DNA of 64,000 nt from [Leptolyngbya] sp. PCC 7376 (GTDB lineage: Bacteria > Cyanobacteriota > Cyanobacteriia > Cyanobacteriales > MRBY01): contig NC_019683.1 in assembly GCF_000316605.1 (NCBI RefSeq), positions 2,712,036-2,776,035 on the forward strand, in the 5' to 3' direction. Every line of letters starts with the position of its first letter. Positions within the stretch are counted from its first letter, which is position 1. The notes under the pieces were generated by a model. The model saw nothing but the letters and a program-made list of their open reading frames with translations, was not told where the DNA came from and searched no databases. A program made the translations under genes and the position numbers. Below are positions 1-64,000 of this stretch, one piece after another.

Positions 1-1
1 T

Positions 2-724
2 TTAGGAAAACAGGTAAAAGCTCGCGGTTTATATGTTGTTTGTGATGGGATGGGAGGTCATGCTGCAGGCGAGGTAGCAAGTGCGCTCTCCGTGGAAAGT
101 CTACAAAATTATTTCCAGAAACATTGGCAAGATCAATTACCCAATGAGGCGACGATACAAGAAGGTGTTTGGCAAACAAACCAAAAAATTTACGATATTA
201 ATTTGAATAATGCTCGCTCTGGCAGTGGTCGGATGGGAACAACTCTCGTCATGGTTTTGGTGCAAGATAATCAGGCAGCGATCGCCCATGTAGGAGACAG
301 TCGTATTTATCGCATCAGTCGTAAATGGGATCTCCAGCAACTCACCGTAGATCATGAAGTGGGACAGCGGGAAATTCAGAAAGGTGTTGAGCCAGATATT
401 GCCTATGGTCGCGCTGATGCTTACCAATTGACCCAGGCGATCGGCCCTCGCGATAATACGTTTGTGCAACCCGATGTGACGTTTATTGATATCAACGAAG
501 ACAGTCTATTTTTGCTCTGTTCCGATGGCCTGTCTGATAATGAGTTTTTGGAGCAGTATTGGGAAAAATATTTATTGCCACTACTCAGTTCACGGGCAAA
601 TCTTGACCAAGGGGTAAAAGAGTTAATTGAGTTGGCCAATGAACATAACGGCCATGACAATATCACTGCGGTATTAGTGCGAGTGAAGGTACGCCCTAAT
701 CTTTCTGGCAACCCTGTCATGTAA
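2..724 (+). CDS. PP2C-type serine/threonine protein phosphatase, 5' end cut off by the window
   Basis: Metal-dependent (Mg/Mn) protein phosphatase that removes phosphate from Ser/Thr, acting in the cytosol. The frame is already open at base 2, so the true start lies upstream; the first ATG inside the window (50) falls within the DGMGG metal motif and cannot be the start. Visible family motifs in order are DGMGG, GRMGTT, AHVGDSRIYR, LTVDHE, LLCSDGLSD and GHDNIT, covering nearly the whole PP2C fold and including the aspartates that bind the two metals. The protein ends a few residues after the fold, so no C-terminal extra domain is present; an N-terminal one (many cyanobacterial PP2Cs carry one) cannot be excluded. 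Substrate unknown. Confidence 0.93.
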   Translation, partial: LGKQVKARGLYVVCDGMGGHAAGEVASALSVESLQNYFQKHWQDQLPNEATIQEGVWQTNQKIYDINLNNARSGSGRMGTTLVMVLVQDNQAAIAHVGDSRIYRISRKWDLQQLTVDHEVGQREIQKGVEPDIAYGRADAYQLTQAIGPRDNTFVQPDVTFIDINEDSLFLLCSDGLSDNEFLEQYWEKYLLPLLSSRANLDQGVKELIELANEHNGHDNITAVLVRVKVRPNLSGNPVM

Positions 725-778
725 CGGTGAGTAAGTTTTGAATTTATATTTTGAGCGCTTGCAAGGTGTGATTAAAGC

Positions 779-1459
779 TTGATTAGTGTCATTATTCCAG
801 TTTTGAATGAGGCTATAGGTATTGCCGCTTGCTTGGACTTACTCATTCCTTGTGGCGATCACCTCGAACTGATTATTGTTGATGGTGGAAGCCATGATGA
901 GACTCGACAGATAGTACAGAAGTATCCTGTGAAACTTGTGTCATCTACCCTGGGACGAGGTGCACAGATGAATCATGGTGCGGCGATCGCCACAGGAGAT
1001 ATCTTGCTTTTTCTCCATAGCGATACTCGTTTACCTACAGATTTTATTGAGACTATTGAAACAACCCTGACTAACTTTGAAGCCATTGCAGGTGCTTTTC
1101 GATTACAGATTGATGATCCACAACCAAGCTTGCGGTGGATTGAACGAATGGTGCAGTGGCGATCACAATTCTTTTCGTTACCCTATGGCGACCAAGCTAT
1201 TTTTGTGAAAACCTCAGTATTTCGCGAATTAGACGGTTATGTTGAACTGCCAATTATGGAAGACTATGAATTTGTACGCCGCCTCAAAAAACAAGGTCAA
1301 ATACTTCTCGCTCCAACTGCGGTTAAAACATCTGCTCGTCGCTGGCAAAAATTAGGAGTCTGGCGTACCACTGTTATTAATCAAGTCATTATTTTGGGTT
1401 ATCACCTTGGCATTAATCCTGAAACACTCCGCCAATGGTATCGCCAGCAATATCACTAA
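779..1459 (+). CDS. Family 2 glycosyltransferase (TIGR04283-like)
   Basis: A 226-residue GT-A fold glycosyltransferase. It begins with the nucleotide-sugar binding strand VIIPVLNE (residues 4-11), has VDGGSHDET (34-42), the metal-binding HSDT (80-83), GDQA (137-140) and the acceptor-side MEDYEFVRRL (160-169). Length and motif spacing fit the TIGR04283 group (rSAM/selenodomain-associated transferase 2), compact enzymes of unknown substrate. The start is TTG at 779; no in-frame ATG fits because the fold begins at residue 2. No membrane segment is obvious. It follows the phosphatase by 54 bp on the same strand, but a functional link is not evident. Confidence 0.85.
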   Translation: MISVIIPVLNEAIGIAACLDLLIPCGDHLELIIVDGGSHDETRQIVQKYPVKLVSSTLGRGAQMNHGAAIATGDILLFLHSDTRLPTDFIETIETTLTNFEAIAGAFRLQIDDPQPSLRWIERMVQWRSQFFSLPYGDQAIFVKTSVFRELDGYVELPIMEDYEFVRRLKKQGQILLAPTAVKTSARRWQKLGVWRTTVINQVIILGYHLGINPETLRQWYRQQYH

Positions 1460-1489
1460 TCTATAACTTGAAAAATGTTGCGATGAAAA

Positions 1490-1552
1490 GCGATCACCGG
1501 AACTCTGATAATAAATATCAGGACGGCGATCGCCAAACATTTTTTATTTTTT
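1490..1552 (+). terminator. Probable Rho-independent terminator after the glycosyltransferase
   Basis: GCGATC (1490-1495) pairs with GATCGC (1528-1533), CCG with CGG, and CTGATA (1504-1509) with TATCAG (1515-1520) around a 5-base loop. T-rich runs follow at 1540-1552. An outer AAAAATGTT/AACATTTTT pairing (1471-1479 with 1536-1544) could extend the stem. One arm contains a HIP1 site. The internal loops make this a moderate call. Confidence 0.45.
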
Positions 1553-1629
1553 GTACCGAGAGAATTCTCAGAATTCTTCAGTGGGATGATGCAATAATTG
1601 AGCGATTTTAAGGAAAACAGTGAACCGAA

Positions 1630-1782
1630 CTAAGACGGTCGCGCCGTTTCCGTCGAATCCAGCGGTTTATCATCACGTTGGCTAGAACACGTTCGTTGTA
1701 ACAAACCTAGTCCGAAATAGACCACACAAAGATAAATCGCTGATAACAGCAAAACAACTAGCGGAATGTCAAAATAACTCAT
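1630..1782 (-). CDS. Small single-span membrane peptide, 50 aa
   Basis: Reading the minus strand from ATG at 1782 to TAG at 1630 gives a 50-residue peptide. Residues 5-28 are almost entirely hydrophobic (FDIPLVVLLLSAIYLCVVYF is the core), followed by a charged tail of about 20 residues with R, K, D and E. This is the layout of the single-span small subunits common in cyanobacterial thylakoid complexes, but it matches none that I recognise (not PetN, PsbT or Psb30). It lies alone in the gap between the glycosyltransferase and sds, oriented against both. Coding status is supported only by the clean membrane-span pattern, so it may be a chance frame. Confidence 0.45.
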   Translation of the reverse strand: MSYFDIPLVVLLLSAIYLCVVYFGLGLLQRTCSSQRDDKPLDSTETARPS

Positions 1783-2379
1783 TGTTATCAGCCCCCCAAG
1801 CTTTCAATAATTGACATTGCTAGGATCGCGTTATTAAATTTTGAGTTAGCTGGGCAACCTCATCTTCTTCTCGCAAATATCAAACAAATTACTCTATATC
1901 TAACGTTATCTAGGTAAACCAAAGTAGGTTACCTGCAATGCAAATAGCCCAAACCGGAAAAGCTTCTAACAATTGCTCAAAACTTTTTACCGAATATTGA
2001 TAACTGAAGAGTAAACGTTGCGAGAAGAGCGAATACTATAGTTTCCTCACACCAAAAACGAGAGACTATATTTTCTGATAACTCCACCCAAGCCTAACAA
2101 TTTCACAATCCCAAAAGCGAAAACAACAACCGAAATTGCCTCAGCGCTCGATTTTTTGAATTGTAATAAAATACTTAAGACCCTATATCCTTAGGATAAC
2201 ACGCAGATCCAGATATTGAAGGACATTTAGCATCTTTTTTTTGAAGAAATCTTGAAGGTCTTTAGCTGAAAAAAAAGACGATAAAATGATGAAAGTCGGT
2301 AGTTTTCTGCTGAAAAGAGTCTGTTGCAATACAATATAGCTATGTAAATTTTCGTGAACAAGTTTCCCGCGGCTTAATA
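1783..2379. other. Gene-free stretch upstream of sds with two promoter-like sites
   Basis: About 600 bases with no convincing gene. On the plus strand there is TTGACA at 1811-1816 with a weak TTAAAT 17 bases further on (1834-1839), and TACAAT at 2330-2335, a -10-like hexamer 45 bases before the sds start without a clear -35. A CCTCACACC string at 2044-2052 resembles part of the Yfr1 sRNA core but lacks the following terminator. The region is AT-rich and otherwise featureless to the eye. Confidence 0.35.
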
Positions 2380-3351
2380 ATGATTTCAGCGACTACTCTT
2401 TTTTCCCCCGTCGAAGCCGACCTCAAACAGCTCAGTGAGAACCTGACGAACTTGATTGGTGCACGTCATCCGATTCTGGGGGTTGCTGCGGAACATTTAT
2501 TTGCGGCGGGTGGTAAACGGGTTAGGCCAGCGATTGTTTTATTGGTTGCTCGGGCAACACTTGGCGATCGCCCCCTGACACAACGGCATCGTCGTCTGGC
2601 AGAAATCACAGAGATGATTCACACTGCTAGCCTGGTTCATGATGATGTCGTGGATGATGCATCCCTGCGACGAAATGTCCCAACAGTGAATAGTCTGTTT
2701 GATAATCGCATTGCTGTACTTGCGGGTGATTTCTTGTTTGCTCAGTCATCTTGGTATCTCGCAAATCTCGATAGCCTTGAAGTTGTGAAACTTCTATCTG
2801 AGGTAATTAAGGATTTTGCAGAGGGCGAAATTCAACAGGGTTTAAATCGTTTTGATACAAGTCTTACCCTCGAAACCTATCTCCAAAAGTCTTATTACAA
2901 AACGGCTTCGCTGATTGCGAATAGTGCCAAAGCGGCAGCAGTACTCAGCGAAACAGCTCCAAGTGTTGGTCAGCGCCTTTATGACTACGGTCGAAATTTA
3001 GGATTAGCGTTTCAAATTGTTGACGATATTCTCGATTTTACGGCTTCTACTGAAGTATTAGGGAAGCCTGCTGGCTCTGATTTAATCGGTGGTCACGTGA
3101 CTGCCCCCGCGCTATATGCAATGGAAGAGCATTCTGTTCTTACTCAATTAATTGATCGGGAATTTGCAGAGGAAGGTGATGCAGAAAAAGCTTTAGAACT
3201 TGTGCGCAATAGTGAAGGAGTGCGCCGCTCTAAGGAGTTGGCGGCTCACCATGGTCGTCTTGCCCTAGAGAGTTTGGCTTGTTTATCTCCTTCTCCCTCG
3301 AAGGATGCCCTCACTGATCTAATCGACTATGTCTTGAGTCGTTTGTACTAA
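2380..3351 (+). CDS. sds: Solanesyl (long-chain trans-polyprenyl) diphosphate synthase
   Basis: Condenses isopentenyl diphosphate onto allylic diphosphates to make the C45 chain used for the plastoquinone tail. The 323 residues are normal for the family. GGKRVRP (44-50) binds IPP, the first Asp-rich motif is DDVVD (88-92) and the second DDILD (215-219). The residues just before the first motif (HTASLVH) are small, as expected for an enzyme making long chains rather than GGPP. Start ATG at 2380; the upstream gap holds a TACAAT -10-like site. GGPP synthase (crtE) is the main alternative, but overall sequence resembles the cyanobacterial Sds type. Confidence 0.9.
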   Translation: MISATTLFSPVEADLKQLSENLTNLIGARHPILGVAAEHLFAAGGKRVRPAIVLLVARATLGDRPLTQRHRRLAEITEMIHTASLVHDDVVDDASLRRNVPTVNSLFDNRIAVLAGDFLFAQSSWYLANLDSLEVVKLLSEVIKDFAEGEIQQGLNRFDTSLTLETYLQKSYYKTASLIANSAKAAAVLSETAPSVGQRLYDYGRNLGLAFQIVDDILDFTASTEVLGKPAGSDLIGGHVTAPALYAMEEHSVLTQLIDREFAEEGDAEKALELVRNSEGVRRSKELAAHHGRLALESLACLSPSPSKDALTDLIDYVLSRLY

Positions 3352-3360
3352 AAAGCAAAG

Positions 3361-3513
3361 ATGGGTCGTCAACGAAAAAAGTCAGATTTACCGACAAAAA
3401 CCTGTGTAGTTTGTGGGCTACCTTTCACTTGGCGCAAAAAGTGGGAGAAATGTTGGGATGAGGTCAAATATTGTTCGGAGCGTTGCCGCCATCGTCGTAA
3501 TCAGACTGAATAG
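3361..3513 (+). CDS. DUF2256 zinc-ribbon-like mini-protein, 50 aa
   Basis: ATG at 3361 to TAG at 3511-3513 encodes 50 residues: a basic start, then [20 protein letters not shown], then [11 protein letters not shown]. The C-x2-C and C-x3-C pairs and the WRKKW centre are diagnostic of DUF2256, a very short, probably zinc-binding family of unknown function that is often a neighbour of cryptochrome/photolyase genes in other genomes. Here it starts only 9 bases after the sds stop, suggesting co-transcription with sds. No photolyase gene is in the window. The identification rests on a strong motif match. Confidence 0.85.
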
Positions 3514-3633
3514 CCTTAGACTCTGATTTTGCGTTTCAATTCGTAAGATCTGTGATCGAGATAATATCCTTGGCTCTATCCTTGGGAGATAATGACAACT
3601 GGATGTCTTTGAGTACAGGGTGAGCGACCAATA

Positions 3634-4620
3634 ATGTTGCAGTTTAATATTCAGAGCGATAGTGATCTTCCTGCTTCGCGGCAACTACTCGACCAAATTC
3701 AGTTTGCGATCGCCTCGCGTCAGTTTCCGGCGGGACAAAGATTGCCTAGTTTGCGGCAGTTGGAAATGGTCACGGGTTTGCACCGCAATACGATTAGTAA
3801 GGTTTATCATCAGCTCGAAGAAATGGGTTTAGTTGAATCCATTGCTGGCTCAGGCATTTATATCAAAGAAAATCGGTCTACAGACGTTGATACTGGCAAA
3901 TCACCATTGCTGGCTCAGTATCCGGAAGCCTCTACTTTAATTGGAGGCACAATCGATCAGCTCCTCGACCAAGGCTGTACGCTTTCCCAAGCGCGGGAAT
4001 TGTTTATGGCTGAGATTGATTGGCGATTGCGTTCTGGTGCTCAGGTTGTGGTGACGGTGCCAATGCAGGATATTGGTGCTGGGGAATTGATGGCGCAGGA
4101 ACTGGAACAGGCGATCGCCCTCCCGGTACAGCTTGTCCCTCTTGAAGAACTGGATGGCACATTAGCGCAAACTCATTCGGGCACTGTGTTAACGACCCAT
4201 TATTTTGTGAAAGAAGCCGAGGATATCGCTAAGCCCAAAGGCATTCGAGTGATTCCAGTGGATTTATATGATTATGCAGACGAATTGAAACTAATCAGAG
4301 AACTCCCCCAAGAGCATAGTCTCGGGATTGTTAGCCTTAGTCCTGGTATTTTGCGAGTTGCTGAAATTATTATTTTTAGTTTGCGTGCTAATGAGGTTTA
4401 TGTTTTTACTGCGCAAGCGGGTGATCGCCGCCGCTTAAATGCGTTGGTGCGTTCGAGCCAAACCATTATTTGTGACCCAGCCAGTACCCCCCTCGTTGAA
4501 CAAGCGATCCAAGGAGCACGGGAAGATTTGATTCGTAAACCCAATGTCTTGCCTTGCAAAAATTACATTAGCGAACAATCAATGGAGTTATTGCGACGAG
4601 AATTAGATTTAGTGAATTGA
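3634..4620 (+). CDS. GntR-family transcriptional regulator
   Basis: DNA-binding regulator of 328 residues. Residues 10-80 form the winged helix-turn-helix typical of GntR proteins (GQRLPSLRQLEMVTGLHRNT in the recognition helix area, then KVYHQLEEMGLVES and the wing GSGIYI). The remaining ~240 residues are an alpha/beta effector region that I cannot place in a named GntR subfamily; it has no aminotransferase (MocR) hallmarks. Synechocystis Sll1961, a GntR protein that affects photosystem stoichiometry, is a possible relative, but this is inference. Monocistronic by position: 120 bp after the DUF2256 gene and convergent with desB. Confidence 0.82.
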   Translation: MLQFNIQSDSDLPASRQLLDQIQFAIASRQFPAGQRLPSLRQLEMVTGLHRNTISKVYHQLEEMGLVESIAGSGIYIKENRSTDVDTGKSPLLAQYPEASTLIGGTIDQLLDQGCTLSQARELFMAEIDWRLRSGAQVVVTVPMQDIGAGELMAQELEQAIALPVQLVPLEELDGTLAQTHSGTVLTTHYFVKEAEDIAKPKGIRVIPVDLYDYADELKLIRELPQEHSLGIVSLSPGILRVAEIIIFSLRANEVYVFTAQAGDRRRLNALVRSSQTIICDPASTPLVEQAIQGAREDLIRKPNVLPCKNYISEQSMELLRRELDLVN

Positions 4621-4762
4621 TGGATAAATATTTGGTTGTCATTCCCCCTTTAATGCAAAAAATCCCTAGCTTCCGTAGAAACTAGAGATAAATTAAAACA
4701 ATTCAGTGTGAAATGTTTTGATGTTGCAAGATTAAATCAAATTGATTCAACCGTTGTGAGTC

Positions 4763-5815
4763 TTATTTCTCAGGCTTGTAATACACTTCTACGCCAGTAT
4801 CTTCAACGTAGTGGCAAGCTTTCTGGGACTTAAAGAAGCTCTTCCAGATGGGCTCGTGACTAATGCGGTAGTAATCGCCGAGGAGGGGCTTCACTGCTTC
4901 CGTTGCATCCTTGAGGTGGTAGTGGGGGATGGTGTGGAAAATATGGTGAACGACATGAGTTCCAATATTGTGGTGGATGTCATTAAAAATGCCGTAGTCA
5001 CGGTCGATTGTGGAGAGAGCACCTTTGAGGTAATACCAGTTATCGCCACGGTACCAAGGAATATCATCTTCGGTGTGGTGGAGATAAGTCACAAGGTCGA
5101 GCCACATTACGAAAATCGCATAAGGCACAAAGTAGAACTTAAAGAAGGCGATCGCCCCAAACTGGAACGTAAACCAGCCGAGGAAGGCAACCATCGTTAA
5201 AATCGCTGCAGTACTCGTGATAATGTCGTTTTTCTCGGAAGCCTTGAAAAGAGGGCTGCTGGGGGCAAAGTGAGAACCACCGTCACGGCTAGGAGAGCGC
5301 TTAAAGAGATATACAGGATATGCAATGAGTGGTGCGTAGAAACGCACAAACTTTTCGAGGGTACTCATTTCATCGTATTTAGACTCAGTGACGGGATACC
5401 AACTTTCATCTGTGTCGATGTTACCTGTGTTGGAGTGGTGAGTCCGATGGGAAATGCGCCAGCCATGGAACGGCACTAAAATCGGCGTGTGGCTGAGGTG
5501 ACCAATGATGTTGTTGAGAAGCTTCGAGCGAGAAAAAGAGCCATGACCACAATCATGACCAACCACAAATAAAGCCCAGAACATTGTGCCCTGAGCGAAC
5601 CAAAAGATGGGATAGAAAAACCAAGAGTCTATATATACGGCGATCGCATAAAGCCCGGCAATAATTCCGAGGTCGAGGAAAAAATAAGCGAGGGAGCGAA
5701 AAACCGATGGTTGAAAACAATATTCTGGAATCGCGTCTTTAACGTCCTTGAGCGTGAATGGTAAATCTTGTCTAGCAGATTCACGACTCTCCGGCGAAGC
5801 AACTGATATTTGCAT
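4763..5815 (-). CDS. desB: Membrane fatty acid desaturase, omega-3 (delta-15) type
   Basis: Introduces a double bond at the omega-3 position of lipid-bound C18 fatty acids, using ferredoxin and O2 at a di-iron site in the thylakoid/plasma membrane. The three histidine boxes are present: HDCGH (87-91), HRTHH (123-127) and HVVHH (287-291). Four or so hydrophobic segments lie between them. The 350-residue length and the N-terminal stretch (residues 15-40) match cyanobacterial DesB rather than DesA or DesC. DesB genes are usually cold-induced; the 136-bp upstream gap is free of obvious operators. Isoform assignment is by overall resemblance. Confidence 0.88.
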   Translation of the reverse strand: MQISVASPESRESARQDLPFTLKDVKDAIPEYCFQPSVFRSLAYFFLDLGIIAGLYAIAVYIDSWFFYPIFWFAQGTMFWALFVVGHDCGHGSFSRSKLLNNIIGHLSHTPILVPFHGWRISHRTHHSNTGNIDTDESWYPVTESKYDEMSTLEKFVRFYAPLIAYPVYLFKRSPSRDGGSHFAPSSPLFKASEKNDIITSTAAILTMVAFLGWFTFQFGAIAFFKFYFVPYAIFVMWLDLVTYLHHTEDDIPWYRGDNWYYLKGALSTIDRDYGIFNDIHHNIGTHVVHHIFHTIPHYHLKDATEAVKPLLGDYYRISHEPIWKSFFKSQKACHYVEDTGVEVYYKPEK

Positions 5816-6014
5816 TAGATAAGTTAAGACAGTTTACAAATTTTAATGATTTTACTCTTTTTTGGTTAGTGTCGTGGTCAGGTTCGCAGAATTCATCTCT
5901 GCAGGACATTGAGATCATGTCAAAAAATCATGGTGATCGCCGCGATGCTAGATGAGCGATGCCATAGGTAAAATAGAATTACTGCAATTTAGAAAAAGCA
6001 AAATAAGCAATTTT

Positions 6015-6485
6015 ATGCCCACCACCACCACTGAGCCCACTGATCGTCTGTTTGGCACTTTGCCTTACCTTTTGCCTATCGTATATGCGCTTCCCCTTGG
6101 GATTCCTTTTCTCTCGAAATTTCCTCTTCTCGGCATCATCTATGTGCCCCTACAGCCCTTGCTCGCGATTTACTCTTTTCCTTTCGCGGGACTAATTATT
6201 TTCTTTATCCTTTACAGCGCTGTGGTTCGCAATTCTAAGATTAGTCACTTTATTCGTTTTAATACGCTGCAAGCGATTTTGATTGATATTGCTTTAGTGT
6301 TGTTGGGCATTGTCATTCGACTCTTTGGTGTTGGCGGCGGTGGCATTCTCATCGAAACGCTTTCTAATGTGGCGTTTCTTGGGACATTGGCTGCTTGTTT
6401 CTATGCAATGTTCCAGTCAGTGATGGGTAAGTATGCGGAACTACCAACTATTTCTCAGGCTGCTTATGCGCAACTGCCTTACTAG
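6015..6485 (+). CDS. Tic20-family membrane protein
   Basis: Integral membrane protein related to the chloroplast import channel component Tic20; the role in cyanobacteria is not settled. Four hydrophobic segments are visible after the motif DRLFGTLPYLLPI, which with the FPFAGLIIFFILYSAVVRN and ISHFIRFNTLQAILID stretches is typical of the family. The frame is open from 5952 and could start there (21 extra basic residues), but the ATG at 6015, giving MPTTTTEPTDRLFG, fits homologues better. 156 residues from that start. A strong terminator follows at 6555. Confidence 0.85.
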   Translation: MPTTTTEPTDRLFGTLPYLLPIVYALPLGIPFLSKFPLLGIIYVPLQPLLAIYSFPFAGLIIFFILYSAVVRNSKISHFIRFNTLQAILIDIALVLLGIVIRLFGVGGGGILIETLSNVAFLGTLAACFYAMFQSVMGKYAELPTISQAAYAQLPY

Positions 6486-6554
6486 GAAAAACTTTCTGAT
6501 GAGATTTTTCTCTAAATATTGAGCCTATAAGGGTTGAAAATTGAATTGATATTG

Positions 6555-6585
6555 CCAGCATTAAGAGCGCTAATGCTGGTTTTTT
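6555..6585 (+). terminator. Rho-independent terminator after the Tic20-like gene
   Basis: CCAGCATTA (6555-6563) pairs perfectly with TAATGCTGG (6571-6579) around a 7-base loop, followed by six T residues. Confidence 0.85.
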
Positions 6586-6686
6586 GTGGATGGTGATATG
6601 TTGGCGATCGCCTGTTGTGTTGAAACAATTTGGTTCAACTATCATCTTTTAGAGATGCTGACCTTAAATCCTATTAAACTTGCCTA

Positions 6687-7319
6687 ATGACTAAGTCTGA
6701 TGTTCCAGAACCTTATCGCTTATTACTTTTCGGTGCGGCGGCGATCGCCAGTTTAACGATTGTTTTAATCTGGGGCGTGAGTTGGAAAACTGGACGCAAT
6801 GTTTTAAAATCGCGCCAATTTTCTTGTGAAAAATTATCTGAGCCGCAAAGTAGTGAGTTACTTTGGACTGTGGTGTTTCAAAATGGTGGGGAAGAAAAGC
6901 CTTGGCTGCGCATGATCTCTGGTCTGGAAGGAGATGTAACGCCAGAGCAACGATGCGAAGAGATTGCCCATACTCTTGATGTGAATTTTGCTGATCAGTT
7001 GCAAGCGCTGTTTTATCGCCCTAATCCAGCAACACCAAACCGTCATGCTGTTTGTGTGCAAACGGCTGCTCACGGGGACAGTGATTGTGCGAATCTCGTA
7101 ATTTTAAAAGAAAATATTGAGCCCCAGAGATTTTTTGAACGGTTTACCGTTGATCTCCAGGAGTTTGCAAAGCAGCCTAGTTCAACTCAGCAAACCCAAA
7201 GCAATGGGGCGATCGCCACCTTCTCTACTGGTGAAGAACAACCGCCCCAAGGTTTATCACGGATTGATCTTAAGCCATTTCTTGAAGCTGACGCTCCGGC
7301 TCAGAAATCTTCTCAGTAA
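6687..7319 (+). CDS. COP23-domain-like protein with N-terminal membrane anchor
   Basis: 210-residue protein with one hydrophobic segment at residues 13-30 and the rest probably outside the cytoplasm. The middle part (about 43-135) has the COP23 pattern: FSCEKL, a Trp-containing strand ending PWLRMIS, then TPEQRCEEIAHTLD, and paired cysteines (CVQTA, DCANL). COP23 was named for a circadian oscillating protein of Cyanothece; its biochemical role is unknown. The C-terminal 50 residues are low-complexity (Gln, Ser, Pro rich). The last 50 bases overlap the 3' end of convergent pfkA. Confidence 0.65.
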   Translation: MTKSDVPEPYRLLLFGAAAIASLTIVLIWGVSWKTGRNVLKSRQFSCEKLSEPQSSELLWTVVFQNGGEEKPWLRMISGLEGDVTPEQRCEEIAHTLDVNFADQLQALFYRPNPATPNRHAVCVQTAAHGDSDCANLVILKENIEPQRFFERFTVDLQEFAKQPSSTQQTQSNGAIATFSTGEEQPPQGLSRIDLKPFLEADAPAQKSSQ

Positions 7320-8406
7320 TGGGGAGATCACCGAGACAAATGCCGAGACCCCGCGCCGTTTTCACTAAAGTACCTTCCGGGTCGACAGTACGGTATGTTT
7401 TGATTGCTTCAGTGATGGGCACACTCGAAACTTGTCCTTGTTCCCAAGTCACCATTTGGTTGAACTTTTCTTCTGCAATTAAGTTCACTGCTGCGACCCC
7501 AAAAGCCGAAGCCAGTAATCGATCGAGAGGTGAAGCCGTACCACCACGCTGGATATGACCCAAGGCTGTCACACGGGTCTCAGATCCTGTTTTTGCTGCG
7601 ACCTCATCCGCTAGATATTGACCAATACCACCGAGGCGACGTTCTCCAAATTGCAATTCTTTTTGTAGTGTTTTGCCAGTATCAGTACAGACTGCCTCTG
7701 ACACCACCACTAATGTGTAGTTTTGGCCAGAATTTTGGCGATCGCAGATAAAATCACAAACTGTTTTCAGATCATATTTAATCTCTGGAATCAGTACGAC
7801 ATGAGCACCACCGGCAATGCCTGCATTGATGGCAATATGACCTGCATCTCGTCCCATCACTTCGACAATCATGACTCGATCATGGCTCGCTGCTGTGAAG
7901 TGCAACCGATCCAATGCTTCCGTCGCAATATTTACCGCCGACTCAAATCCAATTGAACGCTCTGTAATGCTGACGTCATTATCAATTGTTTTTGGAATAC
8001 CGACAAAATTAATATTGCCCTGCATTGCTAGCTTATGCAAAATCGCTAAACTGCCATCACCACCAATGCCAATTAATGCATCCAGACCAAGGCTGTGGTA
8101 ATTATCAATAATTTCTTGGGAGCGATCGAGTCTTGTGCCATCTGCCATCGGGAAAGCAAAAGGATTACCCTTATTGGTTGTCCCGAGCATTGTGCCGCCC
8201 ATAGTCAACCAATTATCGACCTGTGACGCAGTTAAACGCACTACATCAGGTGGCTGGCGCAATAAACCGCGTGTTGCCCGACAAATACCAACTACTTCCC
8301 AACCGTAAACATTCTCCGCACAATGGGTGACTGCTCGAATCGCTGCATTTAAACCTGAGCAATCGCCACCGCTTGTGAGAATACCTATTTTCTTCGATGC
8401 TGTCAT
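7270..8406 (-). CDS. pfkA: 6-phosphofructokinase
   Basis: Phosphorylates fructose 6-phosphate to fructose 1,6-bisphosphate in glycolysis. Family motifs: TSGGDCSGLNAAIR (11-24), GGTMLGT, IGGDGSL, PKTIDND (catalytic Asp region), VMGRDAGHIA and GHIQRGG. The 378-residue length and the insertions match the cyanobacterial group that carries GGDGS rather than the clear PPi-type signature GGDDS, which favours ATP as donor. Start ATG at 8406. Its 3' end runs 50 bases into the convergent COP23-like gene, so the two mRNAs would be complementary there. Confidence 0.93.
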   Translation of the reverse strand: MTASKKIGILTSGGDCSGLNAAIRAVTHCAENVYGWEVVGICRATRGLLRQPPDVVRLTASQVDNWLTMGGTMLGTTNKGNPFAFPMADGTRLDRSQEIIDNYHSLGLDALIGIGGDGSLAILHKLAMQGNINFVGIPKTIDNDVSITERSIGFESAVNIATEALDRLHFTAASHDRVMIVEVMGRDAGHIAINAGIAGGAHVVLIPEIKYDLKTVCDFICDRQNSGQNYTLVVVSEAVCTDTGKTLQKELQFGERRLGGIGQYLADEVAAKTGSETRVTALGHIQRGGTASPLDRLLASAFGVAAVNLIAEEKFNQMVTWEQGQVSSVPITEAIKTYRTVDPEGTLVKTARGLGICLGDLPITEKISEPERQLQEMA

Positions 8407-8575
8407 AGGATTTCTCTAATCTCAACTGATAAATATGAACCGAAATTTTGTGGCTCCATTCTCAGGGGAAATAGATGGTGACAGGGCTAATTTGAGATGT
8501 TTCGTTGAATTTTTTGACAGTTATTCACTCTTTCGTCACCCTCGGCGACGTAGAGTCATGATTTGCTGATTATTC

Positions 8576-9331
8576 TTAGGAAGCCAGCTTGTGGGGGATC
8601 ACAATATCTTTGATCGGTTGCTTTGTTAAGCAGCGCCAATGGCAAGCAAATAGATCTGGTTGCTGAAGACTTAAACTGGCGATCGCCGGAGCTGCTGGAA
8701 AGGGCCATAGACGATCAAACAAAATTTCTTTATCTGGCGAATACCCAAACTGCATCAGGTAAACACTTGGCTCTGCAGCAATTGATTTTAAGATCTGAAA
8801 CCCTAGTTGATATAAAGGTTGCCGCTGCTTATCTCCGAGATCAATCGGTTGATGATAAGAATTCGGCATGACCCCTTCGCCAATCACTTCGCCATAAACC
8901 GGCCCCTTCGCTGTGTAGATGATGGGGAGCCAATGATCGCCGAGAGAATTATGATTACAAACTTTGTGGGAGGTATTTTGAAGAACCCATTCGCGCCGGG
9001 CTTCAATTTTGCGACAAGCCTCAAAAATATTGTGCTGCTCAAAGGTCAAGCGGTCTGGCAAGTCAATTGTTAGGGGACAAATTAATGTGCCATCGTCCTG
9101 AGGGAAGTTGTGGTAGCGCACCATGGCAGGTGTAACGATATTGACTTCAACCTCAGGAAATTCGCTGAGAATCGCCTTCTCTAAAGCTCCGAGCATACGC
9201 TCCGTAACGGGTGAAGCGGAGATTAATTTACCGGAATGTTTCAGAGCGGCATTAACCAGAATAACAACCTTAGACAGTGCCGAAGGTCGGGATGGGGCTG
9301 CCACCTTTGGGGTTAAATGTGGGTAGTTCAA
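8576..9331 (-). CDS. Conserved-looking protein of unknown function, 251 aa
   Basis: No family recognised. A soluble alpha/beta protein without signal peptide or membrane span. Residues 20-70 read like a Rossmann-type start (SKVVILVNAALKHSGKLISA), followed by a predicted catalytic-looking but unassigned region rich in His, Asp and Cys (KVCNHNSLGDHWLP, YHQPIDLGDKQRQPLYQLGF). The start ATG at 9331 lies 62 bases inside the upstream coiled-coil gene on the same strand; no later ATG fits without losing the hydrophobic strand, so the long overlap is probably real and suggests translational coupling. Confidence 0.7.
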   Translation of the reverse strand: MNYPHLTPKVAAPSRPSALSKVVILVNAALKHSGKLISASPVTERMLGALEKAILSEFPEVEVNIVTPAMVRYHNFPQDDGTLICPLTIDLPDRLTFEQHNIFEACRKIEARREWVLQNTSHKVCNHNSLGDHWLPIIYTAKGPVYGEVIGEGVMPNSYHQPIDLGDKQRQPLYQLGFQILKSIAAEPSVYLMQFGYSPDKEILFDRLWPFPAAPAIASLSLQQPDLFACHWRCLTKQPIKDIVIPHKLAS

Positions 9332-9821
9332 TCTCAGACAGGCTATGACGACGGTTTTTCACTGCTAAGCGATAGCTAACGCTCTGTAACTCAGCGTGGA
9401 GTTGACGATTCTCGTTTTGCAGCTTCTCTACTTTATCGCGAACAGTGGCCATTCTTTCAGCGAATTTCTGGCGGTAAATTTGAGGCAATTCTTGGACAAC
9501 TTGCTCCAACATCCGGCTGCGATCGCTGAGTTCTTGAACGGATTGGCGCAGTTGATAAATTTCTTGGTCTTTCTGGGTGAGCTGCTCTTGGTAAAAGGAA
9601 ACCTGCTGTTCAACTTCTTGGAGCTGTTCGCGGAGTAGGCGTAATTCTGCTTGTTGCCGCTCAGAAAATTCCGGCTGAGGAGTAAACTCGTCGTTGCCTT
9701 TGACTAAGCGAAACAACTCTTGGGAAAGTTGCTGCACAAGTTGGTCGCGGAGCTGGAGTTCCTGCTGGAGTTGCTCGTTGCTTTGGGGTTGGGTGTCTTG
9801 AATGTTATCTGTTGTTGCCAC
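9270..9821 (-). CDS. Coiled-coil protein, 183 aa
   Basis: Predominantly coiled coil: residues 15-150 are heptad-patterned and rich in Gln, Glu, Leu and Arg, with QQELQLRDQLVQQLSQELF near the start and an uninterrupted stretch from about 55 to 150. The C-terminal 35 residues are non-helical (Pro and Gly rich). No signal peptide. Function unknown; such proteins occur in many cyanobacteria. It overlaps the next gene by 62 bases, implying a two-gene operon on the minus strand. Confidence 0.75.
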   Translation of the reverse strand: MATTDNIQDTQPQSNEQLQQELQLRDQLVQQLSQELFRLVKGNDEFTPQPEFSERQQAELRLLREQLQEVEQQVSFYQEQLTQKDQEIYQLRQSVQELSDRSRMLEQVVQELPQIYRQKFAERMATVRDKVEKLQNENRQLHAELQSVSYRLAVKNRRHSLSEIELPTFNPKGGSPIPTFGTV

Positions 9822-10091
9822 GGTGCTTTAGGACTCCTCAATAGCGAGAGGTTACTGCTAAATAGATCTAAGTTTAATTAAAGTCTAGACAAAATCGCGC
9901 CGCCCAATGGTTATAAATGACAGCTTTCGCCTATTACTTTTTACTGTATTGCGTCAGTATAAACCCAATAATATCTAATACATCGCGAAAATGAGCCTCT
10001 TAGAGCCAATTTTGTAAAAAAAGCCGCGAAAGAACGTCGCCGTGTCCGGATAAGATAATGATGATTTTTTAATAATCTCAATTTTTAATCC

Positions 10092-11525
10092 ATGAGTATC
10101 GCAAGCAATCCTCCGATTAAGTTTGGCACAGACGGTTGGCGCGGCATTATCGCCGATGATTTTACGTTCGCTAATGTTTGTAAGGTTACCCGGGCGATCG
10201 CCAGTTATTTAGAAACGGCATATGCCAAAGATCGACCTGTCTTGATCGCCTATGACACCCGTTTTTTTGCGGATGAGTTTGCCCAAACTGCGGCAGAAGT
10301 ACTCGCGGATCTCGGTTGGACAGTGAAAGTCGTGGAACGCGATTGTCCAACTCCTGTCATTGCTTACAATGCAAAATTCCTGAATTCGGCTGGTGCTTTG
10401 ATGTTTACTGCCAGCCACAACCCTGCTCCTTATTGCGGAATTAAATATATTCCTGATTATGCAGGCCCTGCGACCCCTGAAATTACAGATACTATTGTTG
10501 CAAATATTGCTAGTTCTTCTGATGATATGCCCACAGGCAAGAATGGCGACAAAATTAGCCGTTTTGATCCCAAGCCTGAATATTTGAAGTTTATCTATAC
10601 GCTTCTTGATGTGGAACGTATTCGTTCTGCTGGCCTAAAGGTCAAATATGACGCGCTTTACTCCACCTCCCGAGGTTACCTCGATGAAGTGCTCGCTCAC
10701 TGTGGTTGTGAGACTGAGTCTTTCAACACGACTCGCGATGTTCTCTTCGGTGGTGGTATGCCTGAGCCTAAGGGGTCACAACTTATTGGCTTAATTGATC
10801 AGGTAAAGGCTGACAGTGCTGATATTGGTATGGCAACTGACGGTGACAGCGATCGCTTTGGTGTCGTAGATGAACTTGGCAATGTTCTCACACCTAACAC
10901 AGTTCTCTTGCTTCTTGCCCGCCACTTGTTTAAGAACAAAGGTCAAAAGGGTGCAATTGTAAGAACTGTTGCGACTACACACCTTCTTGATAATGTGGCG
11001 GCATCCTACGGCATTGATATTTACGAAACCGCAGTTGGTTTCAAATATATTGGTCAGAAGATGCGTGAAACTGACGTCCTCGTCGGTGGTGAAGAATCTG
11101 GTGGTTTAAGTGTACTGGGTCACATTCCTGAGAAAGACGGCATTCTCGCTGACATGCTTGTGGCTGAAGCGATCGCTTACGAAGGCAAGCCCTTATCTCA
11201 ATTAGTTGCAGAGGCGATCGCAGAGGCTAATGGCCCTCTATTTAACAAGCGTCTTGATCTTCACCTCGAAGAAGACCACAAGAAAGCAGCCCTCGATTTT
11301 TACAAAGCAACCCCTCCTGCAACCGTTGCAGGCTTGGTAGTGAAGGAAGTTGGCCTCAAAGATGGCGTTAAACTCTACCTCGAAAATGGCAGTTGGGTTC
11401 TCCTCCGTCCTTCTGGTACTGAGCCTTTGATGCGTGTGTACATGGAAACTGATTCTGCGGATCTCGAATCTAAAGTTGCAGCGGAAATGGAAGCTGAAAT
11501 TGCGAAGCTTGATCCTGCGAAGTAG
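10092..11525 (+). CDS. Phosphoglucomutase/phosphomannomutase family protein
   Basis: Alpha-D-phosphohexomutase, 477 residues, interconverting hexose 1- and 6-phosphates for glycogen, sucrose and cell-surface sugar synthesis. The N-terminal FGTDGWRG (11-18), the phosphoserine loop TASHNP (catalytic Ser108), the Mg loop DGDSDRFG, the sugar-binding GGEESGG and the C-terminal phosphate-binding RPSGTEPLMRVY are all intact. Overall resemblance is to the cyanobacterial slr1334-like group; substrate preference (glucose or mannose) cannot be read from sequence. Followed by a strong terminator. Confidence 0.9.
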   Translation: MSIASNPPIKFGTDGWRGIIADDFTFANVCKVTRAIASYLETAYAKDRPVLIAYDTRFFADEFAQTAAEVLADLGWTVKVVERDCPTPVIAYNAKFLNSAGALMFTASHNPAPYCGIKYIPDYAGPATPEITDTIVANIASSSDDMPTGKNGDKISRFDPKPEYLKFIYTLLDVERIRSAGLKVKYDALYSTSRGYLDEVLAHCGCETESFNTTRDVLFGGGMPEPKGSQLIGLIDQVKADSADIGMATDGDSDRFGVVDELGNVLTPNTVLLLLARHLFKNKGQKGAIVRTVATTHLLDNVAASYGIDIYETAVGFKYIGQKMRETDVLVGGEESGGLSVLGHIPEKDGILADMLVAEAIAYEGKPLSQLVAEAIAEANGPLFNKRLDLHLEEDHKKAALDFYKATPPATVAGLVVKEVGLKDGVKLYLENGSWVLLRPSGTEPLMRVYMETDSADLESKVAAEMEAEIAKLDPAK

Positions 11526-11560
11526 AGAACGAAAAAAATTCCAATCTTAATCAAAAAAAG

Positions 11561-11589
11561 CTCCACAATTATATCTGTGGAGTTTTTTC
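11561..11589 (+). terminator. Rho-independent terminator after the phosphohexomutase gene
   Basis: CTCCACA (11561-11567) pairs with TGTGGAG (11576-11582) around an 8-base AT loop, then six T residues. Confidence 0.88.
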
Positions 11590-11716
11590 TTTAATCGATA
11601 TTGGTGAGGGTGTTGCCAATGCCTTATGAGATAATTCTTCGGCTTAAAGAAGAACGGATTAGACTTCATTAGATCGCTAAATTCCGCAATGCTTTGCTTT
11701 TAATGCTGAAAAGATA

Positions 11717-12070
11717 CTAACGAATCTGATTGACTGTTACTAGACCGTGTTGTGTCACTTGAATCTGGAGCGAATAGCCTTGCAAAAGACTCATGCCAAC
11801 CACAGGCTCGCCTGATACTACCGTAATTGGGATGCTACGGGTCTCATTTCCCCAGATTACTGTCGCCCGATAAAAAGTCTCTGTTGTCTCTTCCTCTGAA
11901 TCTTGAGGCAAAGAGGGAAGATCAAGCATTGCGATCATGTGTTTCGGTAAGCCCAAGTATCCTTTAAATGTTGTGTTGATAATGGCATCAATACTTTGCC
12001 GTTGCTGGTCAGTTTCAATCACAAGTCGCAGCATTGCTTCGTAATTAATATTGACAAGACCGTGCATCAT
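11717..12070 (-). CDS. Clan AA aspartic protease-like protein with degenerate active site
   Basis: 117 residues with the layout of the small retropepsin-like clan AA proteases of bacteria: an N-terminal MHGLVNINYEAMLRLVI strand pair, an active-site region at residues 30-42, and the C-terminal PLVGMSLLYGY-type segment, here EPVVGMSLLQGYSLQIQV (the psi-loop/flap half). In active members the active-site stretch reads IDTGFNGxLxLP; here it is INTTFKGYLGLP, with Asn32 in place of the catalytic Asp and Thr34 in place of Gly. The protein is therefore probably catalytically inactive. Stands alone on the minus strand after a 567-bp empty region. Function unknown. Confidence 0.72.
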   Translation of the reverse strand: MMHGLVNINYEAMLRLVIETDQQRQSIDAIINTTFKGYLGLPKHMIAMLDLPSLPQDSEEETTETFYRATVIWGNETRSIPITVVSGEPVVGMSLLQGYSLQIQVTQHGLVTVNQIR

Positions 12071-12638
12071 TGTTGACTCCTCGATACGAGGGAGATGAAA
12101 AAATTAGCAATGGATATTCAATTAAATATTCATTGATGGATAGCTACTCCCTTGAAGATGTGCTGAATTCAACACCAAGTAGTGGCGATCGCCTTAGCCA
12201 TCACGTCACGATACTACGAAATGTCTGAACCCTAAAACACTTCACTCAATACAAAAATAATACTTCCACTAACTAAATTAAGATCCTGATCACAACACTT
12301 CATTGGTCGAGTCAAAGCAGAGGCTCTTAATATTCTGTTACAATCTCTGCAATGACCATTGCATGAGATATTAAGCTCATCAGGGTAAGTCGTGTATCAA
12401 AAGAAATCAGTATTTTAGTCGTTTTCTGAAATCTGAAATTATTAATACCAGACACCTCAAGCTTTACGGTCTAAGTCGAAGAACTTAATGTCAACGTTGT
12501 CGTAATTAGTTTCATTGCTGTTATTTCGAGGAAACTAATTTTTACAATGTACTATTTAGTAACATCTTTGAGTTAGAAAAAAGCTTTTCAATTCGTCATT
12601 ACTGTATCTAAATTCAGATCGTATTCAGAGAACACCTT
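12071..12638. other. Gene-free divergent region
   Basis: 568 bases between the divergent protease-like gene and the receiver gene. No open frame of note and no convincing terminator. TACAAT at 12339-12344 is a -10-like hexamer without a fitting -35. Base composition is AT-rich. It could hold a long leader for the receiver gene; nothing further can be supported. Confidence 0.4.
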
Positions 12639-13007
12639 ATGTCAACATTATTAATCATCGAAGATAATCCCGTCGATACCCATGTTTTGCGGACTCATCT
12701 CGAAGACTCAGGCTTTGATGTCATTAATGTCACAACAGCAGAAGCTGGAGAAGCTCTCCTCGGTCAAGAGAATGTCACTATTGATGGCATTGTTTTAGAT
12801 GTCGTCTTACCTGGAAAAAGTGGTTATGGCCTGTGCCGTGAGCTTAAGCGGAGTGAGTCGACAGCTAATATTCCCATTATTCTCTGTTCCAGCAAATCAG
12901 AACGCATGGATCGGAAATGGGGCTTAAAACAAGGAGCAAATGCTTATCTCACAAAACCTGTAGAAGGTAATGAAATTGTCAGTACAGTGCGACAACTTGT
13001 CAGTTGA
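12639..13007 (+). CDS. Stand-alone response-regulator receiver protein (CheY-like)
   Basis: Single REC domain of 122 residues and nothing else, so output must be through protein contact. Acidic pair E8/D9 binds Mg, D54 (IVLDVVLPGKSG) is the phosphoacceptor, S84 (ILCSSK) and K106 (LTKPVEG) complete the switch. The LPGKSGYGLCRELK helix is like those of PilH/PatA-type receivers of cyanobacteria. No histidine kinase gene is nearby. Transcribed alone, with a terminator directly after it and a long empty region before it. Confidence 0.88.
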   Translation: MSTLLIIEDNPVDTHVLRTHLEDSGFDVINVTTAEAGEALLGQENVTIDGIVLDVVLPGKSGYGLCRELKRSESTANIPIILCSSKSERMDRKWGLKQGANAYLTKPVEGNEIVSTVRQLVS

Positions 13008-13032
13008 ATCTTATAAGTTAGTATTCCTAAGA

Positions 13033-13058
13033 GGAAGGCGATCGCCTTCCTTTTTTTT
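13033..13058 (+). terminator. Terminator built on a HIP1 palindrome
   Basis: GGAAGGCGATCGCCTTCC (13033-13050) is an 18-base perfect palindrome followed by eight T residues, 26 bases after the receiver gene. The centre is the HIP1 octamer GCGATCGC, so the RNA hairpin would need to open at least the central bases to form a loop. Confidence 0.75.
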
Positions 13059-13607
13059 GTGGTATTTCTTGATGTTGAAAAACTGCGCGTCGGCACTAAC
13101 TTTTTTGAAAATTGAGCCCATAAAACTAGAGTGAGATGCTGATTAAAAGGGGATAGTTCAACACAAATTTTGCTGATTCTAAACTTTGCTGATTAACTTA
13201 ACGATAAAACTGATGAAAGGATAAATATTGCTATTTTTACTATTCTCACTACGCAAAAGTATATGAAGAAATAGCTTTTAGTATTTTGATATTGGATTGA
13301 TTAAGTTGACATATTGTTTGGTACTACGCCATTTGGCTTACTTGAGGCTGTTCTTTGTAAGCTAAATAGCGTAGTTTTTTTCTTCCCATTGATAGTTATA
13401 TGTTGTGTCCAATAAGATAAAAGAAGATTGATAGAGTGAGTGATTTCGCTCAGAAAAGTATTAAATCAGTCAAATTACTGACATCTACACCTACAGAGAA
13501 ACGCTAGACTACAGGTACAATTTCTTCCTGCAAAAGTCAGCGATTACTTATAAAGAAAGTTTATTGCTTTTGGCTAAATCTTCTTATTGATATTTGAGTA
13601 AGCTCCG
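13059..13607. other. Gene-free region containing an orphan terminator
   Basis: About 550 AT-rich bases with no open frame above about 20 codons that looks coding. It contains a long Rho-independent terminator (13323-13381) with no annotated gene ahead of it, which raises the possibility of a small RNA between about 13100 and 13381. TACAAT at 13516-13521 is a -10-like hexamer ahead of the next small gene. Confidence 0.4.
13323..13381 (+). terminator. Strong orphan Rho-independent terminator
   Basis: ACTACGC-C-ATTT-G-GCTTAC (13323-13341) pairs with GTAAGC-T-AAAT-A-GCGTAGT (13357-13375): 17 Watson-Crick pairs, one G-U and one C-A mismatch, with a 15-base loop, followed by a run of T (13375-13381). 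The nearest upstream gene already has its own terminator at 13033, so this one probably ends an unannotated transcript. Confidence 0.8.
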
Positions 13608-13805
13608 ATGATGCATGAACATTTTACTGAGTTGCTTCGAGATATTTATGACCGTGGCCACATGGATCAAAGTCAAGCGAAGGAATTGAGAAGACTATTT
13701 TTGGAAATGTCTTCTTATAACGCTACACATATTGCTCGTTTGCGTCTTGAAAATGATATTGCGCAAGGCATCATCACTAATTCGGGCCCTTTCTGTTTAC
13801 TTTGA
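13608..13805 (+). CDS. Small helical protein, 65 aa, unknown function
   Basis: Charged, helical 65-residue protein, no membrane span or signal. Two ATGs in a row (13608, 13611). Residues 17-56 align without gaps with residues 15-54 of the 57-residue protein at 14342: both have G-x-[MI]-x10-L near the start, an L-E-x-[DE]-[IL]-x2-G-x-[IL] end, and matching hydrophobic spacing. The two therefore look like diverged members of one small family. No known family recognised. The neighbour downstream, on the opposite strand, is a glutaredoxin-like protein. Confidence 0.6.
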   Translation: MMHEHFTELLRDIYDRGHMDQSQAKELRRLFLEMSSYNATHIARLRLENDIAQGIITNSGPFCLL

Positions 13806-13860
13806 AATGATAGTGAGCAGAGGCTTTTTCATCACTAGCAATTGCTTTCTCCTTGATACT

Positions 13861-14121
13861 TCAAAAATATGTGGCTAGTTTCTGGGCTATTTTTTGTATA
13901 GATAGACGCGGTGAAAATCGAGGTAGTATCACCTCAGAACCATTTTTAATGATTGTTAAAACAGGGATTTCATATTCATAGCGTGCAAACCAATCTTCAT
14001 TGGTCTCTATATCACGCATCTCTATCTGTAATTCGAAATCCTGTATAGAAGTAAGTTTGTCATGTAAGCCTTCGCAGAGATGGCAACCTTTTTTGCTGTA
14101 AAAAATTATGTGATTTTTCAT
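13861..14121 (-). CDS. Glutaredoxin-like (DUF836) thiol protein
   Basis: 86 residues with a thioredoxin-fold start IIFYSKKGCHLCEGLHDKL: the C-x2-C redox pair is CHLC (residues 13-16). A cis-proline segment (YEIPVLTI) follows at about 51-58, as in glutaredoxins. This layout fits the DUF836/glutaredoxin-like group, short thiol-disulfide proteins of mostly unknown partners. Standing between the two small paralogue-like genes and reading the other way, with no operon partner. Confidence 0.82.
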   Translation of the reverse strand: MKNHIIFYSKKGCHLCEGLHDKLTSIQDFELQIEMRDIETNEDWFARYEYEIPVLTIIKNGSEVILPRFSPRLSIQKIAQKLATYF

Positions 14122-14341
14122 GGCAGTATTTGCAGACAGAAATAGGAAGGCAGGATATAAAGAAATGTAGAGTTTTATTGGCGAAGTTTGCTAACGGTAG
14201 CTTTTTAAAGGCTTTTTGAAACTTGTTTGATTAAGATAGACTTAATAGTTTTAAGTTGCCCATTATTTTGGGATAGATATATAGGCTTGGGTTTTATATG
14301 TTCTAACGACTTTGATGTTGATATAGGCAGTTGGTGATGTG

Positions 14342-14515
14342 ATGAATGATCTTTTGCAACAAATTCAATCGGTTTTAAGTTCAGGGACAATTTCTTCGGA
14401 AGAAGAACAATGCATTAGTCAGCTTTTGTGGCGTACCCCTATGACAAAACAAATGCTTGATGCTCTCAGAAAGCTTGAGCATGAGCTTGATATGGGTAAT
14501 TTGTCTTTCAAGTAA
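14342..14515 (+). CDS. Small helical protein, 57 aa, likely paralogue of the 13608 product
   Basis: ATG 14342 to TAA 14513-14515 gives 57 residues, two predicted helices joined at RTPMTK, ending LEHELDMGNLSFK. It shares with the 65-residue protein at 13608 a gap-free 40-residue alignment beginning at a glycine and ending G-x-[IL], with the hydrophobic positions conserved but overall identity low. Codon use resembles the neighbours. Function unknown; it could be a regulatory or adaptor peptide. A terminator-like hairpin follows at 14626. Confidence 0.55.
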   Translation: MNDLLQQIQSVLSSGTISSEEEQCISQLLWRTPMTKQMLDALRKLEHELDMGNLSFK

Positions 14516-14625
14516 ATTAAAGCGGTTTAGCTGACTTGAGTAGACTAGTTACGTTTAATTAGTGGAAACTTAATTCTTTAGTGTTTTCCTAGGGTGATTA
14601 CCAATTAAAAAATATAAAAGACGAG

Positions 14626-14654
14626 GGGAAAGATTGATTGAGATCTTTCCCTTT
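14626..14654 (+). terminator. Terminator-like hairpin between convergent genes
   Basis: GGGAAAGAT (14626-14634) pairs perfectly with ATCTTTCCC (14643-14651) around an 8-base loop; only three T residues follow, so it is a weak terminator or just a hairpin separating the convergent genes at 14342 and 14709. Confidence 0.5.
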
Positions 14655-14708
14655 GGTCATTTTGGGAAGTACACACTGATTGATTTCAGCTTTTAGTTTG
14701 CTGGAATT

Positions 14709-15257
14709 TTAGAATTGAGGCTGTTCAAATTCGCTACTGACAAATCCGAGTTCATAAAGTTGTTTGTAGGATTTTGAGCCAAGATCGCTTGCGGGACTCT
14801 GAGAGCGAATGACTTGAATAAGTAGTGGTACAGAAAGTTCTGGTTTACCTTGGACGCGATGGACTAAGGCAAGGCGGTATGTTGCGGTGTCACGCATATC
14901 TCCAGCTTCAATGGCTGCAACTCTTTCTGCATCGTAGACAGCGTTATCGATACCCTGGAAGCTATTGGCGATATCGATGTGAAAGTTAGACAGTTGGTTG
15001 AAGATTTGACGGGCTTCTTGGAGTCTTTCGACTGCAACGTCATAATCTTTGTCGGCGATCGCCGCGATTGCCTCGTCCATGAGTTCGGAGCCACCGGCCA
15101 TGCTGAGGAGACTGTCACCATTTTTTAGAGGGCGCAGTTCACTTAAGTTTTGTTGGGTAGGCTCAGGCTGTGCCAAAATCGGTGGCATAATTGCCAGAGA
15201 GAATCCCATTGCCAAACTAGCTAGTGGAATCAAACGATGGATGTTTGTTGCTTTCAT
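14709..15257 (-). CDS. Exported helical repeat protein, unknown function
   Basis: From ATG at 15257 the product starts with a classical signal peptide (basic start MKATNIHR, hydrophobic core LIPLASLAMGFSLAIMPPI, cleavage near LAQ-PEP). The mature part is helical with TPR-like spacing (DYDVAVERLQEARQIFNQL, DTATYRLALVHRVQGKPELS). The frame is open 39 codons further upstream, to 15374, but that would run into the divergent subtilase gene and bury the signal peptide, so the internal ATG is preferred. 182 residues. Perhaps a periplasmic scaffold; no family assigned. Confidence 0.7.
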   Translation of the reverse strand: MKATNIHRLIPLASLAMGFSLAIMPPILAQPEPTQQNLSELRPLKNGDSLLSMAGGSELMDEAIAAIADKDYDVAVERLQEARQIFNQLSNFHIDIANSFQGIDNAVYDAERVAAIEAGDMRDTATYRLALVHRVQGKPELSVPLLIQVIRSQSPASDLGSKSYKQLYELGFVSSEFEQPQF

Positions 15258-15349
15258 AATTGTCGTCAAGCGGTGATTTGACACGGTAACGTTTTGAATG
15301 TGTACATCTCGATCCCACGTAGGGGATGGACAAGGAGAGGGTTTGCGGT

Positions 15350-17434
15350 ATGGCAGCACCAGAGGTATCGCCACAACAAGGTCTTATTTTACAACGGGGA
15401 CAAGCAGAACTTTTATTGCATAAGCTGGATGATCGCCTAACTGTTGCGTTTCGAGATCAAGATGTTGACCTGCTCGAAATTGTTCCGGGTCTAATGTATC
15501 GTCCGTTGTCATTATGTGGCAAAGATTTTTTCATGCAGGAAGTGATTGTGCCGCCAGAGGACTTGGAGTCGGTTCTTGATTCGGCGCGACAAAGTGATGA
15601 GATTTTGTTTGCAAGCCATGTCTACCAACTGGCTTATTCAATTGATAGTTTTGTCTATCTCACCAATCAGCTAACGGTTCAGTTTGCTCAAAGTCTATCT
15701 CCCTATGAGCATCAAGGGTTTGGCGATCGCCACGGTTTGAAATTAGTGCGTCCAGTTTTGGGTTTAGAAAATACGTTTATTTATGAGCTCACAAAAGAAA
15801 CAGCTATTAACCCAATTAAACTTGCAAATCAATTGCGGATATTGGCTGGGGTCAATGTTGCAGAAGCCAATGTGATTTTGCCGCAGGAATCTCTCGGATT
15901 TGATTTGCCCACGGATACGTTATTCCAGGAGCAATGGTATCTCCACACGCCAGATCCAGATCAACCTGATCAGCCCCAAGGAATTGATGCAGTAGGAGCT
16001 TGGGAAACAACAAAGGGCGATCGCTCGATTGTAATTGCTGTGACCGATGATGCCATTGATCTCAACCATCCCGATTTCCAAGGTCAAGGAAAAATTGTTG
16101 CACCGTACGATTTCGGCGAGCGTGATTTTTTACCGACTCCAGAGCACACTCAGGAAAGCCACGGAACTGCTTGCGCTGGTTTAGCCGTTGCTGAGGAGAC
16201 TGGAACTGGAATTGTTGGCGTTGCTCCAGATTGTGCCCTGATGCCTTTGAAAACCACAGGTTATCTCGATGATGATTCCATCGAATCGTTATTTTTGTGG
16301 GCTGTAGAGAAAGGTGCTGATGTTATTTCTTGTAGCTGGAATGCGGCGGCTGTTCACTTCCCTTTGTCTCTTCGTCAAAATGCCGCGATTCACTATGCAG
16401 CAACGGCAGGACGGGAAGGGAAAGGTTGTGTCATTGTATTTGCGGCAGGCAATGCTAATCGGCCCTTAGACGGGACGATTTACGAACGAAGCTGGCATAA
16501 CAAAATGCTGTATGGACCAACAGAATGGCTCAATGGCTATGCAAATCACCCGGATGTGATTGCAGTGAGTGCTTGCACTAGTCAAAATCAAAAGGCTGTT
16601 TACAGTAATTGGGGTTCGGAGATTTCTGTTTGTGCACCGAGTAATAATGCGCCCCCAGTAATGTGGTTTGCGGAACATGGCTATTTACCGACAGCTCCTG
16701 AGGTACAGGAAAATCTTGCAGGACAAGGGATTTTGAGTACCGATGTGATGGGTGAATTTGGCTATAGTGATGGCCACTTCACTCGGGATTTTGGTGGGAC
16801 TTCTAGCGCTTGTCCATTAGTTGCTGGAGTCGCGGCTTTGGTTCTCTCTGCAAATCCGATGCTGTCTGCGGCTGAGGTGAAAGAGATTCTCGAAAATACT
16901 GCCGATAAAATCGTGGATTCGACCCGCGATCGCCAATTAGGTTTACAGCTCGGTACCTATGATGCACTGGGACATTCGCGGTGGTTTGGCTATGGCAAAG
17001 TGAATGCTCGTCGCGCTGTTGAGGCGGCAACAAATCGGTTTGTGGATGTCGAGGAGCCAGAATTTGTTGTTGAGCAAAGCAATGACTTAGAGCTGGAAAT
17101 TCCAGATGGCACTGAGGAAGGCATCACTAGTTTAGTGGCTTTTGTAGAGCAGGGCAGAATCCGCGATATCTCGGTGACAGTGGAGATAGATCATGAATAT
17201 ATGGGTGATGTGGAAGTACATTTGCGTACTCCTAATGGCAAAGTTTTTCTGCTGCAAAACCGTTCTTTGGGCAGCCGTAATTATCTGCAAAAAACCTATA
17301 CTCCGGTGAATACTCCTGGCCTTAAACAATTAATCGGCCTGGATATCACCGGTGAATGGACATTGTGGGTACTGGATCTCAGTCCTACTGATGTTGGCTC
17401 TTTAAAGAATTGGTCGCTGCAATTGAAGTATTAG
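15350..17434 (+). CDS. Subtilisin-like protease with P domain (kexin/PrcA-like)
   Basis: Serine endopeptidase of family S8 with a C-terminal proprotein-convertase P domain, as in the calcium-dependent protease PrcA of Anabaena. From ATG 15350 (694 residues; a purine-rich AGGAGAGG lies about 9 bases upstream, an earlier ATG is at 15326) the catalytic triad is D233 (VTDDAID), H271 (ESHGTACAG) and S485 (GGTSSACP), with oxyanion Asn367 (AAGN). Residues 1-190 are a non-catalytic region, perhaps a propeptide. The last ~100 residues form the P domain, with GDVEVHLRTPNG and TGEWTLWVLD. No signal peptide or membrane span is visible, so an intracellular role is likely. Confidence 0.9.
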   Translation: MAAPEVSPQQGLILQRGQAELLLHKLDDRLTVAFRDQDVDLLEIVPGLMYRPLSLCGKDFFMQEVIVPPEDLESVLDSARQSDEILFASHVYQLAYSIDSFVYLTNQLTVQFAQSLSPYEHQGFGDRHGLKLVRPVLGLENTFIYELTKETAINPIKLANQLRILAGVNVAEANVILPQESLGFDLPTDTLFQEQWYLHTPDPDQPDQPQGIDAVGAWETTKGDRSIVIAVTDDAIDLNHPDFQGQGKIVAPYDFGERDFLPTPEHTQESHGTACAGLAVAEETGTGIVGVAPDCALMPLKTTGYLDDDSIESLFLWAVEKGADVISCSWNAAAVHFPLSLRQNAAIHYAATAGREGKGCVIVFAAGNANRPLDGTIYERSWHNKMLYGPTEWLNGYANHPDVIAVSACTSQNQKAVYSNWGSEISVCAPSNNAPPVMWFAEHGYLPTAPEVQENLAGQGILSTDVMGEFGYSDGHFTRDFGGTSSACPLVAGVAALVLSANPMLSAAEVKEILENTADKIVDSTRDRQLGLQLGTYDALGHSRWFGYGKVNARRAVEAATNRFVDVEEPEFVVEQSNDLELEIPDGTEEGITSLVAFVEQGRIRDISVTVEIDHEYMGDVEVHLRTPNGKVFLLQNRSLGSRNYLQKTYTPVNTPGLKQLIGLDITGEWTLWVLDLSPTDVGSLKNWSLQLKY

Positions 17435-17458
17435 TGACTTAAATTCTCTGGCAGCAAT

Positions 17459-17872
17459 TTATGGGATGACGGGTGTGCCATTAAGCTCAATAGTTCTTTC
17501 GCCATCACAGAGGCCTAGCCCTAATTTCCAGCGAGATGGAAAATCGGCATCAATAAATTCGACTTTGACATTGCCCCAGTAATAGGTGAGTTCGCCATCT
17601 GCTCCTTCGCGGAAAGTGTCACATTTTTTAGAGGAAGATGCTTGTACCCAGTATCCGTAATATGTGCCGCGATCTTCGTATTGTCCGGCTAAGCCATCGA
17701 GAAATACTGTGCCAAAACCACCACCATATTCCCAAATTGCTGTGCTGCCCCGATCTTCTGCGTAGACCACGCCAAATTCTTCTGTGCGCCAAACTTCGTC
17801 TGCTGTCGCTTTTTGGGCCAAACCGAAACATGTGGCGATCGCCAAACACCCTAAACCGAACTTCTTGTCCAT
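17459..17872 (-). CDS. Small exported protein, unknown function
   Basis: 137 residues beginning with a signal peptide (MDKKFGLGCLAIATCFGLAQ, cleavage near ATA-DE). The mature domain is rich in Tyr, Trp and Gly with two cysteines (KKCDT, LGLCDG) that could form a disulfide; it looks like an all-beta lipocalin-like or jacalin-like small domain but no family is assigned. Convergent with the subtilase gene and 50 bases downstream of alr on the same strand, so it may be read through from alr. Confidence 0.7.
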   Translation of the reverse strand: MDKKFGLGCLAIATCFGLAQKATADEVWRTEEFGVVYAEDRGSTAIWEYGGGFGTVFLDGLAGQYEDRGTYYGYWVQASSSKKCDTFREGADGELTYYWGNVKVEFIDADFPSRWKLGLGLCDGERTIELNGTPVIP

Positions 17873-17922
17873 GACATTCCCCTCAGAAATTGCTGTGTGC
17901 TCATCATACCAAGGGGATGGTG

Positions 17923-19200
17923 TTAAAGATTGATGCGAGGGAGGCGATGTTTAAAGCCACACATGATCTCGTAGGAAATGGTGCCGAGCTGATTTGCCCA
18001 TTGATCTACCGTGAGGCGATCGCTCCCATCTTCGCCGATCAAGGTCACGACATCGCCCACCTGCACATTGGTTAAATGGGTGACATCGAGCATGATTTGA
18101 TCCATTGTGATCGACCCGATTTGGGGAGCCAACTGACCATTCACTAAAACTTTGAGGTTATTGGATAAAGTTCGCGGAATCCCATCGGCATAGCCAATTC
18201 CCACTACCGCAATTTTGGTTTCTGTTGCTGTGACAAAACGATGGCCGTAGCTTACTCCCGTTTCCGGTGGCAAAGTTTTGAGTTGGGTAATACGGGCTTT
18301 TACTTGCATTACTGGTTTGAGATCAACTTTTTCTTCGAGATGGGGAGCCGGATACGCACCATAAATCGCTAAACCGACTCGCACCAAATCGTAATGAAAT
18401 GCTTGCCCAAGAATCGTTCCCGCCGAATTAGAAAGATGCAATTTCGGCAAGGGAATATCTCGTTGTTTAAGTTCAGCGAGAGCTTGTTTGAACCGTTGAT
18501 GTTGCAGATGGGTCATCGTTAAATCTTGTTCATCTGCGGTCGCAAAATGGGAATAAAGGCTGGCGATCTCCAAGTTTTCAGAAGAATGTACCGCTTCAAT
18601 GAATAGAGGTGCTTCCTCCCAACGGGTTCCGAGGCGTGACATACCAGTGTCAATTTTGAGATGAACGGGCAATGTTTTACCCAATCTCGCCATTGTCTTT
18701 TGAAATAATTGTTGCTGCTCAATGGTGCAGAGAGTCGGTTGTAATTCCCAATGGGCGATCGCCTCAATTTCTATCGCAGTATTTGTTGCTCCCAAAACTA
18801 AAATCGGGGCAGTAATACCAGCTTCCCGCAGTTCAACGCCTTCCCCTAATGTGGCGATCGCCAACCAAGTTGCCCCATTGGCTAAAACCGTTTCTGCAAT
18901 TTTGATGACGCCATGACCGTAAGCATCTGCTTTAACTACCGCTAACAGTTCAGTGTGAGGCGCAAGTAGTGCTTTTAAAGCCTGGATATTATGCGCGAGG
19001 GCAGCATGATTAATCTCTACCCAGGCTCGCTGCCGAATCGCGTCGGAAAATTGATAATGACGACATCCTTGAGACACGATATGCGAAAGTTTTTCTCCAT
19101 CCAGCACTGGCGATCGCTCCAATCCAACTTTCAACTCATTGTAAATAAGAAGCCTTAAGCGTGAGCCCATCCCTTTGTCAGAAACATTGCCGAATTTCAC
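17923..19200 (-). CDS. alr: Alanine racemase
   Basis: PLP enzyme making D-alanine for peptidoglycan. VEINHAALAHNI starts the TIM barrel at residue 61, the PLP lysine is K90 in AVVKADAYGHG, and the catalytic tyrosine is in GVSYGHR; the C-terminal beta domain ends ISYEIMCGFKHRLPR. The 425-residue frame has about 50 more N-terminal residues than most alanine racemases; a later start is possible but no other ATG is well placed near the barrel. Divergent from the dihydroorotase-like gene. Confidence 0.92.
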   Translation of the reverse strand: MKFGNVSDKGMGSRLRLLIYNELKVGLERSPVLDGEKLSHIVSQGCRHYQFSDAIRQRAWVEINHAALAHNIQALKALLAPHTELLAVVKADAYGHGVIKIAETVLANGATWLAIATLGEGVELREAGITAPILVLGATNTAIEIEAIAHWELQPTLCTIEQQQLFQKTMARLGKTLPVHLKIDTGMSRLGTRWEEAPLFIEAVHSSENLEIASLYSHFATADEQDLTMTHLQHQRFKQALAELKQRDIPLPKLHLSNSAGTILGQAFHYDLVRVGLAIYGAYPAPHLEEKVDLKPVMQVKARITQLKTLPPETGVSYGHRFVTATETKIAVVGIGYADGIPRTLSNNLKVLVNGQLAPQIGSITMDQIMLDVTHLTNVQVGDVVTLIGEDGSDRLTVDQWANQLGTISYEIMCGFKHRLPRINL

Positions 19201-19289
19201 GAACCATAGCGCTGATTTACAAAGTCAAAGGTGATGCTGGAGTTCCACAGTAGAATGATGGGCGGATTTGCTTACGGGGGAAATAAATT

Positions 19290-20564
19290 TTGAGTCAGGC
19301 TTTAGAAAATGTGGTGTTGCGCCGGGTACGGGTGCTCGATCCAGTGGCAAATTTAGATCAACCACAGGATCTCTTAATTCGAGAAGGTAAAATTCAGGCG
19401 ATCGCCGCGCAGCTAACCGATATTCCAGACGGTGTGGAAGAACGAGAAGCTGATGAACTGATCCTTGCTCCCGGATTGGTGGATCTTTATAGCCATTGCA
19501 GTGAACCCGGTTATGAATCCCGCGAAACGTTAGCGCAATTTGCTCAGGGGGCGATCGCTGGTGGTTTTACTCAAGTTGGAATTTTGCCGGATACTCAGCC
19601 AACTTTAGACAACTTAGGACAACTCAAAAGTTTTGAACAGTCAATTACCGCCTTACCTGAACCCAAGCCCACTTTTCAGTCTTGGGCCGCAATCACCAAA
19701 AATATTCAAGGTGAAGCCCTAACTGAATTGGGCGAATTAACCCAAGGTAATATCTGCGGCTTTAGCGATGGCAGAGCTATTAATAATTGGGGTTTGTTGC
19801 GTCGTACCCTCGAATATTTACGCCCCCTAAATCAACCTATTGCCCTCTTTCCTAAAAATCTTGCCCTCCACAATGGTGGAACAGCCCGTTATGGCAAAGC
19901 GAGTTTGATGTATGGTTTGGTCGAAGAATTGGTCTCCGTCGAAACTACGGCGATCGCCGCCATTTGTGAATTAGTCACCGAACTCAAAACCCCTGTTCAC
20001 TTGATGCGTCTTTCGACGGCGCGGGGTGTGGAACTGATCGCCGACGCGAAAAAACGAGGGCTGCCTATTACTGCCAGCACTACATGGATGCACCTCCTCT
20101 GGAATACAAAAGCCCTTAGTACCTACGACCCCCTCCTCAAATTTGACCCACCTCTCGGCAATCCTAGTGACCAAGCGGCTCTTATTGAAGCGGTTAAAAC
20201 AGGCATTATTGAGGCGATCGCCATCGACCACCAGCCTTATCTCTACGAAGAAAAAACCGTCAGTTTTGGCAAAGCACCGGTGGGTGTCATCGGCTTAGAA
20301 CTCGCGCTACCGATCCTTTGGCAAAATTTTGTTGTGTCCCAAGATTGGCAACCCCTCGAACTCTGGCGGGCTCTCAGTATTAATCCTCAAAAATGTTTGG
20401 GTGAAAAAATGGAGGCGATCGCCCCCGAAAATCCTCAACCTCTAATTCTGTTTGACCCGAATAAAACGTGGCAGGTCAACCATGACAATCTCCATTGCCC
20501 CCAAACCAATACTCCTTGGTGGAATCGCTCTCTATCCGGCAAGGTCGTCAAATCATTTCTGTAA
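19290..20564 (+). CDS. Dihydroorotase-like amidohydrolase with altered metal site
   Basis: 424-residue amidohydrolase of the dihydroorotase (PyrC class I) type, the enzyme of pyrimidine synthesis that closes carbamoyl-aspartate. Overall fold and length fit. But the first metal motif, normally DxHxH followed by REPG, reads DLYSHCSEPG (65-74), so the first His is Tyr67 and the Arg that binds substrate is Ser71. The later HxxH-type segment reads HLMRLST, losing a His; the final catalytic Asp remains (AIDHQPY). By analogy with PyrC' of Pseudomonas this may be a non-catalytic partner of aspartate transcarbamoylase. Start is TTG at 19290. Confidence 0.8.
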   Translation: MSQALENVVLRRVRVLDPVANLDQPQDLLIREGKIQAIAAQLTDIPDGVEEREADELILAPGLVDLYSHCSEPGYESRETLAQFAQGAIAGGFTQVGILPDTQPTLDNLGQLKSFEQSITALPEPKPTFQSWAAITKNIQGEALTELGELTQGNICGFSDGRAINNWGLLRRTLEYLRPLNQPIALFPKNLALHNGGTARYGKASLMYGLVEELVSVETTAIAAICELVTELKTPVHLMRLSTARGVELIADAKKRGLPITASTTWMHLLWNTKALSTYDPLLKFDPPLGNPSDQAALIEAVKTGIIEAIAIDHQPYLYEEKTVSFGKAPVGVIGLELALPILWQNFVVSQDWQPLELWRALSINPQKCLGEKMEAIAPENPQPLILFDPNKTWQVNHDNLHCPQTNTPWWNRSLSGKVVKSFL

Positions 20565-20681
20565 GACAGCTTTTATTGTAAACAAATTACTGCAAGCAAA
20601 AAACGATTCCATCAAGCATTCACTTAACGAAACCGTTCCGAATTTTTAAAGCGACATCATGATCACAATGACATCGAATAC

Positions 20682-22058
20682 TTAGTACTTATAGCTATCA
20701 GTCTTGAAAGGACCTTCCACGGAAACATTGATATAGTCCGCTTGAGTTTTAGTGAGTTGGGTAACCACACCACCAAAGCCTTCAACCATGTAGCGAGCCA
20801 CTTCCTCATCGAGATGCTTGGGAAGAACCTCAACAGTAATGGAGCGCTCAGCAGGTGCTTGGTCAGCAAACTTACGCTCAAACAAGAACATTTGTGCGAG
20901 GACTTGGTTTGCAAAGGAGCCATCCATAATCCGAGAGGGATGACCCGTCGCATTACCGAGGTTAACCAAACGACCTTCCGCCAAGAGAATCAAGAAATCT
21001 TGGGGATCGTCACTACGGTAAACTTTGTGAACTTGTGGCTTAACTTCTTCCCACTTCCAGTTTTCACGCATGAAAGCAGTGTCAATCTCGTTGTCGAAGT
21101 GACCAATATTGCAGACTACTGCACTAGGCTTGAGCGCTGCGAGCATATTGGAATCACAAACGTTGAAGTTACCAGTTGCAGTAACCAAGAGGTCAGTTTT
21201 TGCCAATAGGTCTTTGTCAATGCTCTCAGCACCCGTGTTAACGCCGTTGATGAAGGGAGAAACCACTTCATAACCGTCCATGCAAGCTTGCATTGCACAG
21301 ATGGGATCTACTTCAGCGACTTTGACGATCATCCCTTCTTGACGAAGAGAAGCGGCGGAACCCTTACCGACATCACCATAACCAATCACGAGGGCTTTCT
21401 TGCCAGCCATAAGGTGGTCTGTACCGCGCTTGATCGCATCGTTCAAGCTATGGCGACAGCCATACTTGTTATCATTTTTTGCTTTAGTAACGGAGTCATT
21501 AACGTTAACAGCGGGAATTTTTAGCTCGCCTTTTTCGAGCATTTCATACAAGCGGTGTACACCAGTCGTTGTCTCTTCGGTCACACCATGGATGCTGTTC
21601 AGCATGTTGGGGTAGGTTTCGTGGATGTAGCCAGTGAGGTCACCACCATCATCCAAAATCATGTTGGCTTTCCATAGGTCACCTTCGGGCGTACGGCAGG
21701 TTTGCTCAATGCACCACATATATTCTTCTTCGGTTTCTCCTTTCCAGGCGAAGACAGGCACTCCTGACTCAGCAATGGCGGCAGCGGCGTGATCTTGGGT
21801 GGAGAAGATATTGCAAGATGACCAACGCACTTCCGCACCTAGTTCGACTAGGGTTTCAATCAGCACAGCAGTCTGAATTGTCATGTGAATACAGCCAATA
21901 ATCTTGGCGCCAGCCAAAGGTTTGCTGTTGCTGTACTTTTTTCGGATAGTCATAAGGGCAGGCATTTCGCCTTCTGCGATCGCAATTTCCTTGCGTCCCC
22001 AGCTCGCTAGGTTAATATCAGCGACCTTATAGTCACGGGTGAGTGTTGAAGTGCTCAT
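20682..22058 (-). CDS. ahcY: Adenosylhomocysteinase
   Basis: Splits S-adenosylhomocysteine into adenosine and homocysteine, clearing the product inhibitor of methyltransferases. The NAD-binding [10 protein letters not shown], the [12 protein letters not shown] loop, NVNDSVTK with the catalytic Lys/Asp area, and the C-terminal [22 protein letters not shown] are all present. The start at ATG 22058 has an AGGAG five bases upstream; an earlier ATG at 22073 adds five residues without a better ribosome site. 458 residues. Highly conserved and expected to be essential. The upstream region was later hit by an IS element at 22503. Confidence 0.95.
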
Positions 22059-22502
22059 AAATCTCCTATCCAATTAATATCCATAGAGAGTTGATCAAAA
22101 AATAAGCTTTAGCTGATCTAGGGGATGAACCGATCTAGTAATCAAGACTATTGATCTGTATTGCTCAGGCAAAATCATCTCAAGGATCAGCAATGCTAAA
22201 AACAATTTAAAGTGTAACGTAACCTTAAGCTAGTGGGATTCGTCAGTTTTTCCCAATTAGGATGATTCATCAAAATTCAAGATATTTTGTACAAGAAAAG
22301 TCCATTATTGATATTCGTCTGAATTGCTTCTTGCCATATTCCCTCTGACACTTGCGTTTGGCGATCACCTCCCTGCAACACCTGCTTAGACTTCATTCCC
22401 ATAGTGCATAACCCCTTTTGTCTGTGGTAATGTCTCATCTTCACCGAAGAATATTGCTGCATCCTGAGCTACACAGTTTTTGGGGAGATGTATCTTAGAT
22501 AA
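22059..22502. other. Gene-free region between ahcY and the IS element
   Basis: Before the insertion this was the gap between divergent ahcY and grx. A 61-codon minus-strand frame at 22277-22462 has no family resemblance and looks like chance. GATC-rich repeats (TGATCTAGG..., ACCGATCTAGTAATC at 22112-22145) could form weak hairpins in the ahcY leader but match no riboswitch that I know. Confidence 0.4.
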
Positions 22503-23385
22503 GAGGATGTTTGAAAAGTAAAAGTTTTAAGCAAGTCTTCTCAGTAATAACCGAATAGAAGCAAGATAGAGAAAGGCCTCCGCACTTGCAGTCGTGTATT
22601 CATAATCACGGCTGAGACGACGACACCAATAAAACCATCCAAAGCCAACGACGAGGGAGTAAGCAGAAGTCTTTGCGTTCAGATGGGCGCAGCACCATCT
22701 GCAAAATAACGCCAAAAGTATCCATTACCCAATGGCAGAGCGCCTGACCTCGATAGCCTCCATCGACATAGAGCAAATACCATCGTTGAAAATTGAATGA
22801 ACTCTGTCGTAATCTCTCTAATAGCAGTCGTAATCCTTGTGTATCACTAACATTAGCGGCAGTGACAACAGCAACCATCAAAAGACCAAGGCTATCTCCT
22901 ATGATGTGTCGTTTCCTCCCCTTTACCCGTTTATTGCCGTCAATCCCAACGTGCTCATGAATCATCGAGGCACTATCCACCGACTGAGAATCCACCACCA
23001 CATAGCTAGGAGAGGAGGGCGGTCATGATTAGCTGTACGCTCATACTCGTAGAGGGTCTGATTGATACATTCGAGGGTGCCATCATCGCGCCATTGGGCA
23101 AAGTACCAATAGACTGTTTGCCATTTGGGAAAGTCATAGGGCAAGGAACGCCAGGCAATCCCTCCCATCAGGATATACAGCAGGGCATTCACCACCTGTC
23201 TCAAGTCAACGGAGCGAGGTCTTCCTCCAGACTTTACTGATGACAATAATGGTTTTAGGAGATGCCACTGGTCATCACTGAGATTTGTTGGATATGATTC
23301 AGACATGATTTTATTCAGAGATTTCAGTACTTCTACAGACTAAATCTCTTTTTTTCTGCTTGCGATACCTTTTTCAAACATCCTC
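22503..23385 (-). mobile_element. IS5-family insertion sequence (IS427-like), inactivated
   Basis: 883-bp element. Imperfect terminal inverted repeats GAGGATGTTTGAAAA at both ends (22503-22517 and, inverted, 23371-23385), flanked on each side by TAA (22500-22502 and 23386-23388), the TNA-type target duplication of the IS427 group. It holds one transposase pseudogene on the minus strand, in two or more frames. It sits 65 bp before the glutaredoxin gene, with its own ends intact. Confidence 0.85.
22527..23306 (-). pseudogene. Broken IS5-family transposase (DDE)
   Basis: The N-terminal half (minus strand from ATG 23306) has SDDQWHLLKPLL and GIAWRSLPYDFPKWQTVYWYF, typical of IS5. The reading then moves to the -1 frame near 22975-23000 (VVVDSQSVDSAS, with the first catalytic Asp, and later LYVDGGYRG with the second). 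IS427-group elements normally use a -1 frameshift here, but I see no slippery A-run, so it may be a mutation. A second break after LPRRW near 22644 is a deletion of about 14 bases that removes the VVERT-type segment with the third catalytic residue, Glu. The remainder continues in a third frame as FGWFYWCRRLSRDYEYTTAS. The product cannot be an active transposase. Confidence 0.88.
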
Positions 23386-23450
23386 TAAGGATTGGGTGAA
23401 GTTTTTGCGACACGCCAAAATAAATAAAACAATTTAGGAAACATATAAAA

Positions 23451-23756
23451 ATGTTTGATTGGGTTTCCTCGCTCTTTGGGAAAAAAGTCAAGGGTATTAA
23501 AGCAACTGTCGAAATTTATACTTGGCAAACTTGTCCTTACTGCATTGCTGCGAAAATTCTTCTTTTTTTGAAAGGCGTAAAGTTTACGGAATACAAAATC
23601 GATGGAGATTCCCAAGCTCGTGACAAGATGTCAGAACGTGCTAATGGTAAACGTTCAGTTCCCCAAATTTTCATTAATGATGATCATATTGGCGGCTGTA
23701 CTGATCTGTTTGATTTAGATCAACGGGGTGAATTAAAGATACTGTTACAGAAGTGA
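23451..23756 (+). CDS. grxC: Glutaredoxin
   Basis: 101-residue dithiol glutaredoxin that reduces disulfides and glutathione mixed disulfides. Motifs: active site TCPYC (residues 28-32 area), cis-Pro SVPQIFI, and GG followed by C-T-DL (HIGGCTDLFDL) for glutathione binding. An N-terminal extension of ~20 residues precedes the fold. Its last bases overlap the tadA start (GTGA), implying translational coupling. The original promoter region has been split by the IS element 65 bases upstream. Confidence 0.9.
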   Translation: MFDWVSSLFGKKVKGIKATVEIYTWQTCPYCIAAKILLFLKGVKFTEYKIDGDSQARDKMSERANGKRSVPQIFINDDHIGGCTDLFDLDQRGELKILLQK

Positions 23757-24223
23757 TTACTCACGCTGAATATGAGCGCCATTTGTTTTGGATGAAAAAG
23801 GCGATCGCCCTTGCAGAGATTGCAGGACAGTCTGGGGAAATACCGGTGGGGGCAATTATTGTGGATAATCGGGATCAAATTCTTGCCCAGAGCGGTAACA
23901 GGAAAGAAAAAGAAACTGACCCCACTGCCCATGCCGAAGTACTCGCTATTCGGACTGCGAGTCGCCATCGTCAAAATTGGCACTTAAATGATTGCTCTCT
24001 ATATGTAACCCTTGAGCCCTGTCCAATGTGTGCGGGGGCGATTATTCATTCCCGCCTAAAAACTGTTATTTATGGCGCTGATGATCCCAAAACTGGTGTA
24101 TTACGTAGTGTCGCCAATTTTCCCGACGCCTTATTCTCCAATCATCGTCTTAATGTGATTGGTGGTATTGCTTCGAATGATTGTCGTCAACTTTTACAAA
24201 CCTGGTTTATGAGGAATCGGTAA
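23753..24223 (+). CDS. tadA: tRNA-specific adenosine deaminase
   Basis: Converts adenosine 34 of tRNA-Arg(ACG) to inosine, an essential decoding step. The zinc site is complete: HAEV (catalytic Glu) and PCPMCAG. EIPVGAIIVD and TLEPCPMCAGAIIHSR are typical of TadA, with 156 residues as expected. The start is GTG at 23753, overlapping the grxC stop by four bases. A related cytosine/guanine deaminase is unlikely given the TadA-like context of the motif. Confidence 0.92.
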   Translation: MITHAEYERHLFWMKKAIALAEIAGQSGEIPVGAIIVDNRDQILAQSGNRKEKETDPTAHAEVLAIRTASRHRQNWHLNDCSLYVTLEPCPMCAGAIIHSRLKTVIYGADDPKTGVLRSVANFPDALFSNHRLNVIGGIASNDCRQLLQTWFMRNR

Positions 24224-24303
24224 AGATGCCGCCAAATCGCATACAAATGGGTAACTTAGAACTATATAAGATTACTAAGTAATTGCTTCACGAGGTCTAA
24301 ATC

Positions 24304-24708
24304 ATGGTTCAGTCGGCAACAGTTTCTTCTATCAAGCAAGAGGGCGATCGCCTCACTATTAAAGCCCCTATTTCTGATACTCGACCATGGGGAACATTTA
24401 CCGTTTTAGACGAAGGCCCTGGTTACAAAATTAAGCGTATTGAAGTCAATCCTGGCCATCGCTTGAGCCTCCAGATGCACCATCACCGCAGTGAACACTG
24501 GATTGTTGTTTGTGGTACTGCTCTTGTTGAATGTGGTGAAACAAAAGAACTTCTTACCCCAAACCAATCCACCTATGTTCCTGCTTGCACGAACCATCGT
24601 CTCGAAAATCCTGGCGTTGTCCCCCTCGTCCTAATCGAAGTTCAAAACGGCGAGTACCTTGGCGAAGATGATATTATTCGTTTCCAAGACGATTATTCCC
24701 GTGCCTAG
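24304..24708 (+). CDS. Stand-alone cupin-type mannose-6-phosphate isomerase
   Basis: Type II phosphomannose isomerase domain, 134 residues, interconverting fructose 6-phosphate and mannose 6-phosphate for GDP-mannose and cell-surface sugars. RPWGTFTVLDEGPGYKIKRI starts the domain; the cupin metal site is MHHHRSEHWIVV with GTA(L)VECG, and a later NHRLENP. In many bacteria this domain is the C-terminal half of ManC; here it is free, as is common in cyanobacteria. It lies 25 bases before the Fe-S carrier gene. Confidence 0.88.
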   Translation: MVQSATVSSIKQEGDRLTIKAPISDTRPWGTFTVLDEGPGYKIKRIEVNPGHRLSLQMHHHRSEHWIVVCGTALVECGETKELLTPNQSTYVPACTNHRLENPGVVPLVLIEVQNGEYLGEDDIIRFQDDYSRA

Positions 24709-24733
24709 GTTAACTGGCTCTCAAAGCTAAACC

Positions 24734-25063
24734 ATGATTCAAATTACACCCACCGCTGCCCAAGAGATTAAACGCATTCAGCGTAGCCGTAATGTTCCTG
24801 ATAGCTTCCTGCGTCTTTCAATAGCTAAAGGTGGGTGTCTCGATTTTATTTATCAGTTCTCTCTCGAAATGGAACCCCAAGAGGGCGATCGCCAATACAG
24901 TAGTCGCAACATTAAAATATTGGTCGACCCTTCAGACGAAACATCCTTGGCAGACCTAAACCTTGATTTTTCCGAAGACTTGATGGGAGGTGGCTTCCGC
25001 TTTAGCAACCCTATTGCCACAAAAATCTGTAATTGCGGCCAATCTTTTCAGACCTCACCTTGA
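24734..25063 (+). CDS. A-type iron-sulfur carrier (IscA/SufA/HesB family)
   Basis: 109 residues that carry Fe-S clusters to apo-proteins. The three family cysteines are visible: one in KGGCLDF (about residue 34) and two in the C-terminal CNCGQSF. The ITPTAAQEIKRI start and the long helical/loop middle match. A HIP1 site encodes the EGDRQY insert near residue 50, which is not shared by E. coli IscA. Probably co-transcribed with the isomerase upstream. Confidence 0.88.
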   Translation: MIQITPTAAQEIKRIQRSRNVPDSFLRLSIAKGGCLDFIYQFSLEMEPQEGDRQYSSRNIKILVDPSDETSLADLNLDFSEDLMGGGFRFSNPIATKICNCGQSFQTSP

Positions 25064-25146
25064 CAGATAGGATTAGAACTCAATAAAATGATCTTTTGTC
25101 AATGCTAATGGCCTATGCCAATTTTTGCGTGTAGGGCAGTTTTTTT

Positions 25147-25521
25147 ATGCCAACTATCCAACAACTTATTCGTTCTGAACGATTTAAGCTAAAGAAAAAG
25201 ACCAAGTCGCCTGCACTAAAGCAATGCCCTCAGCGTCGTGGCGTTTGCACTCGTGTATATACGACTACGCCGAAGAAGCCTAACTCTGCACTCCGTAAGG
25301 TTGCACGTGTTCGTCTGACTTCTGGCTTTGAAGTGACTGCTTACATTCCCGGTATCGGTCATAACCTCCAAGAGCACTCCGTTGTTCTAATCCGTGGTGG
25401 TCGTGTAAAAGATCTTCCCGGAGTTCGTTATCACATCGTACGTGGAACTCTTGATGCGACTGGCGTTAAAGACCGTCGTCAAAGCCGTTCCAAGTATGGC
25501 GCGAAGCGTCCTAAAGAATAA
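25147..25521 (+). CDS. rpsL: 30S ribosomal protein S12
   Basis: 124 residues, complete. [12 protein letters not shown] is the conserved start, [15 protein letters not shown] contains the streptomycin-sensitive lysine loop (PNSALRK) and [11 protein letters not shown] and GVRYHIVRG follow. First gene of the str operon. An exceptionally T-rich GCAGTTTTTTT sits directly before the ATG in place of a Shine-Dalgarno site. Confidence 0.97.
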
Positions 25522-25759
25522 ATTATTCTCCCTATAGTTTGTTTATTGGCGTAGAGTTGCGATCGCCAATTTACAGAAACTAAGACAAGACTAGAAATTA
25601 CTAGTCACGTCTAAAATATATTTTTATGATAAAAACTTGAATTGATACCTTTATTTAGCTCACGACTAAGCGAAGAATAAATCAAGTAAAACTGCTGCCC
25701 CATACGTTTTTGCTAGCGTATAAACCCTAAGCACACCCTTATTTAAACTCTGTACAAAG
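25522..25759. other. rpsL-rpsG spacer
   Basis: 238 bases with no open frame of note and no strong terminator. A HIP1-containing segment lies at 25560-25567. The gap is long for ribosomal operon genes, so a second promoter for rpsG-fusA-tufA is possible but not identifiable by eye. Confidence 0.3.
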
Positions 25760-26230
25760 ATGTCTCGTCGTTCAGTAACAAAAAAGCGTGAAGTACCCCC
25801 AGACGCGGTGTACAACAATCGCCTACTCAGTATGACCATCCGCCGCGTAATGAGCAGCGGTAAAAAGTCCTTGGCAGCACGGATTGTCTACGATGCCTTA
25901 GACATTATTAAAGACAGAACAGGAAGCGATCCTATCGAAGTTTTCGAAGAAGCAATTCGCAACCTCACTCCCCTCGTCGAAGTGAAAGCTCGTCGTGTTG
26001 GTGGTGCAACCTATCAAGTACCAATGGAAGTTCGCCAAGGCCGTGGCACCGCATTAGCATTGCGCTGGTTAATTGGCTATGCTCGTCAACGCTCTGGTAA
26101 AACCATGGCGATGAAGCTTGCCAATGAATTGATGGATGCAGCGAATGAGACTGGTGGCGCGATTAAGAAGCGCGAAGATACTCATCGCATGGCTGAAGCA
26201 AACAAAGCTTTTGCTCACTATCGCTATTAA
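25760..26230 (+). CDS. rpsG: 30S ribosomal protein S7
   Basis: 156 residues; primary 16S rRNA binder that nucleates the small-subunit head. Conserved [14 protein letters not shown] start, [12 protein letters not shown] and [16 protein letters not shown], and the C-terminal NKAFAHYRY. Shorter tail than E. coli S7, as usual in cyanobacteria. Confidence 0.97.
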
Positions 26231-26471
26231 AACTTTGATGATTGCCTGAGGGGAGTCTCGCTAATCGAAGTCTCAATCTGCGAGAGCATGTTGAGATTTT
26301 GGGCCGGAATTCCCCTTTTCGCTAGACGAACTTGGCAAGCAACACTATAATTGTGAGTCGCGATTGCAAAGAAATATTACGCTTCCGTTGTCAGAGTCTC
26401 TGACACTGCTCGTGGCTGAACCTTTGCAATGATCTTAGCTCCCAAAAATCTTTTAGATGCAGGAGAACATA

Positions 26472-28553
26472 ATGTCACGAAGCATCGCCCTAGAGCATGT
26501 CAGAAATATTGGAATTGCTGCGCACATCGATGCGGGTAAGACCACGACAACTGAAAGAATTCTGTTCTACTCCGGTATTGTTCATAAGATCGGAGAAGTT
26601 CACGATGGTAATGCTGTAACTGATTGGATGGAGCAGGAGCGTGAGCGTGGCATTACGATTACTGCGGCGGCCATTAGTACTAGCTGGCGTGATCAAAAGA
26701 TCAATATTATTGATACCCCTGGGCACGTAGATTTCACGATTGAAGTGGAACGTTCGATGCGTGTGCTTGATGGTGTGATCGCTGTTTTTTGCTCTGTTGG
26801 TGGCGTTCAGCCTCAATCCGAAACTGTTTGGCGACAAGCAGATCGTTATTCCGTTCCCCGGATTGCATTCGTAAATAAGATGGATCGTACTGGTGCGAAC
26901 TTCTTTAAGGTTTACGATCAAATCAAGGGACGTTTAAAAGCGAATGCTGTACCTATTCAAATTCCCATTGGTGCAGAAAATAATTTTGAAGGGATTATCG
27001 ACCTCGTCAAAATGCAGGCCAATATCTACAAGGATGAGATCGGTCAGGATATTGAAGTCTGTGATATCCCAGAAGGCCTTCAAGAGCAAGCAGAAGAATA
27101 TCGAACATTAATGGTAGAGGCGATCGCCGAAGCCGATGAAGCTTTACTTGAGAAATATTTAGAAGGCGAAGAGTTTACCGAGACAGAAATCATTTCAGCT
27201 CTGCGTAATGGCACGATTTCCGGAGAAGTTGTTCCTTTGCTTTGTGGCTCAGCCTTTAAGAACAAAGGAGTGCAGCTACTGCTTGATGCAGTTGTAGATT
27301 ACTTGCCTTCCCCTTTGGATGTCCCCGCAATTACTGGTGAACTTCCTGATGGTAGTGAAGGAAGCCGTTCAGCTAGTGATGATGAGCCATTTGCTGCTCT
27401 AGCATTCAAAATTGCGTCTGACCCCTATGGCAGACTGACATTTATTCGAGTTTATTCCGGGGCAATTGAGAAAGGTAGTTATATCTATAACTCTACGAAA
27501 GATAAAAAAGAACGCATTTCTCGATTGATTGTCCTCAAGTCCAATGAGCGCATTGAAGTTGACTCATTGCGGGCTGGGGATCTCGGTGCAGTAATTGGTA
27601 TGCGGGATACCACCACAGGCGACACTCTCTGTAATGTAGATGAACCGATTATCCTCGAATCACTCTATGTTCCAGAGCCCGTTATTTCTGTGGCAGTAGA
27701 GCCCAAGACCAAGCAAGATATGGAGAAGCTCTCAAAGGCTCTCCAATCACTATCCGATGAAGACCCGACCTTCCGTGTCAGTGTCGATCCGGAAACCAAC
27801 CAAACCGTGATTGCAGGGATGGGAGAGTTACATCTCGAAATTCTTGTAGACCGGATGCTTCGCGAGTTCAAAGTTGAAGCAGATGTTGGTCAACCCCAAG
27901 TCGCTTACCGTGAAACAATTCGCCAGAAAGCTGATGCTGAAGGTAAATTTATCCGTCAAAGCGGCGGAAAGGGTCAATATGGCCATGTTGTCATCCAGAT
28001 TGAACCTGGAGATGAAGGCAGTGGCTTTGAATTTGAATCAAAGATAGTCGGTGGTACCATTCCACGCGAATACATTCCTTCCGTTCAGCAAGGAATGAAA
28101 GAGGCATGTGAATCTGGTATTATTGCTGGCTACCCAATGATTGATCTCAAAGCAACCTTGCTCGATGGATCATTTCACGATGTGGACTCTTCAGAAATGG
28201 CATTCAAAATTGCAGGTTCCATTGCAATTCGCGATGCTGTTGACCAAGCAGCCCCAGTAGTGTTAGAACCCATTATGCAGGTTGAGGTTGAAGTACCTGA
28301 AGATTTCCTCGGTGAAATTATGGGTGACCTCAATGCCCGACGGGGCAACATCCAAGGCATGAATTCCGATGACGGTATTGCTAAGGTTTCAGCTAAAGTT
28401 CCACTAGCTGAAATGTTTGGCTATGCCACTGATATCCGTTCTAAAACCCAAGGACGTGGTATCTTCTCTATGGAATTTAGCAATTATGATGAAGTGCCTC
28501 ACCACGTGGCTGAAGCCATCATCGCCAAAAACAAAGGGAACGCACACTTTTAA
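26472..28553 (+). CDS. fusA: Elongation factor G
   Basis: GTPase that drives ribosomal translocation. G motifs: [15 protein letters not shown] (P-loop), [21 protein letters not shown] and [10 protein letters not shown]. Domain III-V features [30 protein letters not shown] and the C-terminal [19 protein letters not shown] complete the protein. Start ATG at 26472 has AGGAG 7 bases upstream; a further in-frame ATG at 26457 adds five residues but places the ribosome site inside the gene. 693 residues. Confidence 0.96.
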
Positions 28554-28575
28554 CGATTAAGGAAAAACAAAACTC

Positions 28576-29805
28576 ATGGCACGCGAAAAGTTTGAAAGAA
28601 ACAAACCCCACGCCAATATTGGTACTGTTGGTCACGTTGACCATGGTAAAACCACTCTAACTGCGGCTATTACAATGGCTTTGGCAGCAGCTGGCGGCGC
28701 AAAAGCTCAAAACTATGAAGATATCGATGCTGCTCCTGAGGAGAAAGCACGTGGTATCACAATCAATACTGCTCATGTAGAGTATGAAACTGGTGAGCGT
28801 CACTATGCTCACGTTGATTGCCCTGGTCACGCTGACTACGTCAAGAACATGATTACTGGTGCAGCACAAATGGACGGCGGTATCCTCGTTGTTTCCGCTG
28901 CTGATGGTCCTATGCCCCAGACTCGTGAGCACATTCTTCTTGCAAAGCAGGTTGGTGTTCCTAGCTTGGTTGTTTTCCTTAACAAAGAAGACCAGGTTGA
29001 TGATGAAGAGCTTCTAGAACTCGTTGAACTTGAAGTTCGTGAGCTTCTTGATGAGTACGACTTCCCCGGCGATGATATTCCCATCACAACTGGTTCTGCA
29101 CTCAAAGCTGTTGAAGCTTTGACTGAGAACCCCGCTATTAAAGCTGGTGAGAACGAATGGGTAGACAAGATTCTTGCTCTCATGGAGAGTGTTGACAGCT
29201 ACATGCCTCTTCCTGAGCGTGATGTTGATAAGCCTTTCTTGATGGCGATTGAGGACGTCTTCTCAATTACTGGTCGTGGTACTGTTGCAACTGGTCGTAT
29301 CGAGCGCGGTAAGGTAACCGTCGGTGAGACTATCGAGATTGTTGGTATTAAAGACACTCGCGAAACCACTGTGACTGGTGTTGAGATGTTCCAAAAGACT
29401 CTCGATGAAGGTCTTGCTGGTGATAACGTTGGTGTACTTCTCCGTGGTGTTCAGAAGGAAGATATTGAGCGCGGTATGGTTCTTGCTAAGCCCAAGTCCA
29501 TCACGCCTCATACTAAGTTTGAGGCTGAGGTATACGTTTTGACTAAGGATGAAGGCGGTCGTCACACTCCTTTCTTCCCTAACTATCGTCCTCAGTTCTA
29601 CGTTCGTACAACTGACGTAACTGGTGTAATCACTGACTTCACTGCTGATGATGGTTCTGCAGCTGAAATGGTTATGCCTGGCGATCGCATCAAGATGAGT
29701 GTTGAGCTCATCTGCCCCGTTGCAATTGAGCAAGGTATGCGCTTTGCGATTCGTGAAGGTGGTCGTACTATTGGTGCGGGCGCGGTTTCTAAGATTGTTG
29801 AGTAA
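28576..29805 (+). CDS. tufA: Elongation factor Tu
   Basis: Delivers aminoacyl-tRNA to the ribosome. 409 residues, with [15 protein letters not shown] (P-loop), [20 protein letters not shown] (normal bacterial form NKxD) and the tRNA-binding domains. EF-Tu of cyanobacteria and plastids carries an insert around residues 185-195 ([14 protein letters not shown] area), as seen here. 22 bases after fusA, so one transcript. Two alternative hairpins follow it. Confidence 0.97.
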
Positions 29806-29824
29806 TCTCATCAACTAAATATCA

Positions 29825-29876
29825 AAAGGAGTAGGTTAAAGCTTATCGACCTGCTCCTTTGTTCTCTTCGATAAGC
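29825..29876 (+). promoter_or_regulatory. Two mutually exclusive hairpins between tufA and rpsJ
   Basis: Hairpin A: AAAGGAGTAGGT (29825-29836) pairs with ACCTGCTCCTTT (29849-29860), 12 pairs with one G-U, 12-base loop. Hairpin B: GCTTATCGA (29841-29849) pairs with TCGATAAGC (29868-29876), 9 perfect pairs. Hairpin B uses the loop and the end of A, so only one can form at a time, the pattern of an attenuator or processing switch. No long T-run follows, so simple termination is uncertain. Confidence 0.5.
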
Positions 29877-29933
29877 ATTGGGTAACTCTCAGCTTGAATC
29901 TACCCACAATTTGTACCTTGAAAAATCAAAAAT

Positions 29934-30251
29934 ATGGCTACTTTACAACAGCAAAAGATACGAATCCGTTTGAAAGCATTTGATCGTCGTTTACTCGACA
30001 CTTCTTGTGAAAAGATTGTTGATACTGCTAATCGCACTAACGCTACAGCGATTGGTCCTATCCCTCTTCCCACTAAGCGTAAGATTTATTGTGTGCTCCG
30101 TTCTCCCCACGTAGACAAAGATTCTCGTGAGCACTTTGAGACTCGTACTCACCGTCGCATTATTGATATTTATCAGCCTTCTTCTAAGACAATTGATGCT
30201 TTGATGAAACTTGATCTTCCTGCTGGTGTTGATATTGAAGTCAAGCTCTAA
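29934..30251 (+). CDS. rpsJ: 30S ribosomal protein S10
   Basis: 105 residues; ribosomal S10, also NusE in antitermination. [34 protein letters not shown] and [17 protein letters not shown] are conserved. Located at the end of the cyanobacterial str operon instead of leading the S10 operon as in E. coli. The 128-base gap after tufA holds the two alternative hairpins. Confidence 0.96.
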
Positions 30252-30290
30252 ATGAGTTTACCTCCTGATTTTTAATAGGATTATTTAAAG

Positions 30291-30325
30291 ACTCCCGAAT
30301 CGGCTTGAAGCCAGCGGGAGTTTTG
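30291..30325 (+). terminator. Rho-independent terminator after rpsJ
   Basis: ACTCCCG (30291-30297) pairs with CGGGAGT (30315-30321), and an inner GGCTT/AAGCC (30302-30306 with 30308-30312) adds a coaxial stem; TTTTG follows. It closes the str operon. Confidence 0.7.
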
Positions 30326-30389
30326 TTGGTTTAGCTTAAGTTTTCTATATCCGTTAGAGTATATATACATCCTGATTCTGTCGCTGCCA

Positions 30390-31028
30390 ATGACTCCTTC
30401 CTCTGTTGCTGTTCGAGAGCTGCCTTTGTTTCCGCTTCCCGAAGTGGTGTTATTTCCTTCTCGTCCATTACCTCTTCATGTGTTCGAGTTTCGGTATCGC
30501 ATCATGATGAATACAATTTTGGAAAATGATCGGCGTTTTGGTGTGCTGATGGTTGATCCTGTTGATGGCAGTATCGCAAATGTTGGGTGCTGTGCAGAGG
30601 TTGTTCATTGCGAAAAACTGCCGGATGGTCGTATGAAGATGTTGACGATTGGTCAGCAGCGGTTTCGGGTTTTAGATTATGTTCGAGAAAAGCCCTATCG
30701 AGTCGGTTTGGTTGAGTGGATCGAGGATGATCCGATGAGTGGTAATTTGTCTTCTTTGGCAGTGGATGCAAAACAGATTTTGATGGATGTGGTGAGCCTT
30801 TCGGCAAAGTTAGCGGATCAGCCTTTAGAATTGCCCGATGAGTTGCCTGATTTGCCACGAGAATTGTCTTATTGGATCGCGGGTAGTTTGTATGGTGTGG
30901 CAGAAGAGCAGCAAGCTTTATTAGAACTACAAAATACTCAGGAACGTTTGCGTAGAGAAGTGGAAATTTTAACGTCAACTCGGAATCATCTGGCGGCGCG
31001 TACTGCATTAAAAGACGCTTTAAACTAG
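30390..31028 (+). CDS. Lon N-terminal-like substrate-binding domain protein
   Basis: 212 residues equal to the PUA-like N-terminal domain of Lon without ATPase or protease parts. ELPLFPLPEVVLFPSRPLPLHVFE at residues 10-33 is diagnostic; the middle holds LTIGQQRFRVLDYV and the C-terminal third is helical with a coiled-coil (EEQQALLELQNTQERLRREVEIL). The family is common downstream of the ribosomal genes in cyanobacteria; its role is unknown, perhaps a degradation adaptor. Confidence 0.88.
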   Translation: MTPSSVAVRELPLFPLPEVVLFPSRPLPLHVFEFRYRIMMNTILENDRRFGVLMVDPVDGSIANVGCCAEVVHCEKLPDGRMKMLTIGQQRFRVLDYVREKPYRVGLVEWIEDDPMSGNLSSLAVDAKQILMDVVSLSAKLADQPLELPDELPDLPRELSYWIAGSLYGVAEEQQALLELQNTQERLRREVEILTSTRNHLAARTALKDALN

Positions 31029-31073
31029 GGAGTTTAATTGGGAGTGGGTCTGGGAAAAAACTTTTGAAGAAGA

Positions 31074-32495
31074 ATGGAAAAGTCGGCAGATTGGTCTTCT
31101 GAGGAATTTGATGCGGCGATCGCCGACTTTACAGAAATCCAGACGGATATTAATTATCATGAGGCTCAGGAAACCCTTAAGCAATTGCTTCAGAATTTGG
31201 ATCTGACGGAGCGAGAGCAATATGGGTTACAACAGGATATTCAGCAACTGGGTTTGATGTTCGATAAATTGGAGCATTCGGTGCTTCAGATTGCGGCATT
31301 TGGGTTGGTGGGTCGAGGTAAGTCGTCAGTTTTGAATGCATTGCTAGGAGAGTCTGTGTTTCAGACTGGCGCTTTGCATGGGGTGACGACAGAGATTGGG
31401 CAAGCAATTTGGCAAGTAAGTGAAGAAAATATTGGTGATAGTCGGGTGCAACGTGTCTCGCTGAGCGATCGCCAACATAGCCGTTTAGAGTTAGTTGATA
31501 CGCCCGGTATTGATGAAGTGAATGGTGAAACGCGTGAGCAGCTGGCAAAGTTGATTGCTCAGCAGATGGATTTGATTTTGTTTGTGGTCGCCGGGGATAT
31601 GAGTCGAGTGGAATTTGAGGCTCTGTCGCAATTGCGGGAAGTCGGCAAGCCGATGATTCTGGTTTTCAATAAAGTGGATCAATATCCTGAGACTGATCGG
31701 GAGCTGATTTATCAAACGATTTGCGATCGCCGCGTGAAGGAAATTTTATCGCCGGATGAGATTGTAATGGTCGCGGCTTCTCCTTTAGTGGCAAAAGTTT
31801 CTGTTGATGCAACGGGTAAACGTCAGGTCACGCGAGAACGAGGTCAATCGAATGTCGTTGATCTAAAGCTCAAAATTCTCGAAATTCTGGAGCGGGAAGG
31901 AAAAGCATTACTGGCACTAAACTCGATGCTTTTTGCGGATGCGACTCACAAAAAAGTTCTCCAACGAAAGTTGCTATTGCGAGAAAGGGCAAGCGATCAC
32001 CTTATTGAAAAGGCGATGGTGACAAAAGCGGCAGCTGTGGCCTTAAATCCAGTGACTGTGCTGGATATTTTTAGTGGGGCAATGGTTGATGTTGTCTTAA
32101 TTATTCGGCTGTCTCAACTTTATGGGCTGAACTTGCAACAGACTGAGGCGATCGCCCTACTACAAAAAATTGCGTTGAGTATGGGTGGGATGACAGCAGG
32201 GGAATTTATCGCGAATTTAGGGTTGAGTTCCCTTAAAGGGATGCTTGGATTTTCGATCCCAGCCACCGGAGGATTGTCCCTTGCTCCTTACATTTCTGTG
32301 GCCATAACTCAAGGGGCGATCGCTGGACTGTCGACAAAAATTATTGGCGAGGCGACGAAAAGCTATCTCATCACAGGAGGAGCATGGGGCGATAATAATC
32401 CAAAAGCAGTAGTACGCAAAATTATTGACTCTCTAGACCGTGAATCGATTCTCTATCGCCTCAAACAGGATTTGACTGCGAACTTACGCTCATAA
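31074..32495 (+). CDS. GTPase with C-terminal DUF697 domain
   Basis: 473 residues. An N-terminal helical region (1-70) is followed by a TrmE/Era-type G domain: P-loop GLVGRGKSS (77-85), DTPG (142-145), NKVD (199-202). From about residue 300 the protein becomes hydrophobic and glycine rich (KAAAVALNPVTVLDIFSGAMVDVVLIIRL; GGMTAGEFIANLG), the DUF697 domain seen in YcjF-like membrane-associated proteins. Probably peripheral on the inner or thylakoid membrane. Widespread in cyanobacteria and plastids, function unknown. Starts 45 bases after the Lon-domain gene. Confidence 0.85.
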   Translation: MEKSADWSSEEFDAAIADFTEIQTDINYHEAQETLKQLLQNLDLTEREQYGLQQDIQQLGLMFDKLEHSVLQIAAFGLVGRGKSSVLNALLGESVFQTGALHGVTTEIGQAIWQVSEENIGDSRVQRVSLSDRQHSRLELVDTPGIDEVNGETREQLAKLIAQQMDLILFVVAGDMSRVEFEALSQLREVGKPMILVFNKVDQYPETDRELIYQTICDRRVKEILSPDEIVMVAASPLVAKVSVDATGKRQVTRERGQSNVVDLKLKILEILEREGKALLALNSMLFADATHKKVLQRKLLLRERASDHLIEKAMVTKAAAVALNPVTVLDIFSGAMVDVVLIIRLSQLYGLNLQQTEAIALLQKIALSMGGMTAGEFIANLGLSSLKGMLGFSIPATGGLSLAPYISVAITQGAIAGLSTKIIGEATKSYLITGGAWGDNNPKAVVRKIIDSLDRESILYRLKQDLTANLRS

Positions 32496-32505
32496 CGCTT
32501 TATCG

Positions 32506-33453
32506 TTACGGCGCAGTTTGAGATGAAGCTGCCAAAATTTCTTGGGAAATAAACGGTAGGATCTCACGATTTTTAGCGTGTTCTTGTCCTTCAGTAAATG
32601 CAATTAAAAGATAAGGAGGTTGCTCGGGCACTTCAATATAAGCGGCATCATGGCGGACATGACTTGTCCAACCTGCCTTTGACCAAAGCTGACTACCTTC
32701 AGGTAATGCTTCCCCGAGAAAACCAGTCACTTGGTTTTCATCTTCATCGATAGCGGCGAGACTCTGCGGATTAATGCTGCGACTTAACAACGTCACCATT
32801 GACTGACATCGTTCACTAGAAACTGCTACGCCTCCCATAATCGCGTGAAATAATCGGGCGATCGCCTTGGTCGTGAGCATATTGCGGTTGTCGTAATTCT
32901 TGCCGAGGAATTGCCGTTCCCTGCCGTAGGGGCCATCTCCCCAAGGTTTTTGATTCACATTAATCGAGGCGAGTTCTTCCCAACCGAGATTTTTGTAGAA
33001 GCGATTTACGATATTGCGTTGGTAGCTCCACGTTTTTAATGGTTCTGGTGGTAGTTCGGGCCCACTGGTTGTGCCGCTGAGCGTATCTAAAATGTAGCTG
33101 GTCGCATCATTGCTCGACTCAATAATCATGTCGTGAATCGCTCGCTGCAATTCTGCCGAATCTGCCACCATATTACCCTCTAGCCATTCGTGAATAGCCA
33201 CAAGATAAAACAGTTTAATGACACTTGCTGGATAAATACGCTCATCACCGCGATAACTAAAACCCCTCACTGGATGCTGCCAAAAAGCCTCAGGAGATAG
33301 GGCTCCACCCGTATTCACAATCACTGGCTCATCGTAGACAATCCAACTCAGAGCTAGCTGTTCCGGTTTGAGCGTGGGAAATTTTTGCCATACACTCTGC
33401 AACACCTGTTGACCTAACTCTTCGAGGCGATCGCTACTTTGATAGAACGTCAA
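32506..33453 (-). CDS. Class A beta-lactamase-like serine hydrolase
   Basis: 315 residues with the penicillin-binding fold: S-x2-K as SVIK (catalytic Ser77, Lys80), the SxN element as SSN (113-115) and the KTG-type triad as KAG in SKAGWTSHVRHDAAY. No signal peptide, so it may be cytosolic rather than a secreted lactamase; its class A-like surroundings (YPASVIKLFYL, ESSNDATSYILD) are found in many cyanobacterial proteins labelled serine hydrolase. True beta-lactamase activity is not shown by sequence. Convergent with the GTPase gene, 11 bases apart. Confidence 0.8.
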   Translation of the reverse strand: MTFYQSSDRLEELGQQVLQSVWQKFPTLKPEQLALSWIVYDEPVIVNTGGALSPEAFWQHPVRGFSYRGDERIYPASVIKLFYLVAIHEWLEGNMVADSAELQRAIHDMIIESSNDATSYILDTLSGTTSGPELPPEPLKTWSYQRNIVNRFYKNLGWEELASINVNQKPWGDGPYGRERQFLGKNYDNRNMLTTKAIARLFHAIMGGVAVSSERCQSMVTLLSRSINPQSLAAIDEDENQVTGFLGEALPEGSQLWSKAGWTSHVRHDAAYIEVPEQPPYLLIAFTEGQEHAKNREILPFISQEILAASSQTAP

Positions 33454-33518
33454 AACTAAACTCTCAATATTATGAATGATAGAATTTTGGCATATTTTTA
33501 CGGGTTGGATGACGCGAG

Positions 33519-34097
33519 ATGAGAGAAGCTTGGCAAATCGTCAATGATTTTTGGTTTGGAGAGCTGCATAGCGAAATTTATGGCACTTCTCGCAAGGAAT
33601 GGTTTATTAAAAATCCTTTGTTTGATGACCAAGTTCGCGAAACCTTAGGCAGTTTTCACAAGCAGGCAAAAAATGACACGTTAGATTCTTGGCAAGTAGA
33701 GCCAATGGGTTGTGTTGCTCTAATGATTTTGCTCGATCAAGTCCCCCGCAATTTATTTCGCAATTCTCCTCAAGCATTCGCAACGGATAAAAAAGCGCTG
33801 GGTATTGCAAAGCAGGCGATCGCCCAGAACCTCGACAAAGATTTATTGGTAGTGCAGCGTTTATTTTTGTATCTGCCGTTTGAACATAGTGAAGATATTG
33901 AAGATCAACGGCGATCGCTCGAATTATTTGCTCAGTTAGAAGATAATCCGATTAGCCAAAGCTATATCGACTATGCTCAAAAACATTTTGATGTGATCGA
34001 TCAGTTTGGCCGATTTCCCCACCGTAATAAAATTCTTGGGCGCGAAAGCACAGAAGCCGAACTAGAATTTCTCAGTAAACCTGGTTCTTCCTTTTAA
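33519..34097 (+). CDS. DUF924 family protein
   Basis: 192 residues, all-helical, TPR-like fold. DFWFGELH near the start, WQVEPMGCVALMILLDQVPRN in the middle and FLYLPFEHSEDIEDQRRSLELF later are the DUF924 signature. Function unknown; no membrane span. It stands at a divergent promoter region with the beta-lactamase-like gene (65 bp between starts). Confidence 0.88.
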   Translation: MREAWQIVNDFWFGELHSEIYGTSRKEWFIKNPLFDDQVRETLGSFHKQAKNDTLDSWQVEPMGCVALMILLDQVPRNLFRNSPQAFATDKKALGIAKQAIAQNLDKDLLVVQRLFLYLPFEHSEDIEDQRRSLELFAQLEDNPISQSYIDYAQKHFDVIDQFGRFPHRNKILGRESTEAELEFLSKPGSSF

Positions 34098-34157
34098 CTA
34101 GATGGGGATTGCTGGGCTTTTTCCGGCATAATATCTGGGCAATCTTTTGGGGACACA

Positions 34158-34784
34158 ATGGACAAGTTTGAACTCTGCGACCAGGACATCAGCACTGAAC
34201 TGCTCGAACGCTATCTAAAATCCGAGGCGATCGCCGTTGATACAGAAACCATGGGCTTAAATCCCCACCGCGATCGCCTCTGTTTGGTGCAGCTTTGTGA
34301 TGATGACGGTTATGTCAGTGCTGTTCGAATTAGTCGTGGCCAAACAGAAGCCCCCAATCTCAAAACTTTGATGGAGGCGGAAAATATCACTAAGGTTTTT
34401 CACTTCGGACGGTTTGATATCGCTCAATTGCGCCACACATTTGGTATTGAAACAAATCCAATTTTCTGTACAAAAATTGCTAGTAAACTTGCCCGCACCT
34501 ATACCTCTAGCCATGGTTTAAAGTCCCTGGTGAAAGAGCTAATGGGCATTGAACTAGATAAATCTGCCCAGAGCTCTGACTGGGGTAATGTGGCGGCGCT
34601 TAGTGCTGAGCAGCTTAGCTATGCCTCTAATGATGTGCGTTATCTCATCCCAATGATGCATAAACTCATTGACATGTTAAAACGCGAGGATCGCTGGCAC
34701 CTAATGGAGGAGTGTATTCGGTGTCTCCCCACCTTTGTGACTTTAGATCTCGCGTTTTATAACAATGTTTTCGAGCACAAATAA
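34158..34784 (+). CDS. Ribonuclease D-like 3'-5' exonuclease
   Basis: 208 residues, a single DEDDy exonuclease domain without HRDC domains. Motif I AVDTETMGL (D28, E30), motif II in FHFGRFDIAQL (Asp), motif III YASNDVRYL with the catalytic Tyr and Asp. Predicted to trim 3' ends of structured RNAs such as tRNA precursors. Shorter than E. coli RNase D (~375 residues), as usual in cyanobacteria. Confidence 0.88.
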   Translation: MDKFELCDQDISTELLERYLKSEAIAVDTETMGLNPHRDRLCLVQLCDDDGYVSAVRISRGQTEAPNLKTLMEAENITKVFHFGRFDIAQLRHTFGIETNPIFCTKIASKLARTYTSSHGLKSLVKELMGIELDKSAQSSDWGNVAALSAEQLSYASNDVRYLIPMMHKLIDMLKREDRWHLMEECIRCLPTFVTLDLAFYNNVFEHK

Positions 34785-34800
34785 GACTTGTTATAAACAA

Positions 34801-35352
34801 TTATTTGGCTGCTTCAACTGCTTCCTCGGCAGGTTTCGGTGGCGCAACATTTCGGCGAATTTCAGAATAAAAACTAGTCTGTAAAACGCCCGTTGAATCG
34901 CTGACAATATTGGTGCGCATTCTGAGGTTTTCGCTACCAAACCATTGCCGTTCAACAATAGTGCGATCGCCTTCAGTGAGCGTCATAATCAAAATCTCAT
35001 CATCCCCAAGGACACAGGAGCCTTTCGACAAAGTCTTGCTGAGGGCAAATGCTTGAGCTTCCTGAGGCTTTTCTGGATCAAAGATAAATGCCATTAATGA
35101 TGTTCCCTTAACCGCAGGCTTTTTTGCCCAGTCGATGGAAGTATCCCAGCTACTTTGGAAAACAAACCAGCGCTCATCAGGCTGTTGACCGATTGCTGTC
35201 GCAATACGCTTTACTTCTGGATGACCTTCCTCTAACAACATAAAAGACACATTGGCTTTGCTGTTATCAGGATCTGGGGTATGCGCTTGGTAGAACGTAC
35301 GTTGGGTAAACCAGTCACCCGCGCTCTGATGGACAAATGCCTTGATATCCAT
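34801..35352 (-). CDS. Phycobilin lyase, CpcS/CpeS family (perhaps CpcU)
   Basis: 183 residues. Members attach phycocyanobilin to Cys of phycobiliprotein beta or alpha subunits. The start [21 protein letters not shown] is a near-perfect family signature, followed by the lipocalin-like strands and [17 protein letters not shown], in which Trp and Arg line the bilin pocket. The last ~20 residues are Ala/Pro/Glu rich. In PCC 7002 CpcS and CpcU act as a heterodimer; which of the two this is cannot be decided here. Supports the presence of phycobilisomes. Convergent with the RNase D-like gene, 16 bases apart. Confidence 0.85.
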
Positions 35353-35429
35353 GGAAATTAGTGTGATTGCTGGGAAATCTAAAGATTCGTACCATCATAG
35401 CGGAGTGGGTTATGCCTTACAAACTTGCC

Positions 35430-36182
35430 TTAATCCCAGATGAGATCATCATTACGCGCAGTTTGAGTCGTCCGATAATCGTAGGGCTGGAGGGTGAGGC
35501 GATCGCTGAGAATAATATCGAGATCGCGGTCTGGGTCGATAGCAACCACTTCAGCTTCTTCACCGCCGAGAGCCCAGCCACCGAGGGCACCTAAACCACC
35601 ACCGAGAAGAATTGTGCTGAAGTCAACATCGGGGTCGCCTGTGAGAATGGAGACTAATAAGCCTGCACCTGCACCAATTAAAGCGCCTTCAAGGATATCG
35701 CCACCATCAGCACCTTTTTCAATCGTTTCAGTGCGAGTAATAATGCGGGATTCACCGTAGATTGCCTGGGTATCATCCTCATCAAAAATCAACTCTCTTG
35801 CGACAAATTGGGAGCCACCACCATCAACAGGTTCGATGCGCCCTTCAATTTTTGTGCCGTAGGGAATCAATACTTCTCCATAGCGATCCTTTAGGTTAGC
35901 TGCGACTTCAACGGTCAATTCCATCGTTTCGTCGGGAGCCACCAAAATCTTTTCGGCCTCGGGCACCATCACTGGAATTTCTGCGCCAGCGGCAATATTT
36001 ACAGTGCGGTTACGATTATTGTTTTGATTACGGTTTTGGGTAGTGCTCGGCCGTTGATTTTTGAAAAGTTGTGCCTGGGCGGCGTTCATCGAGATAAATG
36101 GGGCGATCGCCGAACTAATAAATAGCGTGCCAAAAAGGGCGATCGCTCCGGATTTGCGTGAGTGAGAAGCGGAGAAAGACAT
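35430..36182 (-). CDS. Exported conserved protein with glycine-zipper-like segment
   Basis: Signal peptide at the start (MSFSASHSRKSGAIALFGTL and on to AQA); the frame can also begin six codons earlier at 36200. The mature part opens with an Asn/Arg/Gln-rich linker (40-70), then a beta domain (APDETMELTVEVAANLKDRY), then a Gly/Ala/Leu-rich stretch (ILEGALIGAGAGLLVSILTG, GGGLGALGGWALGGE) that could be a membrane-embedded glycine zipper. No known family assigned. Possible outer-envelope or periplasmic anchor. Confidence 0.75.
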   Translation of the reverse strand: MSFSASHSRKSGAIALFGTLFISSAIAPFISMNAAQAQLFKNQRPSTTQNRNQNNNRNRTVNIAAGAEIPVMVPEAEKILVAPDETMELTVEVAANLKDRYGEVLIPYGTKIEGRIEPVDGGGSQFVARELIFDEDDTQAIYGESRIITRTETIEKGADGGDILEGALIGAGAGLLVSILTGDPDVDFSTILLGGGLGALGGWALGGEEAEVVAIDPDRDLDIILSDRLTLQPYDYRTTQTARNDDLIWD

Positions 36183-36316
36183 AACAAATATAGTCCTCAT
36201 GTTGTGTCTGCTGTGGTGTTTGAGACGAGCTGCCAGATAAATTGTTTCCCACCCGACCGAATCTCACTCGTTATAATCTTAGGCATTACCCGAAGTGAGA
36301 ACGATAGCGTAGCCGG

Positions 36317-36709
36317 ATGTTTGGACAATTTCAGCAGAGTAATATTCGCCTCGAAGTAAAAGCTTCTAGCCAAATCATTCAAAACAGTCTCACCCAGCCT
36401 GACCAACTGAAAAAATGGTTATGGATGCAGCGATTTGAATCATTGCCCAGTCAGCTAGATGTAAATTCAGAATTTACAACTTATTTGGGCGTTGTCCCCG
36501 TGAAACATCACGTTGATGTGCTCCATGATCATGGGGTGCGGTTTTTATTGAGTCAAGGTATTGACGGCTTTCATGAATGGTCGTGGGACGATGGCTGGCT
36601 CCAATCTCGTCTTGAAGGCATTTCTTTGCTACCTTTAAACCTTGGTCAGACTGTGGCATTGCTCAGTCTGCGTCATTTTGTTGAATCACGAGAATCGGAG
36701 CAGTCGTAG
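36317..36709 (+). CDS. Conserved protein, possibly SRPBCC-like
   Basis: 130-residue protein with a Trp-rich middle (KKWLWMQRFESLP; EWSWDDGWLQSRLEG) and a C-terminal helix. The order of strands and helix is compatible with a START/SRPBCC ligand-binding fold, but this is only impressionistic. No signal peptide or membrane span. Lies 24 bases before the next gene on the same strand, so likely co-transcribed. Confidence 0.6.
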   Translation: MFGQFQQSNIRLEVKASSQIIQNSLTQPDQLKKWLWMQRFESLPSQLDVNSEFTTYLGVVPVKHHVDVLHDHGVRFLLSQGIDGFHEWSWDDGWLQSRLEGISLLPLNLGQTVALLSLRHFVESRESEQS

Positions 36710-36732
36710 GAAAGAACTAGGACGGAATAATT

Positions 36733-37167
36733 ATGGAACGGGGTCTACTTTGGTTACCTTTACTCGCAACTTTTATCGGTCTGGCTTGGGCAGGCTCGGC
36801 TGAGTACAAGAAATTAGAAGCCTACAAAGTTTGGGCTGATAATTTTGAGCAAGCTAAATATGATTTGTATTCCGTGATGGGCTACCGCAACGGTCAAATT
36901 ACTTGGGGGAAAGCTACCCGCAAAGGCATTGTTGAGACCCAAACAGTTGCGATCGCCAAACTATCAGACATTAGTCTCGAAATTGATGGTGAAACCATTG
37001 CAGAGGTCGACCCTGAAAATTTAGATGCATTACCCGCCAAAGGTAAAGCTGTCCTCAGCCTTAACTACAAGGAAGAACAGGACAGCACTCAAATTCCATT
37101 TACCCAAATTGATTTAGCCGCAAAATGGGTGAATTATCTCCAAAAATTTATTGCATTTGGTATTTAA
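36733..37167 (+). CDS. N-terminally anchored protein, unknown function
   Basis: 144 residues. Residues 4-20 are hydrophobic (LLWLPLLATFIGLAWAGS), an uncleaved anchor or signal peptide, followed by a small soluble domain with one recurring pattern (DISLEIDGETIAEVDPENL). No family assigned; probably a cyanobacterial thylakoid or periplasmic protein. Its stop overlaps the hisD stop by 4 bases on the other strand. Confidence 0.65.
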   Translation: MERGLLWLPLLATFIGLAWAGSAEYKKLEAYKVWADNFEQAKYDLYSVMGYRNGQITWGKATRKGIVETQTVAIAKLSDISLEIDGETIAEVDPENLDALPAKGKAVLSLNYKEEQDSTQIPFTQIDLAAKWVNYLQKFIAFGI

Positions 37168-38471
37168 CCTTTTGGTTTTTTCTCGACACGAATTCTGACC
37201 GACTCGGCATGGGAAGCTAACCCCTCAGCCTGTGCGAGCGATTGAATGGCATCACCAACATTCCGTAGCGCTTTTTCAGAATATTGAATAATGCTGGAAT
37301 GCTTCATAAAGGTTTCTACACCAAGGGCTGAAGCATAACGAGCAGCACCGGCAGTCGGTAATGTGTGGTTTGGCCCTGCCAAATAATCTCCCACTGCTTC
37401 TGGTGTCGAATGTCCAAGGAAAATTGCTCCAGCGTGACGAATTTGGGGCAACAGTTCCCATGGTTCGTCGATTTCAAGCTCCAGGTGTTCCGGCGCGAAT
37501 AAATTTGATAATTCTGCTGCATCTTCAAGAGAATCAACAACAACGACAATGCCGTAGTGGGCGATCGCCTTTTCTGTTAGTTCTTGACGAGGATGCCCTT
37601 GGAGTTGCTTCGAAACTTCTGTCTGTACTGCTTTTGCAAAATCTTTACTGGGTGTCAACAAAATCGCTGCCGCAAGGGGATCATGCTCTGCCTGTGCCAA
37701 AAGATCTGCTGCTACATGGGCGGGATCTGCACTTTCATCCGCAATTATTAACACTTCAGAAGGCCCTGCTAGAGAATCAATGCCGACCCGTCCGTAAACC
37801 ATTTTCTTGGCGAGGGTGACATAAATATTCCCTGGCCCTGTAATGACATCCACCGCTGGAATCGTTTCTGTTCCATAAGCTAGCGCGGCGATCGCCTGAG
37901 CCCCACCAATCCGGTAAATTTCCTCAATCCCTGCTTCTTGTGCTGCTACCAAAACCGCCGGATTGATTTTTTGAGCTTCTCCTGTCGGAGTCACCATTAT
38001 GATACGCGGTACGCCAGCAACCTTCGCCGGAATCGCATTCATCAAAACTGTGCTTGGATAAGATGCTCGTCCACCAGGGACATATAAACCAGCCCGGTCA
38101 ACTGCTGTGTAGCGTTTTCCCAGCACAACATCATTGTCTCCAAATTGCACCCAAGATTTCGGTGTCCGTTGACGATGGAAAGCCTCAACCTGCTTACTTG
38201 CTAACTGAATCGCTTGCAATAATGATTGATCGATCTGCTGATAAGCCGCGTCTAATTCCGCTGCAGAAATCCGTAATTGATCAGATGTCAAATCTTGATG
38301 GTCAAATTTCTTTGTAAACGCTAATACTGCCTGGTCGCCCGACTCCTTCACCGCACTAACAATCTCTTTGACCGTCGCTTCTTGCTCCACTGCCACATCA
38401 TGAGATGTTCGATTTGCGATTCGTACTAATTCATCTTTTGCTTCAGCTTGCTGATAAAGGATTCGCAGCAT
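37164..38471 (-). CDS. hisD: Histidinol dehydrogenase
   Basis: Last two steps of histidine synthesis, histidinol to histidine. 435 residues with the family signature around LLAQAEHDPLAAAILL and the zinc ligands in DLLAQAEHD, FAPEHLEL and GDYLAGPNHTLPT, plus YVPGGRASYPSTVLMN. Complete, no insertions. Divergent from rpsT with a 245-bp promoter region between. Confidence 0.95.
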   Translation of the reverse strand: MLRILYQQAEAKDELVRIANRTSHDVAVEQEATVKEIVSAVKESGDQAVLAFTKKFDHQDLTSDQLRISAAELDAAYQQIDQSLLQAIQLASKQVEAFHRQRTPKSWVQFGDNDVVLGKRYTAVDRAGLYVPGGRASYPSTVLMNAIPAKVAGVPRIIMVTPTGEAQKINPAVLVAAQEAGIEEIYRIGGAQAIAALAYGTETIPAVDVITGPGNIYVTLAKKMVYGRVGIDSLAGPSEVLIIADESADPAHVAADLLAQAEHDPLAAAILLTPSKDFAKAVQTEVSKQLQGHPRQELTEKAIAHYGIVVVVDSLEDAAELSNLFAPEHLELEIDEPWELLPQIRHAGAIFLGHSTPEAVGDYLAGPNHTLPTAGAARYASALGVETFMKHSSIIQYSEKALRNVGDAIQSLAQAEGLASHAESVRIRVEKKPKG

Positions 38472-38716
38472 AGAAAAAATAATCTTTATTGAACAGGTAT
38501 TTTTAAAATCTCATCCCATTCTACTGAATTTAATACCTCATTGGTTATGACCATTCTCGTCCTGTTCACTCTTTTGTGCTAAGATCTCACATCGGAATAT
38601 TTTCTCTGAAATTTTATTTTTCTTGCGATCGCCTCATGTTGTAGACACTTATTTGCTACAATGAACTCTTTGATCGTCTATACTCACTTGTTCACCTAAA
38701 GTTAATCCAGACAACC

Positions 38717-39007
38717 GTGGCTAATATTAAGTCTGCTCTTAAACGAATTCAGGTTGCCGAGCGCAATCGTCTCCGCAATAAGTCCTACAAATCTGCTGTT
38801 AAAACATTAACAAAGAAAGCTTTTCAGGCTATCGAAGCTTGTGCTACTGAACCTTCAGATACAGCAAAAGCTGAGGCTCAACAATGTATCTCCGAAACTT
38901 ACAGCAAAATTGATAAAGCTGTAAAAAGAGGTGTTTACCACCGCAACACTGGTGCTCGTAAGAAAGCTCGTTTAGCGAAAGAGTTTAAGCAAGCTGCAAC
39001 CGCATAA
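38717..39007 (+). CDS. rpsT: 30S ribosomal protein S20
   Basis: 96 residues, very basic. [22 protein letters not shown] is conserved, with [15 protein letters not shown] at the end. Start is GTG at 38717, the only plausible one. First gene of the rpsT-tatD pair ahead of rpoB, a typical cyanobacterial order. Confidence 0.95.
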
Positions 39008-39081
39008 ATCTGGCGTAAAGTTTCGCTTTCGTTGCCGTTAGAACGTATTTCGTCATTTTTTGAGGAGCTATCTAGCACTGC

Positions 39082-39861
39082 ATGCAACTTGTTGACACCC
39101 ATGTTCACATCAACTTTGACGTTTTCCAAGATGACATCGATTTAGTTGCCCAGCGATGGCGTGATGCAAATGTAGCCCACCTAGTACATTCTTGCGTCGA
39201 ACCATCTGAGTTTCCTGTAATTCGATCTCTCGCTGACCGTTTTCCTGAACTGAAATTTTCAGTTGGTCTCCATCCCCTAGATGCAGATAAATGGACGGAA
39301 GGTATGGCTGCTGAGATTCGTGATTATGCAAAAAGTGATCGCCGAGTGGTTGCTATTGGTGAGTTAGGTCTAGACTTTTTTAAAGCCGACAATCAGCAGC
39401 ATCAAATCCACGTTTTGGAATCTCAGTTAGAGGTGGCTGCTGAACTAGATTTGCCGATTATTGTGCATTGTCGAGATGCTGCACCAGAGTTTAGGCAAGT
39501 TGTCGAAAACTTTGTTGCTAGTGGTCGTAGTTTGCGAGGGGTGATGCACTGCTGGACGGGTACACCTGAAGAAACTCAGTGGTTCTTGGATCTTGGTTTT
39601 TACGTCAGTTTTAGTGGCGTAGTGACCTTTAAAAATGCAGTACAAGTTAAAGAATCTGCTTTGCTTGTCCCAAATGAGCGGCTTTTAATTGAAACAGATT
39701 GCCCTTTTTTGGCACCTGTGCCGAAGCGAGGCAAACGCAATGAACCCGCATTTGTGCAGCATGTTGCAACTTATCTCGCTGAGCTACGTGGTACAGCCCT
39801 AGACACCCTTGCGAGGCAAACAACTCTAAATGCAAGTGAACTATTCCGATTTGCATTGTAA
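39082..39861 (+). CDS. tatD: TatD-family metal-dependent hydrolase
   Basis: Deoxyribonuclease-type TIM barrel, 259 residues. Metal ligands: DTHVHI (H7, H9), GELGLDF (Glu), VHCRDA and HCWTG (His), and ETDCPFLAP (Asp). Thought to act in DNA repair or RNA/protein quality control; substrate in cyanobacteria unknown. 74 bases after rpsT, the same transcript probably; a terminator-like hairpin follows. Confidence 0.92.
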
Positions 39862-39875
39862 TTTCATATTTAGAT

Positions 39876-39912
39876 GACGTTCTCTGGACCTACACCACAG
39901 AGGATGTCTTTT
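39876..39912 (+). terminator. Terminator-like hairpin between tatD and rpoB
   Basis: GACGTTCTCTG (39876-39886) pairs with CAGAGGATGTC (39898-39908), 11 pairs including two G-U, with an 11-base loop and TTTT immediately after. Suggests that rpoB starts a new transcript or is attenuated. Confidence 0.6.
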
Positions 39913-40049
39913 GACGTTTTGTTGTTTTGTAAATAATTTCTTATGACTTTATTCTGACGCGAAAATCTTTAAAAGGCGATCGCCCGATTAGCTGCCAAAA
40001 TCTGCATTGCGCCATTGTTGCCCAGTTATCCCGACCAAAGACAACTCCT

Positions 40050-43000
40050 ATGACTCACATCACCCAAAGCCTGCTTCCCGACCTGATTGATATTCAACGG
40101 TCAAGCTTTCGCTGGTTCCTTGAAAAAGGGTTAATTGAAGAATTAAATAGTTTCTCGCCGATTACGGACTACACAGGGAAGCTAGAGCTACATTTCATTG
40201 GAGAAAAGTACCGTCTCAAAGAGCCTAAGTACAGTATGACTGAGGCGAAGAGTCGGGATAGTACATACGGCGTTCAGATGTATGTACCCACACGTCTAAT
40301 CAATAAAGAAACAGGTGAAATTAAAGAGCAGGAAGTCTTTATTGGTGATCTGCCTCTAATGACGGATCGCGGTACTTTCATTATTAACGGTGCTGAACGA
40401 GTCATCGTTAATCAGATCGTGCGATCGCCTGGTGTCTATTACAAGTCAGAAGTTGATAAGCATGGCCGTCGGACATACTCCGCGTCTCTAATTCCCAACC
40501 GTGGCGCTTGGTTGAAATTTGAAACCGACAAAAATAATATCGTTTGGGTCAGAATTGACAAAACGCGTAAGCTATCTGCCCAAGTTTTGTTGAAGGCAAT
40601 GGGCTTGTCTGATAGCGAAATTCTGGATGCCCTCCGCCACGCTGACTTTTATCAAAAGACCCTTGATAAAGAAGGTAATCCTAGCGAAGAAGATGCCCTC
40701 CTCGAACTTTATCGTAAGCTGCGTCCGGGTGAGCCTCCGACAGTAAGTGGTGGTCAGCAACTTTTAGAATCAAGATTCTTCGATAATAAGCGTTATGACC
40801 TCGGTAAGGTAGGTCGTTACAAGATTAATAAAAAGTTACGTCTCAACATTGCTGATACTGTTCGCGTATTGACGCCCGTCGATATTTTGTCGGCGATCGA
40901 CTATCTGATCAACCTTGAATTTGACACCGGTAATATCGATGATATCGACCACTTGGGTAACCGTCGTGTGCGTTCAGTTGGTGAATTGTTACAGAACCAA
41001 GTTCGTGTTGGTCTCAACCGTCTTGAGAGAATTATTCGTGAGCGGATGACTGTCAGTGAATCTGATTCTTTGACACCAGCTTCTCTTGTGAACCCGAAGC
41101 CTTTAGTTGCCGCGATTAAAGAATTCTTCGGATCTTCACAACTGTCTCAGTTTATGGACCAAACAAATCCATTAGCTGAATTGACTCACAAGCGCCGTTT
41201 GTCTGCGCTTGGTCCTGGTGGTTTGACCCGTGAGCGTGCGGGTTTTGCAGTCCGCGACATTCACCCTACTCAGTATGGCCGTATCTGTCCTGTTGAAACA
41301 CCTGAAGGCCCTAATGCAGGTCTGATTGGCTCTCTTGCAACCTATGCCCGTGTTAATGAGTATGGCTTTATCGAAACGCCCTATTATCACGTTGAAAACG
41401 GAAAGATCCAATTTGATAAAGGATCTGTCTATCTAACAGCTGGTGAAGAGGATGACATGCGCGTCGCGCCGGGAGATGTCCCTCGCGATGAAAATGGCAA
41501 TATCCTTGGTGAAACTGTTCCTGTCCGTTATCGTCGGGAGTTTTCGACAACAACGCCTGAACAAGTTGACTATGTAGCCGTTTCTCCACTTCAGATTGTT
41601 TCTGTTGCAACATCCCTGATTCCTTTCCTTGAGCATGATGATGCGAACCGTGCTCTGATGGGCTCGAACATGCAACGTCAGGCTGTGCCTCTATTAAGGC
41701 CTGAACGTCCTCTTGTTGGTACTGGCTTAGAAGCACAAGCTGCCCGTGACTCCGGTATGGTGATTGTTTCGCGTGGTGATGGTGTTGTTACCTTTGTCGA
41801 TGCAACGGTGATCCGTGTTCAACCCACTGGCGAAGGTCAAGAAAATGCTCGGGAAATTGTCTACTATCTCCAAAAGTATCAACGCTCGAACCAGGATACT
41901 TGCTTAAACCAACGTCCATTAGTAGATATTGGTGAAGATGTTGTTACTGGTCAGGTCTTAGCTGATGGTTCTGCGACAGAGGGCGGTGAAATTGCTCTCG
42001 GTCAAAATGTCACTGTCGCTTATATGCCTTGGGAAGGCTACAACTATGAGGATGCGATCCTCATCAGTGAGCGTTTGGTTTATGACGATGTGTATACCAG
42101 TATTCACATTGAGAAATTTGAGATTGAAGCGCGCCAAACGAAGCTGGGCCCTGAAGAAATCACCCGTGAAATCCCTAATGTCGGTGAAGACTCTCTTCGA
42201 AATCTTGATGAGCAAGGCATTATCCGGATTGGTGCTTGGGTAGAATCTGGAGATATTCTCGTCGGTAAAGTAACGCCTAAGGGTGAATCTGATCAGCCGC
42301 CTGAAGAGAAATTACTCCGCGCAATCTTCGGTGAAAAAGCACGGGATGTTCGGGATAATTCTCTGAAAGTTCCTAATGGTGAGAAGGGTCGTGTCGTTGA
42401 TGTCCGCGTTTTCACTCGTGAGCAAGGTGATGAATTGCCGCCGGGTGCCAACATGGTTGTCCGTGTCTACGTGGCGCAGAAGCGTAAGATTCAGGTCGGC
42501 GATAAGATGGCTGGCCGTCACGGTAACAAAGGTATTATTTCTCGGATTTTACCGATTGAAGATATGCCTTATCTCCCTGATGGCAGCCCGATTGATATCG
42601 TGTTGAACCCTCTCGGTGTACCGTCTCGTATGAATGTCGGTCAGGTTTTTGAGTGTCTTCTGGGTTGGGCTGGTGAACATCTCAATGCGCGTTTTAAGAT
42701 GATGCCATTCGATGAAATGCATGGGGCTGAAGCATCCCGTGAGACGGTGCATGGCAAAATTCGTGAAGCATCGAAAAAGCCGAATCGAGATTGGGTCTTT
42801 AATGAAGATGATCCGGGTAAGATTCAAGTTTATGACGGCCGAACTGGTGAACCTTTTGATCGTGCAGTGACTGTTGGTAAGGCTTACATGCTGAAACTTG
42901 TTCACCTTGTGGATGACAAAATTCACGCTCGTTCGACTGGTCCTTACTCCCTCGTTACACAACAGCCGCTTGGTGGTAAAGCCCAGCAAGGTGGTCAGCG

Positions 43001-43364
43001 TTTTGGTGAGATGGAGGTTTGGGCCCTTGAAGCTTATGGTGCAGCCTATACACTCCAAGAGCTGTTGACTGTGAAATCTGATGATATGCAGGGTCGAAAT
43101 GAAGCTCTGAATGCCATTGTTAAGGGCAAGCCAATCCCTCGTCCAGGTACGCCTGAGTCGTTTAAGGTCTTGATGCGAGAGCTACAATCTCTGGGTCTTG
43201 ATATTGCGGTGCATAAGGTGGAAGCGGCTGAGGATGGTACGAGCCGTGATGTTGAGGTTGATTTGATGATGGATAATCAGCGTCGTGCACCGAATCGTCC
43301 GACCTATGAATCGATTTCCAATGAAGAGCCATCTGAACCTAAGGTTGAAGCCACTGAATCCTAG
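40050..43364 (+). CDS. rpoB: RNA polymerase beta subunit
   Basis: 1104 residues; catalytic core subunit, target of rifampicin. The rifampicin region is present ([28 protein letters not shown]), as are [21 protein letters not shown], the conserved C-terminal [37 protein letters not shown] area, and the shorter cyanobacterial lobes lacking the large E. coli insertions. It starts the rpoB-rpoC1-rpoC2 block. Confidence 0.97.
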
Positions 43365-43458
43365 GACAAATTAGCGCTAAGGGGCGATCGCCGTCCCTTT
43401 TGTGATCACAAATCATTGTGCAGTTTTATTGAGTAGAGAACGAGCAACAGCCACAGAC

Positions 43459-45369
43459 ATGAAACATCAACAAGAACAACATTTCGATTACGTCAAAATT
43501 GGTATCGCTTCCCCTGAGCGAGTACGGCAGTGGGGTGAGCGTACATTGCCTAATGGTCAAACTGTGGGCGAAGTGACCAAGCCAGAGACGATTAATTACC
43601 GGACGTTAAAGCCGGAAATGGATGGTCTTTTCTGTGAGCGCATTTTTGGTCCTGCGAAAGATTGGGAATGCCATTGTGGTAAATACAAACGTGTACGTCA
43701 CCGTGGCATTGTTTGTGAACGTTGTGGTGTGGAGGTTACAGAATCTCGAGTGCGTCGTCACCGCATGGGCTATATCAAGCTTGCAGCCGCTGTTACTCAT
43801 GTTTGGTATCTCAAGGGTATTCCGAGCTATCTGAGTATTTTGCTTGATATGGCGCTCCGCGACGTTGAGCAAGTTGTTTATTTCAATGCATATGTTGTTC
43901 TAGATCCTGGTAATGCAACTAACCTAAACTACAAGCAGCTCCTCACAGAGGATCAATGGCTTGAAATTGAAGAACAGCTTTATAGCGAAGATTCCCAACT
44001 CGAAGATGTTGAAGTGGGCATTGGTGCTGAAGCCGTGGAGCGCTTACTACAGGAGCTAGAGCTCGAAGAAACGGCCGAGGAACTCAGAGAGGCGATCGCC
44101 GGATCTAAAGGACAAAAACGCGCCAAGCTCATTAAGCGTTTGCGGGTTATCGATAATTTCATCGCAACAGGAGCCCGTCCAGAATGGATGGTATTAAATA
44201 GCATCCCAGTTATTCCGCCTGATTTGCGTCCAATGGTGCAACTAGACGGTGGACGTTTTGCGACTTCCGACCTGAATGATTTATACCGTCGCGTGATTAA
44301 CCGGAATAATCGCTTGGCTCGTCTCCAAGAAATTTTGGCGCCAGAAATCATTGTCCGTAACGAAAAACGGATGCTTCAAGAAGCAGTAGATGCACTCATT
44401 GATAATGGTCGTCGTGGACGTACCGTTGTTGGAGCAAATAACCGTCCCCTCAAATCCCTCTCGGACATTATTGAAGGTAAACAAGGTCGTTTCCGGCAAA
44501 ACCTACTAGGTAAGCGTGTTGACTACTCTGGCCGTTCCGTAATCGTTGTGGGTCCCAAACTGAAGATTTATCAGTGTGGTCTGCCTCGTGAGATGGCAAT
44601 TGAGTTATTCCAACCCTTTGTCATTCACCGCCTCATCAAGAGTGGCATGGTGAATAACATCAAAGCTGCGAAAAAATTAATTCAGCGTGGTGATGAGAGC
44701 GTTTGGGATGTATTGGCTGAAGTGATCAGCGGTCACCCTGTCATGCTTAACCGTGCTCCGACACTCCACCGTCTTGGTATTCAAGCTTTTGAACCAATTC
44801 TTGTAGAAGGTCGTGCGATTCAGTTACACCCACTCGTTTGTCCGGCGTTTAACGCTGACTTTGATGGTGACCAAATGGCTGTTCACGTGCCTTTATCCCT
44901 AGAGGCTCAGGCTGAAGCACGTTTATTGATGCTGGCTTGTCATAACATCTTGTCCCCTGCAACAGGTAAGCCGATTGTGGCACCTTCCCAGGATATGGTT
45001 TTGGGGTGTTATTACCTCACAGCCGATAATCCTGGTGCTCAAAGAGGAGCAGGTCGATATTTTGGCAACATGGAAGATGCTGTTCGAGCTTATGAACTCG
45101 GTGATGTTGACCTTCATGCGTATATCTGGTTGCGTTATCTCGGTGATGTGGATACCAACGAAGCCGATAACGAAGTGCTTGAAAGTGAAACCAGTGAAGA
45201 CGGTTCAGTTTTGAAAGTTTATCGAGAGCGTAAGGTCAGAGAGTCTGCTGATGGTGAGCTACTAAGCCAATACATTAAGACCACACCTGGACGAATTATT
45301 TATAACAAAACAATTCAAGATGCCCTTGGTCTGAACCCCAATTCTAATTTAGAGACTGTTGTCATCTAA
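43459..45369 (+). CDS. rpoC1: RNA polymerase gamma subunit (N-terminal half of beta')
   Basis: Cyanobacteria split beta'; this half carries the zinc ribbon [20 protein letters not shown] and the catalytic [12 protein letters not shown] that binds Mg in the active site. 636 residues from ATG 43459 ([15 protein letters not shown] matches relatives). The frame is open further to GTG 43402, which would add 19 residues absent from relatives. 94 bases after rpoB. Confidence 0.96.
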
Positions 45370-45473
45370 CGTTGCTGCTGTAGTGAGTCGAAATCAGTAA
45401 TCTGGTTGTTTCGCTCACTTGAATTATTACCTCGTTTAATTTTCTTCTGCCCATATCCCAACGCCTAAAAACA

Positions 45474-48400
45474 ATGACAAAGGAAAAGCCAGCCGTTTTT
45501 TACAATCGCATTATTGATAAAGGTCGTCTCAAGAAGCTGATGTCTTGGGCCTATACCGAGTATGGTTCTGCCCATTGTGCGACGATGGCAGATGAACTAA
45601 AGACTATGGGATTTCGCTATGCGACCCAAGCCGGTGTATCGATTAGTGTGAATGATCTGCAAGTACCACCCGTTAAGCGTCAAATGCTTGAAAGCGCAGA
45701 ACAGGAAATTCGGACGACTGAATCGCGTTACTCCCGAGGTGAAATCACAGAAGTTGAGCGTTTCCAAAAGGTAATTGATACTTGGAACAGTACATCTGAA
45801 GCACTGAAAGAAGAGGTTGTTAAAAACTTCCGTGATACTGACCCGTTGAACTCGGTATATATGATGGCGTTTAGTGGGGCGCGGGGTAATCTGTCTCAAG
45901 TTCGTCAACTTGTTGGTATGCGAGGTTTGATGGCAGATCCGCAAGGTGAAATTATTGACCTTCCCATTAAGACGAATTTCCGTGAAGGTTTGACGGTTAC
46001 TGAGTACATTATTTCGTCTTATGGTGCGCGCAAAGGTCTTGTAGATACGGCGTTGCGTACAGCTGACTCTGGTTATTTGACCCGTCGTTTAGTCGACGTT
46101 TCACAAGATGTAATTGTCCGTGAAGAGGATTGTGGTACTGCCCGAGGTCTAAAGCTTCAGGCAATGACCGATGGTGAGAGGGTTCAGATTCCCCTTGAGG
46201 ACCGACTGTTTGGTCGTGTTTTGAATGCTGATGTTGTCGATCCGAAGACTGGTGAGGTGATTGCCACTAGAAACCAGGATATGGATGAGGATCTTTCCAG
46301 GAAGATTGCTGAAACGGTTAAAGAAGTTGAAGTGCGATCGCCTTTGACTTGTGAAGCTGCCCGTTCCGTTTGCCGTAAGTGTTATGGCTGGAGTTTGGCT
46401 CACGGTCACATGGTGGATATGGGCGAAGCCGTTGGTATTATTGCTGCGCAGTCTATTGGAGAGCCCGGTACACAGCTCACAATGCGGACATTCCACACTG
46501 GTGGTGTATTTACGAAGGAAGCCGCGAAGAAAATCCGTGCTTCTAAAGCTGGTGTGATCCAATTTAAGGATGGCCTAAGCACCCGTCGTGTCCGTACAAG
46601 CCATGGTGATGAAGTAGAGCAAGTTGAAGTTGCAGGTAATCTTGTTATTAAGCCAAGCGATAACGGCAAAATGATTACCCACTCTCTACCGACAGGTTCT
46701 TTGGTTTGGGCACCGGAAGGCTCCTCGGTGAAAAAAGGTGATCTCTTGGTTGAGGCGGCTTCTGCGAAGAAAACCCAAAAATCTACTGAGAAGGCAACGA
46801 AGGACGTTTCCTCTGATCTTGCCGGGGAAGTCTTATTCGATAACTTGGTGGCAGAAGAGAAAACAGACCGCCAAGGCAATATGACTCGTTCGGCCCAAAG
46901 AAGTGGCTTAATGTGGGTGCTTGCTGGTGATGTTTATAATCTGCCTGCTGGTGCCGAACCTGTGGTCGAGAACAACACTCATGTTGTCCAAGGCGATGTT
47001 CTTGCAGAAACAAAATTGGTTTCTCTGTCTGGTGGTGTGGTGCGTTTGGTGCCTGATAGCCGCGAGATTGAAATTGTTACAGCTTCTGTCCTTCTTGATG
47101 AGGCAAAAGTGCTGCTCGAAAGTGGTGGTGGTACGGAGCAATATGTCATCGAAACGTCCCGTGGTGATCAGTTCCTCTTAAAGACTGCTCCTGGTACAAA
47201 GGTTCAAAACAATACCAATATTGCTGAGTTAATTGATAGTCGTTACCAAACTCAGACTGGCGGTATCCTCAAATATGCTGGGGTTGAAATCGCTAAGGGT
47301 ACGAAGAAGCTAGGCTATGAAGTTACTAAGGGTGGCACATTACTCTGGATTCCTGAGGAAAGCCACGAAGTCAACAAGGATAGTTCTCTTCGTATTGTTG
47401 ATAATGGTCAGTTTATCGAAGCTGGTACTGAAGTTGTTAAGGATATCTTCTCGCAATCCGCAGGTGTCGTTGAGGTCATTGAAAAGAATGACATTCTACG
47501 CGAAGTAATTGTGAAGCCCGGTGAATTGCATCTCACGGATGAGGCGATCGCCGATCAATACCATGAACAACTAATCCAACCAGGTACCGAAGTAATTGAA
47601 GGTGTCACAATTGAATCTCTCAGCTACGGTGAAAAAATCGTTAGCACTGAGGGGATTGCCCTCCTTGTTCGCCCTGTTGAAGAATATCAAGTTAACGATA
47701 AGCCGATTGAACCTTCCCAAGGTTCGATTAATGAAAAGGATGCTGGTCGTAACATTACACTCCATTCTGTGCAGCGCCTCTTCCATAAAGATGGTGAGCG
47801 TGTTAAATCTGTCGATGGCGTTTCCCTGCTCAGCACACAGCTCATTATTGAAATCGAAGCTATAGAGGGCGAAGACGATGATGTGCTTGCGAACCTCTAC
47901 GCAGATATTGAATTACAAGAAGATGCCACTGACTCTGAGATTCAGCGATTACAACTTGTGATTCTCGAATCTCTAATTCTACGCCGCGACTCTGATAGCG
48001 ATCCTTTAGGTGGTCAGATTCAAACCCGCTTAATGGTCGAAGATGGCCAGGAATTGGAGCCAGGAGCCGTTGTCGCTCGTACAGAAATTCAATGTAAGGA
48101 AGTTGGTGAAGTTCGTGGTATCCGCAGTGGTGAGGAAGCGATTCGTCGTTTGTTAATCGTTCGGGATAGCGATCGCCACACCATCGAGATTAACGGTAAT
48201 CCTAAAGTCAGCGCTGATGAACTCGTTGTTTCTGGTACTGAAATTGCAGAAGGAATCTTCATTGAAGAATCAGCTCAGATTCTAGAGGTTAGTGATTCCG
48301 CAATCATCGTCCGTCATGCACGTCCTTACCGCGTATCCGGTGGTGCGATTCTGCACATTGATGAAGGTGATCTCGTGCAACGAGGTGATAACCTTGTTCT

Positions 48401-49484
48401 TCTCGTCTTTGAACGTGCGAAGACTGGTGACATTATTCAAGGTCTACCACGTATTGAAGAACTCCTTGAAGCACGGAAACCTAAGGAGGCTGCACTCTTG
48501 GCGCGTCGTCCTGGTACCTGCCAAGTGGTTTATGAAGAAGATGAAAGCGTTGACGTTAAAGTCATTGAAGACGATGGCGTCGTGACAGACTACCCTGTCA
48601 ACATCAACCAGAGCGTGATGGTAATCGATGGTCAGCAGGTGGGACCTGCGGAACCTCTTACAGATGGTTTGAATAATCCCCATGAAATCCTTGAGATTTT
48701 CTTCGAATATTACGCAGAAAATGAAGGTATTTACGATGCTGCATTAGTTGGTTTGCGAGAATCACAGCGATTCCTCGTGGAACAAGTACAGGCCGTTTAT
48801 CAATCCCAAGGCATTGATATTTCTGATAAACACATCGAAGTGATTGTCCGTCAAATGACCGCGAAAGTTCGGATTGATGATGGTGGTGACACAATTATGC
48901 TGCCTGGTGAATTGATCGAATTGCGTCAAGTTGAGCAAGTTAATGAGGCGATGTCGATTACTGGTGGTGCTCCTGCACGTTATACACCTGTATTGCTTGG
49001 TATCACGAAAGCTTCCTTGAATACTGATAGCTTTATTTCGGCGGCGTCCTTCCAAGAAACAACACGTGTGTTGACGGAAGCTGCGATCGAAGGGAAGTCT
49101 GATTGGTTACGTGGTCTAAAGGAAAATGTGATTATTGGTCGCTTGATTCCTGCTGGTACAGGCTTTAATAACCAAGATGATTCTGCGGACGATCTCGGTA
49201 CTAATCGCAATGTCGCTACTGGTTATAGTAATGTCGTTCCTGACAACACAGAGACTGGTGCTAATGTTGTGTCCCATCGTTCTTATAAGGACTTGGATGG
49301 TAGTGAGATTCTTGATGATAAGACGGCTCGGGCTTTTGCTAGTCCAAGTAACAATGACCCAGCGATCATCTCGGGTGATGAGCTGATTTCCGATGACACG
49401 CCGATTCCGTCTAATGTGCGTGAAAAACCTCCCGTGATTAACGATGATGCAATGATCGATGATAATTGGCTTAAGGGACAATAA
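45474..49484 (+). CDS. rpoC2: RNA polymerase beta' subunit (C-terminal half)
   Basis: 1336 residues: the trigger-loop and jaw half of beta'. [17 protein letters not shown] begins it; [24 protein letters not shown] and [15 protein letters not shown] (bridge/trigger) are present. A large cyanobacterial insertion (SI3, about residues 350-980) of repeated barrel-sandwich modules lies between the trigger-loop halves, rich in glycine and acidic residues. Starts 104 bases after rpoC1. A strong terminator closes the operon. Confidence 0.97.
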
Positions 49485-49511
49485 ATCGAACTGAAATTCG
49501 TTAAATTATGA

Positions 49512-49548
49512 AAAAAGTGGATTAGTTGTAAGGCTAATCCACTTTTTT
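49512..49548 (+). terminator. Rho-independent terminator after rpoC2
   Basis: AAAAAGTGGATTAG (49512-49525) pairs with CTAATCCACTTTTT (49534-49547) around an 8-base loop, with the A/T ends giving a bidirectional-type terminator. Confidence 0.92.
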
Positions 49549-49756
49549 ATTGTTGATTACAATGAAATTATTTTTCAAAAGGCGAGCACTATTATGAACT
49601 TTACATTTGATCTTTCCCCTTTTGCGACCCTAGATGAAGTCTTTCTGTGTTGTAAAAATTTTGTCTGAGGTTTTGTCTTTTTGGGTGATTAGAGATTCTC
49701 ACTTTAATGTTATCTACAAGTGGTTCTGTTATTGTCTGCCGCGGAGTAATAAATAG

Positions 49757-50059
49757 ATGAATGCCAAAAGAGAATGTAAACTCCTCTTAGAAAACCAAGC
49801 TAAAGGACTGACCATCTTAAGATTGCTTAATCGTTCAAAGCGTTTATTTGGGTTCCGAATAATCTTGATTGCTCTAAGCTTCTATGGGTTTAACATCAGC
49901 GGCCAAGTTTTGTTTTTAGTTGCTGGAGGTATTTTTATTGGGGCATTGAGTCAAGATTTAGGTTGGTTTTGGAAAATTAGTAAGAGTTGGAAGCTAACCC
50001 AAAGAATTATTGATTGGGAGAAGGTCAGATTAATTGCTAATGGTGAATTCGATTTGTAA
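49757..50059 (+). CDS. Small membrane protein, 100 aa, unknown function
   Basis: 100 residues with two hydrophobic segments (about 34-50 and 52-72; LIALSFYGFNISGQVLFLVAGGIFIGALS) and basic flanks. A charged C-terminal tail follows. No family recognised. Sits between the rpo terminator and the IS982-family element, whose left end is 62 bases downstream. Confidence 0.55.
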   Translation: MNAKRECKLLLENQAKGLTILRLLNRSKRLFGFRIILIALSFYGFNISGQVLFLVAGGIFIGALSQDLGWFWKISKSWKLTQRIIDWEKVRLIANGEFDL

Positions 50060-50121
50060 TTCCTAGGCTTTTAATTAATGCAAAACTGAATAATCACTCC
50101 AGAAAAAAGAAGTAATCATCC

Positions 50122-51084
50122 ACGTGAGTTCTGGATAAGAAATGATAGCTCTAATCAAGCTGTAAAGAAGGTTTTTTGGGTTGATGGCAGTAAGCAATCA
50201 GCCCACACAGCAAGTTCACACAAAAGTTTGCGGGACTACGATGTCGGGAATGTTCAATTTGTGAGATGTTCTTCAGTTGGTCAATGACTGTCTCAATCAA
50301 AGCCCGCTTACGAGCAAGAAGTTTATCTTGATAAACCATCAAATGATTCTTCATATTTCGACGAGGTTTAGCTATTAGGAGAACCTCATGTTCCTCTTGA
50401 AGATGCTGGGTTAAAGATTGTGAGACATAGCCTTTATCGGCAAAGACTTTGCCCCATAAACATTGCAATAACTCCACTACAGGTTTGCGGTCATCAGTAT
50501 TCCCGGGCGTCACTTGGACGTTGAGTAATTCTCCTCGCTCATTGATGACCAGGTGCAGCTTGAAGCCAAAGAACCATCCCACCGAAGTCTTGCCCCTTGC
50601 CGCATGACCTCCAAAAACACGGTGTTGAGATATACGGCGATTATGGCAAACCTTGATGCTGGTGGCATCAATGAAGCTAATGCCAGTGCATTGTCCGAAG
50701 CATCGTCGCAGATATGTACAGAGAGGAATCAAGCTCGATGGTATCCATGTCACAAAGCGTTGATAGCTCACAGCTAGAGGAAACTCTTGTTGCCAATCGC
50801 ATTTCACCTTGATGAGATAGAAATGCTTGAAATTTCGATAGTGAGATTGATGGAAAGCAATGAGAATAGTCATCACCTCACTCAGACTGAGGCTTCTCTG
50901 ACGGTGACGGTACTTTTTGCCAGAGCTGAGTAACGCTTCATGCCATAAGGGTTCAAAGATTTGACAGAAATCATCAACATGGCAAAACAGAGCCTCTAGA
51001 CTAGACATAGGAGAAAGCTGTGGATTCGTTACAACTTCCACGATATGGGCTTTCTCCTTTTCTTTCCTTATCCAGAACTCACGT
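50122..51084 (-). mobile_element. IS982-family insertion sequence, intact
   Basis: 963 bp. Terminal inverted repeats ACGTGAGTTCTGGATAAG at the left (50122-50139) match the right end (51067-51084) perfectly over 18 bases. A 9-base direct repeat TAATCATCC flanks it at 50113-50121 and 51085-51093, as expected for a target duplication. The transposase frame is full length, so the insertion is probably recent. It lands 22 bases from the aspA stop, counted to the element's right end. Confidence 0.93.
50151..51041 (-). CDS. IS982-family transposase
   Basis: 296 residues, complete and uninterrupted. DDE catalytic residues: Asp in [10 protein letters not shown], Asp in [10 protein letters not shown], Glu in [21 protein letters not shown] and the C-terminal [14 protein letters not shown] are typical of IS982. 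Helix-turn-helix-like N-terminal region. ATG at 51041; an alternative ATG at 51008. Contained within the perfect inverted repeats. Confidence 0.93.
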
Positions 51085-51106
51085 TAATCATCCAGTTTTT
51101 ATCTGA

Positions 51107-52507
51107 TTAATTTGTGGGTATTTGACTCATCTTTTCGAGGTCAAGGACTTGGGCAAGGGTTGCCTCGTCCATTAGTTCTTTGTCGAGAACAATTTGGCGG
51201 ATTGGTTTACCTGTATTGAGCGACTCTTTTGCCACATCGGCTGCATTCAAATAACCAATATGAGTATTTAATGCCGTGACAAGTGCAAGGCTACCTTCGG
51301 CAAAGTTTTGGCAATTGGTCTCATTGGCAGTGATACCCGCAAGACATTTTTCGCTGAGAGCTTTGATTGTATTGCCAAGGATTTCGATGCTGTGAATGAG
51401 ATCGTAGGCAATCAGTGGCATCATTACGTTTAGTTCGAGTTGACCAGCCTGGGCTGCATAGGCGATCGCCGTGTCATAGCCCATCACCTGAAAGCAAACC
51501 ATCGATGTCATTTCTGCCATCACAGGATTATATTTGCCGGGCATAATCGAGGAGCCCGGTTGTACAGGAGGTAGCTGAATTTCTTTTAGACCTGTTTTTG
51601 GCCCCGAATCCATCAGACGGAGGTCGTGGGAAATTTTGACGAGATCTTGGGCCAAATTACGAAGGGAGCTGGACACATTTACAAAAGGTGCCATACTTTG
51701 CATTGCTGCCATTAAATGAGGCGCTGAGGTTAATGGCTGTCCGATTAACTCACCGAGGATTTCGGCTACACGAAAACGATAGTCTGGGTGGGTGTTTAAG
51801 CCTGTTCCTGTGGCACTACCACCTAAACCTAAGACTGTTAAATCTTTGGCAGCGGTTTCGATACGACCCATATGAGCCGTAAGGATTTCCGCCCATGCCC
51901 AAAAGTTTTCACCGAGACGCACAGGCACGGCATCTTGCATGTGGGTGCGGCCAGATTTGACGATGTGGGCAAATTCTTCCGCTTTATTATCAAGGGTGGC
52001 GATCGCCCCAGAGAGAGCTGGGTAGAGACAATGTTCAAGGGCTAAGAGAGAGCCAATTCGGATTGCTGTGGGAATGACATCATTGGTAGATTGGCCGTAA
52101 TTTACATGGTCGTTGGGGCTGACTTTTTTATAATCACCTTTTTCGCCACCTAAAATTTCGAGGGCACGATTAGAAAGTACCTCATTTACATTCATGTGAT
52201 GGGATGTGCCTGCACCAGCTTGATAGACATCCACCACAAATTGCTCTCGTAATCCGCCCTTAAGGACTTCATCTGCTGCTTTGACGATGGCATCGCTAAT
52301 GTCTTGGGGAATACAGCCAAGCTCTCCATTGGCGATCGCCGTTGCCTTTTTGATTAGGACGCAGGCATCAACATAAGTTGGTAGAGGCTTAATACCACTA
52401 ATCGGAAAGTTCTCAGTTGCCCGTAAAGTTTGGATGCCGTAGTAGGCGTCGTTGGGAATTTGGCGATCGCCCATCGAGTCTTTTTCAATGCGGTATTCCA
52501 TCGTCAT
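51107..52507 (-). CDS. aspA: Aspartate ammonia-lyase (aspartase/fumarase superfamily)
   Basis: 466 residues. Deaminates aspartate to fumarate. The signature loop is GSSIMPGKYNPV (active-site Ser and Lys); IEKDSMGDRQIPNDAYYGIQTLRATENFPISG at the start and VDVYQAGAGTSHHMNVNEVLSNRALEILGG match aspartases more closely than fumarases. However the loop residue after P is Gly (fumarase-like) where E. coli aspartase has Ala, so a fumarate hydratase-like activity cannot be ruled out. An IS element lies just downstream. Confidence 0.85.
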   Translation of the reverse strand: MTMEYRIEKDSMGDRQIPNDAYYGIQTLRATENFPISGIKPLPTYVDACVLIKKATAIANGELGCIPQDISDAIVKAADEVLKGGLREQFVVDVYQAGAGTSHHMNVNEVLSNRALEILGGEKGDYKKVSPNDHVNYGQSTNDVIPTAIRIGSLLALEHCLYPALSGAIATLDNKAEEFAHIVKSGRTHMQDAVPVRLGENFWAWAEILTAHMGRIETAAKDLTVLGLGGSATGTGLNTHPDYRFRVAEILGELIGQPLTSAPHLMAAMQSMAPFVNVSSSLRNLAQDLVKISHDLRLMDSGPKTGLKEIQLPPVQPGSSIMPGKYNPVMAEMTSMVCFQVMGYDTAIAYAAQAGQLELNVMMPLIAYDLIHSIEILGNTIKALSEKCLAGITANETNCQNFAEGSLALVTALNTHIGYLNAADVAKESLNTGKPIRQIVLDKELMDEATLAQVLDLEKMSQIPTN

Positions 52508-52611
52508 AGCAAAACATTCGTAAATTAGTCCTTTGCTAGTTTACGACTAGAACCTACGTCCAACTTTGAAGAAAAGTTATTGACCCTTGGCAATCCTTCT
52601 TATCAAAGGAC

Positions 52612-53304
52612 TTAATCTTTCTTTTGCCAAGCTGGGTGTTGAAATAAAGCCAAAATAACCTTTGTGCCTCGGAGTTGGTTTGTTGTGGGTAGATGACCCT
52701 GCGGAGCGTCTAAATTCCAAGTAAAGGCACTAGGGTATCTTGCAAATGTTCGGCCATTACGCCAAGCAATCTTATCCCAGAGCGAATTGAAATTTTTGCC
52801 TAGAGAAAGCCAAATTTTACGCTGTACTGAGAAACCGAATTTCCCACCAGAATATACACGCCACAACAGATCGATCATATAGAGATCCTGGACAGGGAAA
52901 CGTTCAACTTCAGTGAAATAAAGCCATTTTCGCTTTACTGCAGATGCCCCTGCCAATTCCCACATTTTGCGGACAGTAAGTAAATCAGCTTCAAGAAAAT
53001 CCTCTTCGATTAACTTATCCTGAATTTCTTGGTAGTTCACTCCCTTCGTCGATGTCAGTTCAACAACCCCTTCGGGACATTCTTGCTGGAGAAAAAGTAA
53101 ATTCTCAGAAGTCTGGTGCTGATTGAGAACCTGCACGATTCGTCCCATCACTGGGGTTGGATCTTGATCTTGTTGGGAGAGTAGATAGTCCCGCAAACAC
53201 TTAAAGCCAAGCTCACCTTGATTAACTAGCGCAGGAATTTCAGCAAGCTGCTTTTTAGCAGTCAATGCAGAAAAATCTTGCAGTAAATCGCTAGTTGCCT
53301 CCAT
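52612..53304 (-). CDS. gun4: GUN4-domain protein (Mg-chelatase cofactor)
   Basis: 230 residues. The N-terminal 75 residues are an all-helical ARM-like bundle; the C-terminal ~145 form the GUN4 domain, with WLYFTEVERFPVQDLYMIDLLWRVYSGGKFGFSVQRKIW containing the porphyrin-binding surface. GUN4 binds protoporphyrin IX and Mg-protoporphyrin and stimulates Mg-chelatase in chlorophyll synthesis at the thylakoid membrane. The length matches Sll0558 of Synechocystis. Confidence 0.9.
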   Translation of the reverse strand: MEATSDLLQDFSALTAKKQLAEIPALVNQGELGFKCLRDYLLSQQDQDPTPVMGRIVQVLNQHQTSENLLFLQQECPEGVVELTSTKGVNYQEIQDKLIEEDFLEADLLTVRKMWELAGASAVKRKWLYFTEVERFPVQDLYMIDLLWRVYSGGKFGFSVQRKIWLSLGKNFNSLWDKIAWRNGRTFARYPSAFTWNLDAPQGHLPTTNQLRGTKVILALFQHPAWQKKD

Positions 53305-53455
53305 ACAAATTGGTTCTCCGTCGGATCAGTTCTATTGTTAATCGAGCTTGCGATCAGGAACGAAACAAAACTTATGTGCTGCGCACCTTTCCTTAAAGCT
53401 AAATCGATGTAATTCGCTATCAAACCACACTATCACAGGAGACTATGAGAAATGT

Positions 53456-53944
53456 TTACTGTTCTTTAAGAATCTTTTTGATGATTCCGCTGGTCGATGT
53501 AGGAATTTCGATTTGAATAAGTTCGATTTTGCCACCATAGCTATTTACAGTTGGTGTTTCGGGAAGAGTCTCAGGGGTGTAGTCGCCCCCTTTGACGTAA
53601 ATGTCGGGCTGTAAGGCTGCGATCGCCTCTTGAGCTGTTGGCTCATCGAAAACGACAACCGCATCTACTGCACCCAAAGCAGTGAGTAGTTCAGCGCGCT
53701 GAGCTTCAGGGACAATGGGACGTTGGGGCAAATGGGCGGGTTGTGGCTTAATCTGACGGATAGAATGATCGCTATTGAGACCAACCACTAGGGTTTTTCC
53801 GAGGGCTTTGGCGGCAGCAAGATAACGAGTGTGTCCCACATGTAATAAATCAAAGCAGCCATTGGTGAAGATGAGGGGCCGCCATTGCTCTGGATTTGTG
53901 GCGATCGCCTGCTTTAGCTCAGCCAAGCTATAAACCTGATCCAT
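53456..53944 (-). CDS. RfaE2-like cytidylyl/adenylyltransferase
   Basis: Nucleotidyltransferase of the HIGH superfamily, about 162 residues. FTNGCFDLLHVGHTRYLAAAK has the phosphate-binding HVGH; VVVFDEPT and the C-terminal IPTSTSGIIKKI (ISSSxxR-like) complete the site. It resembles the second half of HldE/RfaE that adenylylates heptose 1-phosphate for LPS core. The frame is open back to 53998 and ATGs at 53962 and 53944 are possible; 53944 is chosen because it avoids overlap with the preceding response-regulator gene (stop at 53952). Confidence 0.82.
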   Translation of the reverse strand: MDQVYSLAELKQAIATNPEQWRPLIFTNGCFDLLHVGHTRYLAAAKALGKTLVVGLNSDHSIRQIKPQPAHLPQRPIVPEAQRAELLTALGAVDAVVVFDEPTAQEAIAALQPDIYVKGGDYTPETLPETPTVNSYGGKIELIQIEIPTSTSGIIKKILKEQ

Positions 53945-53951
53945 TTCCTGA

Positions 53952-54617
53952 TCATTCTTCATCTTCTGATTTTGTTGGTGCTCGATAGCCATTTTCATAG
54001 GCGAAACGCACTAATTGAGCACGATTATCAAGTTGTAATTTACCTAGGATATTACTTAAATGAGTTTGTACTGTACGGGGGCTAATAAATAAATTTTCGC
54101 TAATCTGTTTATTTGTGAGGCCTTGAACCACTTCCCAAAAAACACGGATTTCGGCGGGAGTTAGAGGTAATGGATCTGGTTCTGGTTCTGGCTTCGCTTC
54201 TGTTATATTGACCGAATTTACGAGACGCAGAATTTCTGCATGGATTTGCTGAGTACGTTCTAGCTGCCGCTCAATTTTTGCGAGCAACTCCTGCATCTCA
54301 AAAGGTTTCGTTAAATAATCATCGCCACCAGAGGAATGACCTTTGAGACGATCTTCAAGTTCATCTTGACCGGAAAGAAAAATGAAGGGAACGAGCTGGC
54401 CAGATGGTGTAGCCCGTAGGCGCTGGCAAAACTCTAGCCCATTCATTGAGGGCATATTTACATCTGAAACGATCACATCTGGTTGGTATTTTTCCCAAAT
54501 TTGGAGAGCCATATCCCCAGAGACTGCTACTTCAACCTGATACCCACATTGGGCCAGAAAATTTTGCAATATTTTGCGTAGGATAGGGTCGTCATCTACG
54601 ACCAAAACTCGTTTCAT
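53952..54617 (-). CDS. NarL/FixJ-type response regulator
   Basis: 221 residues: receiver domain (D52 in IVSDVNMPSMNG, K104 in YLTKPF) joined by a Pro/Glu-rich linker (140-152) to a LuxR-type helix-turn-helix (LTPAEIRVFWEVVQGLTNKQ, ISPRTVQTHLSNILGKL). A DNA-binding two-component regulator; target genes and kinase unknown. Very close to, and probably co-translated with, the nucleotidyltransferase gene. Preceded by a long empty region that may hold its promoter. Confidence 0.9.
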   Translation of the reverse strand: MKRVLVVDDDPILRKILQNFLAQCGYQVEVAVSGDMALQIWEKYQPDVIVSDVNMPSMNGLEFCQRLRATPSGQLVPFIFLSGQDELEDRLKGHSSGGDDYLTKPFEMQELLAKIERQLERTQQIHAEILRLVNSVNITEAKPEPEPDPLPLTPAEIRVFWEVVQGLTNKQISENLFISPRTVQTHLSNILGKLQLDNRAQLVRFAYENGYRAPTKSEDEE

Positions 54618-55178
54618 GATGTCAATTGCGTTCAGTAAATGTAGGTGAGAGTAGTTAGGAAAGAAGCTTTTCGGACAAAAAAGCTAAGGCTATTACCCTA
54701 CAGCTTAATGGCTTTCGATTAAAAATCTGAAAATTACATCGGGAAAATTGCTGAAAAGTTATCATTCCTCAATGATTTTGTCGATATTTCAGCGTTTATG
54801 CGCAAAGTCGATAGTCTTGTTCGCTTTGAATATACGGGAGTGCTGGGGGCGATCGCCTTAATTGATCAATACTCCAAGCTGAACTTCAGGAATTTGACTG
54901 TATCTCGTGAGATGTTGCGATGCTTTGACATCACAGGAAAAATTGTGAATAAAAAAATTTATGAGTGTTTAGCGCTGTAGGTAAGGCTAGTGCTTGGGAA
55001 TCGGTATTTCTGGAAAGGATAAGAGAAACGCATCAAAGTCTATTGAATGAGAATCTATTTCACAAACGGCGCAATAAAAATACATTTTTTTTAACAATTT
55101 TTTGTAAACTAGGGAGTATTACTTGCCCTTGGTCTCAAGCCAACGCGCCACGGGAATGCTAGGAGGTCATCGTTCGTT
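54618..55178. other. Gene-free region upstream of cruF
   Basis: 560 bases between the divergent regulator gene and cruF. Plus-strand frames at 54798-54980 and 54965-55162 lack any recognisable motif and sensible ribosome site. The cruF start is preceded by an AGGAGG 12 bases upstream. An AT-rich TTTTTTTTAACAATTTTTTG run at 55087-55106 may belong to the cruF promoter; nothing else can be supported. Confidence 0.35.
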
Positions 55179-56096
55179 ATGAAGAAAATAAGTCTCAAAC
55201 CGGAAGAATACTTATTGTGGAGCCACGTTATTGCAATGGTATTTGGTTTGGCAGGTTTATTGCTTGTTTTGCCGCATCCGGGATTTATTGCGAGTTTGCC
55301 TGAGTTCGGAATGGTTGCATTTCGATTATCGATGGCCAATGGTGGCGTAATGTACATGGTGCTTGGCATGCTGGCGATCGCCCTGTATGGTTACCGTTTG
55401 CTAGGTGCAGTGAAACTATTGACATTTTTAATACCTGCTCTGGCAATTTCTGTGTCAGCTGAACTAATGGGGACAAGTACTGGTTTTCCTTTTGGTGCAT
55501 ACCATTACACTACTGGCTTAGGTTACAAAATCGCGGGTCTTGTACCGTTTACGATTCCTTTATCTTGGTTCTATTTGGGTTTCAGTAGTTTCTTGATTGC
55601 GCGTGTCGGCTTACAAAAATACAATTTGCCTCGCTGGGCTTACACTCTCGCGGCGATCGCCCTCGGCTCTTTACTCCTAACTTCTTGGGACTTTGTCTTA
55701 GATCCCGGCATGAGTCAAACCTCTGTACCTTTTTGGGAATGGGAAGTTGTTGGACCTTTCTTCGGGATGCCCTATGAAAACTTCACTGGGTGGTTCGGCA
55801 CAGGCACAATCTTTATGGGCATTGCCAGCTTGTTTTGGGGTAAAAAGACAATGAGCTTCTCCCGTGAGCAATTGTTTGTTCCTTTTGTGATGTACCTCAG
55901 TAACTTTGTCTTTGCGACAATGATGAGTCTTGGTGGTGGGATTGTTGGTCCTTTGCCTCTGGGTTTTGTCCTCGGCTTAGCACCTGTTGTGGCGTTGTAC
56001 TACAGCATTCCGAAAGCGAGTGAGCAAACTACGACAACTCCAGTCATTGAAGAACTACCTCCCACTGAAAAGATTCCTGTGGTTGCAGGTCGTTAA
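55179..56096 (+). CDS. cruF: Gamma-carotene 1'-hydroxylase (CruF family)
   Basis: 305-residue membrane protein with about seven hydrophobic segments, conserved in myxoxanthophyll-producing cyanobacteria. MGTSTGFPFGAYHYTTGLGYKIAGLVPFTIPLSWFY is diagnostic. CruF adds water across the end double bond of the psi-end carotenoid, giving the 1'-hydroxyl that is later glycosylated. Its next neighbour, cruG, is the glycosyltransferase, the same pair as in Synechococcus PCC 7002. A terminator lies between them, so each may have its own regulation. Confidence 0.88.
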   Translation: MKKISLKPEEYLLWSHVIAMVFGLAGLLLVLPHPGFIASLPEFGMVAFRLSMANGGVMYMVLGMLAIALYGYRLLGAVKLLTFLIPALAISVSAELMGTSTGFPFGAYHYTTGLGYKIAGLVPFTIPLSWFYLGFSSFLIARVGLQKYNLPRWAYTLAAIALGSLLLTSWDFVLDPGMSQTSVPFWEWEVVGPFFGMPYENFTGWFGTGTIFMGIASLFWGKKTMSFSREQLFVPFVMYLSNFVFATMMSLGGGIVGPLPLGFVLGLAPVVALYYSIPKASEQTTTTPVIEELPPTEKIPVVAGR

Positions 56097-56115
56097 TTAA
56101 TTTCGAAAAGAATTT

Positions 56116-56141
56116 CCCCCCAACTTTCTTGGGGGTTTTTT
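56116..56141 (+). terminator. Rho-independent terminator between cruF and cruG
   Basis: CCCCCAA (56117-56123) pairs with TTGGGGG (56129-56135) around CTTTC, then six T residues. It would uncouple cruF from cruG. Confidence 0.85.
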
Positions 56142-56172
56142 GTGTTCATTTTTATTGAAAGGGCGTTTATTG

Positions 56173-57375
56173 ATGGATTGGTTGAATTTGGGCTTGGTTG
56201 ATGGATTGTTATTGGCGTGTCTGGCAATTCAAGGCAGCGCGGCAATTATCGTTTTAGCTCGCTTTTCGAAAGGTGCATTCCGTCGCCCACCCCTAACACC
56301 ACAGCCCTCTAATTCCGACAATCTTGCCTCTGTGACGGTCGTTGTACCTAGTCTGAATGAGGTGGAAAGGATTCAACCTTGTCTTAATGGTCTGAGTCAG
56401 CAAAGTTATGAAGTCCGAGAGATTTTAGTTGTTGATAGTAATTCGACTGATGGTACGCGAGATAAGGTGCTAGCGGCAGCACAAACAGACCCACGGTTTC
56501 GACTGTTAACGGATGACCCTTTACCGAATGATTGGGTTGGTAGGCCTTGGGCATTGAATTGGGGTTTCGAGCAGAGTGCGCCGGAGAGTAAATGGTTTCT
56601 AGGGATTGATGCAGATACTGAGCCACAGCCGGGCATGATTGCGAGTGTTTTGCAGGCAGCGGAAGAAGAGGGGTTTGATTTGGTGTCGCTGTCACCGCAG
56701 TTTATTTTGCAGTATCCAGGTGAATGGTGGTTGCAACCGGCGCTATTGATGACGTTACTGTTCCGGTTTGATGTCGCAGGTATTCGTAATCCGAATCAAG
56801 AGTCAGTGATGGCGAATGGGCAATGTTTTCTGTGTAAACGTGAAGTATTAGAAAAAGTTGGCGGGTATAGTTCTGCTGCTAGTTCGTTTTGTGATGATGT
56901 GACGTTAGCGCGGAATATTGCAAAAGCTGGCTACAAAGTGGGTTTTCTCGACGGCGCAAAAGTGATTAAGGTGCGTATGTATGAGGGGATGAAGGAGACT
57001 TGGGAAGAATGGGGGCGATCGCTGGATCTGAAAGATGCGGCTTCGGCTGGTCAGCTGCGAGTTCAAGTTTGGTTATTAACAATGGTGCAGGGCCTGCCAA
57101 TTCCTTTGAGCCTTCTGCTGCTGAGTGTCTGGCAAATGGGCACAGATAGCCTGATGTTTAAAAGTCTATTCTGGTTAAATGTGGGCTTAGTGGTGATTCG
57201 GTTTGCGATGCTGTTGGCGATCGCCGGTTCCTATGACCGTAGCCGTCACGATAATAAGAATTCACTTTTATTTTGGCTTTCTCCTTTGGCCGATCCCTTG
57301 GCTGTTATCCGAATTTTTATGTCAGCAAGTGCCAAATCGATCTCATGGCGTGGAAGAACTTATCGTCAAACCTAG
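56173..57375 (+). CDS. cruG: Carotenoid 2'-O-glycosyltransferase (CruG family)
   Basis: 400 residues from ATG 56173 (the frame is open from a TTG at 56140 inside the terminator, an unlikely start). Family 2 glycosyltransferase: TVVVPSLNEVERIQ, VDSNSTDGTRD, GIDADTEP (DxD) and a C-terminal pair of membrane helices (GLPIPLSLLLLSVWQ, LVVIRFAMLLAIAGS). CruG transfers the sugar to the 2'-hydroxyl of myxol, finishing myxoxanthophyll in the membrane. It follows cruF as in other cyanobacteria. Confidence 0.88.
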   Translation: MDWLNLGLVDGLLLACLAIQGSAAIIVLARFSKGAFRRPPLTPQPSNSDNLASVTVVVPSLNEVERIQPCLNGLSQQSYEVREILVVDSNSTDGTRDKVLAAAQTDPRFRLLTDDPLPNDWVGRPWALNWGFEQSAPESKWFLGIDADTEPQPGMIASVLQAAEEEGFDLVSLSPQFILQYPGEWWLQPALLMTLLFRFDVAGIRNPNQESVMANGQCFLCKREVLEKVGGYSSAASSFCDDVTLARNIAKAGYKVGFLDGAKVIKVRMYEGMKETWEEWGRSLDLKDAASAGQLRVQVWLLTMVQGLPIPLSLLLLSVWQMGTDSLMFKSLFWLNVGLVVIRFAMLLAIAGSYDRSRHDNKNSLLFWLSPLADPLAVIRIFMSASAKSISWRGRTYRQT

Positions 57376-57381
57376 ATTGCA

Positions 57382-57891
57382 TTAATCTTGGCGGGGAAAA
57401 ATAAATAGCTCTCCTTCTTGATTAAAATGCTCATGTTTTTGAATACCTTGGGAGATAAATCCCGCTTTTTTTGCAACGGCATGGGCTGGATAATTCTCTG
57501 GATGGCAGTAGGCTCTCACTTCCGCTATTGTTGTGAGTTCAGCGACTAATGTCCGTAGGGTTTCGGTGGCAATGCCCTGATTTAGATGAGCTTCATTAAC
57601 GCTGTAATAGCATTCCAAAATGCCTTCTGTGTAAGGTGCATAGCCGCAAGAACCGACATAGAGATTGTCTGATTTTATGGCGATCGCATAGGAATGGATG
57701 GGTTCGGTTGTGTCGTAGGCTTCACGGACAAAATCAAATAAGGCTATTGCTCCAGCTTTTGTTTTTTGCTCTGGTTCGAACATCAAATACTGAGTCGAAT
57801 TCTCGTTCAGCATAAAGCTTAAAAAATGTGGCAAGTCTGCTATCTGAAATTGTCGGATAACAAACCGTTCTGTCTCCAAAGGAATATCCAC
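57382..57891 (-). CDS. GNAT family N-acetyltransferase
   Basis: 169 residues, RimJ/RimL-like. Starts IPLETERFVIRQFQIAD; acetyl-CoA region LNQGIATETLRTLVAE and the late HPENYPAHAVAKKAGFI are typical. It acetylates an amine of unknown substrate (protein N-terminus or small molecule). Convergent with cruG, 6 bases apart. Confidence 0.85.
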   Translation of the reverse strand: MDIPLETERFVIRQFQIADLPHFLSFMLNENSTQYLMFEPEQKTKAGAIALFDFVREAYDTTEPIHSYAIAIKSDNLYVGSCGYAPYTEGILECYYSVNEAHLNQGIATETLRTLVAELTTIAEVRAYCHPENYPAHAVAKKAGFISQGIQKHEHFNQEGELFIFPRQD

Positions 57892-58047
57892 AATTTTTTC
57901 TCTAGTTATTTCTTTTAGGATAGCGAGCTAGATTTGAAATTTCGTTTTTGGGCGATCGCCATAGAGCAAGAAAAGATCTTTGTGATTTTGACGAAGCTTG
58001 CCGCCTAGCTTGATAATAAAAGTGAGTTTTTTTGTGCGCAGTTGATT

Positions 58048-58803
58048 ATGTCCAATCTCCCAAAGTCATTTCCTGACACCCTAGAGCAAGCTAAATCCGC
58101 TACCCTCACTAGTCTCGAAGCAGGATGTGGCAGAGTCCTTGTCGAATTATGTTTTCCGGAGATTGCGCTAAAGGCTCAAAGTCTAGCTTGGGATTTCGCG
58201 CAGGTTTTTGTTAAAGAATATGGCTCTGGTTTAAAGGTTTTATTTCCTGATACTGGCGCTGCAGCATTAGCAAAACGGGATTGGGGCGAAGTGGAGTTTT
58301 CTGTCACTGATATTGGTTCTTCCCGTAATCCAGTGCAATACAAGGTGAATGACGCGGATCAGATTTTTCTTGTTGTTTGTCCATCCTCTGTCGAAGTTGC
58401 GCAAGTAGAAAAGCTGTGTGAGCTTGCCGGCGATCGCCCTGTGATTATGCTAATTCCACAGTTAGAAGATGTTTCTATTGTGGGCATTGGCTATGCCGCA
58501 CGGCAATTGCGGGAGCGGTTTATTAGTACCCTTGAAAGCGCTTATTACATTCGCCCCTACGACGGCGCAATGGTGTGGCGCTCTTTTCCATCTGGGTGGG
58601 AAGTTTACCTCGAAAAAGAAGAAGGTGAATACGAACTCATTGCGACCGAAACTCAGAAACCTCTCGGTGAATATTTAGAGCGTTTATTGCTGGCGGCGGT
58701 TGAACCAGAAGATGGCGAAGATGCAGGTGAAACTACGACCAAAATTAAAAAGCGTGGCATTTTCGGTGAGCTACAAAGTTTCCTTAAGGCCCTCAGTAAC
58801 TAA
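58048..58803 (+). CDS. DUF1995 family protein
   Basis: About 251 residues from ATG 58048 (the frame is open from TTG 58042). FPDTLEQAKSATLTSLEAG, FPEIALKAQSLAWDFAQVF, and a C-terminal FPSGWEVYLEKEEGEYEL are typical of DUF1995, a cyanobacterial and plastid family linked in plants (LPA3) to photosystem II assembly. No membrane span. Function in cyanobacteria unknown. 15 bases from the next gene, so likely one transcript. Confidence 0.82.
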   Translation: MSNLPKSFPDTLEQAKSATLTSLEAGCGRVLVELCFPEIALKAQSLAWDFAQVFVKEYGSGLKVLFPDTGAAALAKRDWGEVEFSVTDIGSSRNPVQYKVNDADQIFLVVCPSSVEVAQVEKLCELAGDRPVIMLIPQLEDVSIVGIGYAARQLRERFISTLESAYYIRPYDGAMVWRSFPSGWEVYLEKEEGEYELIATETQKPLGEYLERLLLAAVEPEDGEDAGETTTKIKKRGIFGELQSFLKALSN

Positions 58804-58818
58804 AATTGGCAATATCTG

Positions 58819-59760
58819 ATGTCTGAGCATTTTTCTTCGCAATCACCAAAAACTGAACTCAAAATTGCCATTGTTGGGGATATCCATGAGCAATGGGACG
58901 CAACGGGCGATCGCCAAGCCCTTGAATTGCTCGAGGTAGACTGCGTTTTATTTGTGGGAGATTTTGGCAACGAAGCCATTGAGATCGTTGAAAATGCGGC
59001 AGCGCTACCATTTCCAAAAGCTGCGATTTTTGGGAATCATGATGCTTGGTATACGGCGTCGGATTGGGGTCGCAAAAAATCACCCTATGACCATGCCTTA
59101 GAAGATCGTGTTCAAGTACAATTCGATCTGCTAGGGAATGCCCATGTTGGTTATGGCTGTCTCGATTTGCCCAGTTTAAACATCTCAGTGATTGGCAGTC
59201 GTCCATTCAGTTGGGGTGGGGGAAAATGGAAGAACAAAAAATTTCTCAGTGAGCGGTTTGGCGTTAATAATTTCGACGAATCCCTCAAATTAATGATGCG
59301 CCGTGTGGAATCAGCCCAGTGTGATAACGTGATTTTCCTTGGTCATAATGGCCCCACAGGTCTTGGCACTGCACCTGAAGATATGTGCGGTCGAGATTGG
59401 GATCCGCTCGGTGGTGATTTTGGGGATCCTGACTTCGAGCAGGCGATCACCGCGACGAAAGAACTCGGCAAAAATATTTCTTTTGTCACTTTTGGGCATA
59501 TGCATTACACGCTCCGCCACCGAAAAGATCGACTACGCACCCGCATTAAACACCAAGATCAAATCCTCTACGTTAATGCCGCCCAAGTGCCCCGTCTCAA
59601 AAACTATCCGAATGGCGATCGCCACCACGCCTTCACTGTTGTTACCCTCAATGATGGTCAACCCCAAAAATCAGAACTCGTCTGGGTCAACCCAATTCAA
59701 AATACCCAAGAATGTCAAACCCTCTGGGATTGTCATCAATTAGAATTTGCCTCATCCTGA
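58819..59760 (+). CDS. Calcineurin-like metallophosphoesterase (TIGR04168)
   Basis: 313 residues. Dimetal site: GDIHEQW (20-26), GDFGNE, GNHDAWY, FLGHNGPTG, and FGHMHYT. It is the TIGR04168 subgroup, found in cyanobacteria and plants, substrate unknown. A large insert between the GNHD and LGHN motifs (Trp/Lys-rich SWGGGKWKNKKF) is part of this group. Last 25 bases overlap the convergent VOC gene. Confidence 0.88.
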   Translation: MSEHFSSQSPKTELKIAIVGDIHEQWDATGDRQALELLEVDCVLFVGDFGNEAIEIVENAAALPFPKAAIFGNHDAWYTASDWGRKKSPYDHALEDRVQVQFDLLGNAHVGYGCLDLPSLNISVIGSRPFSWGGGKWKNKKFLSERFGVNNFDESLKLMMRRVESAQCDNVIFLGHNGPTGLGTAPEDMCGRDWDPLGGDFGDPDFEQAITATKELGKNISFVTFGHMHYTLRHRKDRLRTRIKHQDQILYVNAAQVPRLKNYPNGDRHHAFTVVTLNDGQPQKSELVWVNPIQNTQECQTLWDCHQLEFASS

Positions 59761-60140
59761 CTAATTTCGATGACATTACCGTCTGGATCTTGGACAAATA
59801 AGGCCTGACGACCTGATGCGCTCATTTGATAGGGGTGATTTTGTGAATCTAGTTGCGATCGCACAGCGCTGAGATCTTCCACTCCGAAAGCTACATGAGG
59901 ATTGCGACCAATTTTTTCTGGATTGTGGAGTTGTGCGGCAAAACTAGAATCTTCGATTAAGTGGAATTGTATTTCGCCGATCTGATACCAAGTACCTGCA
60001 TAGTTAAACGGACGCTCAACCTTTGGCAATCCCAGCACCACGTCATAAAAGACTTCAGCACGGGACTTATCCGACACCAAAAGGGCTGCATGTAGGCAGC
60101 GAGTAATGTTGATCTTTGAGGCGGTGGGGTTTGAAGTCAT
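59736..60140 (-). CDS. VOC (glyoxalase/bleomycin resistance) family protein
   Basis: 134 residues with the VOC start ITRCLHAALLVSDKSRAEVFYDVVLGL (metal His at CLHAAL) and the end QALFVQDPDGNVIEI (catalytic Glu). One VOC unit of paired beta-alpha-beta-beta-beta modules. Substrate unknown; annotated broadly as a glyoxalase-like protein. It overlaps the phosphoesterase gene by 25 bases. Confidence 0.83.
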   Translation of the reverse strand: MTSNPTASKINITRCLHAALLVSDKSRAEVFYDVVLGLPKVERPFNYAGTWYQIGEIQFHLIEDSSFAAQLHNPEKIGRNPHVAFGVEDLSAVRSQLDSQNHPYQMSASGRQALFVQDPDGNVIEISQDEANSN

Positions 60141-60249
60141 TTTTCTATATAGCCAGCTATGTAAACATGATTTGAAATCACATTTTAAAATTTGCTGCCG
60201 CTAAAAATCCTGAGACGATGAATCAATATCCCAAGTCTCCAAACCTAAA

Positions 60250-60705
60250 TTAAGCATCAGTCGTCGCAAAATTCGACCACCCTTTAATTTTGTTACCCAG
60301 CCGGAATGACAGTGCCTGTGCCAAACCAAGATGCTCTGCTCCCACTAAAAGCATAAGATCCTGTTTTTTAATGCTCGATAGATCATCGGGGCAATCCTGA
60401 AAATCTAGACATAGAACAGTTGACTGATCCCAAACTTCACGGCGTAATCGGCAGGCATCCGGCAGGATGAGAATCATTTTTCGGTAACGCGCCAAAGCTG
60501 CCTTTTCGAAAGCATCACTATCATCGCGGTTCGAAGAAAATTTATGGTCAGTCATAATATCGATGAACTCTGGAGCTCTTTCTTTAACGTTAGAATCCGT
60601 TGCGGTAATTATTCGATATCCTTCAGATTTTTTATCTTTGCTAAGAGTAAATAACTTAAAGCAATAAAGTGTTAACGCTATGTGTTGAAACTTACGAAAC
60701 CACAC
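60250..60705 (-). CDS. Hypothetical protein, 151 aa
   Basis: No family recognised. N-terminal ~25 residues are weakly hydrophobic (FQHIALTLYCFKLFTL), then a charged region and a Leu-rich C-terminal half (SSIKKQDLMLLVGAEHLGLAQALSFRLGN). Low-confidence gene: the region between VOC and mntC is otherwise empty and codon use looks ordinary. Confidence 0.4.
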   Translation of the reverse strand: MWFRKFQHIALTLYCFKLFTLSKDKKSEGYRIITATDSNVKERAPEFIDIMTDHKFSSNRDDSDAFEKAALARYRKMILILPDACRLRREVWDQSTVLCLDFQDCPDDLSSIKKQDLMLLVGAEHLGLAQALSFRLGNKIKGWSNFATTDA

Positions 60706-60949
60706 TGTTCTTACTCAGGGTTTGATGACTGAATGTATCGAACATTGCAAATATCATTATTTTCATTCATTGGTCAAAAATATTTTGTACCATGGCCATA
60801 TAGCCTAAAAGCTTGAGATATAAGGGATTTAGACTCTGACCTCTGCATCGGCAATGATTAAAGAGGCGGATTTTTTTCGATTACTGGGCAAATATGAGAA
60901 GAAAATGAGACAATAATCACAATGTTCTTTCATATTGTGTTGTGCGCTC

Positions 60950-61936
60950 ATGGTCTTAATGCCACGCTTCCGCAGAAAAATAGCATTATCTAGCGTTTTG
61001 CTCGGACTATGGTTAGTCGGTTGTAATCCAGAATCTCCTAATGTCTCAACGTCAACGGAACAATCGGAAACCGAGACACCAGCAACAGAGCAAGATGGGC
61101 GAAAAAAAGTTTTAACGACGTTTAGTGTGTTGGCTGATATTGCGCAAAATGTGGCGGGCGATCGCCTCGTCGTTGAGTCCATCACAAAAATTGGAGCAGA
61201 AATTCACGGTTATGAACCGACGCCGAGTGATTTGGTGCGGGCGCAAGATGCGGATCTGCTGCTTTACAACGGTATGAATCTCGAACGCTGGTTTGAACAA
61301 TTTTTGGGTAACCTTGAGGATGTGCCATCAATTATTTTGACCGAAGGTATTGAGCCGATTCCCATTGCCTCTGGCCCTTACACCGACAAGCCAAATCCCC
61401 ATGCTTGGATGTCGCCGCAGAATGCTTTGATTTATGTGGAAAATATTCGCCAAGCTTTTGTTGAGCTAGATCCAGAAAATGCGGATTATTACACCGCCAA
61501 TGCAGAAACCTATAGTGCAGAAATTCAGGCGATCGCCGATCAATTAGAAGCTGATTTAAGCCTTGTGCCAGAAGAGCAACGATATCTGGTGAGTTGTGAA
61601 GGCGCTTTTTCGTATCTCGCTCAAGATTATGGCCTTGAAGAAATCTATATTTGGCCGATTAATGCTGAGCAACAATTTACCCCCAAGCAAGTGCAAGGCG
61701 TGATCGAAGAAGTGAAAGACAATAATGTGCCAACTATTTTCTGCGAAAGTACCGTTAGTGATGAAGGCCAAAAAGAAGTGGCAAAAGCATCCGGCGCAAG
61801 ATTTGGTGGCAACCTCTATGTGGATTCTCTTTCCACTGAAGAAGGTCCAGTGCCTTCCTATATTCAACTCCTCGAATATGATGCTCGCACCATCGCCAAT
61901 GGTCTGTTAGCAGGGAGCCAAATCCAAAACGAATAA
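60950..61936 (+). CDS. mntC: Manganese ABC transporter substrate-binding lipoprotein
   Basis: Binds Mn(II) outside the cell membrane for import. Lipoprotein signal with lipobox LWLVGC (Cys is the lipidated residue) follows the basic start. The metal ligands are of the Mn type: His in EIHGYEPTPSD, His in PHAWMSP, Glu in SCEGAFSYLA and Asp in YVDSLS, where a zinc protein (ZnuA) would have a His-rich loop and His in the third place. Start codons at 60935 (TTG), 60950 and 60959 are possible. First gene of mntCAB. In Synechocystis it is repressed by ManR when Mn is plentiful. Confidence 0.9.
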   Translation: MVLMPRFRRKIALSSVLLGLWLVGCNPESPNVSTSTEQSETETPATEQDGRKKVLTTFSVLADIAQNVAGDRLVVESITKIGAEIHGYEPTPSDLVRAQDADLLLYNGMNLERWFEQFLGNLEDVPSIILTEGIEPIPIASGPYTDKPNPHAWMSPQNALIYVENIRQAFVELDPENADYYTANAETYSAEIQAIADQLEADLSLVPEEQRYLVSCEGAFSYLAQDYGLEEIYIWPINAEQQFTPKQVQGVIEEVKDNNVPTIFCESTVSDEGQKEVAKASGARFGGNLYVDSLSTEEGPVPSYIQLLEYDARTIANGLLAGSQIQNE

Positions 61937-62002
61937 CCTTTAACCTTTTCTCTCAACTCGTCTATTTCTTTTTCCTCTGAATCTCCACTCACCGAAAAAA
62001 TA

Positions 62003-62794
62003 ATGACTGCTTCTCTCCTTGACATCACAGTCCAAAATCTCAGCGTCACCTACAGCAATACTCGACTTGCGCTATATAATGCCAATTGTCATGTGCAACC
62101 CGGCACAATCACTGGACTGGTTGGCCCCAATGGTGGCGGTAAATCGACGTTATTTAAATCGATTATGGGATTTTTGAAACCGACTCAAGGCCGAGTCACA
62201 GTGGCGGGTCATTCCGTGAAAAAGGCGCAGCGAAAACAATTGATGGCCTATGTCCCACAGTCTGATGAAGTAGATTGGAATTTTCCTGTGAGTGTCTTTG
62301 ATGTGGTGATGATGGGGCGTTATGGCTATATGAATATGTTGCGAATTCCCAGTGCGAAAGATCGTCGGTTGGTGATGGAGAGTTTAGAGCGAGTGGGGAT
62401 GATCGAGTTTCGCGATCGCCAGATTGGAGAGTTATCGGGTGGTCAGAAAAAACGAGCCTTTCTCGCAAGGGCTTTAGCACAAGAAGGGAAAGTTATTTTG
62501 CTCGATGAACCCTTTACTGGTGTGGACGTTAAAACCGAAAAAAGCATTATCGATTTGCTCCTCCAACTACGGGATGAAGGCCATACGATTTTGGTGTCTA
62601 CTCATGATCTAGCGTCTATCTCTACGTTCTGTGATCGCACGATTTTGCTCAATAAAACGATCCTTGCGGAAGGCACTACCGCCGAAACTTTTACCGAAGA
62701 AAACTTGGTGATGACCTTTGGCGGTTTACCAATGAGCAGTCTGCAACAACTGGCTCACCCCGTAAATCCTGAGTCCTCTGAGGTGGATGCGTGA
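62003..62794 (+). CDS. mntA: Manganese ABC transporter ATP-binding protein
   Basis: 263 residues. Walker A GPNGGGKST, Q-loop AYVPQSDEVDW, signature LSGGQKKRAF, Walker B VILLDEPFTG and the H-loop STHDLAS. Energises Mn import with MntB and MntC. Its stop overlaps the mntB GTG start (62791-62794), so the two are translated together. Zinc or iron is the alternative substrate by family, but MntC fixes it as Mn. Confidence 0.92.
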   Translation: MTASLLDITVQNLSVTYSNTRLALYNANCHVQPGTITGLVGPNGGGKSTLFKSIMGFLKPTQGRVTVAGHSVKKAQRKQLMAYVPQSDEVDWNFPVSVFDVVMMGRYGYMNMLRIPSAKDRRLVMESLERVGMIEFRDRQIGELSGGQKKRAFLARALAQEGKVILLDEPFTGVDVKTEKSIIDLLLQLRDEGHTILVSTHDLASISTFCDRTILLNKTILAEGTTAETFTEENLVMTFGGLPMSSLQQLAHPVNPESSEVDA

Positions 62795-63660
62795 GTGCGT
62801 TAGTAAATTGGATTATTGAGCCACTGCAATATGGTTTTCTCGTGAAAGCCATTTGGGTTAGTGCTTTTGTCGGTCTCGTTTGTGCAGTATTGTCCTGCTA
62901 TGTCACGCTAAAAGGTTGGTCGCTAATGGGCGATGCCGTCTCCCATGCCGTTGTGCCAGGGGTTGTGGTGGCCTACGCCCTCAATATTCCCTTTGCCATC
63001 GGTGCATTTATTTTTGGTTTTGGCGCGACGGTGGCGATCGGCTATGTCAAATCAGCGACGAGATTAAAAGAAGATGCTGTGATTGGCGTCGTCTTTACGG
63101 GATTTTTTGCCTTTGGACTAGTGCTCGTCACAAAAATTCCCAGCAATATTGATCTCTTTCATATTTTGTTCGGCAATGTGCTCGGTATTTCCCAAGGGGA
63201 TATTATCCAAACACTGATTGCAGGATGTTTAACGCTGGCTGTAATTCTCTTTCGGCGCAGAGATTTATTGTTATTTTGTTTTGACCCAAACCACGCAAAA
63301 GCCATTGGTCTCAATACCCAGGCGATGTATTACACATTGCTCTCTGTCCTCGCACTCACAATCGTGACTGCCCTACAAACCGCAGGAATTATTCTCGTGA
63401 TTGCAATGCTGGTGACTCCTGGGGCGATCGCCTATCTCCTCACAGATCGCTTTGACCATATGCTTTGGATTTCCAGCGCTAGCAGTATTTTCTCTTGCGT
63501 TGTCGGAACCTATCTGAGCTACCATCTTGATATTTCTACTGGTGGTTCTATCGTTGTTTTACTCTCACTGATTTTTGTCGTCACAATGTTTTGTGCACCG
63601 AAATACGGCGTTTTAGCTAAACACCTTGTCAAACCCGACATGCCAGAATCCATCTCTTAA
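62791..63660 (+). CDS. mntB: Manganese ABC transporter permease
   Basis: 289-residue ABC-3 permease with about eight membrane spans, starting GTG at 62791. SLMGDAVSHAVVPGVVVAYAL has the EAA-like coupling segment, and KSATRLKEDAVIGVVFTGFFAFGLV is conserved. Forms the membrane channel for Mn(II) with MntA. No terminator is evident after it. Confidence 0.9.
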   Translation: MSALVNWIIEPLQYGFLVKAIWVSAFVGLVCAVLSCYVTLKGWSLMGDAVSHAVVPGVVVAYALNIPFAIGAFIFGFGATVAIGYVKSATRLKEDAVIGVVFTGFFAFGLVLVTKIPSNIDLFHILFGNVLGISQGDIIQTLIAGCLTLAVILFRRRDLLLFCFDPNHAKAIGLNTQAMYYTLLSVLALTIVTALQTAGIILVIAMLVTPGAIAYLLTDRFDHMLWISSASSIFSCVVGTYLSYHLDISTGGSIVVLLSLIFVVTMFCAPKYGVLAKHLVKPDMPESIS

Positions 63661-63895
63661 ATCGAATATTTTTCAAACAAGAAGGGTGTTTAGTTGTCTG
63701 TTGAAAGATAGTGAGCAATGCCAGAATATTTAGGAATAAAATCCTTTTTATTTACCCCTTGCATCATTAAATAGTGAAGTGAAATCACCCATTATTTTGA
63801 TGCTAAATAATTCAGAATTGGGTCATCAAAAAAAGCATATTGCACGTTTTCAGGTAAAATCACCAAAAATATTAGCAACTCACAATAAATATTCC

Positions 63896-64000
63896 ATGGC
63901 GCAAATTTGTATCGAGTCCTTGAATGTTCATCTCAAAACTTCAAAAGATGAAACATTGCTCACCTCACTCAAACGCGCCAAAGTTTCTTTAGAAGCCGTG
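63896..64000 (+). CDS. Start of an unidentified gene, cut off by the window end
   Basis: ATG at 63896 opens a frame of 35 codons to the end of the window. TSKDETLLTSLKRAKVSLEAV has the spacing of the stretch before the cluster-binding loop of 2Fe-2S ferredoxins, but the cysteines would be beyond the edge, so this is only a hint. 235 bases separate it from mntB. Confidence 0.4.
   Translation, partial: MAQICIESLNVHLKTSKDETLLTSLKRAKVSLEAV

Follow-up and report, generated by a model that had tools for sequence, protein, structure and literature searches.

Organization of the tufA-rpsJ spacer

The window analysed here, i.e. the whole stretch of DNA, comprises 64 kb out of a 5.13 Mb chromosome, which is marked as cyanobacterial by the genes it carries and by its relatives. 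The gene order around the spacer of interest is rpsL, rpsG, fusA, tufA, a spacer of 128 nt, and rpsJ; the short rpsJ gene is followed by a frame of 212 aa, which we take to be LON-like. Apart from rpsJ, the gene names (rpsL, rpsG, fusA and tufA) are our assignments, made by recognition of the sequences. The order of tufA and rps10 has reportedly been the subject of earlier work in Spirulina. Within the spacer we identified a strong hairpin behind tufA (hairpin A), a second stem starting in its loop (stem B), a small hairpin, and a boxA-like element next to the rpsJ start (Table 1). The boxA-like element is the most conserved regulatory signal that we found in the spacer and lies outside the region described in the first-pass annotation of this DNA, which had dealt with stems A and B and had interpreted them as a switch.

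Table 1. Features of the tufA-rpsJ region, in positions of the window.
Feature	Position	Strand	Basis and remarks
tufA (EF-Tu) CDS, 409 aa	28576..29805	+	open frame and sequence; name presumed by recognition, no family search
hairpin A, 5' arm	29825..29836	+	sequence AAAGGAGTAGGT; pairing and energies; strong stem similarly placed in 116/123 spacers
hairpin A, 3' arm	29849..29860	+	sequence ACCTGCTCCTTT; followed by the weak U-rich tail GTTCTCTT at 29861-29868
stem B, 5' arm	29841..29849	+	sequence GCTTATCGA; 29841-29848 inside the loop of A, 29849 common to A and B
stem B, 3' arm	29868..29876	+	sequence TCGATAAGC; H-type pseudoknot possible together with A
small hairpin TGGGTA / TACCCA	29879..29906	+	upstream of the boxA-like element; from fold and sequence
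boxA-like element GTACCTTGAAAAAT	29913..29926	+	predicted NusB-S10 site; pattern match, leader conservation, likeness to rRNA boxA
rpsJ (ribosomal protein S10 = NusE), 105 aa	29934..30251	+	PF00338 match, E 6.2e-36

Pairing and folding of stems A and B

Hairpin A is formed by 12 pairs, one of which is U-G, and a 13th U-G pair is possible, while all pairs of stem B are perfect; the pairing therefore bears out the existence of both stems. The segment 29790-29920 folds better than its shuffled versions (z -3.23), with an equally good fold in 1 of 200 shuffles. The energies of the bare stems are -18.5 kcal/mol for A with 13 pairs, -16.9 kcal/mol for A with 12 pairs and -10.6 kcal/mol for B. In the whole spacer (29806-29933) the best fold reaches -27.1 with A enforced and -23.0 with B enforced, and across four choices of segment the A fold is better by 3.2 to 6.1 kcal/mol, so that the gap is smaller in context than between the bare stems.

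The first-pass annotation had stated that the two hairpins overlap and that the formation of one excludes the other. The overlap is real for a single base, 29849, whereas the remaining eight bases of the 5' arm of B are located in the loop of A. Because only this base is claimed by both stems, a 12-pair A and an 8-pair B can coexist, with a first loop of 4 nt, 0 nt between the stems and a last loop of 8 nt. This pseudoknot geometry, together with the single conflicting base, argues against mutual exclusion as the logic of the spacer, and A and B may form an H-type pseudoknot in cells. Another candidate role for hairpin A, sequestration of a start site by its Shine-Dalgarno-like AAAGGAG, was rejected by eye, as no start codon is found at a fitting distance. 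Rfam yielded no match above the gathering cut-off over the window; below it, the spacer has three weak matches, the best of them with E 1.

When considered as an intrinsic terminator, hairpin A offers a G+C-rich stem and a weak tail, in agreement with the earlier remark that a long U-run is missing. A terminator scan with a loop limit of 8 omits hairpin A, which has a loop of 10-12 nt. A simple scan detected no promoter-like site between hairpin A and rpsJ, and therefore rpsJ would need read-through.

Conservation of hairpin A in cyanobacteria and support for stem B within the genus

We surveyed hairpin A in those 123 of 139 distinct cyanobacterial rpsJ leaders (the sample is described in the next section) that show an identifiable end of tufA within 420 nt. 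In 116 of the 123 spacers the first 80 nt after the tufA stop contain a stem with 8 or more pairs, 4 or more of them G-C, with a median start about 20 nt past the stop, and the z of the spacer fold is below -2 in 109 of the 123. As to the letters of the stems, GGAG, CAGCAG or GAG(C/T/A)AG is found in 85 of 116, and CTGCT, CTACTC or GCTCC in 86 of 116. The tails behind them contain on average 4.9 T in 12 nt, the longest T run is 2-4 in 90 of 116, and a clean U run is rare. The loop has at most 6 nt in 74 of the 116 strong stems, which therefore have no room for a B-like stem. The plain reading of this conservation and shape is that hairpin A would serve as a conserved leaky terminator or as a stabiliser of the mRNA end, with termination at this site presumably leaky.

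Stem B was compared in six species of the family, all from one genus. Three of them (L001, the genome studied here, L016 and L017) show pairing of the loop of A with sequence that starts 8-13 nt past the stem, and each of these carriers has the 5' arm of B within the A loop. Shuffled downstream sequence equals this loop-downstream pairing at frequencies of 0.003, 0.07 and 0.04 in the three carriers, which is significant or borderline; the values for the other three members of the genus (0.18, 0.61 and 0.60) are not significant. In the alignment of the three carriers (A3) 56 of 60 cells of stems A and B are paired (93.3%), compared to 33.3-50.0% for slid versions, and this paired-cell score was reached in 6 of 500 shuffles. 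Two of the 8 pairs of B are changed on both sides and one pair on one side, as counted on three related sequences with the reference structure taken from one of them. For each doubly changed pair, one of the three sequences has no pairing at that place. Two doubly changed pairs are also obtained with slides of +1 and +2, but only 45-50% of cells pair there.

The first-pass annotation had proposed paired-base covariation in relatives as a check. In this respect, an A-like hairpin is conserved in cyanobacteria and B has compensating changes in three of six members of the genus; in the other three B lacks significance. Stem B is thus likely real in half of the genus and unproven in the rest. The lack of significance in these three members and the 74 short loops lead us to conclude that a switch between A and B is not the conserved function of the spacer. 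In some members of the genus, B would extend hairpin A to give a putative H-type pseudoknot, which forms part of a joint explanation that we consider somewhat probable.

A boxA-like element upstream of rpsJ

The element GTACCTTGAAAAAT ends 7 nt upstream of the rpsJ ATG, and no Shine-Dalgarno sequence is visible by eye before this gene. The genome carries a boxA of its own, GCACCTTGAAAACTGCA, in the 16S-23S spacer between the second tRNA and the 23S gene, and GTACCTTGAAAAAT is identical to this rRNA-spacer boxA at 12 of 14 positions. A small hairpin precedes the rRNA-spacer boxA, and the small hairpin of the rpsJ leader occupies the same place directly 5' of its boxA; it may correspond to the boxB hairpin found in the rRNA spacer. 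A boxA reading GAACCTTGAAAA and a D4 region CTGCATA are given for the 16S-23S spacer of Thermoleptolyngbya in a passage of PMC8461337. The relevant part of PMC5725501 describes boxA as the RNA site of NusB together with NusE, and NusE is S10. The earlier remark that S10 is also NusE gains substance from this element, which resembles the landing site of S10 itself and stands beside the start of its gene.

The only perfect match to the motif GNACCTNGANAANT in the window is the element of the rpsJ leader, and 0 of 56 other upstream regions in the window come within 2 mismatches, these being the upstreams of mechanically called ORFs of at least 120 aa, many of them spurious. Matches with at most one mismatch are not enriched in the window (3, compared to 4.34 expected by chance). 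There are 41 perfect matches in the whole genome, 30 of which read GTACCTTGAAAAGT. We read 21 of these 30 places (e.g. L112-L118) and found common flanks, indicating one repeated element, presumably a transposase gene; since the 21 loci lie in one repeated element, the GTACCTTGAAAAGT places provide no evidence. Outside the repeated element the genome has 11 perfect matches, no more than the 13 that the reversed pattern yields. What makes the motif informative is where it stands and not how often it occurs.

In order to describe the conservation of the element we examined 178 rpsJ loci, 177 of which have a start (L247 was left out). A first start finder missed 27 of the 178 starts and a second one recovered 26 of them. 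Removal of leaders with identical last 80 nt resulted in 139 cyanobacterial leaders and 31 that belong to the same phylum but not to the class, where cyanobacterial refers to the own genus, order and class by kinship labels and to named cyanobacterial records. The boxA score is based on 10 fixed positions and was searched in the last 60 nt of each leader. A boxA with at most one mismatch is present in 132 of the 139 distinct cyanobacterial leaders and is perfect in 109, counts that are descriptive because the pattern was drawn from such leaders. Shuffled leaders are expected to give 0.26 of 137 at this threshold. Outside the class a single leader of 31 matches with at most one mismatch (L248), probably by chance. 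Independent of the choice of pattern are the match to the rRNA boxA and the contrasts with shuffles, with out-of-class leaders and with the 56 ORF upstreams.

The seven leaders that miss by 2 or more positions (L027, L028, L035, L092, L271, L276 and L283) comprise, as judged by eye, four with a drifted boxA and three without boxA. Measured in 130 leaders, the distance from the 14-mer to the rpsJ start ranges from 4 to 41 nt, and in 116 of them it does not exceed 20 nt. The boxA is less paired than the upstream leader in 115 of 132 cases, which carries little weight because the upstream part includes hairpin A. We also considered whether position 2 of the motif tracks the rRNA boxA, and discarded this idea: the tracking is confined to the genus (GCACC in four matching genomes of six, with C or T in rpsJ), and across genera it is lost, as in G018 and G045, where rpsJ has GTACC but the putative rRNA boxA reads GAACCTTGAAAACTGCA. 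Putative rRNA boxA sequences were matched in 32 of 60 genomes, and only one of the two copies in the genome studied here is confirmed as rRNA.

Occurrence of the motif outside rpsJ leaders

The psbA gene encodes the D1 protein of photosystem II, which is heavily made. The motif GNACCTNGANAANT with at most one mismatch is found in 19 of 31 psbA leaders, 14-22 nt before the start, compared to 0.07 of 31 for shuffles; 8 of 12 rows within the genus and 11 of 19 outside it carry the motif at this threshold. These rows represent 31 of 38 loci, after L150, L217, L220, L223, L235, L237 and L239 were dropped as not fitting the psbA text pattern; L222, with an ill-placed start, was kept as a miss, and several rows are copies in one genome. 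Two of the three psbA copies evaluated in the genome studied here carry the motif (L111 and L137, the latter being the same as L144 and L149), and L151 is the copy without it. Further psbA loci with the motif are L141-L143 and L146-L148, and those outside the genus are L218, L219, L221, L226-L228, L230, L231, L233, L234 and L236.

More generally, a scan of 60 genomes for the motif with an ATG 3-30 nt behind it gave 445 places in 59 genomes, compared to 107 with the reversed pattern; G021, with 105 against 3, was left out of these sums. Such places exceed the control in 58 of 60 genomes. Several of them are inside coding sequences or inside RNAs without an assigned family, and the matches at L205 and L206 presumably lie within the coding sequence of allophycocyanin beta.

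The motif was also observed near untranslated RNAs. On the minus strand of L180, at the locus centre, it stands 29 nt upstream of a CRISPR-like array in which an 18-mer occurs 12 times (gaps of 70-78 in the eight shown), and on the minus strand of L202 it precedes a row of five tRNAs by about 105 nt. Motif matches that resemble one another form two sets, located in seemingly structured, partly multi-copy RNAs (L167, L204, L194, L212 and L179 in one set, L181, L213 and L208 in the other). Rfam searches on L179, L181, L200 (the L167 site), L208, L212 and L213 returned only a tRNA in L212, and nothing was obtained at E 0.1 for L167, L181, L194 and L208.

Proposed model and alternative explanations

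We examined the genome for the proteins expected to act on a boxA. Two matches to PF01029 exceed the cut-off, one of which, a frame of 214 aa, we read as NusB. The Rho RNA-binding domain PF07497 has 0 matches in this genome, while the same search was positive in 9 of 14 control genomes. Therefore, a repression of rpsJ by NusB-S10, if real, must do without a Rho-dependent step.

The explanation that we favour, with slightly better than even confidence, is that the spacer holds two separate devices, a hairpin behind tufA and a boxA that would place rpsJ under autoregulation by NusB-S10. Hairpin A, aided here by B, would mark the 3' end of the str mRNA or stabilise it, as a leaky terminator or a processing end, and read-through or processing would feed rpsJ. 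NusB and S10 would bind the boxA that lies 7 nt before the rpsJ ATG, and the bound complex would bar 30S subunits from this start, so that free S10 would repress its own synthesis, while new rRNA with the same boxA would compete NusB-S10 away. Both the binding and the repression are suggested by the likeness of the sequences and the identity of the gene, and the predicted outcome is autoregulation of S10 at the level of rpsJ translation. Since rpsJ follows tufA in these genomes, it would benefit from a separate control. A boxA found nearly class-wide before the gene of a boxA-binding protein would constitute a simple feedback loop between S10 and the synthesis of rRNA, and the organisms concerned seem to lack the Rho-based half of the E. 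coli mechanism.

It is quite possible, if somewhat short of probable, that hairpin A by itself functions as an ordinary intrinsic terminator of the str operon, B being a chance pairing or a minor addition. The conserved place and strength of the hairpin would be expected from such a terminator, and B is supported in part of the genus only. Against this stand the few T behind the stem, the compensating changes in B, and the need for read-through in a spacer that has no promoter-like site between A and rpsJ.

An unlikely alternative for the boxA is that, as in rRNA operons, it serves antitermination or RNA polymerase processivity instead of repressing the translation of S10. The rpsJ boxA is nearly identical to that of the rRNA spacer, and the motif also precedes untranslated RNAs, namely the CRISPR-like array of L180 and the tRNA cluster of L202. 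However, only the short rpsJ gene and the 212-aa frame follow it here, it lies close to the start codon (4-41 nt), and it cannot rescue transcription from the strong spacer hairpin because it is located downstream of that hairpin.

Somewhat less probable still is a translation or mRNA-stability element common to rpsJ and psbA leaders, whose likeness to boxA would be secondary. While the occurrence of the motif in 19 of 31 psbA leaders and the missing Shine-Dalgarno sequence before rpsJ would suit such an element, the motif matches an untranslated rRNA spacer and a published boxA, rpsJ encodes a boxA-binding protein, and the motif was not found before the 56 other ORFs of the window. Alternatively, the psbA leaders could belong to a Nus-factor regulon: in Rho-less cyanobacteria NusB-S10 would act on rpsJ and psbA leaders, and free S10, hence rRNA output, would set both S10 synthesis and psbA translation. 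We regard this wider regulon as doubtful; if psbA leaders are bound too, ribosome supply and photosystem repair would be under one sensor.

Finally, the attenuator or antiterminator of the first-pass annotation, with A and B as alternative folds, is very unlikely, given that the two existing stems share a single conflicting base, that A forms first and is the better fold in all four segments tried (even if more sequence brings the B-containing fold within 3.2 to 6.1 kcal/mol and one scan ranks a B-containing hairpin as the best single hairpin, at -17.6), that the 5' arm of B is within the A loop in all three carriers, and that B is weak in 3 of 6 genus members.

Relation to known systems

The closest parallel to the autoregulation proposed here is found in Proteobacteria. 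Baniulyte et al. 2017 (PMC5725501) predicted a boxA before rpsJ in three gamma-proteobacterial genera, in a search that was limited to gamma-proteobacteria and to perfect GYTCTTTAANA, and the same study reports boxA repression of E. coli suhB, mainly by a block of translation. As in those systems, the boxA of our locus lies no more than 50 nt before a Nus factor gene, and rpsJ itself is among the targets predicted there; in contrast to those systems, the cyanobacterial element has a different consensus and occurs in nearly all cyanobacterial leaders examined. Unlike in E. coli suhB, no Rho was found here for the second step of the mechanism. The cyanobacterial rpsJ boxA is possibly a Rho-free variant of the known boxA autoregulation of Nus factors.

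The 16S-23S spacer boxA of cyanobacteria, as given in the portion of PMC8461337 cited above, has the same core letters, both in its published form and in the copy of the present genome, but the rpsJ element stands in an mRNA leader beside a start codon and has an A-rich sequence in place of CTGCATA. Our literature search, which covered mainly titles and abstracts with most subscription journals outside it, found no report of a boxA before cyanobacterial rpsJ or psbA.

Two other leader elements are comparable in part. The Peptostreptococcaceae rpsJ motif (PMC11109978) is likewise a leader element before rpsJ, but it is structured, belongs to another phylum, and is presented in the relevant passage with no mention of boxA. 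The mycobacterial rpsO leader, as described in the review PMC10931766, also places a pseudoknot in the mRNA of a ribosomal protein; the pseudoknot proposed here differs in lying behind tufA, with about 57 nt between it and the rpsJ start, and in being supported in part of one genus only. The same review mentions a likeness of the cyanobacterial rpsL-rpsG region to the S7-binding region of 16S rRNA. In our window the rpsL-rpsG spacer (25522-25759) is long and folds better than its shuffled versions (z -2.80).
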